The notes beneath the pieces were generated by a model. The model worked only from the letters and a program-made list of their open reading frames with translations, ran no database searches and was not told where the DNA came from. This document shows positions 1 through 64,000 of a stretch of 64,000 nucleotides of DNA, piece by piece. A program made the position numbers and the translations under genes. Position 1 is the first letter of the stretch. Each line of letters begins with the position of its first letter. The stretch comes from Pseudomonas mohnii (GTDB lineage: Bacteria > Pseudomonadota > Gammaproteobacteria > Pseudomonadales > Pseudomonadaceae): NCBI RefSeq assembly GCF_900105115.1, contig NZ_FNRV01000001.1, positions 4,634,501-4,698,500 of the forward strand, in the 5' to 3' direction.

Positions 1-1
1 T

Positions 2-892
2 CGCGGGGTGGATCTGAGTATCAACCTGGCGCTCGGTGGCCCGGGGCAGCAGATTTCCGGCAGCATCGGCAGCCGCACTGCCCGTGACGGCAGTCGCGAC
101 AACAATGCCTCGTTCGGCTACCGCAAAGACCTGCAGGACCACGTGTTGCAGAGCGTCTCGGTGACGGCACTCACCGATACCTATGGCGTCGGCTTGTCGA
201 GCCTGGCGAATTTTCGCACCGACGCCATCAATGGCGACGGGTTTATCCAGCGCTCATCGTTCAACAACAAATTCACCGGTGGCGTGAACCTCGACAGCAC
301 CTTGGTGGTGGGTGCGCAACGCATGGCGCTGACCAGCCAGCATCAAGGTCGGGGCGCCGGGATGATTGTCGACGTCGAGTCCGATATCGACGGGATCGCC
401 CTGCGTGCCGACGACCTCAGTGGCGGCAGCGCAGCCCTGCGGCCGGGGCGCAATTTCATTCCGTTGACGGCCTACAAAAACAGTTCGGTGAGCTTCGACT
501 TCGAAGGCAATCACGTGCCCGCGGCCAGCATCGAACCTTCGCGTACCCGCTATCACCTGAACAAGGGGGGCGTGGAGTACCGCAAGGTGCGGGTGATGAA
601 AACCCTCACCGTACTCGGGCGCTTGGTCGACCCGCAGGGGCGGCCGCTCAAGGGCCACCACGTGATCAACCACGCCAGCCGTGGGGTCAGCGAGGTCGAT
701 GGCTTCTTCTCGATGGAAATGAACGCGGGCTCACCGACCCTGGAGGTGCGTTATGCCGACCAGTTGCTGTGTCAGTTCCGTCTCGATGTCGACAAACACC
801 GCAGTGAAAACAACGTGCTGATGATCGGTGATTTGCGCTGTTCGCCGGACACCCTGGCGGACGCCACCCACAACGTCGAAACGGCGGGCTGA
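2..892 (+). CDS. Alternate chaperone-usher outer membrane usher, C-terminal part (partial)
   Basis: The reading frame is open from the window edge, so the true start lies upstream. The visible ~296 residues are the end of an outer-membrane usher of the CS1/CFA-I/cable-pilus (alpha) class. They contain beta-rich barrel-like sequence with alternating polar and hydrophobic residues, then a C-terminal domain with a carboxypeptidase-regulatory-like stretch (VLGRLVDPQGRPLKGHHV) typical of TcfC/CblC-type ushers. The usher would form the secretion pore that assembles the pilus from chaperone-bound subunits. It is followed after 41 bp by a CblD-like tip protein and then a chaperone and pilin, which fits this role. 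The family assignment rests on motif style and context; the N-terminal plug and barrel are outside the window. Confidence 0.8.
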   Translation, partial: RGVDLSINLALGGPGQQISGSIGSRTARDGSRDNNASFGYRKDLQDHVLQSVSVTALTDTYGVGLSSLANFRTDAINGDGFIQRSSFNNKFTGGVNLDSTLVVGAQRMALTSQHQGRGAGMIVDVESDIDGIALRADDLSGGSAALRPGRNFIPLTAYKNSSVSFDFEGNHVPAASIEPSRTRYHLNKGGVEYRKVRVMKTLTVLGRLVDPQGRPLKGHHVINHASRGVSEVDGFFSMEMNAGSPTLEVRYADQLLCQFRLDVDKHRSENNVLMIGDLRCSPDTLADATHNVETAG

Positions 893-933
893 ACGGCCCG
901 CGGTTAAATCTGGTTATTGGAGGTCAGGCCTAC

Positions 934-2196
934 ATGAGCGTCTCGCGTTCTTTCGTTTCACGCAGTCGTTGTTGGTCGGCAAGCGCTTTGATCGCCTGCG
1001 CGGCAGCTTTTCCCGTCATGGCTGAAGACGTTTCGATTACCGCTGTGTTCAAACCCGATCCGGCGTATCCACACCTGAACAAGTTCAAGAACACCACGCC
1101 GTCCAGTGGTTACTGCGGGATTTATCCAAGTGAGTGTGAGGATAACGAAATGTTCGGCCTGCAGGTGCCGATTGAGTTCAATTCGCGTTCGCCGATCCAG
1201 GCTAACCACACTTCCGCGCGGCGAGGCGCGATGTTCAAAGTGCCGGCCCAGTGGCGCGAGTTGACCATTGTTCACGAAGCGACAGGTGAACCGGAAAAGG
1301 TCCGGGTGCGGATTGCCGGAGTGGGTTCCCGGTACAAAACTGATGATGTGAAGAAACTGGTGGGCGGCGCTGCGGACTACTTGGTCGCGCACAGTATTTT
1401 ATGGGATTCGGCTTGGGTGAACGCCCCGTCACCTTGCCTCTATAGCGGGGTGGGTTGGTATACCGAAACCACCTTCCGATTTTTTTGGAAAACACCTTCC
1501 GAAGCCGTATGCGCCAAACAGGCGAAGTTCGATATTCCATGGATGCAACTGGAGTACCTCGACTTTGCCTATGAGCTTGAGACACCTAACCCGCTAGGCA
1601 TGTCTTCAGGGCACTACACCGGCTCGCTGAGCTACAGCGTCGGTCCCTTGGGCGATTTCGATTTCGGCGACCTGATGATTCCGACCGACTCGGTGTTGAC
1701 CCTGAACTTCAACCTCGACGTTCAGCACACCCTCAAGGTCGACATTCCGCCCGGTGGCGAAAAGGTCCAGTTGGTACCCGCCGGTGGCTGGCAGAGCTGG
1801 CTGCAGGCGGGGCGCAAACCGGTGCGGTTGTTCCGCGACCAGACCTTCAATATCTCGGCGTCTTCGCGTTTCAAGATGTACATGGAGTGTGAGCACGACA
1901 GCACTATCTACGACTGCCAGCTCGCTGATCGCGTCTCCAGGCGGGGGGTGGAGTTGCAGGTCTTTGTCAGCTTGCCCAATGGCCTGACCGACATGAGCGG
2001 GCAACCCGTCAGGCACATGCGTATGCGATCGGGCGCGGCCAATGCGTTGTATTTCCAGCCGGGCTTCTACGTCGACAGGGCGCCGGGTGTCCTGCACTTC
2101 GAAGTACCGGAGAGACAGATGCAATTCATGCTGTCGCCCGGTGTGGGGCCCTTCTACCAGGGCAAGGTCACCGTGATCTGGGATTCGGAAATCTGA
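934..2196 (+). CDS. CblD/CfaE-like pilus tip adhesin (pilus biogenesis initiator), copy 1
   Basis: A 420-residue exported protein with a signal peptide (basic start, hydrophobic core, probable cleavage after VMA near residue 30). It resembles the CblD-like pilus biogenesis initiators (CfaE, CooD, CblD), which cap the pilus, bind the receptor and nucleate assembly. An N-terminal adhesin half with paired cysteines (SGYCGIYPSEC; PSPCLY...EAVC) is followed near residue 235 by a conserved DFDFGD linker and a C-terminal pilin-like half ending in GKVTVIWDSEI. GGAGG at 919-923 supports this start. A paralogue lies at 3704-4969 and is closest in its C-terminal half. The ATG of a longer chaperone reading frame overlaps its stop codon, but the better chaperone start is at 2256. 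Confidence 0.85.
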   Translation: MSVSRSFVSRSRCWSASALIACAAAFPVMAEDVSITAVFKPDPAYPHLNKFKNTTPSSGYCGIYPSECEDNEMFGLQVPIEFNSRSPIQANHTSARRGAMFKVPAQWRELTIVHEATGEPEKVRVRIAGVGSRYKTDDVKKLVGGAADYLVAHSILWDSAWVNAPSPCLYSGVGWYTETTFRFFWKTPSEAVCAKQAKFDIPWMQLEYLDFAYELETPNPLGMSSGHYTGSLSYSVGPLGDFDFGDLMIPTDSVLTLNFNLDVQHTLKVDIPPGGEKVQLVPAGGWQSWLQAGRKPVRLFRDQTFNISASSRFKMYMECEHDSTIYDCQLADRVSRRGVELQVFVSLPNGLTDMSGQPVRHMRMRSGAANALYFQPGFYVDRAPGVLHFEVPERQMQFMLSPGVGPFYQGKVTVIWDSEI

Positions 2197-2255
2197 TGGG
2201 CCGTCAATCGATGGGCCGCGCCTGTGTTGTGTTCACTGTCATGAGGTTCAAGAGT

Positions 2256-2999
2256 ATGAAGCGTCTGTGGTTGCTGTTGGGTTTGAGCGGGTTTTCTCTG
2301 GCGGTTCAGGGCGGTCCGCAGATCAACGTCGGAACGGTGTACGACTACCTGGATGGCGACAAAAGCACCTACCTCAAGCGCGTGTTCAACAGCGGCGACA
2401 GCACGGCGTTCGTCAAGGTCAACATCCTGGAAATTATCTACAACGCCGATGGCAGTCACCGTGAGATACCGGTCGCAACCCAAGCGGATGGCAGCGGCCG
2501 AGATGGCTTGATGGCCAGCCCCGCGCGGCTGATCGTGCCGGCCAAAGGCATGCAGGGCACGCGTTTGCTGCACATGGGCGCACGTGACACCGAACGCTAT
2601 TTTCGCGTGCGCTTCGTGCCGGTGGTGCCGGAAAAGGAAGACGAGTTCGCGGTGTCCAGTGAGGAGCGGGACGCCTACAAGGAGAACCTGTCGGCGGGGG
2701 TCAACGTCATGACCGGGTTTGGCACGGTGTTTTTTGTCCGGCCCAAGAACAGCCGTTTCGACAGCGTGATCGATGACAGCGCCGGCGTTTACCGGCTGCG
2801 CAATAACGGCAACACCGTGGTGGTGATCGATGAGTTTCGCAACTGCTCGCTGAAGAATGAAACCGAGTGCGAGCCGACCACCAAACATCACGTTCTGGCG
2901 GGCAAGTCGTTCGAGTTCGATAAGAAACCCGGTCGGGAATACCGCTTCAACCTGATTGAAGGCGCCGACAAAAAACCGTTGCACGTTGCCGGCCAGTAA
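2256..2999 (+). CDS. Periplasmic pilus chaperone, CblB/CfaA-like
   Basis: About 247 residues with a signal peptide (MKRLWLLLGLSGFSLAVQG). It is an immunoglobulin-like periplasmic chaperone of the alternate (alpha) chaperone-usher class, which folds pilin subunits and delivers them to the usher. Visible features are the beta-strand pattern, a conserved arginine in an SPARLIVPAKG-like segment and a C-terminal FEFDKKPGREYRFNL strand. An upstream in-frame start at 2196 or 2241 is possible. The 2256 ATG is preferred because it directly begins a signal peptide and has GAGG about 9 nt upstream. A strong hairpin terminator follows, separating it from the pilin gene, which is unusual inside a fimbrial operon. 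Confidence 0.82.
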   Translation: MKRLWLLLGLSGFSLAVQGGPQINVGTVYDYLDGDKSTYLKRVFNSGDSTAFVKVNILEIIYNADGSHREIPVATQADGSGRDGLMASPARLIVPAKGMQGTRLLHMGARDTERYFRVRFVPVVPEKEDEFAVSSEERDAYKENLSAGVNVMTGFGTVFFVRPKNSRFDSVIDDSAGVYRLRNNGNTVVVIDEFRNCSLKNETECEPTTKHHVLAGKSFEFDKKPGREYRFNLIEGADKKPLHVAGQ

Positions 3000-3009
3000 C
3001 ACCGCCAAA

Positions 3010-3043
3010 GGCGAGTCGCCCAGGAGGACTCGCCGCTTTTTAT
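3010..3043 (+). terminator. Intrinsic terminator between chaperone and pilin genes
   Basis: A perfect 8-bp stem GGCGAGTC/GACTCGCC (3010-3017 and 3027-3034) with a 9-nt loop is followed by GCTTTTTAT. It would end or attenuate transcription after the chaperone and before the pilin gene, 20 bp upstream of the pilin ATG. Confidence 0.8.
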
Positions 3044-3062
3044 CACGCAACAGGTAACTGAC

Positions 3063-3551
3063 ATGATCAAGCAATCGGCCATCGCCCTGTGTGTGGGCGT
3101 GATGACGTGTGCCCAGGCTTTCGCGGCACGGGAAGAGCGCACGTTCGAAGTGTGGGCGGATATTCCGACCCTGGGTTTTTACGTGCTACCGGCCGAGACG
3201 AACTGGATACATCTGGAGCAGACCCTGCCGTGGAACATCAACACGTCGAGGCTCGAAGGGTTGCGCAAGAATTTCGACGTCAAGCACGACACCAGTGCGA
3301 TCGAGGCGCGGCTGGACGCCGAGCCTTATCTGTTCAACGGGCGGCAGGATCAGAACATCTACTTGCGGGTCACCTTCAATGGCCAGGAGTTGAGCCACGA
3401 TGAGAAACCGCGCCAAGTGGTGTCGGCGGCGCAGGCCATGACAGGCGGGCGTTTTCCTTTGGAAATTCAACCGAAGGTGCCGGCCGGTGGCTATAAGCCG
3501 GGCACTTACTACGGGACCGTCCAGTTGATTTTCAGTGCGGCTGTGCCCTGA
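3063..3551 (+). CDS. CS1-type fimbrial major subunit (CblA/CooA-like pilin)
   Basis: A 162-residue exported protein with a signal peptide ending near AFA|AREER. It matches the CS1-type major fimbrial subunit family in length and layout: N-terminal strand FEVWADIP, the N-x-W/NIN segment, and a C-terminal GGYKPGTYYGTVQLIFSAAVP strand typical of donor-strand exchange pilins. It would polymerise into the pilus shaft. It follows the chaperone but lies behind an intrinsic terminator, so it may be read through at reduced level or have its own promoter in the short gap. There is no strong Shine-Dalgarno; CAGG is about 8 nt upstream. A REP element separates it from the second tip adhesin. Confidence 0.82.
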   Translation: MIKQSAIALCVGVMTCAQAFAAREERTFEVWADIPTLGFYVLPAETNWIHLEQTLPWNINTSRLEGLRKNFDVKHDTSAIEARLDAEPYLFNGRQDQNIYLRVTFNGQELSHDEKPRQVVSAAQAMTGGRFPLEIQPKVPAGGYKPGTYYGTVQLIFSAAVP

Positions 3552-3573
3552 CCCGTGCCTGGCAGGGTTCAAC

Positions 3574-3650
3574 AATGTGGGAGCGAGCCTGCTCGCGAGG
3601 GTGGCGTGTCAGGCGCCATGGAGGCTGACGGTGCCGGCGCTCCCACATGT
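3574..3650 (+). repeat. REP pair between pilin and second adhesin
   Basis: ATGTGGGAGCGAGCCTGCTC near 3575 and the inverse GCGCTCCCACATGT near 3637-3650 form the two ends of a REP doublet (REPIN-like). Confidence 0.8.
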
Positions 3651-3703
3651 CGAGTGAATATCGCCCCCCAGGGAGCAGGGTGGCTTTTCGGAGAGGGATA
3701 CAG

Positions 3704-4969
3704 ATGAGTGTTGCAGGTGTTTTGTTTTCAAAAAGGCTTTTCTGGTTATGGAGCCTGTTAATGGTGTGGTGGCTGATGCCTCAGGCGTTGGCGCAAGACG
3801 TATCAATCACTGCCTTGTTCAAGCCCGATTCAGCGAATCCGCACATCAACCAATTCAAGAACACCACGCCGCCCAGTGGCTACTGTCAGTTGTTTCCCGG
3901 GCAATGTGAAGAAAACAAGACGTTCAGCCTGCAAGTCCCGATTCGATTCGACTCCAATCGAGCCATCCCGGCCAACCATGCATCACCGCGCCAGGGCGCA
4001 ACGTTCTCGGTGCCGGCGCAATGGCGTGAGCTCTCAGTCCGTCATGATTCCGGAGCGGTGGAACAGGTAAGAATGCGGATTACCGGGGTGGGCTCCATGT
4101 ATGTGACCGAGGATGTTCAGAAGCTGACAGGGGACACCAACCCTGACTCCCGCTATGCGCATAACCTGTTGTGGGGGCAGAGTTGGGTGTACGCGCCGTC
4201 GCCGTGTCTTTACAGCGGTGTGGGTTACTACAGCCCCAACTCCTATGGTTTTTTCTGGAAAACACCGGTCCAGGCTGCGTGTGATAAACAGGCGAAATTC
4301 GATGTTCCCTGGTTGCGCTACGACCATCTGGATTTCTCCTATGAACTGGTCACGCCCAATCCATTGGGCATGTTGGCAGGCCATTACACCGGATCGCTGA
4401 CCTATACGGTCGGCCCCAACGGCGACTTCGATTTCGGCGATGTGATGCTACCGAGCAGTCCGGTGTTGACCATGAACTTTAACCTCGACGTTCAGCACAC
4501 CCTTAAGGTCGACATCCCGCCCGGTGGCGAGAAAGTCCAGTTGGTGCCCGCCGGTGGTTGGCAAAGCTGGTTGCAGGCGGGGCGCAGACCGGTACGGTTG
4601 TTCCGCGACCAGACCTTCAATATCTCGGCCTCTTCGCGTTTCAAGATGCAACTGGAGTGTGAGTTCGTTTTTTTTGGTGGCAACGATTGCGCCCTGGATG
4701 ATCGCGTGTCCAAGCGCCAGGTGGCGCTCCAAGTCAGCGTCAGCCTGCCCAATGGCCTGACCGACATGAGCGGGCAACCCGTCAGGCACATGCGTCTGCG
4801 AACGGGCGGGGCCAACGCGCTGTATTTCCAACCGGGTTTTTATGTCGACAGGGCGCCGGGTGTGCTGCACTTCGAAGTGCCCCAGAGTCAAATGGCATTC
4901 ATGCTCGAACCGGGTGCCGGTCCTTCCTACGGGGGCAAGGCCACCGTGATCTGGGACTCCGAAGTCTGA
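3704..4969 (+). CDS. CblD/CfaE-like pilus tip adhesin, copy 2
   Basis: A 421-residue secreted tip adhesin paralogous to 934-2196. After the signal peptide (ending near ALAQ|DVSIT), the mature N-terminus DVSITALFKPDSANPH mirrors copy 1. The cysteine pairs are conserved, and the C-terminal half from DFDFGD onward is nearly identical to copy 1, including at the DNA level (compare about 1690-1875 with 4460-4650). The N-terminal receptor-binding half differs more. The start at 3704 is chosen over 3647 because GAGAGGGA lies 6-13 nt upstream and the shorter form begins with a clean signal peptide. It sits behind a REP element and so could be transcribed separately. It probably offers an alternative adhesin for the same pilus. 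Confidence 0.83.
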   Translation: MSVAGVLFSKRLFWLWSLLMVWWLMPQALAQDVSITALFKPDSANPHINQFKNTTPPSGYCQLFPGQCEENKTFSLQVPIRFDSNRAIPANHASPRQGATFSVPAQWRELSVRHDSGAVEQVRMRITGVGSMYVTEDVQKLTGDTNPDSRYAHNLLWGQSWVYAPSPCLYSGVGYYSPNSYGFFWKTPVQAACDKQAKFDVPWLRYDHLDFSYELVTPNPLGMLAGHYTGSLTYTVGPNGDFDFGDVMLPSSPVLTMNFNLDVQHTLKVDIPPGGEKVQLVPAGGWQSWLQAGRRPVRLFRDQTFNISASSRFKMQLECEFVFFGGNDCALDDRVSKRQVALQVSVSLPNGLTDMSGQPVRHMRLRTGGANALYFQPGFYVDRAPGVLHFEVPQSQMAFMLEPGAGPSYGGKATVIWDSEV

Positions 4970-4983
4970 GTGCCGGGGGGCTG

Positions 4984-5078
4984 CCGCCATCGCTGGCAGG
5001 CCAGCTCCCACATTGGATGGGTGTCGTACACAAATCTTGTGGCAACCACCGATCCCCTGTGGGAGCGAGTCGGGCGGC
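4984..5078. repeat. REP pair downstream of second adhesin
   Basis: GCCATCGCTGGCAGGCCAGC at about 4986 and the inverse-type CCTGTGGGAGCGAG at about 5056 flank about 40 bp. They lie between convergently transcribed genes. Confidence 0.75.
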
Positions 5079-5147
5079 GTTCTGTCTGCTCGTGATGAGG
5101 CAGGCACATCCAGCATTAACGCCGCGTGACACTCATGTTTGTGCTTT

Positions 5148-8100
5148 TTACTGGCCGGCGCGCTTCATGGCTTGACGGGTCAAACGCCTCGACAGCTCTT
5201 TCTCGGCGTCACCGAGATCGACCAGCAGGCGGTCGAAAACCGCATCGCTCAATGGCTCATCGGCGAAGACTACCGTGTCCGGTGCCGGCAGGTCGTTCAT
5301 CAGTTCCCTGAGCCGGCTGCGCAGTGCGGCGCGCTGAGTATCCGACGTCGATTCGGCCCATTCGCGCTGGGTATCGCGAAGGGTGTCCAGTTGATCCGAC
5401 AGCTCCTGATAGCGAGTCTTGTTGGCTTGCATTTCGCTCGCATGGCGCTCGTTCAAATGCGTTTGCCAAAAATCCTGTTCGAGCATTCGGTCCACCAGAC
5501 CGTCGCCTTCACCCAGGGCCTGCACCGTGTCATAGGCTTGATCGATCATCGTGTCAGTAACGCCGGACACCGGCCGGTAAAGCATGCCTTTCGACTGCCA
5601 GGGCAAGTCGAGGCGCTCTGCCAATCCGGTTTGATAGGCCAGGTAGACCTCGACTTCGTCCGGGTTGCCGCCACGGCTGGCGACATCGGCGCGGGCAACT
5701 TCGTTGACCTGTTCCAGCCGCGCCGCGCCTTTGGCCAGGGTCACCAGCTTCTGCTCCAGCTGCGCCGGGTCGGTGGAATACGCATGGGCCTCGTAGGCGA
5801 GTACATCAATGCCCATGTGATTGAACAACTGCGCACCGGCGTCGGCGCAATCCACCGGCGCGACAGCCATGGTGAACAGCTTCTCGCGCAGGGGCATGTC
5901 GACGTAGACGGCATCGAGCATGCGCCAGACGCGTTGCACCAGTTGATCCCGGGCCGGGCCGCCGGCGCGGTAGTCGGCGGAGAGTTGGGTATCGAGCAGC
6001 ACATTCAGGAAACGCTTGGCCTGGGGCTCGTCGACCAGCTCCGACCAGAGATTGGCCCGGTCGACGCCCCAGCCCGGTACATCGCTCCAGTGGTTCGCGC
6101 TGTAGTTGGAATTGACCACCCAGTCCGCTTGGCTGTTGGCGGGCACCACGGGCTCCGGAGGCAACGCCACCGAGCGACGAATGGCCTGATAGTTAACCTG
6201 GTTGGATTCCGACAGGTTGCCGACATTCAGCCGGGTGCGCGCCACGACCCAGGCCTGCGGTGAGCCTGGGACCACTTCGGGAATCAGGCTGATCGGATTG
6301 TCCCGAAGGTCCAGCAGAAAACCCCGGGGCCTGGTTTTGTTCAAAGTACCTTCGGGCCAGGTGGTCATGACCGTGTCCCGCAGCCCGACGACCTTCAGCC
6401 GGGGCATGCGCGAGATATCGACAGGCCTGCCCAGCGGGTTTTTATCCAGACGCAGAATCTCCAGATAGGTCAGGTGTTTGAGTCGCTCCACGGCGGTGGC
6501 GTCCAGCACGATTTGATTGTCACTCAAGCGCAGGCGTTCGAGCCGCTGCAGGGTGCCGATGTTTTCGGGCAGGCTCGTCAGCTCACATCGGCTGGCGCTG
6601 AGTTCGCGCAGGTTGGGGAAATCTTTCAATAAGCCATTGGCCTTGGCGGAAAACCGCGTGTTATCCAGTTTCAGGACAGTGACTTTGTCCAGGTACTTTT
6701 TCAGCTGCGGTCGTTCCGGCCATTCGGACTCCAGATTGATCGGAAGCAGTTCCCGCGACAGATCCAGCGCATAGCCATGGGGTTCGGTACGGCTGCCGAG
6801 CTCGGTATTTTTTCGTTCGAAACAGGCGAGTAAACAATCGGCAATGTGTCGTCGAACGCGGCGCATAGGCGTCGGGTTATCGGCATCCAGCCCGGCCGAC
6901 TGCGCCTCCCACAAATCAATGAGATTGCGCAATTGGTTGAGATCGTTTTCCTGTTCCTCAAGAAGCTTCATTGGCTCGCCCTGTTCGGTCAGGGCAGCGG
7001 CGAAGTTGTCGACCTCGGCCTCGCTGAAATGCGGATAAAGATCCTGAATGCGTTCGTGCAGTGTCAGGCCTTCCTTGCTCAGCCACCCTCCACGCACCAA
7101 CAACATCGTTTCATGCTCGGCCACCGGTCGAATGGGCGGCTCGGCGAGTACGGCCCGGCGTTCGCTGGGCGGGGCCGATTTGGCCATGACCCATTCCCTG
7201 AACTGTTCAGCATCCCCCGGTTTGTAGCCCAGGGCGTTTTGTCCATTCTCTTGCGTGGCCTGCAGGACGGCTTCGAAAAAATCATCGGCTTCATGGATCG
7301 GCTGATCCTCGCCATCACGCACCTGATATTGCCCGGCCTCGTCGGGAATCAGCACCCGCACCCGCGTGGCGTCCTCGGGGCCGACGCTGTAACGCAACTC
7401 GCCATCGAAGGTGTCCTGACGAATCTCCAGGCGCAGGTCGCCGAAGGTGTCGGTGTTGAAGCGCAAGGTGCCCAGCACCAGACGCTCGGTGTCGGGCGTG
7501 ATGGCCGCGCTCGGGTACAGACCCTGGGCCGCTCGTACGGTTTGCGTTTCGAACTGCAGCTCCCGTGCCTGGGTCCTCAGGCGCAGAGGCAGGCGGTTTT
7601 CCTCGGTCATCCGCTGACGTTCCGTGGCGCTGGCATGCGCATGGATTTGTTCGGCAACGGTCGCCGGCAGCTCGGGGAAGTCACTGAACAGCGGCGCGAT
7701 TTCAGCGGGTAATGCAGCGGGCGCGATGGGCGGTGAAGACAGGCGTTGCAGGGTGTCGGTCAGCAGCGGTGGCGGCGGGGCGTTTTCAACATGCATCCGG
7801 CGCAACGCGCCTTCCTCGGTGCCGCTGATCTGGCGGATCTGCTCCAGTTGTTCATCGTTGAAACCCTCGGTGCTGTGGCCGAGGCGGCGCATCAGGGTTG
7901 TGCCTTCCCATTCGCGCGGGTTTTCCGTTTCGCAGACCCAGGCCCCATGGCCATTGTGGCGCAGGGTCGGGGCGTAGGCATCGAAACGCTGTGGATGGCG
8001 TATGCGTGGTTGCCCGGTGACTGCGTCATCCAGCACTTCGAAGTGTTGATCGTCCAGGCGCAGGATGCGCCGGCCCTGATGCGGGTGGATACCCTGGTCA

Positions 8101-9821
8101 TCAGGCCGGGCGCCCTCGGGCAAATCCACGTCGGTGCGTTGATAGGGGCTGAGGTCAGGGTTCCACAAACGCGTCTCACCGTTTGCCAGTTGCACCGGTT
8201 TCAAGCCTTCGAAAAACGGCGAAAGCTTCGCCTGTACCACATTGCCGGCGGCGCCTGCCGCCGCAAACGCGCCCAACTGGACCACGCTTTCCAGCACGCC
8301 GAGGGCCTGCTCACCGGCTTCGGCCAAGTGTCCCTCGGCCAGGTCGACCAGGCCCTCGACCACGCTATCGGTCAGTTGCCAGGCCGTGTACGCCAGCATC
8401 AGTTGACCGAGGCCAGGCACCAACGGTGTCGCCACCAGCAAGGCAACGTTGAGGATGTCCGAGAGCATTTTTTCCAGGTTGTCCCACCAGGCCCAGCGGG
8501 CCATACGGTCGGCGTATTCGGTGTCGATGGCGATCTCCCGGCCATCGTTGAAAACCTTGTTGAGGGTCTGCCGGTAGCGGTAGCCCCACAGGTCATTGTT
8601 GAAGGTCGTCTCGCGGTCGGTCTTGATGCTCGACACACTGAATTGTAGAGCGGGTTTATCCACAGGGGTTTCGCGCCAGCTCGGCAAGTTGGAACCGGCG
8701 GCCACCGGTTGCCACTTCACCGTGCTCAGACGCGCGTTCAACCCGGCGAAAAAATGCCCGCGTTGCTCATGGGGCACGAACTGACTGAAGAACCGTTGAT
8801 AGCTGTTGGCGGATGCGCCATCGCGCAGCTGGCGTGTCAGTTCAGCCATGAATTCCAGTGACGAAGGGTATTGCTTGAGCGGGTGCAGCGGATCATGGGG
8901 AACATAGGCAATCACCGGGACCGGGCCGCTGGCGATGGCAGTGTCCTCGGCGATCAGGATGATGCCGCTCAAACGCGTGTCCATCATTGCCAGGTTGTAA
9001 TAGGCGATGGGTTTGCCGTTCCACTTCAGCCGTGAACGATCTTCGAGCATGCCTTGCACGACATCAAAGGCCTCCTGGTCGATGTCGTGCTTCATCAGGG
9101 CCATATGCGCGGCGACATTCAGCGCGCTTTTCTGGCTGAGAATGACTTTGTGGCGCAGGACATTGCTCGTCGCTTTTTCGGTGGGTAGCAACGTGTTTTT
9201 GAGGTGCTGTTGGTAGCGGGCGCCGATGTCCAGTTCGCGACACAGGGACTTGAACTGCTCGATGCTCAGTTTTTGCTTGAGCGGTTTGACGTTGAAATGC
9301 CCGCGTTTGTCGGGGCGGGTGATGAACTCCGAGTCCTGGGTAAACGACTCGTCCCGGGAAAAGTTGTGCAGCGCGGCATCGAGCAGCGAGACGGTGCGAC
9401 TGGTGGTGCCGCCAGAAAAATCATGCACCCACCAGGCCGTCTTCACCGGGGCATACAGGCGCAGCCAGGTGTCCTCGACATCGTCATCGACGCCGAAGCG
9501 GTCCTTCAGCGCTTGCTCCAACAGGGGTTTGGCAAAGGCGGAAACATCCTGCACATCACTCAATGCCTTATCGGCGGTGTTTTGCGCGGTCCAGCCGAGC
9601 TGGATGGCTTTTTTCAGCTTGCGGTGAGCGGTGGTTGACGCGTTCCTGTGCCAGTCGGGCAACGTCAGCCTGACGGATTTAAGGGCGTCGACGCGCGATG
9701 GGGAGGTGTTCAGCAGCCAGGCCGGAATGGCCTTTCTGACCTGATGGAAGTGGATGCTTTTGTCGAACGGGGGGATCTCGAGCGGATCTGATCCTTGAAT
9801 CGCCGAGGGGGTAATGGGCAT
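5148..9821 (-). CDS. Giant LRR protein with C-terminal NEL-type E3 ubiquitin ligase domain
   Basis: A 1557-residue effector-like protein. The N-terminal ~900 residues look like the dermonecrotic-toxin-like DUF6543 region common in Pseudomonas, with a hydrophobic alanine/glycine/leucine-rich stretch near residues 450-530. Leucine-rich repeats follow at about 1047-1190 (LKLDNTRF, LRELSAS, LERLRLSDNQI, LEILRLDKNPL). The C-terminal ~300 residues resemble the NEL (novel E3 ligase) domain of IpaH/SspH effectors. The catalytic CxD motif is intact: Cys1325 in VDCADAGAQLFNHMG (codon at 5847-5849). Known NEL proteins transfer ubiquitin to host proteins through this cysteine. The start at 9819-9821 has AAGGA upstream. 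No type III secretion gene is visible nearby and no signal peptide is seen, so the delivery route is unknown. The gene stands alone. Confidence 0.85.
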   Translation of the reverse strand: MPITPSAIQGSDPLEIPPFDKSIHFHQVRKAIPAWLLNTSPSRVDALKSVRLTLPDWHRNASTTAHRKLKKAIQLGWTAQNTADKALSDVQDVSAFAKPLLEQALKDRFGVDDDVEDTWLRLYAPVKTAWWVHDFSGGTTSRTVSLLDAALHNFSRDESFTQDSEFITRPDKRGHFNVKPLKQKLSIEQFKSLCRELDIGARYQQHLKNTLLPTEKATSNVLRHKVILSQKSALNVAAHMALMKHDIDQEAFDVVQGMLEDRSRLKWNGKPIAYYNLAMMDTRLSGIILIAEDTAIASGPVPVIAYVPHDPLHPLKQYPSSLEFMAELTRQLRDGASANSYQRFFSQFVPHEQRGHFFAGLNARLSTVKWQPVAAGSNLPSWRETPVDKPALQFSVSSIKTDRETTFNNDLWGYRYRQTLNKVFNDGREIAIDTEYADRMARWAWWDNLEKMLSDILNVALLVATPLVPGLGQLMLAYTAWQLTDSVVEGLVDLAEGHLAEAGEQALGVLESVVQLGAFAAAGAAGNVVQAKLSPFFEGLKPVQLANGETRLWNPDLSPYQRTDVDLPEGARPDDQGIHPHQGRRILRLDDQHFEVLDDAVTGQPRIRHPQRFDAYAPTLRHNGHGAWVCETENPREWEGTTLMRRLGHSTEGFNDEQLEQIRQISGTEEGALRRMHVENAPPPPLLTDTLQRLSSPPIAPAALPAEIAPLFSDFPELPATVAEQIHAHASATERQRMTEENRLPLRLRTQARELQFETQTVRAAQGLYPSAAITPDTERLVLGTLRFNTDTFGDLRLEIRQDTFDGELRYSVGPEDATRVRVLIPDEAGQYQVRDGEDQPIHEADDFFEAVLQATQENGQNALGYKPGDAEQFREWVMAKSAPPSERRAVLAEPPIRPVAEHETMLLVRGGWLSKEGLTLHERIQDLYPHFSEAEVDNFAAALTEQGEPMKLLEEQENDLNQLRNLIDLWEAQSAGLDADNPTPMRRVRRHIADCLLACFERKNTELGSRTEPHGYALDLSRELLPINLESEWPERPQLKKYLDKVTVLKLDNTRFSAKANGLLKDFPNLRELSASRCELTSLPENIGTLQRLERLRLSDNQIVLDATAVERLKHLTYLEILRLDKNPLGRPVDISRMPRLKVVGLRDTVMTTWPEGTLNKTRPRGFLLDLRDNPISLIPEVVPGSPQAWVVARTRLNVGNLSESNQVNYQAIRRSVALPPEPVVPANSQADWVVNSNYSANHWSDVPGWGVDRANLWSELVDEPQAKRFLNVLLDTQLSADYRAGGPARDQLVQRVWRMLDAVYVDMPLREKLFTMAVAPVDCADAGAQLFNHMGIDVLAYEAHAYSTDPAQLEQKLVTLAKGAARLEQVNEVARADVASRGGNPDEVEVYLAYQTGLAERLDLPWQSKGMLYRPVSGVTDTMIDQAYDTVQALGEGDGLVDRMLEQDFWQTHLNERHASEMQANKTRYQELSDQLDTLRDTQREWAESTSDTQRAALRSRLRELMNDLPAPDTVVFADEPLSDAVFDRLLVDLGDAEKELSRRLTRQAMKRAGQ

Positions 9822-9985
9822 TGTCTGATCGTCCTTTGATCATGAATCGGACGACCAGACTAGGTAGGCATGAGGTCAAAAAAAAGCGCAAAAATCGGTT
9901 TGAATCGGCGCCGTTGCCGGCACCGTTCTCGCAAAATCCAAGAGTGAAAAATACATATGTACCGCCATCCTTCCATTGAGTTCTC

Positions 9986-12900
9986 TCAGCGGCCGGCGGT
10001 GACCTCGGTTGGCTGGCACATGGTGTGGGTGCCCGGTTGCAGGTAAGGCGTGAGGATCGGCGCCATGCCCTTGAGCACCTGCACCGGCAGTGCCGAGGTG
10101 AAGGTGAAATTTTCGGCCGAACGCCCCGGCACGAACGCCGTCAGGGTGCCGAAATGGGTATCGCCGATGTAGAACACGAAGGTCGCCGTGCGGTTGAGGG
10201 ACTTGGAGCTCAGGATCCGTCCGCCGGAACCGATGGCTTCGATACGGTTGTCGCCGGTGCCGGTCTTGCCGCCCATGGCCAGCGGCCTGCCGTCGGGCAG
10301 TTTGAAACTGCCGGCGACCCGCTTGGCGGTACCGGCATCCACCACTTGTGACAGGGCTTCGCGCATGGCGGTGGCGACTTCGGACGGCATGACTCGCTTG
10401 CCGACGACCGGGTCATTGATCAGCTTGGTTTCATAGGGCGTGCCGGCGGCGAAATGCAGGCTGTCGATGCGCAGGGTCGGCATGCGTACGCCGTCGTTGA
10501 GGATGGTGCCGATCAGCTCGGCCAACGCGGCAGGGCGGTCGCCGGAGCTGCCGATGGCGGTCGCCAGCGACGGCACCAGGTGGTCGAACGGATAGCCGAC
10601 TTTCTGCCAGCGCTGGTGGATGTCGAGGAACGCCTCGATCTCCAGCATGGTACGAATGCGGCCGTCACGGGCACCTTTGTGCTTGCTCTTGAATAGCCAG
10701 CTGTAGACCTCCTGACGTTCGAACTGGCTGGCCTTGACGATATCCTTGAACGTGGCGTCCGGGTGGTTCAGCAAATAGCCCATCATCCACAGGTCCAGCG
10801 GGTGGACCTTGGCGATGAAGCCTTGGTCCGGCAGGTCGTAGCTGCCCGGGCCGTAACTGTCGTAGAGCCTTATCAGGCGTTCATCCGTGAGTTTTTCGGT
10901 GAGCTTGGCGCCTGTGAGGTGCGAGCGCACGAAGGTGTTGAAGCTTTCCTGGCTGGCGTGCGGCAACAGGTATCGGTGCACGGCGGCCATGCGGATCGGG
11001 GTGGGGCGCATGCTGTCGAGGAAGGTTTCGAGCCGAGCCTGGGTGTCCTTGTTCTTGTATTTTTTCCAGAATTTGAGCAGGAATGAAGTGCCTTCGCGGT
11101 CGGCGAACGAAGCCAGGTATTCCTGACGACGCGGGTCGCGGTCGTCCTTGAGTAATTCGGAGCTGTTGTTGGGGCCGGAATAGGTGGTGTAGCGCACCAG
11201 GTCGCGCATCAGGCGTATGAACGGCAGGTTGATCGACTCCCGCAGGGCATCGCGCAGTGTCGGCATACGGCCGTTGTCTTCCTTGCGGAAGTTATGGAAC
11301 ACGTGCAGTCCGCCACCGGTGAAAAACGCTTCGCCGGGGCTGGCGGAATATTTGCGGTCCAGCGCCGCACCGAGCATGGGCTGCAGGCTGCGGTCCTTGT
11401 TCTGAATCAGATAATCGACCACCCAGCGGCTCAGGTGATCCTGTTCCGGCACGTCGACTTTCTTCAGTTCCGGGATGGTCATGCCGGCATATTTATCGTG
11501 CAACTCGGCAATGATCTGCAGATAGGTGGTCAGCACGCGCATTTTCGCTGTGGAGCCCAGTTCCAGTTTGCTGCCTTCGTTGATGTCGAACGGTTGATCG
11601 GTGCTGTCGGTCTGCACCCGCACCCGCGAACCGTCCGGGGTCAGTTCGAACAGGGTGAAGCTGTAGCGCACTTGCGTGGTGCTGGTGGGGGTCAACAGCC
11701 GCTCGCCGATCAGGCCGATCTGCGAAGCGAAGGCCGGGTCGGCGAGTTTTTTCAGGTACTCGGTGGCCTGGGTCTGCAGTTCGCCTTGCAGGGTGCTGGT
11801 GGCCGAGAGGTCGAGGCGGTCAAGGTCGTACAGCGGGCGATTGAGCATCCCGGCCAGACGGCTGCGGGCCACGCTGATGCCCTTGTTGGTTTCGATCGGC
11901 TGGATGGTCGGCTGGGTGGCCCAGTCGCGGTACGTCACCTTGCTGGCCAATGCGGCGGCGGCAAACGGGGCGTCGATCACGCCATTCTGGGCCAACAAGC
12001 GAATATGGCTGTCGGTGAGGTCGACCAGTTCGTCGCGACCCTTGGTCAGGTAATGGGACGGGCGGCGCTGGGCGATCATCAATGACAGCATCTCGCGCAA
12101 GGCCAGACCTTTCGCTGCCATGGTTTGCGGGTCTGTGGCGGTGCTGGTCAGTGCTTCGTTGGCCTGGTTGAAATCGGAGCCGTACCACACCCGCAAGCCT
12201 TCGGCCATGCCATGCACTTCCCCGTGACCGGGTACGGCTGACAACGGCACGCTGTTGAGGTAATCGCGAACAATGTTCTGCCGGGCTTCGAGGGTTTGTG
12301 GCCCGGCCTGATAGGCACGCACGGTGGCGGAGATCATCTGGCGGATTTTCTCCGCGCCATTGACCGTCAAGCCATCGGGCGAGTGCCGGTATTTTTCCAG
12401 CTGCGTGGCCAGAGTACTGCCACCGGCGGACTGGCCGGGTACGTGCAGCAACTTGGCAACCTGGGACCAGGCCGCCATGCCGAAGCGTGGCCAGTCCACG
12501 GCAGGGTTGGCCAGGGGTTGTCTGGGGTCGAGCAGAAAGCGGTTCTCGATAAACAACAGGCTGTTGACCACCACCGGCGGGATCGAGGCAAAGCTGGAAT
12601 AGAGCTGTTGCGGATAGTGGTACTGGTACAACGGCGCGGCGCGGCAATCGGTAATCGATAACCCTGCCTGGATTTTCTCGGAATAGGGCACGAACAGGCC
12701 CCTGTCGGTGTAATTCATCAGCGCCGGAGAAAAACGGGTTTGCGCTTCGACGACGAAATCACGCTTGAGCAAACGGGGCAGGAACTCGCCCAGCGAGCTA
12801 TAGCCCAGGCGCAGATCGAACGGGCCGGCGCCAGGGTAGTGAATGGCATCACTGGGGCCGGGTTTGAGTTCATAGTTGAGGGTTTGGGCAAACTTGCTGA

Positions 12901-13120
12901 TCTCTTGCGATTGAAACCTCGACGTGCGCATCTCCTTGGATGCCGCCAGGCCTACGACAATCGCAATGATCAATATCAGCAACCAAAACGCCTTCCACCC
13001 ATGCTTGACGCGACTGCGACGGGGTTTCTCAGGTATAGGCGCTTCATCCACACGTTCAGTCGGGACCACAGTTTTACTCGAATCGGTTTGCCATAACGCG
13101 CCCATAGTCGACTGATCCAT
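9986..13120 (-). CDS. Bifunctional penicillin-binding protein-like transglycosylase/transpeptidase with divergent glycosyltransferase motifs
   Basis: 1044 residues with one N-terminal membrane anchor at about 44-61 (FWLLILIIAIVVGLAA). A GT51-like transglycosylase domain follows (IENRFLLDP at 191-199, GGSTLATQLEK at 233-243), then a penicillin-binding transpeptidase domain. The transpeptidase triad is complete: STAK at 523-526, SIN in the ESINLPF segment, and KTGTG at 952. Class A PBPs polymerise lipid II and cross-link peptidoglycan in the periplasm. The glycosyltransferase signatures are degenerate: the usual EDxxFxxHxG reads ENRFLLDPRQP, and Gln261 falls where the RKxxE glutamate is expected. 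Transpeptidation therefore looks more secure than glycan polymerisation. At over 1000 residues it is longer than PBP1a/1b. It is monocistronic. Confidence 0.82.
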   Translation of the reverse strand: MDQSTMGALWQTDSSKTVVPTERVDEAPIPEKPRRSRVKHGWKAFWLLILIIAIVVGLAASKEMRTSRFQSQEISKFAQTLNYELKPGPSDAIHYPGAGPFDLRLGYSSLGEFLPRLLKRDFVVEAQTRFSPALMNYTDRGLFVPYSEKIQAGLSITDCRAAPLYQYHYPQQLYSSFASIPPVVVNSLLFIENRFLLDPRQPLANPAVDWPRFGMAAWSQVAKLLHVPGQSAGGSTLATQLEKYRHSPDGLTVNGAEKIRQMISATVRAYQAGPQTLEARQNIVRDYLNSVPLSAVPGHGEVHGMAEGLRVWYGSDFNQANEALTSTATDPQTMAAKGLALREMLSLMIAQRRPSHYLTKGRDELVDLTDSHIRLLAQNGVIDAPFAAAALASKVTYRDWATQPTIQPIETNKGISVARSRLAGMLNRPLYDLDRLDLSATSTLQGELQTQATEYLKKLADPAFASQIGLIGERLLTPTSTTQVRYSFTLFELTPDGSRVRVQTDSTDQPFDINEGSKLELGSTAKMRVLTTYLQIIAELHDKYAGMTIPELKKVDVPEQDHLSRWVVDYLIQNKDRSLQPMLGAALDRKYSASPGEAFFTGGGLHVFHNFRKEDNGRMPTLRDALRESINLPFIRLMRDLVRYTTYSGPNNSSELLKDDRDPRRQEYLASFADREGTSFLLKFWKKYKNKDTQARLETFLDSMRPTPIRMAAVHRYLLPHASQESFNTFVRSHLTGAKLTEKLTDERLIRLYDSYGPGSYDLPDQGFIAKVHPLDLWMMGYLLNHPDATFKDIVKASQFERQEVYSWLFKSKHKGARDGRIRTMLEIEAFLDIHQRWQKVGYPFDHLVPSLATAIGSSGDRPAALAELIGTILNDGVRMPTLRIDSLHFAAGTPYETKLINDPVVGKRVMPSEVATAMREALSQVVDAGTAKRVAGSFKLPDGRPLAMGGKTGTGDNRIEAIGSGGRILSSKSLNRTATFVFYIGDTHFGTLTAFVPGRSAENFTFTSALPVQVLKGMAPILTPYLQPGTHTMCQPTEVTAGR

Positions 13121-13213
13121 TCACGCAGATTGATCTGACTTGCCTGAAGCTTAGACGGTGGTTGGCGATGGTGAAAAAATTGTGAACCTCCAACTATCGG
13201 GTTTCTTCTGTTT

Positions 13214-13362
13214 CCTGTGGCGAGCAAGCGTGTCGGATCGCCGCGCCGTCCCGCTCGAGTGCGCAGCCGTCGCAACACCAGGCAACCGGTTCCGTCAGGC
13301 ACAACCCAATGGCAGGGTTTGGGGCCGCTTCGCAGCCCAGCGTGCAGCGCCCTCGCCACAGG
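13214..13362. repeat. REP-like element bounded by 11-bp perfect inverted repeats
   Basis: CCTGTGGCGAG at 13214-13224 and CTCGCCACAGG at 13352-13362 are exact reverse complements enclosing about 127 bp. The ends belong to the GTGGCGAGGG/CCCTCGCCAC palindrome type also seen at 41153-41180. This looks like a two-ended repeat unit (REPIN-type) rather than a gene; the open frames inside lack coding character. Confidence 0.65.
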
Positions 13363-13378
13363 GGTCGCTGCACGCTGG
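13337..13378. repeat. 13-bp perfect inverted repeat
   Basis: CCAGCGTGCAGCG (13337-13349) and CGCTGCACGCTGG (13366-13378) are perfect reverse complements with a 16-nt loop. There is no T-tract. It overlaps the right end of the preceding REP-like element. Confidence 0.7.
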
Positions 13379-13735
13379 AAGTGCCGATCTAGACGCGTCC
13401 ATTGGGTAAAAAAGGCCTGCGTATGGACATGACGACGCACCAATACCGTGCAATACTCGCCGCCACTGTAAAAAGGCGAAAAATCCTACAAAAGTCAGAC
13501 AATTCATCTCCGTGAACCGGGCTTTTGCCGAGAGTTAAGCCTGAATATTGTGGTTTATAGAGTGAAAATAACTGTCTCTGGCTTTTTATACTGCACGCCC
13601 CGCTGATCCTGCAGGTTGTGTCCTGCAGGACGGTTTCGTCCACGAGGCAGAACCGGTTACGGGAAGCAGTGGCTCATCGGCCAATGCTTCAACACTCGGT
13701 GGCTATATCCAATAACAAGACGAGGTGGTACCCCT

Positions 13736-15157
13736 ATGCCAGTTGGCAATCATCTGCCCCACGGCGAGACCGCTCAGGGCGGCCCGCTCAAACGTGAACT
13801 CGGCGAACGGCATATTCGCTTGATGGCACTCGGTGCCTGTATCGGTGTCGGTCTGTTTCTCGGTTCGGCCAAGGCCATTGAGATGGCAGGGCCGGCGATC
13901 ATGCTGTCCTACATCATCGGCGGCCTGGCCATTCTGGTCATCATGCGCGCCCTCGGCGAAATGGCCGTGCACAACCCGGTTGCCGGTTCGTTCAGCCGTT
14001 ATGCCCAAGACTACCTCGGCCCTCTGGCGGGCTTCCTGACCGGCTGGAACTACTGGTTCCTGTGGCTGGTGACCTGTGTCGCGGAAATCACCGCAGTGGC
14101 GGTGTACATGGGCGTCTGGTTCCCCGACGTACCGCGCTGGATCTGGGCGCTGTCCGCCCTGGTCAGCATGGGCACCATCAACCTGATCGCGGTCAAGGCC
14201 TTCGGTGAATTCGAGTTCTGGTTCGCCCTGATCAAGATCGTGACCATCATTGCGATGGTCGTGGGTGGCATCGGCATCATCGCCTTTGGCTTGGGCAACG
14301 ATGGGGTCGCGCTGGGCATTTCCAATCTCTGGACCCATGGCGGCTTCATGCCCAATGGCGTTCAAGGCGTGTTGATGTCCCTGCAAATGGTCATGTTTGC
14401 CTACCTCGGCGTGGAAATGATCGGCTTGACCGCCGGTGAAGCGAAGAACCCGCAAAAGACCATTCCCGATGCGATTGGCTCGGTGTTCTGGCGGATTCTG
14501 CTGTTCTACGTCGGCGCACTGTTCGTGATCCTGTCGATCTACCCGTGGAATGAAATCGGTACCCAGGGCAGCCCGTTCGTGATGACCTTCGAGCGCCTGG
14601 GCATCAAGACCGCCGCCGGCATTATCAATTTCGTGGTGATTACGGCGGCGCTGTCGTCCTGTAATGGCGGCATCTTCAGCACCGGACGCATGCTCTACAG
14701 CCTGGCGCAGAACGGTCAGGCCCCGGCCGGCTTCGCCAAGACCTCGAGCAATGGTGTGCCGCGTCGCGCGTTGCTGCTGTCGATGGGCGCCTTGTTGCTG
14801 GGCGTGCTGCTCAACTACCTGGTGCCTGAAAAGGTGTTCGTCTGGGTGACGGCGATTGCGACCTTCGGTGCGATCTGGACCTGGGTGATGATCCTGCTGG
14901 CCCAGCTCAAATTCCGTAAGGGCCTGAGCGCCAGCGAACGTGCGGGTTTGAAATACCGCATGTGGCTGTACCCGATCAGTTCTTACCTGGCGCTGGCGTT
15001 CCTGGTGCTGGTGGTCGGTCTGATGGCCTACTTCCCGGACACTCGCGTGGCCTTGTATGTTGGCCCGGCGTTCCTGGTGCTGCTGACCGTGTTGTTCTAC
15101 GTGTTCAAGCTGCAACCGGCCCCTGTGTCGCAGGGTGCGGTGCAGTCGGCTTCGTAA
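13736..15157 (+). CDS. ProY/HutT-like amino acid permease (APC superfamily, AAT family)
   Basis: 473 residues with about 12 hydrophobic segments. It carries the family signature near the N-terminus (RHIRLMALGACIGVGLFLGS) and conserved stretches RALGEMAVHNPVAGSFSRYA and GITAGEAKxP-like GLTAGEAKNPQKTIPDAI. It imports amino acids across the inner membrane by proton symport. The sequence is closest in my recollection to E. coli ProY, but substrate cannot be read from sequence. The ATG at 13736 is used rather than the longer frame from 13616 because CGAGGTGG lies 7 nt upstream and the protein then starts in the normal cytoplasmic tail. A strong intrinsic terminator follows. It appears monocistronic. 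Confidence 0.85.
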   Translation: MPVGNHLPHGETAQGGPLKRELGERHIRLMALGACIGVGLFLGSAKAIEMAGPAIMLSYIIGGLAILVIMRALGEMAVHNPVAGSFSRYAQDYLGPLAGFLTGWNYWFLWLVTCVAEITAVAVYMGVWFPDVPRWIWALSALVSMGTINLIAVKAFGEFEFWFALIKIVTIIAMVVGGIGIIAFGLGNDGVALGISNLWTHGGFMPNGVQGVLMSLQMVMFAYLGVEMIGLTAGEAKNPQKTIPDAIGSVFWRILLFYVGALFVILSIYPWNEIGTQGSPFVMTFERLGIKTAAGIINFVVITAALSSCNGGIFSTGRMLYSLAQNGQAPAGFAKTSSNGVPRRALLLSMGALLLGVLLNYLVPEKVFVWVTAIATFGAIWTWVMILLAQLKFRKGLSASERAGLKYRMWLYPISSYLALAFLVLVVGLMAYFPDTRVALYVGPAFLVLLTVLFYVFKLQPAPVSQGAVQSAS

Positions 15158-15176
15158 GTCGTAACGCCTGAAACGC

Positions 15177-15206
15177 AAAAGCCCCGGTCCATTGGCCGGG
15201 GCTTTT
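15177..15206 (+). terminator. Intrinsic terminator after permease gene
   Basis: AAAAGCCCCGG (15177-15187), loop TCCATTGG, then CCGGGGCTTTT (15196-15206). It can act in both directions, which suits the convergent OpgC-domain gene. Confidence 0.9.
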
Positions 15207-15252
15207 GTATTTTTGCAGATCAACCCGGCATCGACAGGCGCACGCGATCTGC

Positions 15253-16392
15253 TCAGGCAGACGCTGTCGCCGTCTGCGATCTTTTGAGGGTCTGATTCAA
15301 GCGCTTGTTGAACTCCAGCCAGGCCCCCAGCAACGCCATCAACCCGGCCCCCACCAGCGCGGTGAAGATCTGCATGGCGAAGGCATCGTCGGTCATCGCA
15401 TTGATCATGTCCGCCAGGGGCGCCAGCAGCACGCCGAGGCAGAAGATTTCCAGGGAAAAACGCCCCATGCGGCAGCTTTGCCGGGCCAGCCAGTTTTTCG
15501 TCCAGCCGGTGTCGGGCAGCAGTTTCGCGGTGACGTAGGCCAGCGCCAGAAAGTGCAACAGGCGCACGGGTGACAGGTTGGTCTTGCTGATCGGGTACAA
15601 CAGGTTGCTCAGGCTGGCCGGCATCAGCGCATCGTGGATCTGCGGCCAGCGCCACAACACCGTCAGCACGCCGGCGACCACAACGTATACCGCTGCCGTC
15701 AGGAACAACGGCTGGCGGATCAAAGGTCGGGTCTCGGGCACGCGCGAGCGCTGTGAGTGAATCGCCGCCGCGCCACCGAGCACGAACAGCAACTGCCAGG
15801 CGACAGGGTTGAAGTACCACACGCCGTCCTTGATGGCGGCCAGGTTCCAGCCCAGCCATTGCGCCAGCAGGTACACCGTCAACGACACCGCGACCACGGC
15901 CCAGGGCTTGCGCACCAGCAACGGCAGCACCAGCGGTAACCCGGCCAGCAGCACGATGTACAGCGGCAGCGGGTCCATCAGGTTCGGTTTGAAGCGCAGC
16001 AGCAGTTCATCGATCAGGGCCTGTTGCGGGCTGGCGATGAAGTGGTGCATGCCCATTTCCTCCACCAGGTCCCGGGTCTCCACGTGACTGTTGGCGAAGA
16101 ACACAATGCCCATCAGCATCGCCAGCAGGAAAATATGCACCACGTAGAGCACCCAGGCCCGGCGCAGGATTTTCACGCAGGTGATCAGGAACCCCTCGCG
16201 GGCCAGGATTTTGCCGTAGGCCAGCACCGCGGCATAACCGGCCAGAAACACGAAGACTTCAGCCGCGTCGCTGAAGCCGAAGTTGCGCAAGGTGATTTGA
16301 CCCAGAGGGTTGTGGGGCACGTGATCCCAGAAAATGAAGATCAGTGCCAGACCGCGAAAAAAGTCGATCCGGTGATCGCGCTCGAACGTCAT
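15253..16392 (-). CDS. OpgC-domain integral membrane protein (acyltransferase-3-like)
   Basis: 379 residues, almost entirely membrane segments (about ten). It begins with RDHRIDFFRGLALIFIFWDH, the typical first helix of OpgC/acyltransferase-3 proteins. OpgC proteins succinylate osmoregulated periplasmic glucans; relatives acylate other glycans. The start at 16390-16392 is chosen because a conserved domain begins directly there; the 76 codons upstream in the same frame have no homology-like character. It is divergent from a GtrII-type glucosyltransferase gene. Whether it modifies glucans or another surface glycan cannot be decided here; opgD is far away at 49.4 kb. Confidence 0.8.
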   Translation of the reverse strand: MTFERDHRIDFFRGLALIFIFWDHVPHNPLGQITLRNFGFSDAAEVFVFLAGYAAVLAYGKILAREGFLITCVKILRRAWVLYVVHIFLLAMLMGIVFFANSHVETRDLVEEMGMHHFIASPQQALIDELLLRFKPNLMDPLPLYIVLLAGLPLVLPLLVRKPWAVVAVSLTVYLLAQWLGWNLAAIKDGVWYFNPVAWQLLFVLGGAAAIHSQRSRVPETRPLIRQPLFLTAAVYVVVAGVLTVLWRWPQIHDALMPASLSNLLYPISKTNLSPVRLLHFLALAYVTAKLLPDTGWTKNWLARQSCRMGRFSLEIFCLGVLLAPLADMINAMTDDAFAMQIFTALVGAGLMALLGAWLEFNKRLNQTLKRSQTATASA

Positions 16393-16758
16393 GACATCAG
16401 GCTCGTAAACGGGGGGGTTAAACAAAGGAGTCCGGAAGGGGCGAAAGGTTGCGCCCCGGCACATCGGCGGCGCGCAGGGTGGCGTGATTCGCCGACAAAT
16501 GCAAAGTCGGGATATTTCGGAATGTCTCGCAGCGTTTAACCGCTGGTCTGAAAGGGCCTCGCGCCTGTGATTTCTGACAGTAGACAAGCTCAAATGTAGG
16601 TGGACGTACTGGGTTCCCACACAGGGTTGTCAGCATGAGACGGGTGCGCAAAGACTTGGCCGGCGACAGGGTGATCGGCGTTGCGAACACGCTGATTCAC
16701 CGCCCCCTCGCTGTGGTCGAGCACAGAGGCGGCGGCAAAGACCGGCACGGGCCTTAGC
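16393..16758. other. 366-bp divergent intergenic region
   Basis: This gap separates the OpgC-domain gene (minus) and the GtrII-like gene (plus). It must hold the promoters for both. I see no clear hairpin, REP or known operator in it. Confidence 0.5.
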
Positions 16759-18267
16759 ATGGGCAGATTCAGTGATTTCTTCGTCAGGGAACTCGGTCGC
16801 CGTCAGGTCTGGCTGTTTTTCCTGCTCGCGACCTTTTTGTATGTGCTGCCGCTGATCCTGGCGGACTTCCCTTACATTGATGACAACTGGCGCTCGCTGT
16901 CGGCAGGGATGGCCTGGGCCCAACAGGGACGATTGTTCGCCGAGCTGTTCTACAACGCGTTGACCTTCAGCAGCGCCGCGCCGAACATCTTTCCGTTGCC
17001 GCTGTTGATCGCGACCGTGGCCATGGCCTCGGCACTGACCAGCCTGACCTTTCATTACTTCCGTCAACCGACGGTCGCCCGTTGTCTGGTGCTGTTGCCG
17101 CTCTGGTACAACCCGTTCTTCCTGCAAAACCTCTCTTACCAGTACGACGGCCCGATCATGGTCCTGAGCGTGGTGGCGGTGATCTACGCCATCACCTTTC
17201 GCCACCCCTCGCGCAATGTGCAATGGCTGGTGCCGTCATTCCTGATTGCACTGGCGCTAGGGTTGTATCAGGTGAGCCTCAATGTGTTTCTCGGCCTGTG
17301 TTGCCTGGAAGTGTTGCGGGCCGCCAATGACAAAGTGGCCTGGCCGCAGTGGGGCGGCTTGATCGGCTGGAAGCTCGCTCAACTCGTGCTGGGCGGGTTG
17401 ATCTACGGCGTCAGCGCTTACCCCTTCATGGGAGAGGGGCGCACGCTGTTGCTGAACGGGGGCACGCAACCCTTGCTGCAAATCCAGATCAACCTCGGCC
17501 GGGTGCTGGAGAACGTGGTGTTGCTGTTCCATGGCGGATTTGCCTGGGTGTTCGCCGGGTTGCTGCTGTGCGCCCTTGCCGGTGCGGTTCGCCTGGGTTC
17601 ACGGGTTGTGCGGCGTCCGGACAGTGGACCGAAGAAACTGTTGATCGGCCTGCTCTGTGTGCTGAGCGTGCCCATGGTGCTGCTGTTGGTGTCGGGGGTT
17701 GCCCTGTTTTTCCGCGACTTCAACGAAGGCGCCAGAACCCTGATGGGCTTCGCGGTCTTGCTGGTGCTGATGTTCTACCTGGCTCATCTGGCACTGGCCC
17801 CCCTGCACGAGCGATTGCCGCTGCTGTTGGTGGTGCCGCTGTTGGCGATGTTGTCACTGTCGTTCGCCTATGGGCGTGTGCTGGTGCTGCAGAAAACCTT
17901 CGCCGGCAGCGCGCTCTACAGCCTCGAGTACGACATCGCCAGCCATCGGGCGCTGCGCGAGGCCAAGCGCATTTACCTGTCGGTGACCTATTCCGATCAT
18001 TGGTTGGCCGGGGCCGCAGGCTCGTTCAAGCACATGCCGGTGTTGCACTATTTACTGAACATCGACTATTTCATGCTGGCCGAAAACCTGCCCACGGTGG
18101 GCATCACCAACGTGGTCGCGGAGAAGGAGCGGCGTAACGCGACGAAGGTCGGGTATCAAGGCTTTCCCTCGCTGGTGGAGAGCCGGTATTACCGGATCTA
18201 CCTGATCGGGGATTACGGCTTTATCGTGATGAAGGAACCGGCCCCGGTCAAAACGCTTCGCTGGTGA
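16759..18267 (+). CDS. GtrII-type glucosyltransferase domain membrane protein
   Basis: 502 residues with a cytoplasmic start, about ten membrane segments and a periplasmic C-terminal portion (about residues 390-500). After the first helix comes DFPYIDDNWRSLS, the acidic loop expected for GT-C-fold transferases, and the overall pattern matches the glucosyltransferase GtrII family. GtrII proteins transfer glucose from a bactoprenol-linked donor to O-antigen in the periplasm. The usual partners, a GtrA flippase and GtrB bactoprenol glucosyltransferase, are not adjacent, so this may be an orphan that uses donors made elsewhere. It is convergent with the FMN-glutamate synthase-like gene, with only 24 bp between them. 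Confidence 0.78.
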   Translation: MGRFSDFFVRELGRRQVWLFFLLATFLYVLPLILADFPYIDDNWRSLSAGMAWAQQGRLFAELFYNALTFSSAAPNIFPLPLLIATVAMASALTSLTFHYFRQPTVARCLVLLPLWYNPFFLQNLSYQYDGPIMVLSVVAVIYAITFRHPSRNVQWLVPSFLIALALGLYQVSLNVFLGLCCLEVLRAANDKVAWPQWGGLIGWKLAQLVLGGLIYGVSAYPFMGEGRTLLLNGGTQPLLQIQINLGRVLENVVLLFHGGFAWVFAGLLLCALAGAVRLGSRVVRRPDSGPKKLLIGLLCVLSVPMVLLLVSGVALFFRDFNEGARTLMGFAVLLVLMFYLAHLALAPLHERLPLLLVVPLLAMLSLSFAYGRVLVLQKTFAGSALYSLEYDIASHRALREAKRIYLSVTYSDHWLAGAAGSFKHMPVLHYLLNIDYFMLAENLPTVGITNVVAEKERRNATKVGYQGFPSLVESRYYRIYLIGDYGFIVMKEPAPVKTLRW

Positions 18268-18291
18268 AGCGCGGTGACGGGGCCGTGGCGG

Positions 18292-19911
18292 TCAAGCAGC
18301 CGCGATCTCATTGGGCTCGAAACTGTCGGCCCGCGCCATCTGCCACATCCGCGAGTAAAACTCGCCATTCACTTCACCGTTGAGCAATTCCCCCGGTTTC
18401 AGGGACACATGCAACTGCGAGAACAGTTTGATCTCGGTTGCCGACATGCGTCGTACCAGGTGTTTGGCCGACAACTGCGACGGATGTTCGAGGCCAGCGG
18501 CGGCGAGCATCTCCGCCAGGCCCTTGAGGGTGTTGCGGTGGAAGTTGTAGACGCGCTGGGCCTTGTCCGGCACCACCAGTGCCCGTTGGCGCAAGGTGTC
18601 CTGGGTGGCAACACCGGTCGGGCATTTGTTGGTGTGACAGCTTTGCGACTGGATGCAGCCGATGGCGAACATGAAGCCACGCGCCGAGTTGGCCCAGTCG
18701 GCGCCGATGGCCAGGACGCTGGCGATATCGAAGGCGCTGACGATCTTGCCGCTGGCGCCGAGTTTGATCTTGTCCCGCAGGTTCAGGCCAACCAGCGTGT
18801 TGTGCACGAACAGCAACCCTTCGCGCATCGGCACGCCGATGTGGTCGGTGAACTCCACCGGGGCGGCGCCGGTGCCGCCCTCCTTGCCATCGATCACGAT
18901 GAAATCCGGGAGGATGCCGGTTTCCAGCATGGCCTTGGCGATCCCCATGAACTCCCACGGATGGCCGAGGCAGAACTTGAAGCCCACCGGTTTGCCACCG
19001 GACAGTTCACGCAACTGCTGGATGAAATGCATCAACTCGATAGGTGTGGAAAACGCGCTGTGACGTGACGGCGAAATGCAGTCTTCGCCCATCAGGATGC
19101 CGCGGGTATCGGCGATTTCCTGGGTGACCTTGTGCTTGGGCAGAATCCCGCCGTGCCCCGGTTTGGCGCCTTGGCTCATCTTGATTTCGATCATCCGCAC
19201 CTGCGGCGTCTGTGCCTGCGCCGCGAAGCGTTCGGGGTCGAAACGCCCGTCCGAGGTACGGCAACCGAAGTAGCCGCTGCCCAGTTCCCAGGTCAGATCG
19301 CCGCCGTGTTCGCGGTGATACGGGCTGATGCTGCCCTCGCCGGTGTCATGGGCGAAGTTGCCGAGTTTGGCGCCCTGGTTCAAGGCGCGGATGGCGTTGG
19401 CACTGAGCGAGCCGAAGCTCATGGCCGATATGTTGAACACCGACGCGGAATACGGCCGGGTGCATTGCGGGCCACCGACCATCACGCGGAAACTGGCGGG
19501 GTCGCTCAAGGGCGCCGGACGCATGGAATGGCCGATGAACTCGAAGCCCGATTGATACACGTCGATCAGGGTACCGAACGGCTTGTCGGCGCTTTCATTC
19601 TTGGCCCGGGAGTAGACCAGAGAACGCTGGGCCCGGGAAAAGGGCAGGGCGTCGCTGTCGGATTCGAGCAGGTACTGGCGGATTTCTGGGCGAATGGCTT
19701 CGAACATGTAACGAATGTTGCCGAGGATCGGGTAATTACGGCGTACTGCGTGGGGACTTTGCAGCAAATCGAAAACACCGACCAGGCTGAGTACGCCCGT
19801 GACAGCGGTGATCGGCCACAGCCAGTCGTGCTCGAGAAAGGGCAGGCTGGCGAGGGTGAATATCACGCAGACGGCAAAGAAGGCGTAGCGGCTCAGGAGT
19901 GACAGACTCAT
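18292..19911 (-). CDS. FMN-binding glutamate synthase family protein (orphan GltB-domain)
   Basis: 539 residues with two N-terminal membrane helices (about 8-45) followed by the FMN-binding synthase barrel of GltB. Recognisable stretches are NISAMSFGSLSANAIRALN, the substrate loop HDTGEGSISPYHREHGGDL, KMSQGAKPGHGGILP, and the 3Fe-4S-type cysteine cluster CIQSQSCHTNKCPTGVATQ. The glutaminase domain of true GOGAT is absent, so it cannot hydrolyse glutamine itself. Such stand-alone proteins are common in Pseudomonas and their reaction is unproven. The membrane segments suggest inner-membrane attachment. It is probably monocistronic, with a REP pair upstream. Confidence 0.85.
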   Translation of the reverse strand: MSLSLLSRYAFFAVCVIFTLASLPFLEHDWLWPITAVTGVLSLVGVFDLLQSPHAVRRNYPILGNIRYMFEAIRPEIRQYLLESDSDALPFSRAQRSLVYSRAKNESADKPFGTLIDVYQSGFEFIGHSMRPAPLSDPASFRVMVGGPQCTRPYSASVFNISAMSFGSLSANAIRALNQGAKLGNFAHDTGEGSISPYHREHGGDLTWELGSGYFGCRTSDGRFDPERFAAQAQTPQVRMIEIKMSQGAKPGHGGILPKHKVTQEIADTRGILMGEDCISPSRHSAFSTPIELMHFIQQLRELSGGKPVGFKFCLGHPWEFMGIAKAMLETGILPDFIVIDGKEGGTGAAPVEFTDHIGVPMREGLLFVHNTLVGLNLRDKIKLGASGKIVSAFDIASVLAIGADWANSARGFMFAIGCIQSQSCHTNKCPTGVATQDTLRQRALVVPDKAQRVYNFHRNTLKGLAEMLAAAGLEHPSQLSAKHLVRRMSATEIKLFSQLHVSLKPGELLNGEVNGEFYSRMWQMARADSFEPNEIAAA

Positions 19912-19959
19912 ACGGTTTCCGTGGGTTCGGACTCAATGGTTCGGCTAAACGCAAATCAT

Positions 19960-20059
19960 TGCAGGAGCGAGCCTGCTCGCGATGAACCAGAGAACACCGC
20001 GGGGCATCAGGTTCCCCGCGTTATCGTTCACGATCATCGCGAGCAGGCTCGCTCCTGCA
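19960..20059. repeat. REP doublet with 24-bp near-perfect arms
   Basis: TGCAGGAGCGAGCCTGCTCG begins the arm 19960-19983 and its exact reverse complement occupies 20036-20059. Between them is a smaller GC hairpin CGCGGGG/CCCCGCG. Together they form one large cruciform-capable unit. Confidence 0.9.
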
Positions 20060-20080
20060 GAAAAGCATTTCAGTGCCATG

Positions 20081-20372
20081 TCAGGCGTTTTGTGCCTGTA
20101 GAAAAATCGAAAACAGCTCGGACCGGGATTTGATCCCCAGCTTGCTGTACATGTGTTTCTTGTGGACCTTTACGGTTTCGATGGAGATCTCCAGGCTGCT
20201 TGCTGCCCAGTGAAAGGCACAGCGTGCGGTCGCCTTCGAGCTGACAATTAAACTGGATTTCGTCCGCCACGACATTCACACGAAAGTCGCGTTGATAGTA
20301 CTCGGTGAGTTCGAAATGCTCCGGCGCCACCTCCGACAGGCGATGTCGTCCAACGAGAGTGTCATGCCTTTA
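20081..20372 (-). pseudogene. LuxR-family regulator relic
   Basis: Two adjoining reading frames give pieces of a LuxR-type regulator. The upstream frame encodes APEHFELTEYYQRDFRVNVV...CQLEGDRTLCLSLGS, typical of the ligand-domain end. Near 20200 the sequence shifts frame to SLEISIETVKVHKKHMYSKL then GIKSRSELFSIF, the DNA-recognition part of the HTH. The N-terminal ~100 residues are missing (an in-frame stop lies just upstream at about 20380), and the segment between the two pieces, including HTH helix 1, is deleted. This is a decayed gene without function as a regulator, although a short HTH peptide could be made from 20275. Confidence 0.75.
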
Positions 20373-20497
20373 CCCCTATCGTGTTACCCCGGCGGCGTAT
20401 TTCCCCGCCTGCTGGCTTGCTGCGCATACTGGCGCACAGACAGCGACCGGGCAATCTCCCACAAAGGATCTGGTTGGTACTCACGTTGGTTTTTCAT

Positions 20498-20531
20498 AAA
20501 GGCGAACATCTTTACGGGTGTTCGCCTTTTT
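20498..20531 (-). terminator. Intrinsic terminator, probably bidirectional
   Basis: GGCGAACA (20501-20508) and TGTTCGCC (20519-20526) pair perfectly. An A-run lies on one side and TTTTT on the other. It sits 4 bp past the stop of the minus-strand membrane-protein gene. Confidence 0.7.
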
Positions 20532-20534
20532 CGT

Positions 20535-21005
20535 TCAGGCTTGAATGGCTTCGTGTTTCGCTCGCATTTTGTCTTCGTGCTTCTGCTTGTCACTCGCAAG
20601 GGCGTTGATGCAGTAATTGACGTAGTAAAAGGAAAAAAGCCCGGTATAGACCAGGTTCATGCGCAGCTCGAAGTTGTGTACAGCCAAGGCGTAAGCCTTC
20701 AGCACCCGCCGCACGCGAAAGCACCAGAGCAGGGAAAGTGCAATGAGTACTAACAACAGGATACCGGTCAGCACGAGTGCATAGAGATGGGGGACGACGC
20801 TGACATATCCGATTATCCCGATGAGGGCCAGGTAGCCGACAAAAAAGGCCGAGCTCATGGTTTTTATTCGAGTGACGTCCTCCAGTGCGGTAAAGGTTTT
20901 ATACATCCAGATGTTTAAATAGAGCCCTCCCGTCAGTAGCCCTAACAAAACGAGATGAAAGGTCTTGGTGTTGATTTTTTCTTTCAGCGTTGAGATGTCG
21001 GACAT
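20535..21005 (-). CDS. Small inner membrane protein, DUF4234-like
   Basis: 156 residues with four hydrophobic segments: FHLVLLGLLTGGLYLNIWMY, a second near 48-66, a third near 73-95, and a last near 118-138. The first segment (L-x-G-G-L-Y-x-N-x-W) and the motif FRVRRVLKAYA resemble DUF4234-type proteins of unknown function. The C-terminus is charged (SDKQKHEDKMRAKHEAIQA) and probably cytoplasmic. It is monocistronic with its own terminator. No functional clue comes from the neighbours. Confidence 0.7.
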   Translation of the reverse strand: MSDISTLKEKINTKTFHLVLLGLLTGGLYLNIWMYKTFTALEDVTRIKTMSSAFFVGYLALIGIIGYVSVVPHLYALVLTGILLLVLIALSLLWCFRVRRVLKAYALAVHNFELRMNLVYTGLFSFYYVNYCINALASDKQKHEDKMRAKHEAIQA

Positions 21006-21197
21006 ACAGGGGCTTCCATGGGCAGCGAATGGGGTGAGGGACCGTAGAAAATCGGTGCAAACACGCTACCAAACTCGTTCGTGGGAAATTTCCGGACTTG
21101 TCAGCGGACCGTTCTGGTCCTTGGCGAGACTCAGCCCTTGGCCGAGGCAAAAAGGCGTGGGATTCTGTACGGCCCTCACATGGACCTTTGGTCAGCA

Positions 21198-21641
21198 ATG
21201 TCTTTTCCTACTGATGTTTCTCTCATTGATTCCGGACTTATCCACATCGCCGCCGCCCTGCTGATCGGCCCCGACGGCCGTACCTTGTTGGTGCGCAAGC
21301 GCGGCACCGAGGCGTTCATGCAGCCGGGGGGCAAAATCGAGGCCCATGAGCAACCGGTCCATGCCCTGGCCCGTGAGTTGGAAGAAGAGTTGGGTTTGAT
21401 CATTGATCCAGCCTGCGCGACTTTTCTCGGGCAGTTTTCGGCTCCGGCTGCCAACGAGCCGGGTTTTGTCGTACAGGCGGAAATCTTTCTGCTGACCATT
21501 GAAGCTGAAGTTTCCCCGGCAGCAGAGATCGAAGAAGTGATCTGGATTGACCCGGCCACCGATGGCAATGTCACCCTCGCGCCATTGACACGTGATCTGA
21601 TCTTGCCGTTTTATCGGGCTTCGCTGACCGCGATCGCCTGA
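21198..21641 (+). CDS. NUDIX hydrolase
   Basis: 147 residues with an exact Nudix box: G-x5-E-x7-RELxEELG in GGKIEAHEQPVHALARELEE followed by ELGL. The glutamates of REL/EE bind the metal needed for hydrolysis of nucleoside-diphosphate-linked substrates. The substrate is not inferable; the sequence MQPGGKIE is typical of small housecleaning (MutT-like) members. The ATG at 21198 gives a normal family length; an in-frame upstream extension to 21081 is possible but lacks a Shine-Dalgarno and homology-like sequence. It is 22 bp upstream of lysE-type and GNAT genes, possibly one transcript. Confidence 0.85.
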   Translation: MSFPTDVSLIDSGLIHIAAALLIGPDGRTLLVRKRGTEAFMQPGGKIEAHEQPVHALARELEEELGLIIDPACATFLGQFSAPAANEPGFVVQAEIFLLTIEAEVSPAAEIEEVIWIDPATDGNVTLAPLTRDLILPFYRASLTAIA

Positions 21642-21663
21642 TCATCTACGCCAAGGAACCGCC

Positions 21664-22302
21664 ATGATCCCGCTTCAGGATTTGCTGATTTTCGCCGCTG
21701 CCGCGTTGCTGATGGTCCTGACGCCGGGGCCGAACATGATCTATCTGATCTCCCGTTCGATCTGCCAGGGACGCAAGGCCGGTGTGACGTCTTTGCTGGG
21801 TGTGGTCGCGGGTTTTTTTGTGCACCTGTTCGCCGCGGCGGCCGGTTTGACCGCCGTGTTCCTGGCGGTGCCGATGGCTTATGAAGTGTTGAAATGGGCC
21901 GGCGCGCTGTACCTGCTGTGGCTGGCCTGGCAAGCGGTCAAACCCGGTGCGCGGTCGCCGTTCGAGGCACAACAGTTGCCGCCGGATTCGTCGCGCAAGC
22001 TGATCACCATGGGTTTTCTGACCAGTGCCCTGAACCCGAAAATCGCGGTGTTCTACCTTTCCGTGTTTCCGCAGTTCATCAGCCCCGAACACGGTTCGGT
22101 GTTCACCCAAAGCATCGTGCTGGGCCTGACCCAGATCAGCGTCAGTTTCTGCGTCAATCTGCTGATCGCCCTGTTTGCTGCGGGCATCGCTTCGTGGTTC
22201 GTCAGCAACCCGACCTGGCTGGCGCTGCAGCGTTATTTCATGGGTTTCGTGCTGTCGGCGCTGGCGCTGCGGCTGATGCTTGAACAACGCCGGATGGCTT
22301 GA
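21664..22302 (+). CDS. LysE/RhtB family amino acid exporter
   Basis: 212 residues with six membrane segments. The LysE/RhtB signature is near the N-terminus (LTPGPNMIYLISRSICQGRK), and GFLTSALNPKIAVFYLSVFP matches the conserved fourth-helix region. Such proteins export amino acids or homoserine-lactone-like compounds through the inner membrane. AAGGA lies 7 nt upstream. Its stop is only 2 bp from the GNAT start, so the pair is translationally coupled. A LysE exporter next to an acetyltransferase suggests shared detoxification of an amine or amino acid, but this is inference. Confidence 0.88.
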   Translation: MIPLQDLLIFAAAALLMVLTPGPNMIYLISRSICQGRKAGVTSLLGVVAGFFVHLFAAAAGLTAVFLAVPMAYEVLKWAGALYLLWLAWQAVKPGARSPFEAQQLPPDSSRKLITMGFLTSALNPKIAVFYLSVFPQFISPEHGSVFTQSIVLGLTQISVSFCVNLLIALFAAGIASWFVSNPTWLALQRYFMGFVLSALALRLMLEQRRMA

Positions 22303-22304
22303 AC

Positions 22305-22844
22305 ATGTGGATCGAACGTCTCGATGCCAGCCATGCCCTGGCTTACCGGGAGTTGATGCTCGAAGCCTATGACCGTCACCCGCAGGCGTTCACCTCCAGC
22401 GTGCGCGAGCGGGCCTCCATGCCCTTGCAGTGGTGGGAGTCGCGCCTGACCGGCAAGCTGGATCAAGTGTTCGGCGCGTTCGAAGAGGGCAGGTTGGCGG
22501 GCATTGTCGGGCTGGCCTTCGAGCCTCGGGAAAAGGCCCGGCACAAGGCGACGCTGTTTGGTATGTACGTGTCCGCCGATGTCCGTCAACGCGGACTCGG
22601 CTATCAATTGGTGCAGGCGGTGTTGGCCGAGGCGCAGCAGCATCCGGAACTGCGGCTGATCAAACTGACCGTCACCGCCGGCAATGACGCTGCGTTCAAC
22701 CTGTACCGTCGTTGCGGGTTCATCCAGTTCGGGCTTGAGCCGATGGCGGTGCGGGTGGGCGAGGAGTATTTCGACAAGATTCACATGTGGTGTGAGATCC
22801 AGGCACACCGCCAATCCCTGTCGGAGCGCGCTTGCTCGCGATAG
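22305..22844 (+). CDS. GNAT family N-acetyltransferase
   Basis: 179 residues with the GNAT fold: acetyl-CoA loop VSADVRQRGLGYQLVQAVL (R/Q-x-x-G-x-G/A pattern), then LTVTAGNDAAFNLYRRCGF, the classic fourth motif. It transfers acetyl groups to an amine on an unknown substrate. The start is 2 bp after the LysE stop (TGAACATG). The C-terminal residues SLSERACSR and the stop codon are encoded inside a REP arm, so the tail has probably been rewritten by the repeat. The domain itself is complete, so activity is likely unaffected. Confidence 0.85.
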   Translation: MWIERLDASHALAYRELMLEAYDRHPQAFTSSVRERASMPLQWWESRLTGKLDQVFGAFEEGRLAGIVGLAFEPREKARHKATLFGMYVSADVRQRGLGYQLVQAVLAEAQQHPELRLIKLTVTAGNDAAFNLYRRCGFIQFGLEPMAVRVGEEYFDKIHMWCEIQAHRQSLSERACSR

Positions 22845-22911
22845 CGTCATGTCTGACACATTGATGTTGGACCTACCAACGCCATCGCGGGCAAGCCCGC
22901 TCCCACAGAGG
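22815..22911. repeat. REP pair overlapping the GNAT stop codon
   Basis: CCCTGTCGGAGCGCGCTTGC begins at about 22815 and the inverse ends at about 22911. The first arm lies inside the 3' end of the acetyltransferase coding region. Confidence 0.85.
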
Positions 22912-22921
22912 TTGTGGTTTT

Positions 22922-23839
22922 CTAGCGGACCGCGCTAACCCCATCCAGCGTCGAAAACGACGTGTCCTTCGCCGTCAGCAGGAAATCGCGCATGTACGGT
23001 GCATCCAGCATGTCGGTGCGAACGGCCGCGTACAGCGTCGCGAACAGTCCTTTCTCGCCCAGCCGCTTGGCCTTCACGTAACCCCGTGAGCTGTACTCGT
23101 GCAGCGCCCAATGGGGCATGCCGCAGACGCCGCGTCCGCTGGCCACCAGTTGCATCATCATCACCGTCAGTTCCGATGTGCGCACTTGCGCCGGTTCGAT
23201 ATCTGCCGGTTCCAGGAAGCGGGTGAAGATGTCCAGGCGGTCGCGTTCCACCGGGTAAGTGATCAGGGTTTCCGTGACCAGGTCTTCCGGGACGATGTAG
23301 GCCTTGCTCGCCAGCCGGTGCTGGTTGGCCACGGCGAGCATCGCCTCGTAGGTGAACAACGGCACGTAAGTGATCCCCGCCAAGTCCAGCGGATCGGAGG
23401 TCACCACCAGGTCCAGATCGCCACGGGCCAGGGCCGGAAGGGGCGCGAAGGAAAACCCCGAAGCCAGGTCCAGCTCGACTTCCGGCCAGGCGTCGCGGAA
23501 TTGATCGATGGTCGGCATCAGCCACTGAAAGCAACTGTGGCATTCGATCGCCATGTGCAAGCGTCCGGCGGTACCACCGGCCAGCCGCGCGATGTCGCGT
23601 TCGGCGCCACGCAGCAGCGGCAGCGTGGCGTCGGCCAGTTGCAGCAGGCGCAAGCCGGCGCTGGTGAAGCGCACCGGTTTGGTCTTGCGCACGAACAGCG
23701 GCATGCCCATGCGCTCTTCCAGTTCCTTGAACTGGTGGGACAGCGCCGACTGGGTCAAATGCAGGCGATCGGCCGCATCCACCAGGCTGTCGGCTTCGCG
23801 CAAGGCGTGCAGGGTCTTCAGGTGACGGATTTCAAGCAC
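22922..23839 (-). CDS. metR: MetR, LysR-type activator of methionine biosynthesis
   Basis: 305 residues: an N-terminal LysR winged HTH (LHALREADSLVDAADRLHLT, then QSALSHQFKELEERMG) and an effector domain that in MetR binds homocysteine. The start is GTG at 23837-23839, with ATGGAG about 8 nt upstream. The frame remains open far into metE, but only this segment is MetR-like and this start gives the normal length. It is divergent from metE with a 108-bp shared control region containing a MetR-type palindrome, the classical metR-metE arrangement. Confidence 0.93.
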   Translation of the reverse strand: MLEIRHLKTLHALREADSLVDAADRLHLTQSALSHQFKELEERMGMPLFVRKTKPVRFTSAGLRLLQLADATLPLLRGAERDIARLAGGTAGRLHMAIECHSCFQWLMPTIDQFRDAWPEVELDLASGFSFAPLPALARGDLDLVVTSDPLDLAGITYVPLFTYEAMLAVANQHRLASKAYIVPEDLVTETLITYPVERDRLDIFTRFLEPADIEPAQVRTSELTVMMMQLVASGRGVCGMPHWALHEYSSRGYVKAKRLGEKGLFATLYAAVRTDMLDAPYMRDFLLTAKDTSFSTLDGVSAVR

Positions 23840-23882
23840 CGGGTGGCTCCATGAGGAAAACTTGTGATCAACACGAAAAGGT

Positions 23883-23895
23883 TGAGTTTGTCTCA
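23883..23895. promoter_or_regulatory. Candidate MetR operator
   Basis: TGAGTTTGTCTCA is a perfect TGAG-N5-CTCA palindrome, one substitution per arm from the MetR consensus TGAANNNNNTTCA. It lies 52 bp upstream of the metE ATG in the metR-metE divergent region. Confidence 0.6.
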
Positions 23896-23947
23896 TGTTG
23901 CCCTGGCTGTCGACAATAGCGCCATCTTTTAAGGGAGGAAACTCACC

Positions 23948-26260
23948 ATGGCCTTGGCCCACACCCTTGGTTTTCCGCGCATCGGCGCCGACCGCGAACT
24001 GAAAAAAGCCCTCGAATCCTACTGGAAGGGCGATCTCGACCAGGATGCGCTGCAAAGCGTCGGCCGCCAGCTGCGTGCCACCCACTGGCAATTGCAAAAA
24101 GACGCCGGTATCGACCTGCTGCCCGTTGGCGACTTCGCCTGGTACGACCAGGTACTGACCCACTCCCTGGCCTTCGGTGTGATCCCCGAGCGCTTCGACA
24201 GCACCCGGGACACGCACGGCCTGCCGACCCTCGACACCCTGTTCGCCATGGCCCGTGGCGCCACGACGACCTGTTGCGGCGGTGAGCATGGCCAGACGCA
24301 ATACGCCCAGGAACTGACCAAGTGGTTCGACACCAACTACCACTACCTGGTCCCGGAATTCAGCGCCGAGCAGCCCTTCAAGCTGAGCTGGGAACAGCTG
24401 TTCGACGAAGTCGCTGAAGCCAGGGCCCTGGGTCACAACGTCAAACCGGTGATCATCGGCCCGCTGACGTACCTGTGGCTGGGCAAGGCCAAAGGCAACC
24501 ACTTCGACAAGCTCGACCTGCTGGAACGCCTGCTGCCGGTGTACAACGAAATCCTCGGCCGCCTTGCCGCCCAAGGCGTGGAATGGGTGCAGATCGATGA
24601 ACCGATCCTGACCCTCGACCTGCCGCAAGCCTGGAAAAACGCCTTCGAACGCGCCTATCACATCCTCCAGTACTCGCCGCTGAAAAAACTCGTGGCGACC
24701 TACTTCAGCGGTCTGCAGGACAACCTTGGCCTGGCCGTTGGCCTGCCGGTGCAAGGTCTGCACATTGATGCGGTGCGCGCCCCCGACCAACTGCTGCATG
24801 TGCTCGATCGCCTGCCGACCTACAAGATTCTCTCGGTGGGCCTGGTCAATGGCCGCAACGTCTGGCGCTGCGAACTGGAGCCTGTCCTCGCACAACTGCA
24901 ATTTGCCCAGGAACGCTTTGGCGACAACCTGTGGGTCAGCAGTTCCTGCTCGCTGCTGCACAGTCCGGTGGATGTGGAGCGTGAAGACAAACTCGATCCG
25001 GAACTGAAAAGCTGGCTGGCGTTTGCCGTCCAAAAGTGTGGCGAAATCGCTGTGTTGCGCGATGCCTTGAACGATCCACAGGCGCCCAAGGTGCAAGCCG
25101 CCCTGGCCGAGAGCCGCGCCGTTCAGCTCAGCCGCGCCGAGTCACCGCGCATCCACAAGGCCGACGTGCAGGCACGTGTCGCGGCGATTGGCCCGAACGA
25201 CAGCCAGCGTCATGCGCCGTTTGCCAAGCGCATCGAACAGCAGCGTGCACGCCTGAAACTGCCGGCGTTTCCGACCACCACCATCGGCTCGTTCCCGCAG
25301 ACGGCATCCATCCGTCTGGCACGCCAGGCCTTCAAGCAAGGCAAGCTGTCGGCCAATGACTACACCGACGCCATGCGTCATGAAGTCCGTCACTCCGTGC
25401 AGATCCAGGAGCGCCTGGGGCTGGATGTGCTGGTCCATGGTGAAGCCGAGCGCAATGACATGGTCGAGTACTTCGCCGAACAGCTGGACGGCTACCTGTT
25501 TACCCGTTTCGGCTGGGTGCAGAGCTACGGTTCGCGCTGCGTGAAACCGGCGATCATCTACGGTGACCTGAGCCGACCGAACGCCATGACCGTCGACTGG
25601 ATTACTTATGCACAGGGTCAGACCGACAAGGTCATGAAAGGCATGCTCACCGGGCCCGTGACCATGCTGATGTGGTCGTTCCCCCGTGAAGACGTGTCAC
25701 GCAAAGTCCAGGCGCAACAATTGGCCTTGGCCCTGCGTGACGAAGTGCTGGACCTGGAAGCCGCTGGCATCAAGATCGTGCAGATCGACGAAGCCGCGTT
25801 CCGTGAAGGCCTGCCACTGCGTCGGGCGCAATGGCAGGAATACCTCGACTGGGCGGTGGAAGCGTTCCGCCTGAGTGCCAGTGGTGTGCGTGACGAAACC
25901 CAGATCCACACCCACATGTGCTACAGCGAATTCAATGACGTGATCGAAGCCATCGCGGCCATGGACGCGGACGTGATCACCGTTGAAACGTCGCGTTCCG
26001 ACATGGAATTGCTGGAAGCGTTCAAGGCGTTCGACTACCCGAACGACATCGGTCCGGGCGTCTACGACATCCACTCGCCACGGGTGCCGGACACCGCCGA
26101 GATGGTCAAGCTGATGAGCAAAGCGGTGAAGCGCATTCCGGCCGAGCGTTTGTGGGTCAACCCCGATTGCGGTCTGAAAACCCGTGCCTGGCCGGAAACC
26201 GAAGCGGCGCTGGTGAACATGGTGGCGGCGGCGCGACAGTTGCGTAGCCAGTTGGCGTGA
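23948..26260 (+). CDS. metE: MetE, cobalamin-independent methionine synthase
   Basis: 770 residues, the usual MetE length. It transfers the methyl group of 5-methyltetrahydropteroyltri-L-glutamate to homocysteine, the last step of methionine synthesis, in the cytoplasm. It has two barrel domains. The zinc ligands are present: His656 and Cys658 (HTHMCYSEF), Glu680 (TVETSRSD) and Cys741 (NPDCGLKTR), each offset by 15 from the E. coli numbers. [12 protein letters not shown] near residue 436 is the conserved start of the C-terminal domain. GGGAGGAA lies 7 nt upstream. It is controlled by the divergent MetR. Confidence 0.97.
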
Positions 26261-26270
26261 TCACTACGCC

Positions 26271-26390
26271 CCTGTAGGAGCGAGCCGGCTCCGGGCGGCG
26301 TTCCGACGATGGACGTCAACGATAACGCGGGAAGCCAGATACCCAGCGGTGCACCTGCGTTTTTCGCGAGCAGGCTCGCTCCTACAGAGG
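26271..26390. repeat. REP pair between metE and toxin-like gene
   Basis: CCTGTAGGAGCGAGCCGGCT (26271) and the inverse CGCGAGCAGGCTCGCTCCTA (ending about 26386) flank about 85 bp. It lies in a convergent gap. Confidence 0.85.
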
Positions 26391-26400
26391 TTTACGGTGT

Positions 26401-29400
26401 TTAGAGTTCGGCGAAGTGTTTGATCCCCAGCGGTTTGCCGATGTCGCCGCGCCAGATCGCTTGCACGTTTGCCCCACTGCCAGCCTGGGCCTGTTGCCAT
26501 TGCAGGCCCAGGTTGCGTTGCTCCGGCAGTTTCAAATGACCTTTGACGAAATCGTTGAACGCAGGTTTTGCCGAGGTGTAGTGGAAATGTGCGTACCACA
26601 ACGTCTGGGGTGACTCGCCGCGCACATCGCGAACCTCGTACTCCTGGAGGAAATCCCTGCGCCCGTCCGTGCGCTTGCCCAGATCGCGCAGGCCGCCTTC
26701 CTTGCGAATGTCCACCACGCGTTGTTCAAGCAGATAGTCCAGATAGCCCTCGGTCGGGGTCTTGCTGTTCAGGGTCTGGTCGATTCGCAGCGTGCGCCCG
26801 GCACGGGACAATTCATTCGCGCGATTGCGCAGTTGCAGTGCCACCGTCTCCGTGGGCGACAGCCGTTCGATGGCCTGGGCGCGCATGTTCAGTTCCGCGG
26901 CTTCATTGGTCATCATGTGCTCCAGATCGACCGGCAACATGTCCTGGCGGGCGTAGCCTTCGACTTTGCCTTTGTAGGCGTCCACCGTGCCGAGTCGTTT
27001 CCTGGCCTCCACCAGCAACGGCGTGATATCGGTCACAAGTTCCGTTGGCGCAGCTGCCACTGGCTCACTGAGGTGATATTTGCCGCTGGATGAGCGCGGC
27101 AGCCAGGTTTCCCTGTAACCATTGGCACCCTCGACGGTGAAGCGCTGTTGGCGGGTCGCGGCATCAGTGCTGGCGACGCCGATAAGCAACTGGTTGTCTT
27201 CAGTCTCGAACAGTTGCTTTGCCGCGCTTCCCGCTTTTGCACTGTTGGAGGGGCGTGTCTTGATGGCATGGAGAGCCGCTGCTTCGACGTTTGCCAGATT
27301 GTCGAGAAACGCGGTGACCTGCTCCAGATCCAGGTGCTGCGGATAACCCAGGGACCAGGCCCCGAGGTTGCGACGAAATTCGGCATAGGTCGCCAGGCAA
27401 TCTTCGAGCACCTTGTTGCGCTGGGTAAACGTGGCCCGTACTTCAGGCAATTGATGTTGGGTCAGCAGCGCTCGCCCGACCTTGTCGCGGGCCTGTTTCA
27501 ACTGCACGTGAAAGTAGGCCCAGGACTGATCGGTGACGGCGTTGTAGTGAGTGATGATCTCCAGCTCATTCGCCGTTTTCAGGTAGTAGTAGTTGGCATC
27601 GCTGAATTTTTCGTTAACCGTGGCCATCTCCGGGGCCATCTTTGATTTTTGCACGCGATTGGTGATCCGGCCGTTCCATCGATTGGCTTCTGCCACCTGC
27701 TCGTGAAGCCGGTCAAAGTTTTTGAGAAAGTCTTTTCGTACCTCCTTGCGTTGCGCCATCAGTTGAATGTGTGCGGCGGTATCGTTGAGCGGTGTGGCCT
27801 CCGATCGGGCAATCAGCTGATCGATACGGTTGAGGTGTTCCAGCAGGCGCTCCTTGGCCAAAGCGATTCGCCGCACCAATCGATCGACGATTACCCAGGC
27901 GCAGCGGCTTTGAGCATCTTCGACCAGCAAGCGTCTTCGGCCGTGGCTGATCAGCATCAGTTCTTCAAGGTTCAGATACTGGGCCTGCGCCAGCTCGATG
28001 TCGTTCACGCAAATAGTGTCGGCATTGGCTCGAAGCGGTGGGCGCTGCTCCTGATCAACGCTGAAGTAATGTTCCAGCACGGCGTTGGAGCTGTCGGTCT
28101 GGGTCCCGAGTCGCCGGGAGTAGGCATCGGCGGTGTTGGTCAGGGTCAATTGGCGTCGCAACGCCCGGTCGGCCCACCAGCGTGGCAACCAGCGGCGAAT
28201 GGCGGCGGGCCAGAGCGGGTCGAGACCGTCAGCCATGTGACCGAGCACCGCGCCGCCACCGGCACCGCCGCCTGCCGTTACGGTGCCGTAGACCGCGTAG
28301 TGGGTGTTCCAGTTGCCGGCTTCATCCAGGGCGATGGGTTGTTTGTAGGTTCGGGTGTTGGTTGCGCTCAAGCGCCATTGCGGTGGGTTGTCCGTCAATT
28401 CGATGCGATAGATACGCCCCTGGCTGATCATGAAGTCGCCATCGGCGTGGCGATAAACGTTGCGATAAATCCCTTCGGTGCCCGGTTGCAGGCCGGCAAG
28501 GGAAATCTCCTGTCCGTACTCATAACCTGCGAAACGCTTGAGGGTGTGTCGCACGTGCTGCGGGGTCGAGACCTGCAAGGCGCCAGGCTGTTTCGTCAGG
28601 GCGCGCAATTGTCGCCCGCGAGTGGCGGCACGCGCGGCGCTGGAAGTGGCGCCAGCAACGGGCAGCACGTCCATGGCCGCGTCGATCAACGACAGCAGCA
28701 CGGCTTCCACCTCGGCCAGGCCATGGCCGACATCACCGCGCAGGAAAGCCGCCACCGCCAGGTTGGCGCTGTTCCAGGCGTCGTAGAGGGCGATGGCGGT
28801 ACCGACGAAAGGCACCACGCCCAGCGCCATTTTCAGGTAGTTGAACATGGCCCCGGAGCGCAGCGCGACGTGCTCCAGATACAAGGCATCGTTGGAGCGC
28901 GATGTCGACCGATGCGCCTCCAGCAAACGGCCCATGTGCACATTGAGCAGATGCGCTGCCAGGGATGTGCTGGCGGGCCAGGCGGTGCCGACGCCGATCA
29001 GGGCATCGAAGTTTTTCACCCGGGCCTGGTTGATCCGGCTGACGTGCGAGGCAAATTCCCCGGTCAACGCGCGACCGGCCAGGTAGGTGACCATGGTGCT
29101 ATGCAGGCATTGGTTAAACAGGAACATCCGCGCCTGTTCGAGGCTGTCGAACTGGCGGACAAAGACCCCATCGGGGCCGTCAGGCCGATAGAGCAATGTC
29201 AGGCCGCTGACCTGCTCGACGATGAAAGTCACCCCGGCCAGGGTGCTCGGTCCCTCGCCGGGCGTGTCCTTGCCGCCAACGGTCAGGTGCGCGGGTAATA
29301 ACTCGATGCGTTTGCCGTCGACGGAGAAGGCTTCACGGCTGTTGGCGTCGATGGCGATTCGCAGCACCTTCAGGCCGGCGGCATCGATGTCCTTGGCGAG

Positions 29401-31617
29401 CACGGCGAACTCGCCTTGCAACTCAAGCATCAGGCGCCACGGCTCGCTCAGGCATTCACGCCGATATTCATTGCTGAAGGCCGAGGCAGTCGGGGTTCCC
29501 AGGAAGGTCTGGCGGATCAAGGTTTCATATTTTCCGGCCAGATCCAGCTCGGTGACCAGTTTGCGCAGGTAGGCCTGGGTGATGCCGGTTCTCAGCTTCT
29601 GCCGTTGCCCCTCGTCAGCGCCGCTGATCTCGACCCGCATCAACGACACGCGCAACCACATCGCCTGATCGATATTGCTTTGCGCCAGTTCGGCGAGGGA
29701 CAACTTGCTGCGCTGCAGGCTGGCGGTCAGTACATTCTTTTGCGGTGTTCCCGGCGCCGGGCCTTCAATCGGCACCTTGCGCCATGTGGTGGTGTCGGGG
29801 AGGTCCAGCAACACCTCAACGTTTTTCGTGAGGGAGAAGTCTTTGCGCAGGCGGGCGTCGATGGCTTTTTTGCTGAATGAGTCGCGCATTGGCAGTTCCC
29901 GTTCCAGCAGTTTCTGGGAGCGCTTCATCGCCGCGATGTAGGCGGTGAACAGCGCCTTGAGACGTTCGCGTTCGGCCTCGGTCAGCGCGCGGAGGGGCGA
30001 CGGCAGCCGAGTGGCCAGCAGCGCGCTGCGGTTTTGCTCAAGGATGTGCGCAAAGGCCAGCTCACGCGCGCTGCTGGCGGGGACGGTCAGGCGGGCGAGG
30101 GTCTGTTCTCGCAGGTTTTCCAGTTCCGCCGTGCGTTGGTCGGCATGGGAGGGCGCGGAGTGGGCGGTCATCAGCCGCGTCGCATGCTGTTCACAGCTGT
30201 GAAGCTGGATTTGCAGGGCGTACTCGAACGGGTTACCCGTCAGCGGCAAAAGCTGCAACGCTTGCGTGTCGTCGTTGGCCGGCTGCCTGAACATCTTCTG
30301 CTCCAGTGCCTGGCAAGAGGCGAACCGCTGCAGGCCGCCGAAATGTCCGGGCCAGTAGAGCAGCACGCTGTCGCTGGCGGACGGCAGCAATGCCGATGGC
30401 CGGGCAAACAGCAGCACACCGTCGAGTTCCTGGGTCTGCGTGCGCAGGGTGTCACCTTCGCTGTCAGTCGCGGTCAACACCAGTCGGGCGACCACCACGT
30501 CGGCCGGTCTGGGTTTTTCGGGTGCGTCGAGCACGACCGTGAGCCACTGATGTTCATCGCTGCTGATCTGATCCAGGCTCAATTGCAGGTCGGCTTCGGC
30601 ACGCAGGCCGTTCAGGCGCGCTTGGTATAGGGCCTTGTAGTGGGAGGGCGACGAGTGGCGCAGTTCCAGCAGTTGCGGCGCATTGTCGGCGCTTAACAGG
30701 GCATTTGCGGCCTCGCTGCTGGCCTGTTGGGCGGCGCGCAGGGCGTCGAATTGCTGTTGCAGCCGCTGCATGCGCGGGTCGTCGGCGGTGCCTGCAAAGT
30801 CCAGCCCCAGCAGGTTCTGCAGTGCCGTTTGCTGTTGCACTACGGCGTTGTGGCGAAGGTCAATGGGAATATCGGGGCTCAGTTGCCCGAACGGGGCGAT
30901 ATCGTGGTTTGCCTCCGGCATGGGCAGGTCGGGGGGCGAGGCAAAGACACGGTCGTTGTGTTGCCGCTCGGCAGGCGCCGTGGCCAGTCGCGCCAACAAG
31001 GACTCAGCACTTTTCGTCAGCTGCGGGGTGTCCAATACGGTGTAATCGACCGTGACGTGGCGGGTCTCGGGGTCAGGTTGCTGCTGGATTAACCAGCGTT
31101 CCAGACTGTTGCGATTTTCAAAGATCATCCAGGGCACTTGCCGAGACGGCAGATACAGCAACTGGGTGACCGGTTGATCGGTATTGCGGGTAATGGCCAG
31201 GGCACCTCGAAGTTCGTCAGTCAGACCGCTGTCGCCCCTGAGCGACAGGGTCTCGACGTAAACCAGGATCTCGGGGGAGGTCGTTTGCACTGCCGGGGCG
31301 ACGAGGTCCAGCAGCACGTTGAGCTGCTCGGCATTCAAGGTGCCCTGGGCAAATGCCAACTGGCACGATGCTTCGAAATGCTGGCGATACAAGCGAATGG
31401 CCTGTGCCTTGCGTGAAAGGTCGGTGCCGCGTGCGCGTGCCTGCCACCAGTTCGCGGTCAGGGGGGCTTGCGGGTTCTGCGCCATGAGGGCCAGCCACTG
31501 TTCGCGGCAGTCGTTCCAGCGTACCGAGGCGCTCAGGTGCAGGTTGTCGTCCGTGCCTTGGGCCAAGGGGGGGACGAGGCCGAAGTCGGCCAGCGGTGCG
31601 TTCGTTGATTCGAACAT
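26401..31617 (-). CDS. Giant dermonecrotic-toxin-like (DUF6543-type) protein without NEL domain
   Basis: 1738 residues from the ATG at 31615-31617, chosen because CGGAG lies 9 nt upstream. A longer form from 31677 lacks such a site. The overall architecture resembles Pseudomonas DUF6543/dermonecrotic-toxin-like proteins: a long mostly helical N-terminal region, an unusually hydrophobic stretch near 920-1000 ([19 protein letters not shown], later [17 protein letters not shown]) and a coiled-coil-rich section near 1250-1450. The C-terminal ~250 residues contain no NEL CxD motif and no domain I recognise. The hydrophobic stretch parallels the one in the NEL protein at 5.1-9.8 kb and could mediate membrane insertion or translocation (inference). 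No signal peptide or secretion partner is adjacent. Confidence 0.75.
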
Positions 31618-31825
31618 GAAGAAAAACTCCGATGGGTGAAAAATCGGAGCCATTAGAGGTCGGTCGGAAAGCGGCATGGCGGTACATAGTTATTGTGTGG
31701 CGCTGAACGTGCCCTGATGACCGCCCGGCACTCTTCATCAAACTGTCATCGAACTGTGGCAGCGCGCTTGAACAAACTTCATCAGACTCGCGCTCTACTG
31801 GGGTTCTGCGTTTCGGTGTTTCTTC

Positions 31826-32857
31826 ATGCGTCCTTTGTTTTTATCAACAGTCTTTTTTATGGCCGCGTTGTTGGGCCTGCCGTCATGGGCGGCGTCTCGT
31901 TGCGATGTCAATGTCCCGACCGAACGGGCAGACCTGGCGCAGGTGAGCCTGGCCTACCAGAGCATCGGCCGCGCCTCCGATCCGGCGTTGCTGCTGGTGA
32001 TGGGCCTGGGCGGGCAGTTGATTCACTGGCCGGACGAGGTGGTGGTCGCGCTGTGCCAGCAGGGCTTCCGGGTGATCCGTTATGACAATCGCGATGTCGG
32101 CCTGTCCACCTGGCGGCAACCGCCGGTCGAGGCCAACCTGACCTTCGAAGTGCTGCGCTACAAACTCGGATTGCCGGTGTCGTCGCCGTACTCGCTGACC
32201 GACATGGCCGAGGATGGCCTGGGGCTGATGGATGCCTTGCACATCGAGCAATTCCACGTGCTGGGCGCCAGCATGGGCGGCATGATCGCCCAGCACATGG
32301 CCGCCATGGCGCCGCAGCGGGTCGAGAGCCTGACCCTGATCATGACCAGCTCCGGGGCCGAAGGCTTGCCGGCGCCGAGTGCGGCGTTGGTGCAGTTGCT
32401 CGCGCGCCGTGGCGCGCCCAATCGGGAAGTCGCCCTGGAGCAACAGGCCGACTTGCTGGCGGCCCTGGGCAGCCCGATGGTGACGGATGATCGCCAGGCC
32501 CTGTTGCATCAGGCAGCCGTGTCTTATGACCGGGCATTCAATCCCGAAGGGGTGAAACGCCAGATCATGGCCATTCTCGCTGAGCCGAGTCGGGTGGCGT
32601 TGCTCAACCAGTTACGCGTTCCGGCGCTGGTGGTGCATGGCACGGCCGATCCGTTGTTGCCGGTGATGCATGGCGTGCACCTGGCCGCGCATTTGCGTGG
32701 CAGTGAGTTGATCTTGATACCGGGGCTGGCCCATCGTTTCCAGGAGGCGTTCAAGGCGCCGTTGCTGGCGGCGGTGTTGCCGTACTTGCGGGCTCATCGC
32801 GAAGACACCTCGCATTGGGCGCAGATCGAGCCGGTGGCCGAACACAATCTCCTGTAA
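31826..32857 (+). CDS. Secreted alpha/beta hydrolase
   Basis: 343 residues with an N-terminal signal peptide ([20 protein letters not shown], cleaved near SWAA). The alpha/beta hydrolase core is clear: oxyanion region [21 protein letters not shown], nucleophile elbow GASMGG, acid in [11 protein letters not shown] and histidine in [12 protein letters not shown]. It resembles the RdmC/aclacinomycin methylesterase-like subgroup, which cleave esters. It acts in the periplasm or outside the cell. The substrate is unknown. It is divergent from the toxin-like gene and about 120 bp upstream of the FrnE-like gene. Confidence 0.85.
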
Positions 32858-32880
32858 TTCCCCCCCGATCTCTCTGAAGG

Positions 32881-32920
32881 CGCTGGCCTGCCAGCAATGG
32901 CGGCAAGCCGGCTCCTGCAG
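32881..32920. repeat. Degenerate REP sequence
   Basis: GGCCTGCCAGCAATGGCGGC and the following AAGCCGGCTCCTGCAG resemble REP arms of the GCTGGCAGGCCAGCTCC type, but the two arms match imperfectly. Confidence 0.45.
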
Positions 32921-32980
32921 CGTGGGCTTCAGGTGTATCGTTCGAGCTTTACGACGTGTTTCCCGCCAGCGAGGTGTGTG

Positions 32981-33646
32981 ATGAGCAGCCCCTTGAAAAT
33001 CGATTTCGTCAGCGACGTGTCCTGCCCATGGTGCGTCGTCGGTCTGTACGGCCTGACCCGCGCCCTGGAGATCCTGCGCGACGAGGTCCGGGCCGAGATC
33101 AGTTTCCAGCCGTTCGAACTGAACCCGAAGATGGGCCCCGAAGGGCAGAACATCACCGAGCACATCACCGAGAAGTACGGTTCGACACCCGAGCAGTCGC
33201 AGAAAAATCGCGAGATGATCCGCGCGCGCGGTGCCGAGCTCGGGTTTGCCTTTCGCACGGACGCCAACAGCCGGATCTACAACACCTTCGATGCGCACCG
33301 CCTGCTGCATTGGGCGGCTCTGGAAGGCTTGCAGTTGCCGCTGAAAGAGGCCTTGTTCAAGGCGTATTTCAGCGATGGCGGTAACCCGTCCGACCCCGTT
33401 CAATTGGCGCAGATTGCGCAAAGCGTCGGCCTGGACCGGCAACGGGCCGAGGCGATTCTGGCGTCGGATGAATTCGCCAACGCGGTTCGCGAAGAGGAAC
33501 AGCGATGGCTGTCACGCGGGGTGAACTCGGTACCGACGGTGGTTTTCAACGGCCAGTACGCGGTCACGGGCGGGCAACCGGTGGAAACCTTCGTCGGGGC
33601 GATCCGGCAGATCATGAGTGAAGCGAAGGGCGGAACCGTCAGCTGA
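32981..33646 (+). CDS. FrnE-like DsbA family oxidoreductase
   Basis: 221 residues without a signal peptide, so cytoplasmic. The thioredoxin-fold active site is CPWC (Cys15 and Cys18, in FVSDVSCPWCVVGLYGL), and the helical insertion and cis-proline loop GVNSVPTVVFNGQ match the FrnE/2-hydroxychromene-2-carboxylate isomerase-like DsbA family. It probably catalyses thiol-disulfide exchange; FrnE-type proteins are linked to oxidative stress and polyketide pathways elsewhere. The ATG at 32981 follows GCGAGG and is preferred to the longer frame from 32897, which would run through a degenerate REP. Confidence 0.87.
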   Translation: MSSPLKIDFVSDVSCPWCVVGLYGLTRALEILRDEVRAEISFQPFELNPKMGPEGQNITEHITEKYGSTPEQSQKNREMIRARGAELGFAFRTDANSRIYNTFDAHRLLHWAALEGLQLPLKEALFKAYFSDGGNPSDPVQLAQIAQSVGLDRQRAEAILASDEFANAVREEEQRWLSRGVNSVPTVVFNGQYAVTGGQPVETFVGAIRQIMSEAKGGTVS

Positions 33647-33665
33647 TCCTGTGGCATACACGGAC

Positions 33666-33896
33666 ACTGTAGGAGCGAGCCTGCCCGCGATGGCGGCGGC
33701 ACATTCACCATGGATGTGTCTGATAGTCCGCCATCGCTGGCAGGCCAGCTCCCACCGTTGATGGCGGTCGTGCACGAAACCTTCGCTCACTGAAATTCCC
33801 CTGTGGGAGCGAGCCTGCTCGCGAAGGGGGCATCGGCCTCAACTTCATGCTTGACCGGTCTACCGCTATCGCGAGCGAGCTCGCCCCCACAGAGGG
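33666..33896. repeat. Cluster of four REP arms (two pairs)
   Basis: Arms lie at about 33667 (TGTAGGAGCGAGCCTGCCCG), 33729 (CGCCATCGCTGGCAGGCCAG), 33801 (TGTGGGAGCGAGCCTGCTCG) and 33866 (GCTATCGCGAGCGAGCTCGC). They fill almost the whole gap between the convergent FrnE-like and response-regulator genes. Confidence 0.88.
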
Positions 33897-33912
33897 CGGT
33901 GTGTGTCCTGGT

Positions 33913-35304
33913 TCAGCGCACGATCTTGTCCACATGAATCCCGAGTTTTTTCAGCCTGTACCAGAAGCTGCGCTCGGAGATTCCGATCAACTGCGCGGCG
34001 GCGGCCTGTACGCCGTTGCTCTGTGCCAGCGCCGCCAGAATGTAGGCCTTTTCGACTTCCGCCAACGCGGCGTCCAGATCCGGCGGCACGCTGGCGCCCT
34101 CGTTGAGAATGGCGCCGCTGCCGGCCGGCGACGAAGCAAACAGGTACGCCGGCAGATCATCGTCTTCAATCACCGCCCCCGAGGCGACGATGGTGGCGCG
34201 CTCCACACAGTTTTGCAGTTCGCGGATATTCCCCGGCCATGAATAATGGGCCATGGCCTGTAACGCTTGCGGGCTGAAACCGGTGATGCGCTTGCCGGCG
34301 GCAGCGCCCAGCGAATGGGCGAAATGCCGGGCCAGCGGGGCGATGTCTTCGACGCGTTCGCGCAGGGCCGGCAGGGGAATCGGGAACACGTTGAGCCGAT
34401 AGTAGAGGTCTTCGCGAAACTCCTTGTTGGCCACCGCTTCCAGCAGGTTTTTATTGGTGGCGGCGATGACCCGCACATCGACCTTGCGCTCGCGGGGATC
34501 GCCCACCGGTTCGATCACCCGCTCTTGCAAGGCCCGAAGGATTTTCGCCTGCAACGCCAAAGGCATCTCGCCGATTTCATCGAGAAACAGCGTGCCCTTG
34601 TCGGCCTGCTGGAACCGTCCGATCCGGTCGGTCACGGCGCCGGTGAAGGCCCCTTTGCGGTGGCCGAACATTTCGCTTTCCAGCAAGCCTTCGGGGATGG
34701 CCGCGCAGTTCACCGCAACGAAGGGTTTGTCGGCGCGATTGCCGTGCTTGTGGATCGCCCGGGCGACCATTTCCTTGCCGGTGCCGCTTTCCCCGGTCAG
34801 CAGGATCGTCGCGTTGCTTTCGCGCACTGAATCGATCGCCTGCAGCACCCGGCGAAAGCTCGGGCTGTCGCCGATCAGGCTGTCGATCTGCTGGTGTTCA
34901 TCGAGTTCGGCGCGCATGCGCTGGTTGTCTTTGAGAATGTCGCGAAATTGCAGGGCCTTGCTGACGGTGATGTCCAGTTCATCGATGTCGAACGGTTTGG
35001 CGATGTAGTCGAAGGCGCCGTTGCGCATCGACTGCACGGCGTTTTTCACCGTGCTGTAGGCGGTCATAACGATCACCGGCAGTTGCGGGAAACGGCTTTT
35101 GATTTCCGCCAGCAATTGAGGGCCGTCCATGCCGGGCATGCGCCAGTCGCTGATGACCAGGTCGATGTCTTCGACCTCCAGCACCTTGAGCGCGTGCAGG
35201 CCGTTGCCGGCAGTGAAGACGCTGATGCCGTTCTGGCTCAACGCCGAGGCGAGCAGGTCGCAGAGCTTGGGCTCGTCATCGACCACCAGTACGTTATGTG
35301 TCAT
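33913..35304 (-). CDS. Sigma54-dependent response regulator (MifR-like)
   Basis: 463 residues: a receiver domain with phospho-acceptor Asp53 (LVISDWRMPG), a sigma54-interacting AAA+ domain with Walker A GESGTGKE and an intact GAFTGA loop, and a Fis-type C-terminal HTH (QLIGISERSFWYRLKKLGIH). It would activate sigma54 promoters when phosphorylated by the adjacent kinase. The sequence recalls P. aeruginosa MifR, which controls 2-oxoglutarate use, but its neighbours differ from what I remember there, so no symbol is given. Its ATG (35302-35304) lies within the end of the kinase gene (11-bp overlap). It is the last gene of a five-gene operon with a phosphatase, aminotransferase, hydrolase and kinase. 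Confidence 0.88.
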   Translation of the reverse strand: MTHNVLVVDDEPKLCDLLASALSQNGISVFTAGNGLHALKVLEVEDIDLVISDWRMPGMDGPQLLAEIKSRFPQLPVIVMTAYSTVKNAVQSMRNGAFDYIAKPFDIDELDITVSKALQFRDILKDNQRMRAELDEHQQIDSLIGDSPSFRRVLQAIDSVRESNATILLTGESGTGKEMVARAIHKHGNRADKPFVAVNCAAIPEGLLESEMFGHRKGAFTGAVTDRIGRFQQADKGTLFLDEIGEMPLALQAKILRALQERVIEPVGDPRERKVDVRVIAATNKNLLEAVANKEFREDLYYRLNVFPIPLPALRERVEDIAPLARHFAHSLGAAAGKRITGFSPQALQAMAHYSWPGNIRELQNCVERATIVASGAVIEDDDLPAYLFASSPAGSGAILNEGASVPPDLDAALAEVEKAYILAALAQSNGVQAAAAQLIGISERSFWYRLKKLGIHVDKIVR

Positions 35305-37066
35305 CGCTGCCCTCGTCGAAGTCGGCACCATTGGCCGGAATGTACAGGCTGAACGTGGCCCCGGCCTGTTTTTCGCTGGCGCATTCGATGCGTCCGTCAT
35401 GACTTTCCATGATCGAGAAGACCTTCGCCAGACCCAGCCCGGTGCCAGAGGCCTTGGTGGTGACGAACGGTGTGAAGATGCGTTCGAGCATGTCCGGTTC
35501 GATGCCCTCGCCAGTGTCGCTGATGCTGATCACGGTGTAGGGGCCATCGCGGCTGATGCCCAGCGTCAGGTGTCCGCCGTCGGGCATGGCGTCGATGGCG
35601 TTGACGATCAGGTTCAGGCCGGCCTGCTTCAATTGCCGCGCGTCGGCGTAAACCGTGGCGCCGGGGGCCTGATCGTCGATGCGCACGTCGATGTGGTGGC
35701 TGGCCAGTTCCGGCGCGCAGAACCCGGCCAGTTCATCCACCAGCGGTCGCGCCGATTGGGTCGAACGCATCGGTGCGCTGGGCTTGGCAAAATCGAGGAA
35801 GTCGGTGATCAGGTCATTGATCCGGCTGACTTCGCTGACCACGTATTCCAGATGCCGCTTGTCGCTTTCGGGCAGGTCGGCGCGCCGATGTAGCAGTTGC
35901 GTGGCGGTTTTGATGATGCCCAGTGGATTGCGGATTTCATGGGCCAGGCCCATCGCGACTTCGCCCAGGGCATGCAAGCGATCGCGGCGACGCAGCTGCG
36001 ATTCGAGATGCTGCAACTCGCCGAGGCGCTCACTCATGTGGTTGAAGGTGCTGCTCAGTTCCGCCAGTTCGTCACCGCCGGTCACCGGCAAGCGTTGGCG
36101 GTAGTCCCCGGCGATCACGGCTTGAACGCCGTTGGAGAGCCCGCGCAAGGGTTTGGTCAGGCGCTGCGAGACCAGCCAGCCGACCGTCAGGGACGCCGCC
36201 GAGCTGAGCAGGAAAATCAGGATGAACAGGTTGCTTTGATTGACCAGTCCCAACAGGCTGCTGTGGCGTAGCAGGCCGCTGAAAATCACGCCTTGCAGCT
36301 CACCTTCTTCATTGAAGATCGGGCGGTAGATGCCGCTGTAGCGATTGGTGAACTGCTCGGTCGGTTCCCGGGTGGCGCGCAGGATCTGTTCGATTTTTTC
36401 CGGTACGGCCGACGGGTGATCTTCGAAGCGCTGGGAGGAGAACACTTCCGCGAAGTCATTGGCCTTGGCCAGGTACAACCGCAGGTCCAGGGAATGCACC
36501 TCGGCCACGCTGGTGAGGAAATTTCTGTCCAGGTAAGTGGCCACCAGCAATTTGTACTCGACGCCGGCCTGCTCTGTCTCGAAGGTCGAGACCACCGTGC
36601 CGGTGGCGATACCGCCGACTTGCAGGGTTTGCAGAACGGCCTTGGGGGCGAGGCTGATCTGCCGGACGATGTCGTCGGAGGCGGTGCTGAACAGCACTTT
36701 GTGATCGCTGTTGCGCACCAGCGCCACCACGTCGATGCCGATGGCGTCGGCGATGTCGGCGGTCAACTTGTCGTTCTGGCCCGACAGTTGATCGATGGGT
36801 GGGCGCCTGTAACGCAGGAACAGCTGTGCGGCCCGGGCATTGTCACGCAGGATTTCGCCGATTTCGTCTTCGACGATCTTGGTCGATTCCTGCAGCCAGA
36901 TCCGTACGTTGCTGTCGAAAATCTGCGACAGGGTAGTGGCCGCGAGTTCGGCGGCGATCATGGTCGGGATCACGCTGACCAGCCAGAAGGCCAGCACCAG
37001 TTTGCGTTGCAGGCTCCAGCCGGAGAGGGCAAAGGGGCGGGCGTTGGAGGGGCGGTGTCTGGTCAT
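35294..37066 (-). CDS. Membrane sensor histidine kinase
   Basis: 590 residues: a first membrane helix (about 25-48), a ~220-residue periplasmic sensor region, a second helix (about 275-297), HAMP, a HisKA domain with phospho-accepting His in GLAHEIRNPLGIIKT, and a HATPase domain (NLIVNAIDAMPDGG; DTGEGIEPDMLERIF; GTGLGLAKV). It would phosphorylate the overlapping sigma54 regulator. The ligand is unknown. Upstream operon genes encode metabolic enzymes, suggesting the system senses a substrate or product of that pathway. A 114-bp gap separates it from the hydrolase gene. Confidence 0.9.
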   Translation of the reverse strand: MTRHRPSNARPFALSGWSLQRKLVLAFWLVSVIPTMIAAELAATTLSQIFDSNVRIWLQESTKIVEDEIGEILRDNARAAQLFLRYRRPPIDQLSGQNDKLTADIADAIGIDVVALVRNSDHKVLFSTASDDIVRQISLAPKAVLQTLQVGGIATGTVVSTFETEQAGVEYKLLVATYLDRNFLTSVAEVHSLDLRLYLAKANDFAEVFSSQRFEDHPSAVPEKIEQILRATREPTEQFTNRYSGIYRPIFNEEGELQGVIFSGLLRHSSLLGLVNQSNLFILIFLLSSAASLTVGWLVSQRLTKPLRGLSNGVQAVIAGDYRQRLPVTGGDELAELSSTFNHMSERLGELQHLESQLRRRDRLHALGEVAMGLAHEIRNPLGIIKTATQLLHRRADLPESDKRHLEYVVSEVSRINDLITDFLDFAKPSAPMRSTQSARPLVDELAGFCAPELASHHIDVRIDDQAPGATVYADARQLKQAGLNLIVNAIDAMPDGGHLTLGISRDGPYTVISISDTGEGIEPDMLERIFTPFVTTKASGTGLGLAKVFSIMESHDGRIECASEKQAGATFSLYIPANGADFDEGSDDT

Positions 37067-37180
37067 CGGGTTTCGCTTGTCGAAAGCCTTGGCGGGATAA
37101 ATCGTGAGTCCTGGTGCAATACAGTAGCCGACATTGCCCCGTCTGTGGCGACCCGTCTGCTGCCGGGGTCGCCAGGGGGG

Positions 37181-38071
37181 TCAGGCCAGTTGCCGATGGT
37201 CCTGTGGCAGGGGCTGTGGCTCGGAGATTTGCTGGATGAAGCGCCGCTGGATGAAGTCGACGCTCAGTTCAATCACCCGGTGGTATTGCAGGTCGACGGT
37301 GATCATGTGATAGCAGTCGTCCAGCATGACCTTGACCACCGGCCCGCCGAGCTTGCGTTCGACATAGTCGGCGTTCCAGCGGCTGGTGATGTCGTCCTCC
37401 AGGGAGTGCAGAACCAACGTGGGTGTGGTGATCGACGGCATGCGCTTTTTCACCACGGCGTTGAGTCGGTGCAGTTCGCGCACGGTCACGCCTTCCATGG
37501 TCAGCAAACCGGCCTGGCTGCTTTCGCCTTCTTTCATCTGGCGCTCGACGATCGCTCGCAGGCGTTCATTCTTGATGCCATAGGGCGGTTTTTCTTCGAA
37601 GCTGCACAGGTGCACGCCGAACGGGATTCTCATCAGCAGCGGCGTGAGGAACGCCAGTTTGTTGATGCTCCAGCCGTCGTAGCGCAGGGTGGTGGAGTAC
37701 AGCATCAAGCCTTCGATTTGCCCGGGGTGTTCGGCGGCCAGGTACATCGACAGTACCGCGCCCATCGACAAGCCGCCGACGAACACGCGCTCATGCTTGC
37801 GCCGTATACCGACGAAGGTGTTGCGGGCGCTTTCATACCAGTCACGCCAGCCGGTGGCTTGCAGGTCGGCGTTGCCCCCGCAGTGGCCGGCCAGGGTCGG
37901 CACATAGACCGTGTGCCCGGCTTTCGCCAGGCCCATGGCCACCCGACGCAGTTCCGTCGGGGTGCCGGTGAGGCCGTGGATCAACAACACCGCGACCTCG
38001 CCGCTGCCGAGGACAAACCCGGCGCGGCCTTCGCCCATGTCAATCGCATCCGGTGAAACCGTCGCGTTCAT
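37181..38071 (-). CDS. Alpha/beta hydrolase, carboxylesterase-like
   Basis: 296 residues with the hydrolase core: oxyanion VLLIHGLTGTPTELR, nucleophile in VGGLSMGAVLSMYLA, acid in HSLEDDITS and histidine in DDCYHMITVD. It resembles Est30-type carboxylesterases and monoacylglycerol-lipase-like enzymes. It is cytoplasmic, with no signal peptide. The ATG overlaps the aminotransferase stop by 4 bp (ATGA), so translation is coupled. Its presence between an aminotransferase and a two-component system suggests ester or thioester hydrolysis in the same pathway (inference). Confidence 0.85.
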   Translation of the reverse strand: MNATVSPDAIDMGEGRAGFVLGSGEVAVLLIHGLTGTPTELRRVAMGLAKAGHTVYVPTLAGHCGGNADLQATGWRDWYESARNTFVGIRRKHERVFVGGLSMGAVLSMYLAAEHPGQIEGLMLYSTTLRYDGWSINKLAFLTPLLMRIPFGVHLCSFEEKPPYGIKNERLRAIVERQMKEGESSQAGLLTMEGVTVRELHRLNAVVKKRMPSITTPTLVLHSLEDDITSRWNADYVERKLGGPVVKVMLDDCYHMITVDLQYHRVIELSVDFIQRRFIQQISEPQPLPQDHRQLA

Positions 38072-39462
38072 CGTTTCATCGCTCGGTGCAGCAGGCGATC
38101 GAGCAGGGCGATGCCGAGGTCGATTTCCGGGTAGCTGATTTCCAGCGATGGGGCCAGGGTGATCACGTTTTTGTAGTAACCGCCGACGTCGAGGATCAGG
38201 CCCAGGCGTTTGCCGTCGATTTCGATGTCGCCCTTCATGCCTTCTTCGACCATGAAATCTAGGGTCGCCTTGTCCGGCGTGAAGCCGTCCGGGCCACAGA
38301 TTTCGCAGCGCAGGGCCAAGCCCAGGCCATCGACGTCGCCGATGATCGGGTAGCGTTTCTGCAAGTCTTTCAGGCCTTCGAGGAAGTACTTGCCCTTGTT
38401 CATGACCATCGCGCCGTAGTCGACTTCGCTGGTCATCTTGAACATTTCCAGACCCACCGCCGTGCCCAGGGGGTTGGAGGCAAAGGTCGAGTGGGTGGAG
38501 CCCGGCGGGAAGACTTTAGGGTTGATCAACTCTTCCCTGGCCCAGATGCCGCCCAGCGGATTGAGACCGTTGGTCAAGGCCTTGCCGAAGACGATCACGT
38601 CCGGTTTGACGTCGAAGTGCTCGATCGACCACAACTTGCCGGTACGGTAGAAGCCCATCTGGATTTCGTCGACCACCATCAAAATGCCGTGCTGGTCAAG
38701 CACGTGCTTGAGTTCGCTGTAGAAGTTCATCGGCGGGATCACATAGCCGCCGGTGCCCTGGATCGGCTCGACGTAGAACGCGGCGTACTCGCTCTGGCCG
38801 ACTTTCGGGTCCCAGACGCCGTTGTATTCGGTCTCGAACAAGCGGGCGAATTGCTGCACGCAGTGGCTGCCGTACTCTTCCTTGGTCATGCCCTTGGGGC
38901 CACGGAAGTGGTACGGGAACGGGATGAAATTGGCGCGCTCGCCGAAGTGGCCGTAACGGCGGCGATAGCGGTAGCTGGAGGTGATCGACGAGGCGCCGAG
39001 GGTACGGCCGTGATAACCGCCTTCGAAGGCGAACATCAGGCTCTTGCCGTTGGTGGCGTTGCGCACGACTTTCAGCGAGTCCTCGATGGACTGCGAGCCG
39101 CCGACGTTGAAGTGCACGCGACCGTCGAGGCCGAACTTCTTCTTCGCGTCCACGGCGATCATTTCCGAGAGCTCGATCTTGCCTTTGTGCAGGTATTGGC
39201 TGGCGATCTGCGGCAGGGTGTCGATCTGCTGTTTCAGCGCGTTGTTCAGGCGCGGGTTGGCGTAACCGAAGTTGACCGCCGAGTACCACATTTGCAGGTC
39301 GAGATAAGCCTGGTCACTGGTGTCCCAGACATACGAGCCTTCGCAGCGACTGAAAATGCGCGGCGGCTCGATGTAGTGAACGGTGTCGCCGTAGGAGCAG
39401 TATTTGGCTTCCTTTTCCAGCAGGATTTGGTCTTCGGCGGTAGCGATTCGAATATCAGACAT
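38068..39462 (-). CDS. Class III (aspartate aminotransferase family) PLP-dependent aminotransferase
   Basis: 464 residues. The PLP fold type I pattern is visible: FNVGGSQSIEDSLKVVRNAT for the cofactor phosphate loop, FEGGYHGRTLGASSIT, MVVDEIQMGFYRTG with the cofactor-binding Asp, and VIVFGKALTNGLNPLGG with the Schiff-base Lys. The N-terminal portion CEGSYVWDTSDQAYLDLQMW is typical of class III enzymes. It transfers an amino group from an omega-amino or amino-alcohol-type donor to a keto acid. The start at 39460-39462 is preferred to the longer frame reading back into the phosphatase gene. It overlaps the phosphatase stop by 8 bp and the hydrolase start by 4 bp, so the three are one translational unit. 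Confidence 0.88.
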   Translation of the reverse strand: MSDIRIATAEDQILLEKEAKYCSYGDTVHYIEPPRIFSRCEGSYVWDTSDQAYLDLQMWYSAVNFGYANPRLNNALKQQIDTLPQIASQYLHKGKIELSEMIAVDAKKKFGLDGRVHFNVGGSQSIEDSLKVVRNATNGKSLMFAFEGGYHGRTLGASSITSSYRYRRRYGHFGERANFIPFPYHFRGPKGMTKEEYGSHCVQQFARLFETEYNGVWDPKVGQSEYAAFYVEPIQGTGGYVIPPMNFYSELKHVLDQHGILMVVDEIQMGFYRTGKLWSIEHFDVKPDVIVFGKALTNGLNPLGGIWAREELINPKVFPPGSTHSTFASNPLGTAVGLEMFKMTSEVDYGAMVMNKGKYFLEGLKDLQKRYPIIGDVDGLGLALRCEICGPDGFTPDKATLDFMVEEGMKGDIEIDGKRLGLILDVGGYYKNVITLAPSLEISYPEIDLGIALLDRLLHRAMKR

Positions 39463-40165
39463 GGTGGAAAAGTTCCTGTGTTTCTGCGTTGAAAGAGGTG
39501 GCGTTGGCGGCGTTTGCCCCAACGTTGGTATGGCGTAGCAGCGCCAACAGGGCCGGCAGTTCGGCGAAGCTGTCGAAGCGCGCAAAGGCAATGCCGTTGC
39601 GCTCGCAGTGCTCGGCCAGGCGATCCTTGGCGAACACGAAATCGGCGGTGGCGGCCACGCACATGTCGGACTGGCCGTCACCGATCACCAGCACGCGTTT
39701 GGCCTTGGGCGTGGATTTGCATTTGCAGTTGCCGGCGGCGGCGCGGCAGGCATCGTTGGCGTACGGGAAGTCGATGCGCCAGCTGTCGTGATCGACCTGA
39801 CGCAAGCGGTTGGCAAGGATCGGCAGGAGGCTGACGTAGTGGCGCGCCAGGATGCGCGCGATGCCTTGTTCGATGCCGTCGCTGACCACTTCAAGGGACG
39901 CGCCGAGGCCGATGACGTGGTCGACGAAGTCAGGGAAGTCCGGGTCGATATCGATGCCGTCGAAGAACCCGAGCAGTTCGGTCGGGGTGGCCTTGACCAG
40001 TGCGAGCTGGCGACTGAGGCATTCACGGGAACCGATGTCGCCTGCCAGCCATTCCTCTTCGATCGTTTCCCAGCTGGGGTCGGCGAAGCGTTGGAGGATG
40101 CTGTCGATCACGTCGGTGCGGGTGATGGTCCCGTCGAAATCACACACGATATGCCAGTCAATCAT
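39455..40165 (-). CDS. MtnX-like HAD-IB phosphatase
   Basis: 236 residues with the HAD nucleophile motif CDFDGTITRTD (Asp9 nucleophile, Asp11 acid/base), motif II VVSDG, and motif III/IV RVLVIGDGQSDMC. The pattern fits MtnX-like and phosphoserine-phosphatase-like HAD-IB enzymes, which dephosphorylate small phosphometabolites. A cysteine-containing insertion (CRAAAGNCKCK) resembles that of MtnX relatives. It is the first gene of the five-gene operon. No mtnA/mtnB/mtnD methionine-salvage genes are near, so a role outside methionine salvage is likely. Confidence 0.85.
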   Translation of the reverse strand: MIDWHIVCDFDGTITRTDVIDSILQRFADPSWETIEEEWLAGDIGSRECLSRQLALVKATPTELLGFFDGIDIDPDFPDFVDHVIGLGASLEVVSDGIEQGIARILARHYVSLLPILANRLRQVDHDSWRIDFPYANDACRAAAGNCKCKSTPKAKRVLVIGDGQSDMCVAATADFVFAKDRLAEHCERNGIAFARFDSFAELPALLALLRHTNVGANAANATSFNAETQELFHHV

Positions 40166-40384
40166 CTGTTGTACCTATTGAGCGTTTCGCGCTGTTTGCG
40201 CTTGCCAACGGGGTAGAGCAGGGACTGTGCCAATCACGTCAAGCCCAGCAGGGCTGGGGTTCTGGCCTGTGTTTGCGTTGATGAAGCTACAATTTTTGTA
40301 GGTCGCTACAAACAACATGAGTGCTTGCCTGACGGGGGCAAATCGGCGATTGATGCGCGCATGTCCCGTTCAAGGAATTGCCTC

Positions 40385-41146
40385 ATGTCGAGGATTACCG
40401 TTGCGCTCTTTACCGCGCTGACCTGTCTTTCCATCAACGCCAACGCCGATGGCCTCACCGGCGAAGCCGGGCTGGGCCTGAGCTATGAACCCCATGATCC
40501 GACCGGCAGTCGATACGAAACCCGACCCGTGCCGTACCTCGATCTGGACTGGGGCGATGTCAGTCTCAGCACTGACGACGGGCTGACCTGGAGTGCCTTC
40601 AAGGCCAACGGCTTCAGCACCGGGCCTTTTGCGAACTACCTGCCGGGCCGAACCGCGAACGGGTCATTGCGCGGCTTGCGCGATGTGCCGGATATGGCCG
40701 AGGTGGGCGGGTTCGTGCAGTACGCACCGGCCGATTTCTGGCGGGTGTTTGTCTCGGTCGGCCAGGCAGTGGGCGGCGGCAGCGGGCAGGGTGGGGTGCT
40801 GGGAAGGGTCGGTAGCGAGGTGGGTTATCCGCTGGGTGGCGGGGTGATCGGCAGCACGAACCTGACGGCGCATTTCGCCGATGCCCGACAAACCCAGACC
40901 TACTTCGGCGTCAGCAGTGACGAGTCACAGGCCTCGGGGATTCGTCGCTACAACGCCGGCGGCGGGTTGCAGAACGTGGCGCTGACCCAGAGTTTCGAGT
41001 TCCCGTTGGCGCCCCATTGGTCGCTGCTGACCAGCGCGAGCTGGATCCACCTGACGGGTTCGGCGGCGGACAGCAGCATTGTCAAAGCCGTTGGCGATAC
41101 CAACCAGGGTGAAGCGCAGGTGGCGATTGCCTACACGTTCAAATGA
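40385..41146 (+). CDS. MipA/OmpV family outer membrane protein
   Basis: 253 residues with a signal peptide (MSRITVALFTALTCLSINAN, cleaved near ADG). The mature protein is a small beta-barrel of the MipA/OmpV family: GLGLSYEPHDPTGSRYETRP, later VGSEVGYPLGGG and the terminal aromatic strand QVAIAYTFK ending in Phe-Lys. MipA-type proteins are scaffolding or porin-like outer membrane proteins. AAGGA at 40371 supports the 40385 start over 40325. It is divergent from the phosphatase operon. Confidence 0.85.
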   Translation: MSRITVALFTALTCLSINANADGLTGEAGLGLSYEPHDPTGSRYETRPVPYLDLDWGDVSLSTDDGLTWSAFKANGFSTGPFANYLPGRTANGSLRGLRDVPDMAEVGGFVQYAPADFWRVFVSVGQAVGGGSGQGGVLGRVGSEVGYPLGGGVIGSTNLTAHFADARQTQTYFGVSSDESQASGIRRYNAGGGLQNVALTQSFEFPLAPHWSLLTSASWIHLTGSAADSSIVKAVGDTNQGEAQVAIAYTFK

Positions 41147-41152
41147 GAGGGT

Positions 41153-41180
41153 GTGGCGAGGGAGTCAGCGCCCTCGCCAC
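41153..41180. repeat. 10-bp perfect hairpin between convergent genes
   Basis: GTGGCGAGGG (41153-41162) and CCCTCGCCAC (41171-41180) with an 8-nt loop. There is no T-tract. It has the same end sequence as the element at 13214-13362, so it is a REP-type hairpin that may also serve as a transcript end. Confidence 0.75.
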
Positions 41181-41196
41181 AAACGTCGCGGTAGCT

Positions 41197-41595
41197 TCAG
41201 GTTTGCTCACCCTCGGCCAGCAACGCGACCCCGCCCATGATCACCGCCACCCCCACCCAGTGCAGCACGCTGATCTGCTCTCCCAGCCCCAGCCATGACC
41301 CCAGCAATACCCCGACAAACACCAGTGAACTGAGGGGGAACGCCAGGGACAGGCTGCTGCGTCGCAGGATCAGCATCCAGACGAAGAACGCGCCGATGTA
41401 GCAGGCGATCGCCACCCACACCCCGGGATTGTCGGCCACGGCCAACAGCCAGTGCAGGGTGAAGTCCATCTGCCCGAGTTGATCGCCGCCGACTTTGCTG
41501 GCGATCTGGCCAGCGCTTTCGAAGCCGATCAGCAAGGCCCAGAGAACGAGGGTGCCGAGCCGTTCGTGCAGCCAGCCCGTCTTGCTGTCGATCAT
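41197..41595 (-). CDS. Small DMT/EamA-type transporter subunit B
   Basis: 132 residues with four membrane helices (about 13-33, 48-66, 70-90, 100-120) and the DMT pattern GQIASKVGG, SLAFPLSSLVFVGVLLGSWL, GVAVIMGGVALL. Half-size EamA proteins usually act as homo- or heterodimers, like ArnE/ArnF or paired SMR proteins. The ATG at 41593-41595 is chosen because GAGGG lies 7 nt upstream; an earlier ATG at 41613 overlaps the preceding gene. It is the second of two adjacent half-size genes, implying a heterodimer. The substrate is unknown. Confidence 0.78.
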   Translation of the reverse strand: MIDSKTGWLHERLGTLVLWALLIGFESAGQIASKVGGDQLGQMDFTLHWLLAVADNPGVWVAIACYIGAFFVWMLILRRSSLSLAFPLSSLVFVGVLLGSWLGLGEQISVLHWVGVAVIMGGVALLAEGEQT

Positions 41596-41605
41596 CGATT
41601 GACCC

Positions 41606-41980
41606 TCATCCATGAGCGACACACACGAGCATCACGCCCGCCGAGATCACCAGCGTACCCGCCCAGCGACGGCGACTGACGGTTTCACCGAGGATCACTT
41701 TGCTCGCCAGCACCACGCCGCAGTAGGCCAGCGCCGCCGCCGGAAACAGCAGGCTCAGCGGTGCCCGGGACAGGGCTTCGAGCCAGACCAGAAACTCGAC
41801 CACAAAGGCGCCGATCCCGCACCACAGCAGCGGCGCGTTGAACACCTGGCCCCAGAACGCATTCAGGCGAAACCCGCCTTCGAGCTCCGGCAATCGATCC
41901 AGGCCGAGCTTGAAGCAGAGCTGGCCAATGACGTCCATCACAATGGAACACGCCACCAGCACGATCACGGTGAAGGTCAT
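41606..41980 (-). CDS. Small DMT/EamA-type transporter subunit A
   Basis: 124 residues with four membrane helices. The first, VIVLVACSIVMDVIGQLCFKL, resembles the first helix of ArnE/ArnF and SMR proteins, and SLLFPAAALAYCGVVLASKV, then GETVSRRRWAGTLVISAGVML, match the second half of a DMT repeat. It ends 10 bp before the partner gene. Together the two would form a small antiporter or flippase in the inner membrane. They lack the arn operon neighbours, so a role in lipid A modification is not indicated. Confidence 0.78.
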   Translation of the reverse strand: MTFTVIVLVACSIVMDVIGQLCFKLGLDRLPELEGGFRLNAFWGQVFNAPLLWCGIGAFVVEFLVWLEALSRAPLSLLFPAAALAYCGVVLASKVILGETVSRRRWAGTLVISAGVMLVCVAHG

Positions 41981-42131
41981 GGGTGTGGCGCCTTTCGGTT
42001 TGCAATAACGATGTTCACAGTCAGGATTTACCCTTTGGCGGTCGCCCCCGCAGGTTCATCCAGCCTGAAGGCCGGCCGAGAGGGCTTTTGAGGGTAAATG
42101 CAAGGGATGGGCCAAGCCCACAAGCGGGGTG

Positions 42132-42469
42132 TCAGGTGTGCAGGCGAACCCAGACCGAGACAAGCACGGTCGCAGCCATCAACCAGGCCACTGCCGCCAC
42201 CGCCAGCGAAGCTTCCAGGCGCATCCGGTCCACCATCACGTAGAGCGTGGCCAGGTAGACGAAATACGGAATGATCGACCACATGCCAAACAGGATGGTG
42301 GTCTTCAGGTCTTCCACAGAACGGCCCTTGCCGACGATGTAATGGGCGATCAGGGCAAAAGTGGGAAACAGCGGCACCAGACCGGCGATGTAATAGTTTC
42401 TGGTCTTGGCCAGCGCAGCGAGGATGACCACCACCGCCGCGCCCAGGGTCGCCTTGAGTATCAAGTCCA

Positions 42470-42470
<1 letters not shown>
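42132..42470 (-). CDS. glpM: GlpM family membrane protein
   Basis: 112 residues with four hydrophobic segments (LILKATLGAAVVVILAAL; YIAGLVPLFPTFALIAHYIV; about 60-80; about 86-106). Sequence and length match the Pseudomonas GlpM family, a small inner membrane protein reported to affect alginate synthesis in P. aeruginosa. The ATG shares one base with the aauR stop codon (TGATG), so it is translationally coupled to the aau two-component genes. That linkage says nothing firm about function. Confidence 0.82.
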
Positions 42471-43794
<1,324 letters not shown>

Positions 43795-43798
<4 letters not shown>

Positions 43799-45699
43799 AT
43801 TGGCTCGGCAGGAGTGGGGCTTACCAACGGTAAACTGAGGACGAAAGCGGTACCACCGCTGGCGGGGTGTTCGACGCCCAGGTGGCCGCCGGTGGCGGCA
43901 GCCAGGCTTGCGGAAAGGGTCAGGCCCAGGCCCAGGCCCTGTTCGCCGGGTTTGGTGGTGAAGAAGGGTTCGAACAAGTGCTTGCGCGCTTCGGCGTCGA
44001 TGCCATGGCCGTTGTCCCTGACGCGCAGTCGATACTTGCCTTCGAACACTTCACCCTCGAGCCACAACTCGGGTTGCGGTTGCGCCTGCATGGCATCGAG
44101 GGCGTTGCCGATCAGGTTGACCAGGATCTGTTCAAGGCGGGTCTGGTCGATCTGCAGTTGTACATCGTCGAAATGGCGGTGCAGTTGCAGATGGGCGTTT
44201 TCCACGCGACTGCCGAGCAACTGCAAGGCGGCCTCCACGGCTTTGCCGAGGCACGCCTGGCCCTTGTCGTCACCGCGTCGGGCGAAGGCGCGCAGGCTCG
44301 CGGTGATCCGCCCCATGCGGTCGATCAGTTCATTGATGGTCTTGAGGTTGGTGCTGGCCACATCCAGCTGACCGCGCTCCAGAAAGCGTACGGTGTTGCC
44401 GGACAGGGTGCGCAGTGCCGCCAGCGGTTGGTTCAATTCGTGGGCGATGCTGGTGGACATCTGGCCGATGGCGGCGAGCTTCCCGGCCTGCACCAGTTCA
44501 TCCTGGGCGCGGCGCAAGGTCTCTTCGGCGTGACGCCGTTCGCGGATCTGCCCCTTGAGTCGTTCGTTGCTGGCACGCAGGTCGACGGTGCGTTCGGTAA
44601 TCCGACGCTCCAGTTGACTGTTGGCTTCCTGCAAGGCTTCGCGGGCGGCGAGGCGTGTGGAAATCACCTTGCGGCGCTCATTCCAGGCGATCAGCAGGAA
44701 CGCCACGAGGGCGAAGGCCACCGCCACCAGAATGCCCTGATTGATCGCTTCGCGGCGCAAATCCTGCAGCGGCGTGAGCAAGGTGAAATTCCATGGGGTA
44801 TCGCTTAACGGCCGGGTTTGCGCCAGATAGCTGATGTTTTCTTCATCGGAGTCCAGCTCGCTGTTGGCGGGGAAGGTCAGTTTTTCCACGCCTTCGGACA
44901 GGGTTTCCCGAGCCAGGGGCTGCAGTTCGTTCAACGGGAACCAGTAGTACTGCAGGCTGCGGGCCAGTTTTTCCTTGGTCTCGTCGCTCAGCGGCACCAC
45001 GGATTTGAGCCGTCGCGCCGGGTCGCTGGACAGGATGATGATGCCGTTCTCGTCGCTGACGAAGGCTTCCAGGCGCGCCCGTTGCCAGCGTTCTTCCATG
45101 GCTTCGAGGCGAACCTTGACCACGGCGACGCCAATGATCTTGCCGTGTTCTTCCAGACCATGGGCCAGGTAGTAACCGGGTTCGCCGTTGGTGCTGCCGA
45201 TGCCGTAGAACCGCCCTGGCTGGCCGCGTACGGCATTCTGGAAATAGGCGCGGAAGGACAGGTCTTCGCCCAGGTAACTGTCGACATCGCGCCAGTTGCT
45301 GGTGGCCAGGACGCGACCGGTGGTGTCCATCACATAGATGGCCCGACTGCGGCTGCGCCGGTTCAGGCCTTCAAGGTAATCATTGACCGTTTGCCGGTGT
45401 TCCGGGGTCGGGTCGGCCAGCAACTGCGAGACACTGGATTCGAGTTCCAGCAGGCTGGGCAGGTAGGTGTATTTGCTGATTTCGCTCTCGACGGCGCGGG
45501 CATGCAACTCCAGCTGACGCTGGCCGTTCTCGCCCAGGCTGCGAATGCCGTAGTGCTCACTGATCCAGAAGCCGACGTAGCCCAATCCGATCATCAGCGC
45601 GATGATCAGTGGCGGCAGGAACAAATGACGAATCAGACGGGGTTTCACGGCGAGTGATGGCGGCGGGGCGCGATAGGGGGTGGGGTCGCATTTCATCAC
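43795..45699 (-). CDS. aauS: AauS, sensor kinase for acidic amino acids
   Basis: 634 residues, DctB-like: an N-terminal membrane helix (about 24-47), a ~250-residue periplasmic double-PAS-like sensor (RAIYVMDTTGRVLATSNW; FYGIGSTNGEPGYYLAHGL), a second helix (about 318-338), a coiled coil, HisKA with His in STSIAHELNQPLAALRT and HATPase (NLIGNALDAMQ; DNGHGIDAEARKHLFEPFF; GLGLGLTLS). It should phosphorylate AauR on sensing extracellular glutamate or aspartate. Two adjacent ATG codons are possible starts (45699 or 45696). A REP pair separates it from aatP. Confidence 0.88.
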
Positions 45700-45734
45700 A
45701 GATGCCTTGGGTCAACCAGCGCTTGCCTGATCCT

Positions 45735-45839
45735 TGCAGGAGCGATCCTGCTCGCGAGGGTCGTCAACGATGGCGCGTTCATTCTGAATGTACGCGGTGT
45801 CTTTGAACTCATCGCGAGCAGGCTCGCTCCCACAGGGAG
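45735..45839. repeat. REP pair between aauS and aatP
   Basis: TGCAGGAGCGATCCTGCTCG near 45735 and ATCGCGAGCAGGCTCGCTCC ending about 45830 flank about 55 bp. It may limit read-through from aatP into aauS. Confidence 0.88.
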
Positions 45840-45854
45840 GGGCGAGCGTGGGCT

Positions 45855-46589
45855 TTAGTGCTGCAGAATCTTGTTCAGGAAGTGCTGCGTACGCTCGGCA
45901 CGGTGGCTGATGTCGCCGAAGAACTCTTCTTTCTTGCAGTCTTCGATGATCTTGCCGGCGTCCATGAAGATCACCCGGTCAGCGACCTTGCGGGCGAAAC
46001 CCATTTCGTGGGTCACGCACATCATGGTCATGCCTTCGTGGGCCAGTTGCACCATCACGTCGAGCACTTCGTTGACCATTTCCGGGTCCAGCGCCGAGGT
46101 CGGCTCGTCGAACAGCATGACGATCGGGTCCATCGCCAGTGCCCGGGCAATCGCCACGCGCTGCTGCTGACCACCGGACAACTGGCCCGGATGCTTGTGG
46201 GCGTGGGCCGAGAGACCGACGCGCTCAAGCAGTTGCAGGCCTTTCTTGGTGGCTTCTTCCTTGCTGCGACCCAATACCTTGATCTGCGCAATGGTCAGGT
46301 TTTCGGTGATGGTCAGGTGCGGGAACAGCTCGAAATGCTGGAACACCATGCCCACGCGGGAACGCAGTTTCGGCAGGTTGGTCTTCGGGTCGGCTATGGA
46401 CGTGCCATCGACCACGATGTCACCTTTCTGGAACGGTTCCAGGGCGTTGACACATTTGATCAGGGTCGATTTGCCCGAGCCGGACGGCCCGCATACCACG
46501 ATCACTTCACCTTTTTTGACCTCGGTGCTGCAGTCAGTCAGTACCTGGAAGTCGCCATACCACTTGTTGACATTCTTGATAGAGATCAT
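45855..46589 (-). CDS. aatP: AatP, acidic amino acid ABC transporter ATPase
   Basis: 244 residues, GltL-like. Walker A is GPSGSGKST, the Q-loop sits in [13 protein letters not shown], the signature is LSGGQQQR and Walker B is [14 protein letters not shown], followed by the H-loop in CVTHEMGF. It drives import of glutamate/aspartate (and their amides) by AatJ-AatQM. It overlaps aatM by 4 bp and is the last gene of the aatJQMP operon. Confidence 0.93.
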
Positions 46590-47257
46590 ACGGCAAACCT
46601 TTTTTGCAGACGCTTGACCAGCTGCGAGGCGGCAAAGCTGATGATGAAGTACACGAGACCTGCGAAGATCAGGAACTCATTGGAACGGCCAATGATGTCG
46701 CCACTGGCGCGCGAGGCATTGAGGAAGTCCACCAGGCCCACCGCGTACACCAGCGACGTGTCCTGGAACAGGATGATGCTCTGCTGCAGTAACAGCGGGG
46801 TCATCTTGCGGAACGCCTGCGGCAGGATGATCAGGCGCATCATCTGGCCATAGGTCATGCCCAACGCCTGGGCAGCGCCCATCTGGCCCTTGGGAATCGA
46901 CTGCACGCCGGCCCGGACGATTTCGCAGAAGTACGCCGCTTCGAACATCATGAAGGCCACGATGCACGAGGCGAACGCGCCGATCGGGGTGTCTTCGCCG
47001 GTGATCCAGCGCAGCACGAACGGCACCGCCAGGTAGAACCAGGTGATCACCAGCAGCAGCGGAATCGAACGGAAGTAGTTGACGTAGGCACCGGCCAGGT
47101 TCGACAGCAATTTGCTGTGGGACAGACGGCACAGCGCCAGGATGGTGCCGAGGATGATCCCGCCGACGACGCCCAGCGCCATCAGTTGCAGGGTCATGAG
47201 CATGCCGTTCCACAAGCCCGGCAGGGACGGGATGATGCCCGAGAAGTCGAGTTCCAT
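46586..47257 (-). CDS. aatM: AatM, acidic amino acid ABC transporter permease
   Basis: 223 residues with about five membrane helices and the polar amino acid permease (HisMQ/GltK type) EAA loop: [20 protein letters not shown], then [19 protein letters not shown]. It pairs with AatQ to form the membrane channel. Its start shares one base with the aatQ stop (TAATG) and its end overlaps aatP by 4 bp, so the three genes are coupled. Confidence 0.92.
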
Positions 47258-48003
47258 TATTTACCCCCCACGGAGATCAGGCCCGGTACGGCGACTTTCT
47301 TCTCGACCAGACGCATCAGCAACATCAGGCTCATGTTCAGCGTGAAGTAAATGAGCGTTGCCAGGGTGAAGGCTTCGAACAGGTTGGCGGAGAATTCGGC
47401 GGTCTGTTTGGTCTGCGCCAGCAGCTCCATCAGGCCGATCAACGAGGCCACGGAGGTGTTCTTGAAGACGTTCAGGAATTCCGAGGTGAGCGGCGGAATG
47501 ATGATCCGGTAAGCCTGCGGCAGCAGCACGTTCCAGTAGATCTGTGGCAGCTTGAAACCCATGGCGCGAGCCGCGGATTCCTGGCCTTTGGGCAGGGCCT
47601 GGATGCCGGTACGCACTTGTTCGCAGACGCGAGCGGTGGTGAACAGGCCCAGGCAGACAACGACGCTGAGGAAGGCCGAGGTCGTCGGGTTCAGGTCCTG
47701 CTTGTACCAGTCTTGCAGGTTCTGCGGCAGCAGGTCGGGCACCAGGAAGTACCAGATGAACAGCTGAACCAGCAGCGGCACGTTACGGAAGATCTCGACG
47801 TAGCAGGTGGCGATGCCCGATACGATGCGATTCGGCACGGTACGCATGACACCCAGGATCGAGCCCAGTGTCAGGGCGATGATCCAGGCCACGATGGCGA
47901 TGGCAATGGTCCAGCCCAAACCGGTGATGTACCAGTCGAGATAGGTCTCGCTGCCCACGCCGGTGGACTTGAAGAACACGCCCCAGTCCCAGTTGTAATT
48001 CAT
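47257..48003 (-). CDS. aatQ: AatQ, acidic amino acid ABC transporter permease
   Basis: 248 residues, GltJ-like. The N-terminus MNYNWDWGVFFKSTGVGSET is typical for this subunit; the EAA loop is VRTGIQALPKGQESAARAMG. The ATG at 48001-48003 follows GGGGAG; the frame extends upstream to 48081 but without family similarity. It lies 210 bp downstream of aatJ, behind a strong hairpin that probably lowers its expression relative to the binding protein. Confidence 0.92.
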   Translation of the reverse strand: MNYNWDWGVFFKSTGVGSETYLDWYITGLGWTIAIAIVAWIIALTLGSILGVMRTVPNRIVSGIATCYVEIFRNVPLLVQLFIWYFLVPDLLPQNLQDWYKQDLNPTTSAFLSVVVCLGLFTTARVCEQVRTGIQALPKGQESAARAMGFKLPQIYWNVLLPQAYRIIIPPLTSEFLNVFKNTSVASLIGLMELLAQTKQTAEFSANLFEAFTLATLIYFTLNMSLMLLMRLVEKKVAVPGLISVGGK

Positions 48004-48166
48004 TAGGGTCTCCCCTCGGATTCGATCGATGTACAAGTACCCGCCTGGGGAAAGCTCCGTTCCCGCCCGATCGGGTGACACTCAGGTCAGTTCGATCAGG
48101 CACACACGATCGGCTCGACAGCCACCGGTTCGAGTGTTTCCAAAAATGCCAGCAGGGAATGACAAC

Positions 48167-48196
48167 CTCCCGAAAGGGCCGAGGCCCTCTCAGGAG
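48167..48196 (-). promoter_or_regulatory. Intercistronic hairpin between aatJ and aatQ
   Basis: On the minus strand CTCCTGAGAGGGCC pairs with GGCCCTTTCGGGAG in a near-continuous 14-bp stem (two G-T pairs). It begins 18 nt past the aatJ stop and is not followed by a T-tract. Such hairpins after binding-protein genes stabilise the upstream mRNA or attenuate read-through, giving excess binding protein. Confidence 0.65.
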
Positions 48197-48213
48197 ATAA
48201 GGTTAGTCAGAAA

Positions 48214-49128
48214 TCAGGATTTCTTGTCGTCAGCCGCTTTGTCGGTCGGATGGGCGATCAGGGCCTTGAGCTCGTCGCTCATCGGGAAGTTCAGGTTCAG
48301 GCCTTTAGGCGGGATTGGCTGCATGAACCATTTGTCGTAGATCTTGTTGATCTCGCCCGAAGCGTAGGTGGCCTTGATGGCGTCATCCACGGCCTTCTTG
48401 AACGGCTCGTCGCCCTTGCGCACCATGCAGCCGTAGATCTCGTAGGACTGTGGAGTGCCGGTCACGGCCCAGTCGTCCGCCTTCTTGGCCTTGGCGGCCT
48501 CACCGGCCAGCAGCGCGTCGTCCATCATGAACGCGACGGCCCGGCCCGATTCCAGCATCTGGAAGGATTCGCCGTGGTCTTTGGCGGAGATGACGTTCAT
48601 GCCCATTTGCTTGTCGGCGTTCATCGACTTGAGGATGCGCTCGGACGTGGTACCGGCGGTGGTCACGACGTTCTTGCCTTTGAGGTCATCGAAGTCCTTG
48701 TACGCCGAGCCTTTCTTGGACAGCAGGCGAGTACCGATTTCGAAGATGCCAACGGAGAAGTCAACTTGCTGCTGACGCTCGACGTTGTTGGTGGTGGAAC
48801 CGCACTCCAGGTCCACGGTGCCGTTCTGTACCAGCGGGATACGGGTTTGCGAAGTGACCAGGTTGTATTTGACTTGCAGGTTAGGCAGGTCCAGGTCTTT
48901 TTTGATGGCTTCGACGACTTTCAGTTGAATATCGTGGGAGTAGCCAACCGGTTTGCCGGAAGCGTCCGCAATGTAGGAAAACGGAATGGAAGCGTCGCGA
49001 TGCCCGAGGGTGATGACACCGGACTCTTTGATCTTCTTCAGGGTGCCGGTGAGTTCGGCGGCGAAAACTGGCGTGCTGATCAGAGCGGCAGCAATGGCTG
49101 CGCCCAGGATGTGGGGAACGATGCGCAT
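48214..49128 (-). CDS. aatJ: AatJ, glutamate/aspartate periplasmic binding protein
   Basis: 304 residues with a signal peptide (MRIVPHILGAAIAAALISTP, cleaved after VFA). It is a family 3 solute-binding protein of the GltI type: GVITLGHRDASIPFSYIADA, LECGSTTNNVERQQQVDFSV, VTTAGTTSERILKSMN. It binds acidic amino acids and delivers them to AatQM-AatP. The ATG at 49126-49128 has GAGGAAAA upstream; the longer frame to 49248 would run through the promoter region. Transcription is expected from the sigma54 promoter about 105 bp upstream. Confidence 0.93.
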   Translation of the reverse strand: MRIVPHILGAAIAAALISTPVFAAELTGTLKKIKESGVITLGHRDASIPFSYIADASGKPVGYSHDIQLKVVEAIKKDLDLPNLQVKYNLVTSQTRIPLVQNGTVDLECGSTTNNVERQQQVDFSVGIFEIGTRLLSKKGSAYKDFDDLKGKNVVTTAGTTSERILKSMNADKQMGMNVISAKDHGESFQMLESGRAVAFMMDDALLAGEAAKAKKADDWAVTGTPQSYEIYGCMVRKGDEPFKKAVDDAIKATYASGEINKIYDKWFMQPIPPKGLNLNFPMSDELKALIAHPTDKAADDKKS

Positions 49129-49243
49129 CAAATTTTCCTCGACATTGTTTTTTTTATGGAGCCAGTTGATCGGCCCTTTTTGTGCTGCGGATGCCTGAGT
49201 TGCTGAAGTGTTGGCACCGCAGGCATTCGTCGAAGAAGTGTAG

Positions 49244-49259
49244 AGCATGACTCATGCCA
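49244..49259 (-). promoter_or_regulatory. Candidate sigma54 promoter of aatJQMP
   Basis: The minus strand reads TGGCATGAGTCATGCT, with GG-N10-GC spacing exactly as required for a -24/-12 promoter. It lies about 115 bp upstream of the aatJ ATG. It agrees with control by the sigma54 activator AauR. Confidence 0.7.
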
Positions 49260-49335
49260 GACCAGGACGAATCAATCAAATCATTGATTTATAAGGAGAT
49301 TAAATTTATTTGACGCGTTTTGCAGTGCTGAATAG

Positions 49336-49380
49336 TCCGGTTAACCGAACTGACCGGCAGGTCGCGTTCGGAAAACCGAA
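49336..49380. promoter_or_regulatory. Two candidate AauR binding palindromes
   Basis: TTCGGAAAACCGAA (49367-49380) matches the TTCGG-N4-CCGAA motif I recall for AauR exactly. TCCGGTTAACCGAA (49336-49349) differs by one base. They lie about 80-120 bp upstream of the sigma54 promoter, the usual place for enhancer sites. Confidence 0.72.
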
Positions 49381-49403
49381 TGGTGAGAGGGCGCAACCCG
49401 TTA

Positions 49404-51029
49404 TCAGGTGTATTTGCGCTTGTCCGGCGCTGGCGGGAAGTACTGGTATAACCAGGTTTCACTCAACGTGCGGTCATGGGTGCGAATGAACAGGCGCAGT
49501 TCCACGGGCTCCACGCTGTCGTTGGTCGGGTACCAGTCGAACGTGATGCGGTAGCCCTTGATGTCATCGAGCACCAGCACGTTGAAGTCCTTGACCTGGC
49601 CATTCGAGCAGGTCACCACCGGCTCGATGCCCGCGCCTTCCGGCAAGCGGTCCAGGCCGCCACCGGTGAAGTCCACCGCGAAGCGTCGGGCCCAGACTTG
49701 CGGGTAATGCTCGCCCGGTGCCCAGCCCTCGGTGAAACCACCCATGCCCGAACGCGTTGCGTTGACCCGCGCCAGTGGTGTGCCCACCGGCGGCAGGGCG
49801 CTCCAGTAGAGCTTGTAGCCGTAGTTCAGCGAATCACCGGGCGCCACCGGTTTTTTCGGGGTCCAGAACGCAACGATGTTGTCGAGCGTCTCACCGGTCG
49901 TAGGAATTTCCAGCAGATCGATGGAGCCTTCACCCCACGCGGTGGTCGGTTCGACCCACAGGCTCGGCCGGCGGCTGTACCAGTCGACGGTGTCCTGATA
50001 ACTGGCGAACTCGTGATCGGTCTGCACCAGGCCGAAACCCTTCGGGTCCTTGTCGGCGAAGGCGTTGAATTGCAGCGTGGCCGGGTTGTTCAACGGGCGG
50101 CAGATCCACTCGCCGTTGCCGCGCCACATCGCCAGGCGATCGGAGTCGTGGATCTGCGGGTGAATGGTGTCGCACATGCGGCGTTCGTGGGTGCCGCAGC
50201 TGAACATGCTGGTCATCGGTGCAATGCCCAGTTGTTCGATGGCGGTCCGTGCATTGACGTTGGCATCGACTTCCATCACCACGCGCTCGGCCTGGCAATC
50301 GATATCAAAGCGGTAGGCGCCGGTGGCGCTCGGCGAGTCGAGCAGGGCATAGACCACGAAGCGGGTGCTGTCCTTGTCCGGCGTCTCGAACCAGAACTTG
50401 GTGAAGTCGGGGAATTCTTCACGCTTTTTGGCGTAGGTATCGATCGCCAGGCCGCGGGCCGACAAGCCGTACTGGCCCGTGGCGTCCACCGCGCGGAAGT
50501 AACTGGCGCCCAGGAACGACACCACGTCATGTTTGTCCAGCTCCGGTGCCTTGAACAGCTTGAAGCCGGAGAAACCCAGGTCGCCGGTCAATTGCTTGGT
50601 ATCGACCGTGGTGTTCTCGTAGTTGAACAGCGACGGGCGGAAATGCACTTCACGGGCCATGCGGGTCTTGGGATCGACGCTGTACATGCGCACCGGCTGC
50701 TTGAAACCCATGCCGACGTGGAAAAACTGCACATCCAGCTGACCGTTCAATTCATTCCACAGCGAATGATTGCCGTCGTAGCGGATCGCGTTGAAGTTCT
50801 GCGGGGTCATGGTCGCCAGGGTCGGTGGCAGCACTTGCTTGGTGTCCTGATAGCGATTGCTGGCCAGTTGTTTGGCCTGCACTTTCAGCGACTCGAAATC
50901 GAAGGCCTGGGCTTCCCCATCGGCAGCCCCGGTGGCGGCCCAAGCGCGGGCGGCAAGCAGGCCGGTGGCGGACAAACCGGTGTAGGCAGCGATGGCCATG
51001 GAGGCTTTGAGCAAATTCCTGCGGTGCAT
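49404..51029 (-). CDS. opgD: OpgD (MdoD), periplasmic glucan biosynthesis protein
   Basis: 541 residues from the ATG at 51027-51029. The N-terminus is a Tat signal ([20 protein letters not shown], twin-arginine RRNLLK) as in E. coli OpgD. The mature protein has the OpgG/OpgD beta-sandwich family pattern ([64 protein letters not shown]). OpgD helps shape osmoregulated periplasmic glucan backbones in the periplasm. The longer frame from 51119 adds 30 residues that would bury the Tat signal, so it is rejected. There are no other opg genes adjacent; the OpgC-domain gene at 15.3 kb could act in the same pathway. Confidence 0.9.
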
Positions 51030-51442
51030 AAATACAACCTGTCGTGAACAATCCCGCGCCGTTCCTGGCACGTGCTGGATCAGAAATAAGGGTTCGGACA
51101 TGCCTTCGGCCAAACACAAGGGACTTTAAACAGATGCCGAATAGCTTAAACCGTTCGATGGCGGAGCAAAATTGATTGATGGCACGACGCTAGCGCGGCA
51201 ATGAAACAAGACATGTCGGGAAACATTTCCGACAGTGGCGTCTGATTTATAGGGCATTTCTGCTTTTTTCGACTAATTACTCTAAAAACCGCTTTTCAGC
51301 GTCCGGATTATTTCTATTCTGTGGGCATGACCGGTTTATGCCCTTCGGACCGGTGCGATTCAGTCGGCACGAGAAGGCTGCTGAAAAGGGTAGGGCGATG
51401 CGGTTTCTGAAGTTTTCTTTGACGTAGAGAAGGACATCGTCC
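51030..51442. other. 413-bp gene-free region with an operator-like palindrome
   Basis: A divergent gap between opgD and the 61-residue gene. TGTCGGGAAACATTTCCGACA (51214-51234) is an imperfect dyad (TGTCGG/CCGACA with AAA/TTT inside) that could be a protein-binding site. The remainder is AT-richer than the surroundings and should contain the opgD promoter, but I found no firm -35/-10 pair. Confidence 0.45.
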
Positions 51443-51628
51443 ATGTCGAAAGTACAAGGCATCACCGAACTGCTGGGAATCTTTCCGTGCCTGGGCAGCG
51501 GGCGGCGAAGGCGCCGGCTCAATTCCGAAGAGATGAAACTGGTGGAGCGCTATCGCGAATTGTCGGAAAGCGACCGGATTGCGATGAGGTATCTGGTGGA
51601 TGCGATGCGCAGTGTTTCGAGGTTTTAG
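51443..51628 (+). CDS. Small basic protein of unknown function
   Basis: 61 residues. The N-terminal third is hydrophobic with a single cysteine (SKVQGITELLGIFPCLGSG), a basic patch RRRRR follows at 21-25, and the C-terminal half is an amphipathic helix (SEEMKLVERYRELSESDRIA). GAGAAGGA lies about 10 nt upstream of the ATG, and an intrinsic terminator follows the stop by 15 bp, so this looks like a complete single-gene unit. I do not recognise a family. The arginine patch may bind nucleic acid or membrane phosphates, which is speculation. Confidence 0.7.
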   Translation: MSKVQGITELLGIFPCLGSGRRRRRLNSEEMKLVERYRELSESDRIAMRYLVDAMRSVSRF

Positions 51629-51640
51629 GGAAGAAATTCA

Positions 51641-51669
51641 AAGGGGCGGACTATGAAGTTCGCCCTTTT
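51641..51669. terminator. Bidirectional intrinsic terminator
   Basis: GGGCGGAC (51644-51651), loop TATGAA, GTTCGCCC (51658-51665), then TTTT; the other side carries an A-run. It serves the convergent 61-residue gene and the BRO-N gene. Confidence 0.82.
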
Positions 51670-51684
51670 GCCAATCGAATCGAT

Positions 51685-52194
51685 TCAGCGGGTTCCGGCT
51701 ATAGGGAACGGTCGTTGTACTTGCATCAACTCAGGCATGTCCCGCCACTTTACCCAGGCGTGATGTTGGTAATGCAGCAGAGGCACCGAAACTCCGGCCC
51801 AATTCAAGGCGCTCAGGCTGGGCAGGTTTTCCGACGACGATGCCTGTGCATTGCGCAACATGGGCACGACTTCGTTGCTCAACCATTGCCTCAGATGGCG
51901 GTTTTCCGGGATGAAGTGGTGAACCAGCAGCGCGTACATGCCTGATTCGCTGACCATCAACGCATCGACGATCTTGCCGTCCTTGAGCAAGCAAACGCTG
52001 CGACGCTGATCGGGGTCGAGCTTCTGGATGAGGCGTTCGTTCAATGGTTGACCCATCAGGCGGCCAAGGTCCTGAACGCAGAACCAGGCTTGGTGGTCCT
52101 GGATGAAGGCGTGGAGGAAACGGTTGTGGCGCGTGAAGACGGTAGGGGTGAAGCAGGGATAAGTGTCAGACGGATTTGACGCGTGCTTGTGCAT
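51685..52194 (-). CDS. BRO-N domain protein, phage antirepressor-like
   Basis: 169 residues resembling the BRO family N-terminal domain of phage antirepressors: VFTRHNRFLHAFIQDHQAWF, VQDLGRLMGQPLNERLIQKL, MVSESGMYALLVHHFIPENR, and LRQWLSNEVVPMLR. In phages such proteins bind DNA or repressor and trigger lytic genes. Here it stands alone: no integrase, repressor or structural phage gene is seen, so it is a domesticated or remnant gene. The ATG at 52192-52194 has GGAG 7 nt upstream; the frame is open to 52281 but only a structured RNA leader lies there. That leader (52202-52435) has C4-RNA-like pairing elements and probably controls translation. Confidence 0.82.
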   Translation of the reverse strand: MHKHASNPSDTYPCFTPTVFTRHNRFLHAFIQDHQAWFCVQDLGRLMGQPLNERLIQKLDPDQRRSVCLLKDGKIVDALMVSESGMYALLVHHFIPENRHLRQWLSNEVVPMLRNAQASSSENLPSLSALNWAGVSVPLLHYQHHAWVKWRDMPELMQVQRPFPIAGTR

Positions 52195-52201
52195 TGTTCG
52201 A

Positions 52202-52296
52202 CTCCATGTTGAAAAAGGAGCCGCCACTGATCCTTCGACAGATTGGGGTGGCGGACCGTGCGGCGTTCGAAGTCGGAACATTCTCGATCAACATGG
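52202..52296 (-). promoter_or_regulatory. BRO-N mRNA leader: ribosome-site sequestering elements
   Basis: Three parts in transcript order (minus strand). The first, at 52296-52267, is the element starting CCATGTTGAT. The second is a hairpin with arms CCGCCAC/GTGGCGG (52254-52248 and 52227-52221). The third is TCAACATGGAG at 52212-52202, which includes the Shine-Dalgarno GGAG of the BRO-N gene. TCCATGTTGA of the first part and TCAACATGGA of the third are exact 10-nt complements, so they can pair around the middle hairpin and hide the ribosome site. The first part is also complementary to the upstream C4-like RNA. Confidence 0.65.
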
Positions 52297-52347
52297 AAGC
52301 CGAGAGGCCCGCGCCACAAGGCCCGCCATAACGCGAAGCTGAAAGGC

Positions 52348-52435
52348 AAAAAAATGCCCCAGCTCGTATGGGGGCGCGGATGCGCCATGTTGATATGTTC
52401 CGGCTTCGACTCCGGGTCGCTGGTTGTGCAGCGAC
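52348..52435 (-). ncRNA. C4-antisense-like RNA upstream of BRO-N gene
   Basis: On the minus strand, in order: hairpin GTCGCTG/CAGCGAC (52435-52416); an unpaired antisense segment TCGAAGCCGGAACATATCAA + CATGG (52409-52385); hairpin GGCGC-ATCC-GCGCC (52386-52373); and an intrinsic terminator GCCCC/GGGGC followed by ATTTTTTT (52375-52348). The antisense segment matches the reverse complement of the downstream leader element 52267-52296 at 24 of 25 positions, with a 5-nt bulge. Position, terminator, antisense pairing and the antirepressor-type target are the traits of the C4 RNA class of phages P1/P7. The assignment is from structure, not from a covariance search. No promoter was firmly identified; it should lie at about 52440-52570. 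Confidence 0.68.
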
Positions 52436-52566
52436 GGGACAAAGCCTATCGGTCAGGCGCTCGCGGCGCCAAGTCTACTCTGGCGACGCGTGATGTAGGA
52501 ATCGCGGGTTTTTCATGAAGGTCGAATCTGTAGTTTTTTTCTGCTTTTGCCTCTGCAAAAAGTACA

Positions 52567-52604
52567 TGTCTTAAAAAGCAAAACCGCCTTCAGGGGCGGT
52601 TTTT
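52567..52604 (-). terminator. Intrinsic terminator downstream of permease gene
   Basis: AAAACCGCC (52580-52588), loop TTCAGG, GGCGGTTTT (52595-52603). On the minus strand the stem is followed by TTTTGCTTTTT. It is about 100 bp past the permease stop and isolates it from the C4-like RNA. Confidence 0.85.
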
Positions 52605-52701
52605 ATGTGCGTCGAACGGCTCGTCAAGCCGCAAGCGATTCAGCCGCCTGACCCTGCCCGCATCACAGCAGGCAGGGTGTTCGTTCAACGGGCAAATACC
52701 G

Positions 52702-54186
52702 TTAGCGGCTCACCTTCCAGGCATCCCCGGCAGGCGCCGTACCGTGGTCATACGGCTTGGCGATCCACATGTACAGCAGGCCCAGGCCAATGACGATGGC
52801 GGTGCTCAGGACCATGGCGTAGTTGATGTACCACGCCGCATCCGGGGTACGTGGCCAGGCCATGTTGACGATGGCGCCGATGCCGTAGGTCAGTGCGCCG
52901 ATGTTCACCAGCCAGCCCCAGGCACCGAGGGTGAATTTGCCGCTCGGTTTCCAGCCTTTGAGGCGTGCATAAAGCGCGGCGAGCACGATCATCTGGAACG
53001 CCAGGTAGATGCCGATGGCGGCGAAGCTGACGATGGTGGCGACGGCGTCCTGCAGGAAGAAGCCGAGGATGATGATCAGGGCCGGCAGGACACCGGACAC
53101 GAACAGTGCGGCAACCGGAACCTGGGTCGTAGGAGAAATCTTTTTAAGCAATCGGCTGCCGATCACCATCTCGTCACGGGCATAGGAATACAGCAGACGG
53201 CTCGCCGCCGCTTGCAGGCTGATGACGCAGGAGATGAAGGAAATCATGACCACGCCCATCACCACTTTCGAACCCACGGGGCCGAAGGCGTTGTTGAGGA
53301 TGGTGGTGACCGGGTCCTTGTCGGTGCCGTTGATCACGGCTTGCATGTCTGGCACGGCGAGGATCAGCGCCAGGCAGGCGAACATCGCGGCGATGCCACC
53401 GATGTAGATGGTCATGCGCATGGCCACCGGGATTTTCTTGCTCGGGTTCGGCGTTTCTTCGGCGACGTCGCCGCAGGCCTCGAAGCCGTAGTACAGGAAC
53501 ATCCCCGCCAGCGACGCGGTGAGGAAGGCGGGCAGGTACGAGCCATCGATGCTGATGTCGAAGGTGTTGAACAATACGCTGAGCGACTGATGGCGTTCGA
53601 AAACCAACAGGTAGACACCGACGATCACCGCGCCGATCAGTTCGCAGAGGAAGCCGAACATGGCAATGCGCGCCAGCGTTTTGGTGCCGCTGAGGTTGAC
53701 CAGCGTGGCGAACAGCGTCAGGAACAGGGCAATGACGATGTTGGTGTTGTTGTTCGGTTCAAAGCCCATCATGGCGGCCAGGTAGGGACCGGCACCCACG
53801 GCAACGGCAGCGATGGTCACGCACAGGGCGATGGAGTAGATCCAGCCGACCATCCACGCCCAGCGCTTGCCCACCAAACGACGGGCCCAGGGGTACACGC
53901 CACCGGAAATCGGGAACTGCGACACCACTTCACCGAAGATCAGGCACACCAGTAACTGGCCGCAACCGACCAGCAGGTAGGCCCAGAACATCGGTGGGCC
54001 ACCCGCGGCGAGGCACAGGCCGAAGAGGGTATAAACCCCGACGACCGGGGAAAGATAAGTGAAGCCCAGGGCGAAGTTTTCCCACAGGCTCATGCTGCGA
54101 TTGAAGTTGGACGTATAACCCAGTTTACGTAGCTGCTCGGCGTCGCTATCGACAACGCCGGCAGAGAGTTCGGGTGATTTACTCAT
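52702..54186 (-). CDS. Amino acid permease, APC superfamily (ACT/GABA-type)
   Basis: 494 residues with about 12 membrane segments. The N-terminus LRKLGYTSNFNRSMSLWENF followed by ALGFTYLSPVVGVYTLF is typical of the amino acid-choline transporter (ACT) group, and the loop GFEACGDVAEETPNPSKKIP is the conserved consensus amphipathic region. It imports an amine or amino acid by proton symport. Its place next to patD and ydcSTUV suggests a putrescine- or GABA-related substrate (inference). It is followed by a strong terminator. A gap with a REP palindrome separates it from patD, so it may be transcribed separately. Confidence 0.85.
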   Translation of the reverse strand: MSKSPELSAGVVDSDAEQLRKLGYTSNFNRSMSLWENFALGFTYLSPVVGVYTLFGLCLAAGGPPMFWAYLLVGCGQLLVCLIFGEVVSQFPISGGVYPWARRLVGKRWAWMVGWIYSIALCVTIAAVAVGAGPYLAAMMGFEPNNNTNIVIALFLTLFATLVNLSGTKTLARIAMFGFLCELIGAVIVGVYLLVFERHQSLSVLFNTFDISIDGSYLPAFLTASLAGMFLYYGFEACGDVAEETPNPSKKIPVAMRMTIYIGGIAAMFACLALILAVPDMQAVINGTDKDPVTTILNNAFGPVGSKVVMGVVMISFISCVISLQAAASRLLYSYARDEMVIGSRLLKKISPTTQVPVAALFVSGVLPALIIILGFFLQDAVATIVSFAAIGIYLAFQMIVLAALYARLKGWKPSGKFTLGAWGWLVNIGALTYGIGAIVNMAWPRTPDAAWYINYAMVLSTAIVIGLGLLYMWIAKPYDHGTAPAGDAWKVSR

Positions 54187-54343
54187 AGTGTTTGCTCCGG
54201 AAAATCGGCAGATTTCGGATGTCCGAAGCCGTGGCGGGGCCGTGGTGGCTCAGCCCGGATCGGTGGTTATTGTTTTGACTTCTTTGGTGTGGAGCCTGGT
54301 GGTGCTTAGTGCCGGTTTCTACCTTGAAGCCGGAGTGACACAA

Positions 54344-54407
54344 TCGCCAGCAGGCTGGCTCCCACAGGGAAACGCATTCCAAACGGTGGGAGCCAGCCTG
54401 CTGGCGA
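54344..54407. repeat. REP palindrome with 22-bp perfect arms
   Basis: TCGCCAGCAGGCTGGCTCCC (54344 onward, 22 bp) and its exact reverse complement (54386-54407), with a 20-nt loop. It lies just past the patD stop. Confidence 0.92.
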
Positions 54408-54412
54408 TGCTT

Positions 54413-55837
54413 TTAGTGCTTGAACATCACATGGCGCACGACGGTGTAATCCTCAAGGCCATACATGGACATGTCCTTGCCGTAGCCGGACAGTTTCTGA
54501 CCGCCGTGCGGCATTTCGCTGACCAGCATGAAGTGGGTGTTGACCCAGGTGCAGCCGTACTGCAGGCGCGCCGACAGGCGATGGGCGCGACCGACGTCGG
54601 CGGTCCACACCGACGATGCCAGGCCGTAGTCCGAATCGTTGGCCCAACCCAATACCTGCGCTTCATCGGTGAATTTGGTCACCGATACCACCGGCCCGAA
54701 CACTTCGCGACGGACGATTTCGTCGTCCTGCCGGGCATCGGCCAGCACCGTCGGTTCGAAGAAGAAACCGTTGCCGTCCACGGCTTTGCCACCCGTGATC
54801 AAGCGGATGTGCGGTTGCGCCACGGCGCGCTCGACGAACCCGGCCACGCGGTCGCGGTGCTGCGGGGTGATCAATGGACCGAGCTCGGTCGACGGGTCGT
54901 CCTGCAGGCCGTACTTGATGCTGCTGACGGCCGCGCCGAGCTTCTCGACGAATTTGTCGTAGATGCCTTCCTGCGCATAGATGCGGCAGGCCGCGGTGCA
55001 GTCTTGCCCGGCGTTGTAGAAGCCGAAGGTGCGAATGCCTTCCACGGCGGCGTCGATATCGGCGTCGTCGAAAATGATCACCGGGGCCTTGCCGCCCAGT
55101 TCCATGTGCATGCGTTTGACGCTGTCGGCGGTGCTGGAAATGATGTTCGAGCCGGTGGCGATCGAGCCGGTCAGCGACACCATGCGCACTTTCGGGTGGG
55201 TGACCAGTGGGCTACCGACCGTAGGACCGCGACCGAATACCAGGTTGAGTACGCCAGCCGGGAAAATTTCCGACGCCAGTTGCGCCAGGCGCAATGCGGT
55301 CAGCGGCGTTTGTTCCGATGGCTTGAGCACCACGGTGTTACCGGCGGCGAGGGCCGGGGCGATTTTCCAGGCGACCATCATCAGCGGGTAGTTCCACGGC
55401 GCGATGGAGGCGATCACGCCCACCGGGTCGCGGCGGATCATCGAGGTGTGGCCCGGCAGGTATTCGCCCCCGGCCGAACCGCTCATGCAGCGGCTGGCAC
55501 CGGCGAAGAAACGGAACACGTCGGCAATCGCCGGAATCTCGTCGTTCAACGCAGCGTTATAAGGCTTGCCGCAGTTGTCCGATTCCAGTTTGGCCAGCTC
55601 TTCGCCGTGGGCTTCGATGGCGTCAGCCAGTTTGAGCAGCAGCAGCGAGCGCTCTTTCGGCGGGGTTTGCGACCAGCTGTCAAACGCGGCATCGGCGGCG
55701 CGCACGGCGGCATCGACCTGGGCTTCGCTGGCTTCGTTGATTTCCACCAGCACGCGGCCCAGCGACGGGTTGAACACGGGTTGGGCAGGGCCTTCGCCAT
55801 TGACGAGCTGGCCGTTGATCAAGAGTTGGGTTTGCAT
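54413..55837 (-). CDS. patD: Gamma-aminobutyraldehyde dehydrogenase (PatD/YdcW-like)
   Basis: 474 residues, the length of E. coli PatD. It oxidises 4-aminobutyraldehyde to GABA with NAD+ in putrescine breakdown. The catalytic cysteine is Cys280 ([11 protein letters not shown]) and the general base Glu246 (MELGGKAP); the cofactor region SLTGSIATG and [11 protein letters not shown] are conserved. The ATG at 55835-55837 has GAGGAGAA upstream; the frame extends to 55972 through a REP element and is not used. It lies downstream of ydcV, as in the E. coli ydcSTUV-patD operon, with a REP pair in the gap. A paralogue lies at 60326-61813. Confidence 0.9.
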
Positions 55838-55881
55838 GTTCTTCTCCTCTTCGAAACTGTTTGTTTTTCTGTCTGAACCGG

Positions 55882-55992
55882 GCCCTGTAGGAGCGAGCTT
55901 GCTCGCGATGGACGTGAACGATGACGCGTTCAGTCTGGTTGCGCGCGGTGTGTTTGAGATCATCGCGAGCAAGCTCGCTCCTACAGGGGCCG
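55882..55992. repeat. REP pair between ydcV and patD
   Basis: GGCCCTGTAGGAGCGAGCTT (from 55882) and the inverse AAGCTCGCTCCTACAGGGGC (ending about 55990) flank about 50 bp. The arms are long and nearly perfect. Confidence 0.9.
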
Positions 55993-56011
55993 GGTTCCTC
56001 TGGTGATTCGG

Positions 56012-56821
56012 TTATTTGCCGCCACTGCCCGCAACGCTTTCACCGCCACGGGTCAGGTAATAGGCACCGAGGATCGGCAGCATGGTCACTATCATCACCA
56101 GCATCGCGACGACGTTGGTCACCGGTACGTCCCGAGGGCGGCTGAGCTGGTTGAGCAGCCACAGCGGCAGGGTGCGTTCATGGCCGGCGGTGAAGGTGGT
56201 GACGATGATTTCGTCGAACGACAGCGCGAAGGCGAGCATGCCGCCGGCCAGCAACGCCGAGCCGAGGTTCGGCAGGACGATGTAGCGGAAGGTCTGCCAG
56301 CCGTCGGCACCGAGGTCCATCGAGGCCTCGATCAAGCTGTGCGAGGTGCGACGCAAGCGGGCGATGACGTTGTTGTAGACGATCACCACACAGAAGGTCG
56401 CGTGACCGACGATGATGGTGAACATCCCCGGTTCGATGCCCAGCGTCTTGAAGGTCGCCAGCAGCGCGATACCGGTGATGATCCCGGGCAGGGCGATCGG
56501 CAGGATCAGCATCAGCGAGATGCCTTGCTTGCCGAAGAAGTCCCGGCGGTACAGCGCCGCCGACGCCAGCGTGCCGAGGACCATGGCGATCAGCGTGGCA
56601 ATCGAGGCGATCTGCAGCGACAGCTTGATGGCCTCCAGTACGTCAGGGCGTGAGAACGCCACGCCTATCCACTTCAGGGTGAAGCCCTTGGGCGGAAAGC
56701 TGAACGCCGCGTCTTCGGTGTTGAAGGCGTACAGGAAGATGATCAGGATCGGGAAGTGCAAGAACACCAACCCGCCCCAGGCCGCGATTTTCAGACCGAT
56801 TGAAGCCTTTTCAGAGTGCAT
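56012..56821 (-). CDS. ydcV: YdcV-like polyamine-type ABC permease
   Basis: 269 residues with six membrane helices and the PotC-type EAA loop ([20 protein letters not shown]). It forms the channel with YdcU. The C-terminus [12 protein letters not shown] is a soluble tail. Its start overlaps the end of ydcU by 11 bp. In E. coli, YdcV belongs to a putative spermidine/putrescine importer whose operon also carries the aldehyde dehydrogenase PatD, as here. Confidence 0.9.
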
Positions 56822-57758
56822 CGAAGGCCCCCAGACGTTTGACGATGGACAGGTAAATGGCGATCAGCACGATCGGCACCAGGGTGAAGGCCGCCGCCAT
56901 CGGCATGTTGCCGATCGCGCCTTGTTGCGCGTACACCATGCTGCCGACGAAGTAGCCCGGCGGGCCGACCAGTTGCGGCACGATGAAGTCACCGAGGGTC
57001 AGCGAGAAGGTGAAGATGGAGCCGGCGGCGATGCCCGGAATCGACAGCGGCAGAATCACTTGCATGAAGGTCTGGCGCGGCTTGGCGCCGAGGTCGGCGG
57101 ACGCTTGCAGCAGCGACGGCGGCAGGCGTTCCAGCGACGCCTGGATCGGCAGGATCATGAACGGCAACCAGATATAGACGAACACCATGAAGCGCCCCAG
57201 GTGCGAGGTCGACAAGGTGCTGCCGCCTACGCCGGGAATGCCCAGCACGAACTGCAGCACCGGTTCCAGGCCCAGGTGCTGCACGAACCACTGCGCCACG
57301 CCGCCCTTGGCCAGCAGCAACGTCCAGGCATAGGCCTTGACGATGTAGCTGGCCCACATCGGCATCATCACCGCGATGTAGAAAAACGCCTTGGTCTTGC
57401 CGGTGGTGTAGCGCGCCATGTAGTAGGCGATCGGAAATGCAACGATGGCACTGGCGATCGACACCACGATGGCCATGCTCAGGGTGCGCAGGATGATGTC
57501 GAAGTTCGATGGCTGGAACAGCGCGGCGAAGTTCGCCAGGGTCAGCTCCGGCGTGACCGCCATGGTGAAGTCATCGAAGGTGTAGAAACCCTGCCACAGC
57601 AGTGTCAGCAACGAGCCCAGGTAGATCGCGCCGAACCACAGCAGCGGCGGCACCAGCAGCAGCGACAGGTACAGGTTGGGGCGGCGATACAGCAGGTTGG
57701 AAAACCTGCGCAACGGCGAGCCGCCCGACGGGTTTTGAGAGAGGGCCAAGGTGTTCAT
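56811..57758 (-). CDS. ydcU: YdcU-like polyamine-type ABC permease
   Basis: 315 residues with six membrane helices, PotB-like. The EAA loop is [20 protein letters not shown]. The N-terminal ~30 residues are cytoplasmic. The ATG at 57756-57758, 1 bp after the ydcT stop, is chosen over 57776, which would overlap ydcT. It pairs with YdcV. Confidence 0.9.
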
Positions 57759-57759
57759 G

Positions 57760-58797
57760 TCACACCCCGCCTGCAACGGTATCGGACAGCGGGACCATGG
57801 CTTCGCGTGCCCAGCGTGCGCTGATGCGTTGCCCGGTCTGGTGCTGGGCGCTGACGTCCAGCCACTGATTGTTGGCCTGGCTGATATTCAGGGTCTGACC
57901 GTTTTCCAGCTTCAGTTCATAGCGGGTGGCGCTGCCCTGGTACTGGATGTCGTGCAGCAAGCCGCTGACTTCGATCTCGTGTGCGGCCAGCGGCCCTTCG
58001 GCGAAACGCACGTGTTCCGGGCGAATCGAAAACGGCTGGGGATTGCCGCTCAACTGTTTTGCCAGGTCGCCGCGAATCACGTTGGAGGTGCCGACGAATT
58101 CGGCGACGAACGTGGTCGCCGGTTTCATGTAGAGATTGCGCGGGCTGTCGACTTGTTCGATGCGGCCCTTGTTGAACACAGCGACGCGATCGGACATGGA
58201 CAGCGCTTCGGTCTGGTCGTGGGTGACGAAGATGAAGGTGATGCCGAGCTGGCGTTGCAGCTTCTTCAGTTCGCCTTGCATTTGCTCGCGCAGTTTCAAG
58301 TCCAGCGCGCCGAGGGGTTCGTCGAGCAGCAGCACGCGCGGACGGTTGACCAGGGCGCGGGCCAGGGCTACGCGCTGGCGCTGGCCACCGGAGAGCTGCA
58401 CCGGTTTGCGCTCGCCATAGCCGCCGAGGGCGACCATGTCGAGGGCTTCTTCGGCGCGTTTGAGGCGTTCGTCCTTGCCGACGGCTTTGACCTTCAAGCC
58501 GTAGGCGACGTTGTCGCGAACGTTCATGTGCGGGAACAGCGCGTAATCCTGGAACACGGTGTTCACGTCACGCTGGTACGGCGGGAGCCCGGCGGCTTCT
58601 TCGCCATGAATACGGATAGAGCCCGCGCTCGGTTGTTCGAAACCGGCGATCAGGCGCAGACAGGTGGTTTTGCCCGAGCCGGAAGGCCCCAGCATGGAGA
58701 AGAACTCGCCGTCCTGGATGTCGATGGAAACCCGGTCAACGGCTTTCACTTCGCCGAACTGACGGGAAACGTTGGTGAACTGGACTGCAAGCGTCAT
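57760..58797 (-). CDS. ydcT: YdcT-like polyamine-type ABC ATPase
   Basis: 345 residues, PotA-like. Walker A is GPSGSGKT, Q-loop VFQDYALFPHM, signature LSGGQRQRVALARA, Walker B VLLLDEPLGALD, H-loop FVTHDQTEA; a C-terminal TOBE-type regulatory region follows (about 250-345, FSIRPEHVRFAEG). It powers YdcUV. The ATG at 58795-58797 has GGAG 9 nt upstream. The 232-bp gap to ydcS contains a REP pair, likely reducing transporter expression relative to the binding protein. Confidence 0.92.
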   Translation of the reverse strand: MTLAVQFTNVSRQFGEVKAVDRVSIDIQDGEFFSMLGPSGSGKTTCLRLIAGFEQPSAGSIRIHGEEAAGLPPYQRDVNTVFQDYALFPHMNVRDNVAYGLKVKAVGKDERLKRAEEALDMVALGGYGERKPVQLSGGQRQRVALARALVNRPRVLLLDEPLGALDLKLREQMQGELKKLQRQLGITFIFVTHDQTEALSMSDRVAVFNKGRIEQVDSPRNLYMKPATTFVAEFVGTSNVIRGDLAKQLSGNPQPFSIRPEHVRFAEGPLAAHEIEVSGLLHDIQYQGSATRYELKLENGQTLNISQANNQWLDVSAQHQTGQRISARWAREAMVPLSDTVAGGV

Positions 58798-58917
58798 GGT
58801 GCGGTGCTCCAAAAAGGCGCGGGCCGTCGCAGCGGCCCTGCCTGGACTTCTGAAAAAACGAGTAACGGTCAACTACAGCCGGCTGCCTTGCTCGGCAGTG
58901 GCAACAGAGGTAATCAA

Positions 58918-59011
58918 CTGTGGGAGCTGGCTTGCCAGCGATGGCGCCAGCACAGTCAATAGGGTGTTGCCTGACGCTCCGCCATCGCGGGCAAGCCCGC
59001 TCCCACAGGGA
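58918..59011. repeat. REP pair between ydcS and ydcT
   Basis: CTGTGGGAGCTGGCTTGCCA (58918) and the inverse GCGGGCAAGCCCGCTCCCAC (ending about 59007). Confidence 0.9.
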
Positions 59012-59029
59012 TCTACTTCACTTCAAGAA

Positions 59030-60181
59030 TTAGCGGCCGCCCATGATCGCGATGTAGTCCTGGGTCCAGCGGCTGTACGGCACGAATTTGCCACCTTCAG
59101 CCTGCGGGGTTTTCCAGAAGGCGATCTTGTCGAACTGGTCGAAACCGTTGGTTTTGCAGCCTTCGGCGCCGAGCAGTTCGCTCTCCTTGCACGCCGCAGG
59201 CACCGCTGGCAACGAACCGAACCATGCCGCCACGTCACCCTGGACTTTTGGTTGCAGCGACCAGTCCATCCACTTGTAGGCGCAGTTCGGGTGTTTGGCC
59301 TCGGTATGCATCATGGTGGTGTCGGCCCAACCGGTGGCGCCTTCTTTAGGGATGGTCGACGCGATCGGTTGTTTCTCGTTCACCAGACCGTTGACTTGAT
59401 ACGGCCAGGCACCGGACGCGACCACGCCTTCGTTTTTGAAGTCGCTCATTTGTACGGTGGTGTCGTGCCAGTAGCGGTGAATCAGCGGCTGCTGGGCGCG
59501 CAACAGATCGAGCACCGCCTTGTATTGCGCCTCGGTCAGTTCATAGGGGTTCTGGATGCCCAGTTCCGGTTGGGTGCTTTTGAGGTACAGCGCCGCGTCG
59601 GCGATGTAGATCGGGCCGTCATAGGCCTGCACGCGGCCCTTGTTCGGTTTGCCGTCCGGCAGGTTTTGCGCATTGAACACCACGCCCCAGCTGTCGGGGG
59701 CGGTCTTGAATACGTTGGTGTTGTACATCAGCACGTTCGGACCCCATTGATACGGGGTGCCGTAGGTCTGCTTGTTGACCACGTACCACGGCGCATCTTT
59801 CAGGCGCGGGTCGATGTTCTTCCAGTTCGGGATCAACGAGGTGTTGATCGGCTGAACACGCTTGCCGACGATCAGGCGCAGCGAGGCGTCGCCGGACGCG
59901 GTGACCAGGTCGTAACCGCCCTTGGCCATCAGGCTGACCATCTCGTCGGACGTCGCGGCGGTCTTCACGTTGACCTTGCAGCCGGTTTCCTTCTCGAAAC
60001 CCGTCACCCAGTCGTAGGCCTTGTCACTTTCGCCACGTTCGATGTAGCCAGGCCAGGCCACGATATCCAATTGGCCTTCGCCGGCCCCGACAGCTTTCAG
60101 CGGCTCTGCGGCCTGGACACTGGCACTGGCCAGCAGCGCGGTGGTGATTGCACTGAGCAGTGCGGTCTTGTGCACGAACAT
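59030..60181 (-). CDS. ydcS: YdcS-like periplasmic polyamine-binding protein
   Basis: 383 residues with a signal peptide (MFVHKTALLSAITTALLASA, cleaved near VQA). It is very close to E. coli YdcS: AWPGYIERGESDKAYDWVTG, MVSLMAKGGYDLVTASGDAS, and a C-terminus GGKFVPYSRWTQDYIAIMGG. YdcS is the substrate-binding subunit of the putative putrescine/spermidine importer; in E. coli it has also been linked to polyhydroxybutyrate. It is the first gene of ydcSTUV-patD. Confidence 0.93.
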   Translation of the reverse strand: MFVHKTALLSAITTALLASASVQAAEPLKAVGAGEGQLDIVAWPGYIERGESDKAYDWVTGFEKETGCKVNVKTAATSDEMVSLMAKGGYDLVTASGDASLRLIVGKRVQPINTSLIPNWKNIDPRLKDAPWYVVNKQTYGTPYQWGPNVLMYNTNVFKTAPDSWGVVFNAQNLPDGKPNKGRVQAYDGPIYIADAALYLKSTQPELGIQNPYELTEAQYKAVLDLLRAQQPLIHRYWHDTTVQMSDFKNEGVVASGAWPYQVNGLVNEKQPIASTIPKEGATGWADTTMMHTEAKHPNCAYKWMDWSLQPKVQGDVAAWFGSLPAVPAACKESELLGAEGCKTNGFDQFDKIAFWKTPQAEGGKFVPYSRWTQDYIAIMGGR

Positions 60182-60288
60182 GGGAAATCCCTCTTTTTCA
60201 AATTATGGTCGGGGCAGTGGGTTCGGTAATGCGTACTGCTAATTGTTGTTGTTAGCGTAGCTGCAAGTTTCAAGCGTCAAGCCGCAAG

Positions 60289-60309
60289 AAAAACGCAGGT
60301 CTGCACCTG
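60289..60309 (-). terminator. Candidate intrinsic terminator of the second aldehyde dehydrogenase gene
   Basis: On the minus strand CAGGT-GCAG-ACCTG is followed by CGTTTTT. It overlaps an odd palindrome CTGCACCTGAGGTGCAG (60301-60317). It separates the dehydrogenase gene from ydcS. Confidence 0.5.
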
Positions 60310-60325
60310 AGGTGCAGCGTGCGGC

Positions 60326-61813
60326 TCAAAACTCCCGGCCATGTCGGGCCATGATGTGCCGCACCACGCTGTAGTCCTGGAGCGAATCACTGGACAGGTC
60401 CTTGCCGTAGCCGGAACGCTTCAGGCCACCATGGGGCATCTCGCTGACCAGCATGAAATGGCTGTTGATCCAGGTGCAGCCGTACTGCAATCGCGCGGCG
60501 ACTTGCATCGCCTTGTCGAGGTTCTGGGTCCAGACCGACGACGCCAGGCCGTATTCCGAATCGTTGGCCCAGTCCACCGCTTGCTCCAGCTCATCGAAGC
60601 GGGTCACGGTGACCACCGGCCCGAACACTTCGCGCTGAACGATTTCGTCGCCCTGTTTGCAACCGGCCAGCAGGGTCGGCTGGTAATAGAAGCCGGCGCC
60701 GGAATGCACAGCGGCACCGGTCACCCGTTCGATGTGCGGTTGACCGAGGGCGCGTTCGACGAAACTGGCCACGCGGTCGCGTTGGCGAGTACTGATCAGC
60801 GGGCCGAGTTCGTTGTCGGCATCGCGTTTGCCGGCAAAGCGCAGGCTGCTGACCGCCGCGCCGAGTTCGGCCACCAAGCGATCGTGAATCCCCTTCTGCG
60901 CGTAAATCCGGCAGGCGGCGGTGCAGTCCTGGCCGGCGTTGTAGTAGCCGTAGGCGCGCACACCGTCGACCACCGCCTGAATGTCGGCATCGTTGCAAAC
61001 GATCACCGGGGCCTTGCCACCGAGTTCGAGGTGGGTACGCTTGAGGGTTTTTGCTGCGGCCTGGAGGATTTTTTGCCCGGTGACGATATCGCCGGTCAGC
61101 GACACCATGCGCACTTTCGGGTGGCTGACTAAATGGCTGCCGACGCCTTCACCGCCACCGCAGATGATGTTGATCACGCCGCGCGGCAGAATCTCGGCCA
61201 GCGCTGGCGCCAGGGCCAGGATCGACAGCGGCGTGTGTTCGGACGGTTTGAACACCAGCGTGTTACCGGCGGCCAGGGCGGGGGCGATTTTCCAGGCGGC
61301 CATCATGATCGGGTAGTTCCACGGCGCAATGGACGCCACGACCCCGATGGGATCGCGCCGCACCATGCTGGTGTAGCCCGGCAGGTATTCGCCGCTGAGT
61401 TGTCCGGTCTGGCAGCGCACGGCGCCGGCGAAGAAACGGAACACGTCGACCGTCGCGCTCAAGTCATCCTGGCGGGCCAGGTGCAACGGTTTGCCGCAGT
61501 TCAGGGATTCGAGGCGGGCGAGCAGGTCGGCGTTTTTTTCAATGGCGTTGGCGATGTCCAGCAACAGGTTCGAGCGCTGCTGCGGAGTGGTCCGCGACCA
61601 ACTGGCGAAGGCACGGTGGGCGGCGAGGATGGCGGCTTCGACTTGTTCGGTGCTGGCTTCGGCGATCTGTGTCAGGACTTCGCCTGTGGCCGGGTTGAGA
61701 ATCGGCTCGGCAACGCCCTGGCCCGCGACCAATTCGCCATCGATCAACAAGGCGGTAAACAACGGGGTCTGCGCGCCAGCCATTTTTCGGATTCTCTTTT
61801 CTTGTGTGGCCAT
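60326..61813 (-). CDS. Second gamma-aminobutyraldehyde dehydrogenase-like enzyme
   Basis: 495 residues, strongly similar to the patD product at 54413-55837 along its whole length. It has the catalytic cysteine in [14 protein letters not shown], the glutamate in HLELGGKAP and [15 protein letters not shown]. It should oxidise an aminoaldehyde, perhaps with different chain-length preference. The start at 61811-61813 has GGGAG 5 nt upstream; an alternative start at 61783 would remove 10 residues. It lies 99 bp downstream of a LysR-type gene on the same strand and upstream of ydcS. The two paralogues bracket the ydcSTUV transporter. Confidence 0.85.
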
Positions 61814-61912
61814 GCTGCTCCCTGTGACTGGGGCCGGCCGTCTTATAGATGAAGCAAGACTAGTGCGCAGACCCGAGGTCGACAAATACTAAATACTGAA
61901 GGTGGCGTTCGA

Positions 61913-62827
61913 TTAAATAGATGGCTTGCGTCCGCCGTGGGGTTGCTCGCGGGCGACGGTCAGGAACGGGTCCACCAGCGCCGGGCGCGCCGTACCCCGT
62001 CGCCACGCGAGGCCGACGTCGAGGGTCTGGCTGAGGTCGGCAATCGGCCGCGCTTCGATGATGTCGCCTTCCAGCGACCATGGGCGGTAGGTCATGTCTG
62101 GCTGAATGGATACGCCCAGGCCCGCGGCTACCAGGCTTCGTACGGCTTCGGTCGAGGCGCTGCGCAAGGTGATGCGCGGTTGCAGCGAGGCTGCCGACCA
62201 CATGCGTTGGGCGTTGTGGTCCATTTCATCGACGTTCAGTTGAATCAAGGGTTCGCGGGCGACATCGGCCAGGTTGATGCTGTCGTGCTCCAGCAGCGGA
62301 TGCTGGGCCGGTAGCCAGAGCCGATGGGGCGAATGGGTCAGCACCTCGGTTTGCAGGGCGTGGCGGTCTTCGAGGTTGGAAAGAATCAGTACGCCGACAT
62401 CGATCTCGCCGCTGACCAGCAAATGTTCGATGTACGGGCGTTCGTCTTCCATCACGCGGATTTCGACGTTGGGGTAGGCGCGCTGGAAGCGGGTGAGCAA
62501 GTCCGCCAGGTAATAACCGGCCACCAGGCTGGTCACCCCGATGATCAACTGCCCGGCGACCTGGTCGGTGCTTTGTTGCAGGCTGCGTTTGGCGTTGTCC
62601 ACGGTGGCAAGGATCAGGTGCGCCTGGCGCAGGAATTGATGGCCCTGGTGGGTCAGGGTCATGCCTTTGGCGTGACGGCTGAACAGGCTGACGCCGATTT
62701 CCTCCTCCAACTGCTGGATGGCCAGGGTCAGGGTGGACTGGGAGATGAAGGCGGCTTGTGCGGCGGCGGAGATCGAGCCGGTCTCGGCCACGGCGATGAA
62801 ATGGCGGATCTGACGCAAGGTCATCAT
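61913..62827 (-). CDS. LysR-type transcriptional regulator
   Basis: 304 residues: N-terminal HTH (HFIAVAETGSISAAAQAAFI, SQSTLTLAIQQLEEEIG) and a periplasmic-binding-like effector domain (LIIGVTSLVAGYYLADLL; PNVEIRVMEDERPYIEHLL). It probably regulates the downstream aldehyde dehydrogenase or the ydc cluster, by proximity only. Two adjacent ATG codons at 62827 and 62824 are possible starts; neither has a strong Shine-Dalgarno. The longer frame to 62944 lacks family similarity. Confidence 0.87.
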   Translation of the reverse strand: MMTLRQIRHFIAVAETGSISAAAQAAFISQSTLTLAIQQLEEEIGVSLFSRHAKGMTLTHQGHQFLRQAHLILATVDNAKRSLQQSTDQVAGQLIIGVTSLVAGYYLADLLTRFQRAYPNVEIRVMEDERPYIEHLLVSGEIDVGVLILSNLEDRHALQTEVLTHSPHRLWLPAQHPLLEHDSINLADVAREPLIQLNVDEMDHNAQRMWSAASLQPRITLRSASTEAVRSLVAAGLGVSIQPDMTYRPWSLEGDIIEARPIADLSQTLDVGLAWRRGTARPALVDPFLTVAREQPHGGRKPSI

Positions 62828-63022
62828 GGGAAACGTACCCGGTGAGCGGTTTTTATCGATTTGTCCGAGTGTATATCTAAAAAACCGAAACTTACTGCAT
62901 GCTTCAAGCTTCAGTGACAGCAGCAAGGCAACATCTGGAAGCACTCTCCCTGGCAGCCGTCGGGCACTTTCGAACTAGGCTGGGGCCTCAAAATCCGGTT
63001 ACACCTTTTTTGGAGGCGGAAA

Positions 63023-63703
63023 ATGAATACCCGTGGATTGCTCGATCAGCTACTCAAATCTGGCCAGGACTTGTTGCAGAACAAGGCAGGCGGCGCGCAG
63101 AACAAGGCTTCCGGTGGCTTGGGCGGGTTGCTTTCGGGCGCTGGCGGCGGTGCGCTGGCCGCAGGCGCCATGGGGTTGCTGCTGGGTAGCAAGAAAGCCC
63201 GCAAAGTCGGAGGCAAGGTGGCTGTGTACGGTGGTCTCGCGGCGCTGGGGGTACTGGCTTATAAGGCATATGGCAACTGGCAGGCTGGGCAGGGCACGGC
63301 ACCGAAACGTGAACCGCAAACCCTCGACCGTTTACCGGCGGCGCAAGTCGAGCAGCACAGCCAGGCGATTCTCAAGGCCCTGGTAGCGGCGGCCAAGGCC
63401 GACGGTCATATCGACGAGCGCGAACGCGAGTTGATCGAGGGCGAGTTCACCCGGCTGGACAACGATCAGGCGCTTGCGCACTGGTTGCACGCCGAACTCA
63501 ACAAACCCCTGGACCCGGCGGATGTCGCCCGCGCCGCCAGCACCCCGGAAATGGCCGCCGAGATGTACATCGCCAGTGTGATGCTGGTGGATGAGGAGAG
63601 CTTCATGGAGAAGTCCTACCTGGACGAACTGGCGCGTCAGCTCAAGCTTGAGCCGGGGTTGAAGGCGGAATTGGAGAAACAGGTTCGCCAGGCTTCGATG
63701 TAG
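63023..63703 (+). CDS. YebE/DUF533 family membrane protein (TerB-like)
   Basis: 226 residues. The N-terminal third is glycine/alanine-rich with one or two hydrophobic segments (ALAAGAMGLLLGS; VAVYGGLAALGVLAYKAYGNW). The C-terminal half is a helical TerB-like domain (AILKALVAAAKADGHIDERE, EGEFTRLDNDQ, EMYIASVMLVDEESFMEKSY). It matches E. coli YebE/DUF533, an inner membrane protein of unknown function. GGAGG at 63011 gives a strong start. It is monocistronic as far as visible. Confidence 0.87.
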   Translation: MNTRGLLDQLLKSGQDLLQNKAGGAQNKASGGLGGLLSGAGGGALAAGAMGLLLGSKKARKVGGKVAVYGGLAALGVLAYKAYGNWQAGQGTAPKREPQTLDRLPAAQVEQHSQAILKALVAAAKADGHIDERERELIEGEFTRLDNDQALAHWLHAELNKPLDPADVARAASTPEMAAEMYIASVMLVDEESFMEKSYLDELARQLKLEPGLKAELEKQVRQASM

Positions 63704-63987
63704 ACCTTCCACAGGTATTCGCCGGCAAGCCAGCGTCCCCGGACCTGTAGGCGCGGGCATGCTGGCGACGCCGTTCCAGCGGCGATGACGTCGCTCATGG
63801 CCGAATCACGGCCCCTTTCTTCCGAAACGCCACTGGCCAGTATCCTGAACAATGCGGAAAGTCCTGTTCCAGAGCCTGTCCTGCCTTTTATGGCGAGATG
63901 AGAGGTGGCGCACAAGCGTCTTATAAATGAAACACCGCCCTCGGCTATACTCCCCCAGCATTTGAAAATGGCCCCTGAGGACTGATT
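63704..63987. other. 284-bp intergenic region with REP-like hairpins
   Basis: TCGCCGGCAAGCCAGCGTCC at about 63719 and GGCGCGGGCATGCTGGCGAC at about 63752 are diverged REP arms. A TATACT box at about 63946 with TTATAA about 20 bp upstream could be the promoter of the gene that starts at 63988. Confidence 0.45.
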
Positions 63988-64000
63988 GTGAAGAACTGGA
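63988..64000 (+). CDS. Start of an unidentified gene (partial)
   Basis: GTG AAG AAC TGG begins at 63988, with TGAGGA about 7 nt upstream. Only four codons are in the window, so no identification is possible. The preceding TATACT box supports a gene start here. Confidence 0.4.

Follow-up and report, generated by a model that had tools for sequence, protein, structure and literature searches.

The window analysed here, a stretch of 64,000 nucleotides from the 6.59 Mb genome of Pseudomonas mohnii, encodes on its minus strand a solitary BRO-N gene (51685..52194) with a product of 169 amino acids. The ATG start assigned to it is consistent with the alignment of its orthologues. Bro-N (35 bits) is the sole Pfam match of the protein, no C-terminal antirepressor domain has been found in it by Pfam, and in PHROGs it is related to anti-repressor families. 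In its C-terminal third (LLHYQHHAWVKWRDMPELM) there may be, judging by appearance, one half of another BRO-N motif. The profile of the protein has no match among solved structures. The gene is situated between an amino-acid permease gene (52702-54186) and a short conserved open reading frame (ORF) with an opgD/mdoD-like gene. The short ORF (51443-51628, plus strand) encodes 61 residues, is 80-100% identical and lies beside BRO-N in all the 39 orthologous loci, and has no Pfam match. A short BRO-N fragment (profile positions 67-96) identified elsewhere, at G000:C1:4982665-4982754, is probably a broken copy.

The 39 orthologues comprise the entries down to G105 from a search of 298 genomes. The mdoD-like gene and the 61-residue ORF adjoin BRO-N in every one of them and the permease gene in many, which points to a single syntenic locus. 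The named carriers are species of Pseudomonas, including P. jessenii, P. mandelii, P. koreensis and P. laurylsulfatiphila. In a second homologue search 24 of 26 loci share at least 67% identity, and the other two, from a Pseudomonas and from 'gamma proteobacterium L18', have 50-51%. Three neighbour proteins (the opgD/mdoD-like protein, the 61-residue protein and the permease) were compared with PHROGs without a match at E 0.01 and, judged on these three, no prophage is apparent around BRO-N, as the original prediction had it. The chromosomal neighbours, the synteny in 39/39 loci and the lack of a close relative in the phages, plasmids and viral contigs searched place the gene outside any apparent prophage immunity region. 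The phage search returned 150 records, all below 60% identity to BRO-N, the 25 listed being 27-29% identical over 60-67% of the protein. The best of 11 plasmid records has 33% identity, and no close relative was found in viral contigs with short peptide patterns, which detect close relatives only. The phage homologues are named antirepressors, both in this search and in PHROGs, and by analogy a DNA- or repressor-binding role would be the natural guess for BRO-N.

C4 is the textbook immunity RNA of phages P1 and P7. The BRO-N gene had been predicted to carry a C4-type antisense leader with two targets, and Rfam, the pairings and the Pfam Bro-N match agree with this. At gathering thresholds no Rfam family matches the window. 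In a permissive scan C4, c4-a1b1 and isrK are all identified on the minus strand, and all below their curated cut-offs. A C4 match had been anticipated, and one is found (RF01695; 52244..52333; E 0.00014), at 34.2 bits under a cut-off of 45. The c4-a1b1 model (RF03163; 32.9 bits, E 2.3e-06, cut-off 46.7) covers the first part of a set of IsrK-like hairpins (52396..52448), and isrK (RF01394; 29.9 bits, cut-off 50) matches the same upstream hairpins at 52435-52350. The order in the leader is c4-a1b1/isrK upstream, C4 in the middle and then the ribosome site. On these matches the middle element is recognised as C4, the upstream hairpins (52448-52385) as the a1/b1 target copy and the Shine-Dalgarno region as the second target. 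The original prediction had taken the upstream hairpins for the C4-like RNA, whose pairing with the leader element would free the ribosome site. Its pairings are real and relief by the upstream RNA is retained below, but the C4 model matches the middle element (52333-52244) and the a1b1 and isrK models match upstream of it; the roles are therefore swapped, and the earlier assignment has hardly any probability left.

The segments of the leader, all on the minus strand, are as follows. The b' loop of C4 (CCATGTTGA, 52288..52296) pairs with both b1 (ATCAACATGG, 52385..52394), a pairing that is conserved, and b2 (TCAACATGGA, 52203..52212), which overlaps the Shine-Dalgarno sequence GGAG (52202..52205). 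The a' segment of C4 (TTCCGACTTCGA, 52267..52278) pairs with a1, and in a predicted duplex (locus L001) also with a probable a2 target (TGTCGAAGG, 52232..52240) directly after C4. With complements at the ribosome site and in the upstream copy, the element has the target loops of C4, and the gene downstream of it is of antirepressor type by Bro-N and the PHROGs anti-repressor families, its activity being predicted only. The C4 of the BRO-N lineage is classified as a divergent subfamily, since its Rfam scores are below 45 in the window and in all 15 scanned orthologues that carry it. The GCCACC end of C4 is nearly conserved among the orthologues and is only suggestive of release by RNase P. No promoter was found in the leader by a sigma-70 scan; a possible promoter (TTGGCG-18-TAGGCT, 52443..52472) is proposed from the likeness among orthologue leaders. 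The motif TTCCTAC (52495-52501 in the window, minus strand) is possibly the site of a regulator; of the 56 regions upstream of BRO-N, 47 have two copies of it and 9 have a single copy.

Both complementarities described in the original prediction have been recovered. Between 52409-52385 and 52296-52267, 24 of 25 bases are paired and one is mismatched, a bulge of 5 nt interrupting the helix (-31.8 kcal/mol), and the complement of b' at 52212-52203 is perfect over 10 nt. An equally good pairing with the entire C4 segment is reached by 22 of 1000 dinucleotide shuffles of the upstream region and by 23 of 1000 of the ribosome-binding site, and exact complements of at least 10 nt are present in 19/1000 and 9/1000 respectively. 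The complementarity at this G+C-rich locus alone is only moderately unusual. The predicted fold of the leader is better than that of any of its 100 shuffled versions (z -4.4). The Shine-Dalgarno sequence is predicted to be mostly closed with or without C4 or a1/b1, also in loci that lack C4; this prediction covered 28 C4-bearing and 9 C4-less loci (37 of 56) and does not separate the states.

It is the conservation across the orthologues, rather than the shuffles at the single locus, that makes the case for pairing. C4 is present in 30 of the 39 orthologues and absent in 9. The covariation foreseen for the pairing segments is present among the 30. The b':b2 cells are paired in 95.5% (28.5-50.0% when slid by 1-3 columns) and the b1:b' cells in 94.8% (27.9-48.6%). 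The C4 fold, with its long P1 stem and the P3 stem under the b' loop, has 95.9% of cells paired (36.4-53.6% when slid). Pairs changed on both sides number 3 in b':b2, 2 in b1:b' and 3 in the C4 stems. For each helix set none of 500 shuffles attains the observed value of paired cells, of doubly changed cells or of covariation. The count of doubly changed pairs is unusual for the C4 stems (reached in 2/500 shuffles) but not for the two target helices (283 and 434 of 500), and in none of the sets do further pair types stand out in number (500, 500 and 480 of 500). One b1 pair is looser, being an A-C mismatch in 5 of the 30 leaders, and b2 is still paired there. The a1:a' helix has 78% of its cells paired overall, with two positions paired in 0/30 and 2/30. 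In an Rfam scan of 19 orthologous loci C4 was detected in 15/15 with the segment (31.6-42.2 bits) and 0/4 without it, and c4-a1b1 in 17 of 19, every score under the cut-off.

Addition of 17 further distinct loci gives 56 orthologues, whose b' segments fall into two types, CATGTTGA, referred to as AUG (18 leaders), and CGTTTTGA with its variants, referred to as CGU (26); the remaining 12 leaders have no C4. In all 44 C4-bearing leaders b1, b' and b2 are of the same type, the class patterns for b1 and b2 having been written after the sequences were inspected and L121, unclassified under a stricter pattern, being counted as AUG. The swap energies are independent of these patterns except for the grouping by b'. 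The mean energy of b' with b2 is -19.1 with its own, -18.8 with that of another locus of the same type and -10.5 with the other type, and the corresponding means of b' with b1 are -16.6, -15.8 and -8.1. Preservation of structure and matching over 44 leaders, together with synteny in 39/39 loci, argues against a decaying prophage relic devoid of present function. Such a relic would agree with the apparent absence of phage genes around BRO-N and with the stop or frame break seen in 3 of 39 orthologues, and we regard it as very improbable.

We consider it probable that the leader of BRO-N works as an antisense switch of the C4 type with two targets, in which C4 blocks BRO-N and the upstream a1/b1 copy relieves the block. 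On its transcription and processing, the direction of its effect and its action in trans we infer the following. A single transcript would carry, in this order, the a1/b1 target copy, C4 and the true target a2/b2 overlapping the BRO-N ribosome site, and C4 would probably be cut out of it. Through b' (and a') C4 would pair with the ribosome site and repress BRO-N in cis, and probably also in trans. The a1/b1 RNA would offer C4 the same sequences and draw it away, relieving the block as IsrK does in Gifsy-1, and BRO-N would be made when the a1/b1 RNA outruns C4. As C4 would pair with the ribosome-binding site and a1/b1 would compete for C4, the polarity is an ordinary one, and the departure from the simple C4 model suspected earlier disappears once the roles are corrected.

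The CI RNA of phage P4 acts on transcription termination, unlike the role proposed for the BRO-N C4. It resembles this C4 in being an antisense RNA that lies between two matching targets, seqA and seqC, as described in the available part of the IsrK paper (PMC4825925), where the P4 parallel is discussed. A similar control of BRO-N, in which the pairing of C4 with a1/b1 would stop the RNA polymerase before the gene and the ribosome site would be less important, is judged unlikely. The original prediction ended three upstream hairpins in an intrinsic terminator, and a terminator-like hairpin (52373-52357) with a T run is indeed found between b1 and C4 (52348..52373, minus strand), but the 3 such sites in 1.5 kb compare with a mean of 1.7 in shuffles and the hairpin is not conserved. 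Some such site lies between b1 and C4 in 14 of 18 AUG leaders, the hairpin listed differing from the predicted one in 8 of these 14, and in 2 of 26 CGU leaders, which keep the pairings nevertheless; in the leaders without C4 a terminator-like site is found in 0/12. The well kept overlap of b2 with the Shine-Dalgarno sequence also speaks against termination control. The terminator as a fixed part of the leader has been rejected, as it lacks a counterpart in most of the orthologues.

The leader blocks do not follow the tree of the BRO-N coding body. For the 56 loci the three haplotypes are scattered over this tree and need 20 changes on it, yet with some clustering, since shuffling gives a mean of 24.9 and so low a count in 1 of 200 cases. 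If only the well-supported branches are considered, at least 12 changes are still required for AUG, at least 12 for CGU and at least 6 for the lack of C4, and in each of 11 independent contrasts b', b1 and b2 are in agreement (p 0.00098). A tree of 39 loci needs 16 changes; its shuffles have a mean of 17.9, and 34 of 200 reach so few. Identity stretch by stretch has been compared in 14 locus pairs picked from the tree. In the seven C4-bearing pairs of unlike type it is 54-71% in the vicinity of b1, 74-88% over the greater part of C4, 56-67% in the vicinity of b2 and 47-77% over codons 1 to 20; the same pairs have 82-97% immediately ahead of a1 and 85-97% in the body of BRO-N, with the exception of L002/L004, whose body has 77-87%. 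The like-type pairs L011/L017 and L005/L007 are 92-100% identical throughout the block. Pairs with one C4-less member diverge over other, partly longer stretches, and the intergenic DNA farther upstream is divergent in most of the 14 pairs.

These comparisons suggest that the block from b1 to about codon 20 has been repeatedly exchanged between Pseudomonas species. The matched types travel as one linked block of about 250 nt, so that the contrasts may reflect exchange and not independent compensatory mutation. Much of the type matching is linkage, because the block is short and moves whole, and the absence of mixed blocks is consistent with selection without proving it. A chromosomal counterpart of phage heteroimmunity is tentatively suggested, as a possibility that we hold to be somewhat less than even: b1, C4, b2 and the first 20 or so codons would form a swappable lock-and-key block across Pseudomonas, kept diverse by the trans action of C4 on incoming copies of its own type or by the need to avoid cross-reaction among the dozens of C4 modules of a genome. 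If so, the genus would hold a large network of self-contained antisense switches on small genes.

In the 12 loci without C4, a1/b1 is joined straight to the ribosome site. Their b2 is CAACTTGG, CAATATTGG or similar, none keeping the AUG or the CGU class, and an AUG-type C4 pairs with it weakly (mean -13.3, as compared to -18.8 for like and -10.5 for unlike types). A BLAST search with the C4 of the window over 9 of the 12 genomes found no second copy, with one 33-nt match, in G097; both positive controls were matched. An additional pattern search for C4 elsewhere suits the CGU type only, matched one of two controls and adds little. Repression of the C4-less loci by a C4 elsewhere in the genome is not supported by the BLAST result for these 9 genomes. 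The C4-less loci also bear on an addiction resembling that of type I toxins, in which free BRO-N would be harmful, C4 its antidote, and the turnover of haplotypes due to the harm that an unmatched C4 brings to a cell receiving an incoming copy. This would account for the apparently repeated exchange of the specificity block and for a C4 matched to each type. We consider it decidedly unlikely, as 12 of 56 orthologues have BRO-N without C4, with no other copy of the window's C4 in the 9 of these 12 genomes that were searched, and the phage homologues of BRO-N are named antirepressors.

The P. mohnii genome encodes 10 other C4 matches above the cut-off (55-87 bits), nine of them with an a1b1 match just upstream, three of which exceed the a1b1 cut-off. 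In all 11 C4 loci, that of BRO-N included, an ATG is found 45-55 nt after C4, and it opens an ORF of at least 40 amino acids in 8 of 11 (7 of the ten others). Downstream of the ten lie two DUF3077 genes, three DUF6124 genes, three genes for proteins of 90-107 residues that no Pfam family matches, and, at L038 and L051, a frame that is short or broken. At L036 the DUF3077 gene starts farther down and a 34-codon ORF comes first after C4. Two of the three full DUF3077 genes of this genome have C4 and one has a1b1 only, and C4 accompanies three of six DUF6124 matches, the partial sixth having been left out of the Rfam scan. At G000:C1:4517486-4517537 an a1b1 element without C4 directly precedes a DUF3077 gene, a layout as in the C4-less BRO-N loci. 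Five small-protein types were compared with PHROGs: the DUF3077 protein has relatives with no assigned function (6.7e-13), so that DUF3077 cargo also occurs in phages, which speaks against a purely host set of genes, and no relatives were found for the other four.

Within this genome the cognate duplexes of C4 and target have a mean of -31.2 kcal/mol as compared to -26.4 for non-cognate ones (1 of 20000 re-pairings is as good), and those of C4 and upstream copy -44.7 as compared to -34.9 (0/20000). A single cognate partner is not always the best of its row: it heads 4 of 11 rows in the comparison with targets and 8 of 11 in that with upstream copies, and for the BRO-N module it does so both times. 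Across the genus C4 is detected at E 0.001 in 110 of 119 Pseudomonas genomes, above the cut-off in 109, and in 0/14 control genomes; at E 1 one control genome matches, below the cut-off. With at most 33 candidates scored per genome, 16 of the 119 have 33 or more matches. In 28 of 30 high-scoring genus loci, drawn from the best-scoring and so not a random sample, an ATG opens an ORF of at least 40 amino acids 40-65 nt after C4, as compared to 425 of 3000 positions picked at random within these loci. Seven other BRO-N genes are among the 30, and inspection by eye adds sequences resembling DUF3077 and DUF6124 as well as a family of 52-residue proteins.

The fold, the a' and b' segments, the target at the ribosome site and the antirepressor-type gene downstream are common to the BRO-N leader and the C4 of P1 and P7 (RF01695, RF03163); unlike the latter, the BRO-N C4 is chromosomal, scores below the curated cut-off and is missing from 12 of 56 orthologues. 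The P1 and P7 C4 RNAs differ in specificity (PMC5320573, available part). In Salmonella the short upstream RNA IsrK of Gifsy-1 opens translation in trans, and the IsrK / STnc1160 / orf45-anrP-antQ system would share with the BRO-N leader an upstream RNA that copies the target, a complementary RNA (processed in Gifsy-1) and a closed translation start, as far as described in the available part of PMC4825925. Equating STnc1160 with C4 is our own reading. Gifsy-1 is a prophage whose small orf45 is coupled to anrP (same source), whereas BRO-N is a lone chromosomal gene with a terminator that is not conserved.

C4 and c4-a1b1 have been predicted in proteobacteria and phages (PMC2864571), isrK, C4 and sRNA-Xcc1 are annotated in Xylella (PMC12189769), and Pseudomonadales are quoted among the predicted carriers of C4-like sRNA (PMC5320573), according to the portions of these papers at hand. 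The C4-like sRNA family of Acinetobacter baumannii is described in PMC5320573 as multi-copy, expressed and apparently processed, and its Group 1 members are, like the modules of P. mohnii, many C4-type RNAs in one genome. In the available text their targets are left open between incoming phage and bacterial transcripts, whereas in P. mohnii every one of the 11 C4 is followed at 45-55 nt by an ATG and pairing is better with cognate than with re-paired targets, which suggests a concrete local target for C4-type RNAs of bacteria. The literature searched, which lacks most subscription papers, contains no report found by us of the block exchange or of C4 with the DUF3077 or DUF6124 families; no paper on DUF6124 was found in it, and the sole DUF3077 paper deals with furfural tolerance. 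Among the matches listed, judged by title and the start of the abstract, there was no paper on C4 in Pseudomonas, and the matches listed for BRO-N with antisense control contained none. A phage immunity device would guard a chromosomal gene, its specificity apparently exchanged between species at a fixed locus, and DUF3077, DUF6124 and several unnamed small proteins would be linked to one regulatory device. Why a host would keep immunity types becomes testable in laboratory pseudomonads.

Other leaders of BRO-N genes have also been identified. At L102:4000-6800 a CRISPR repeat array adjoins a tandem pair of BRO-N genes, each of which has a C4 to itself. Upstream of two paralogues C4 is replaced by sRNA-Xcc1 (RF02221, 66-69 bits, above the cut-off), at L103:4566-4649 and L105:4564-4649, both on the minus strand; at L144 and L145 the same RNA is assigned upstream of BRO-N by sequence likeness only. 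Predicted duplexes join GTTTCTTA within sRNA-Xcc1 to CCTAAGAAAC upstream and, close to the start codon, to CCTAAGAAAG or a like sequence; the neighbouring segment of sRNA-Xcc1 varies along with both targets. It belongs to a different RNA family but resembles C4 in its predicted matching targets on both sides, and may be a two-target RNA of the C4 kind that folds differently. The leaders before the paralogues at L099, L100 and L101, in which no Rfam RNA was found, possibly represent a third type, with matching segments CCCAACGTAGA, CTCTACGTTGG and AACGTAGAG recognised by eye in L099.
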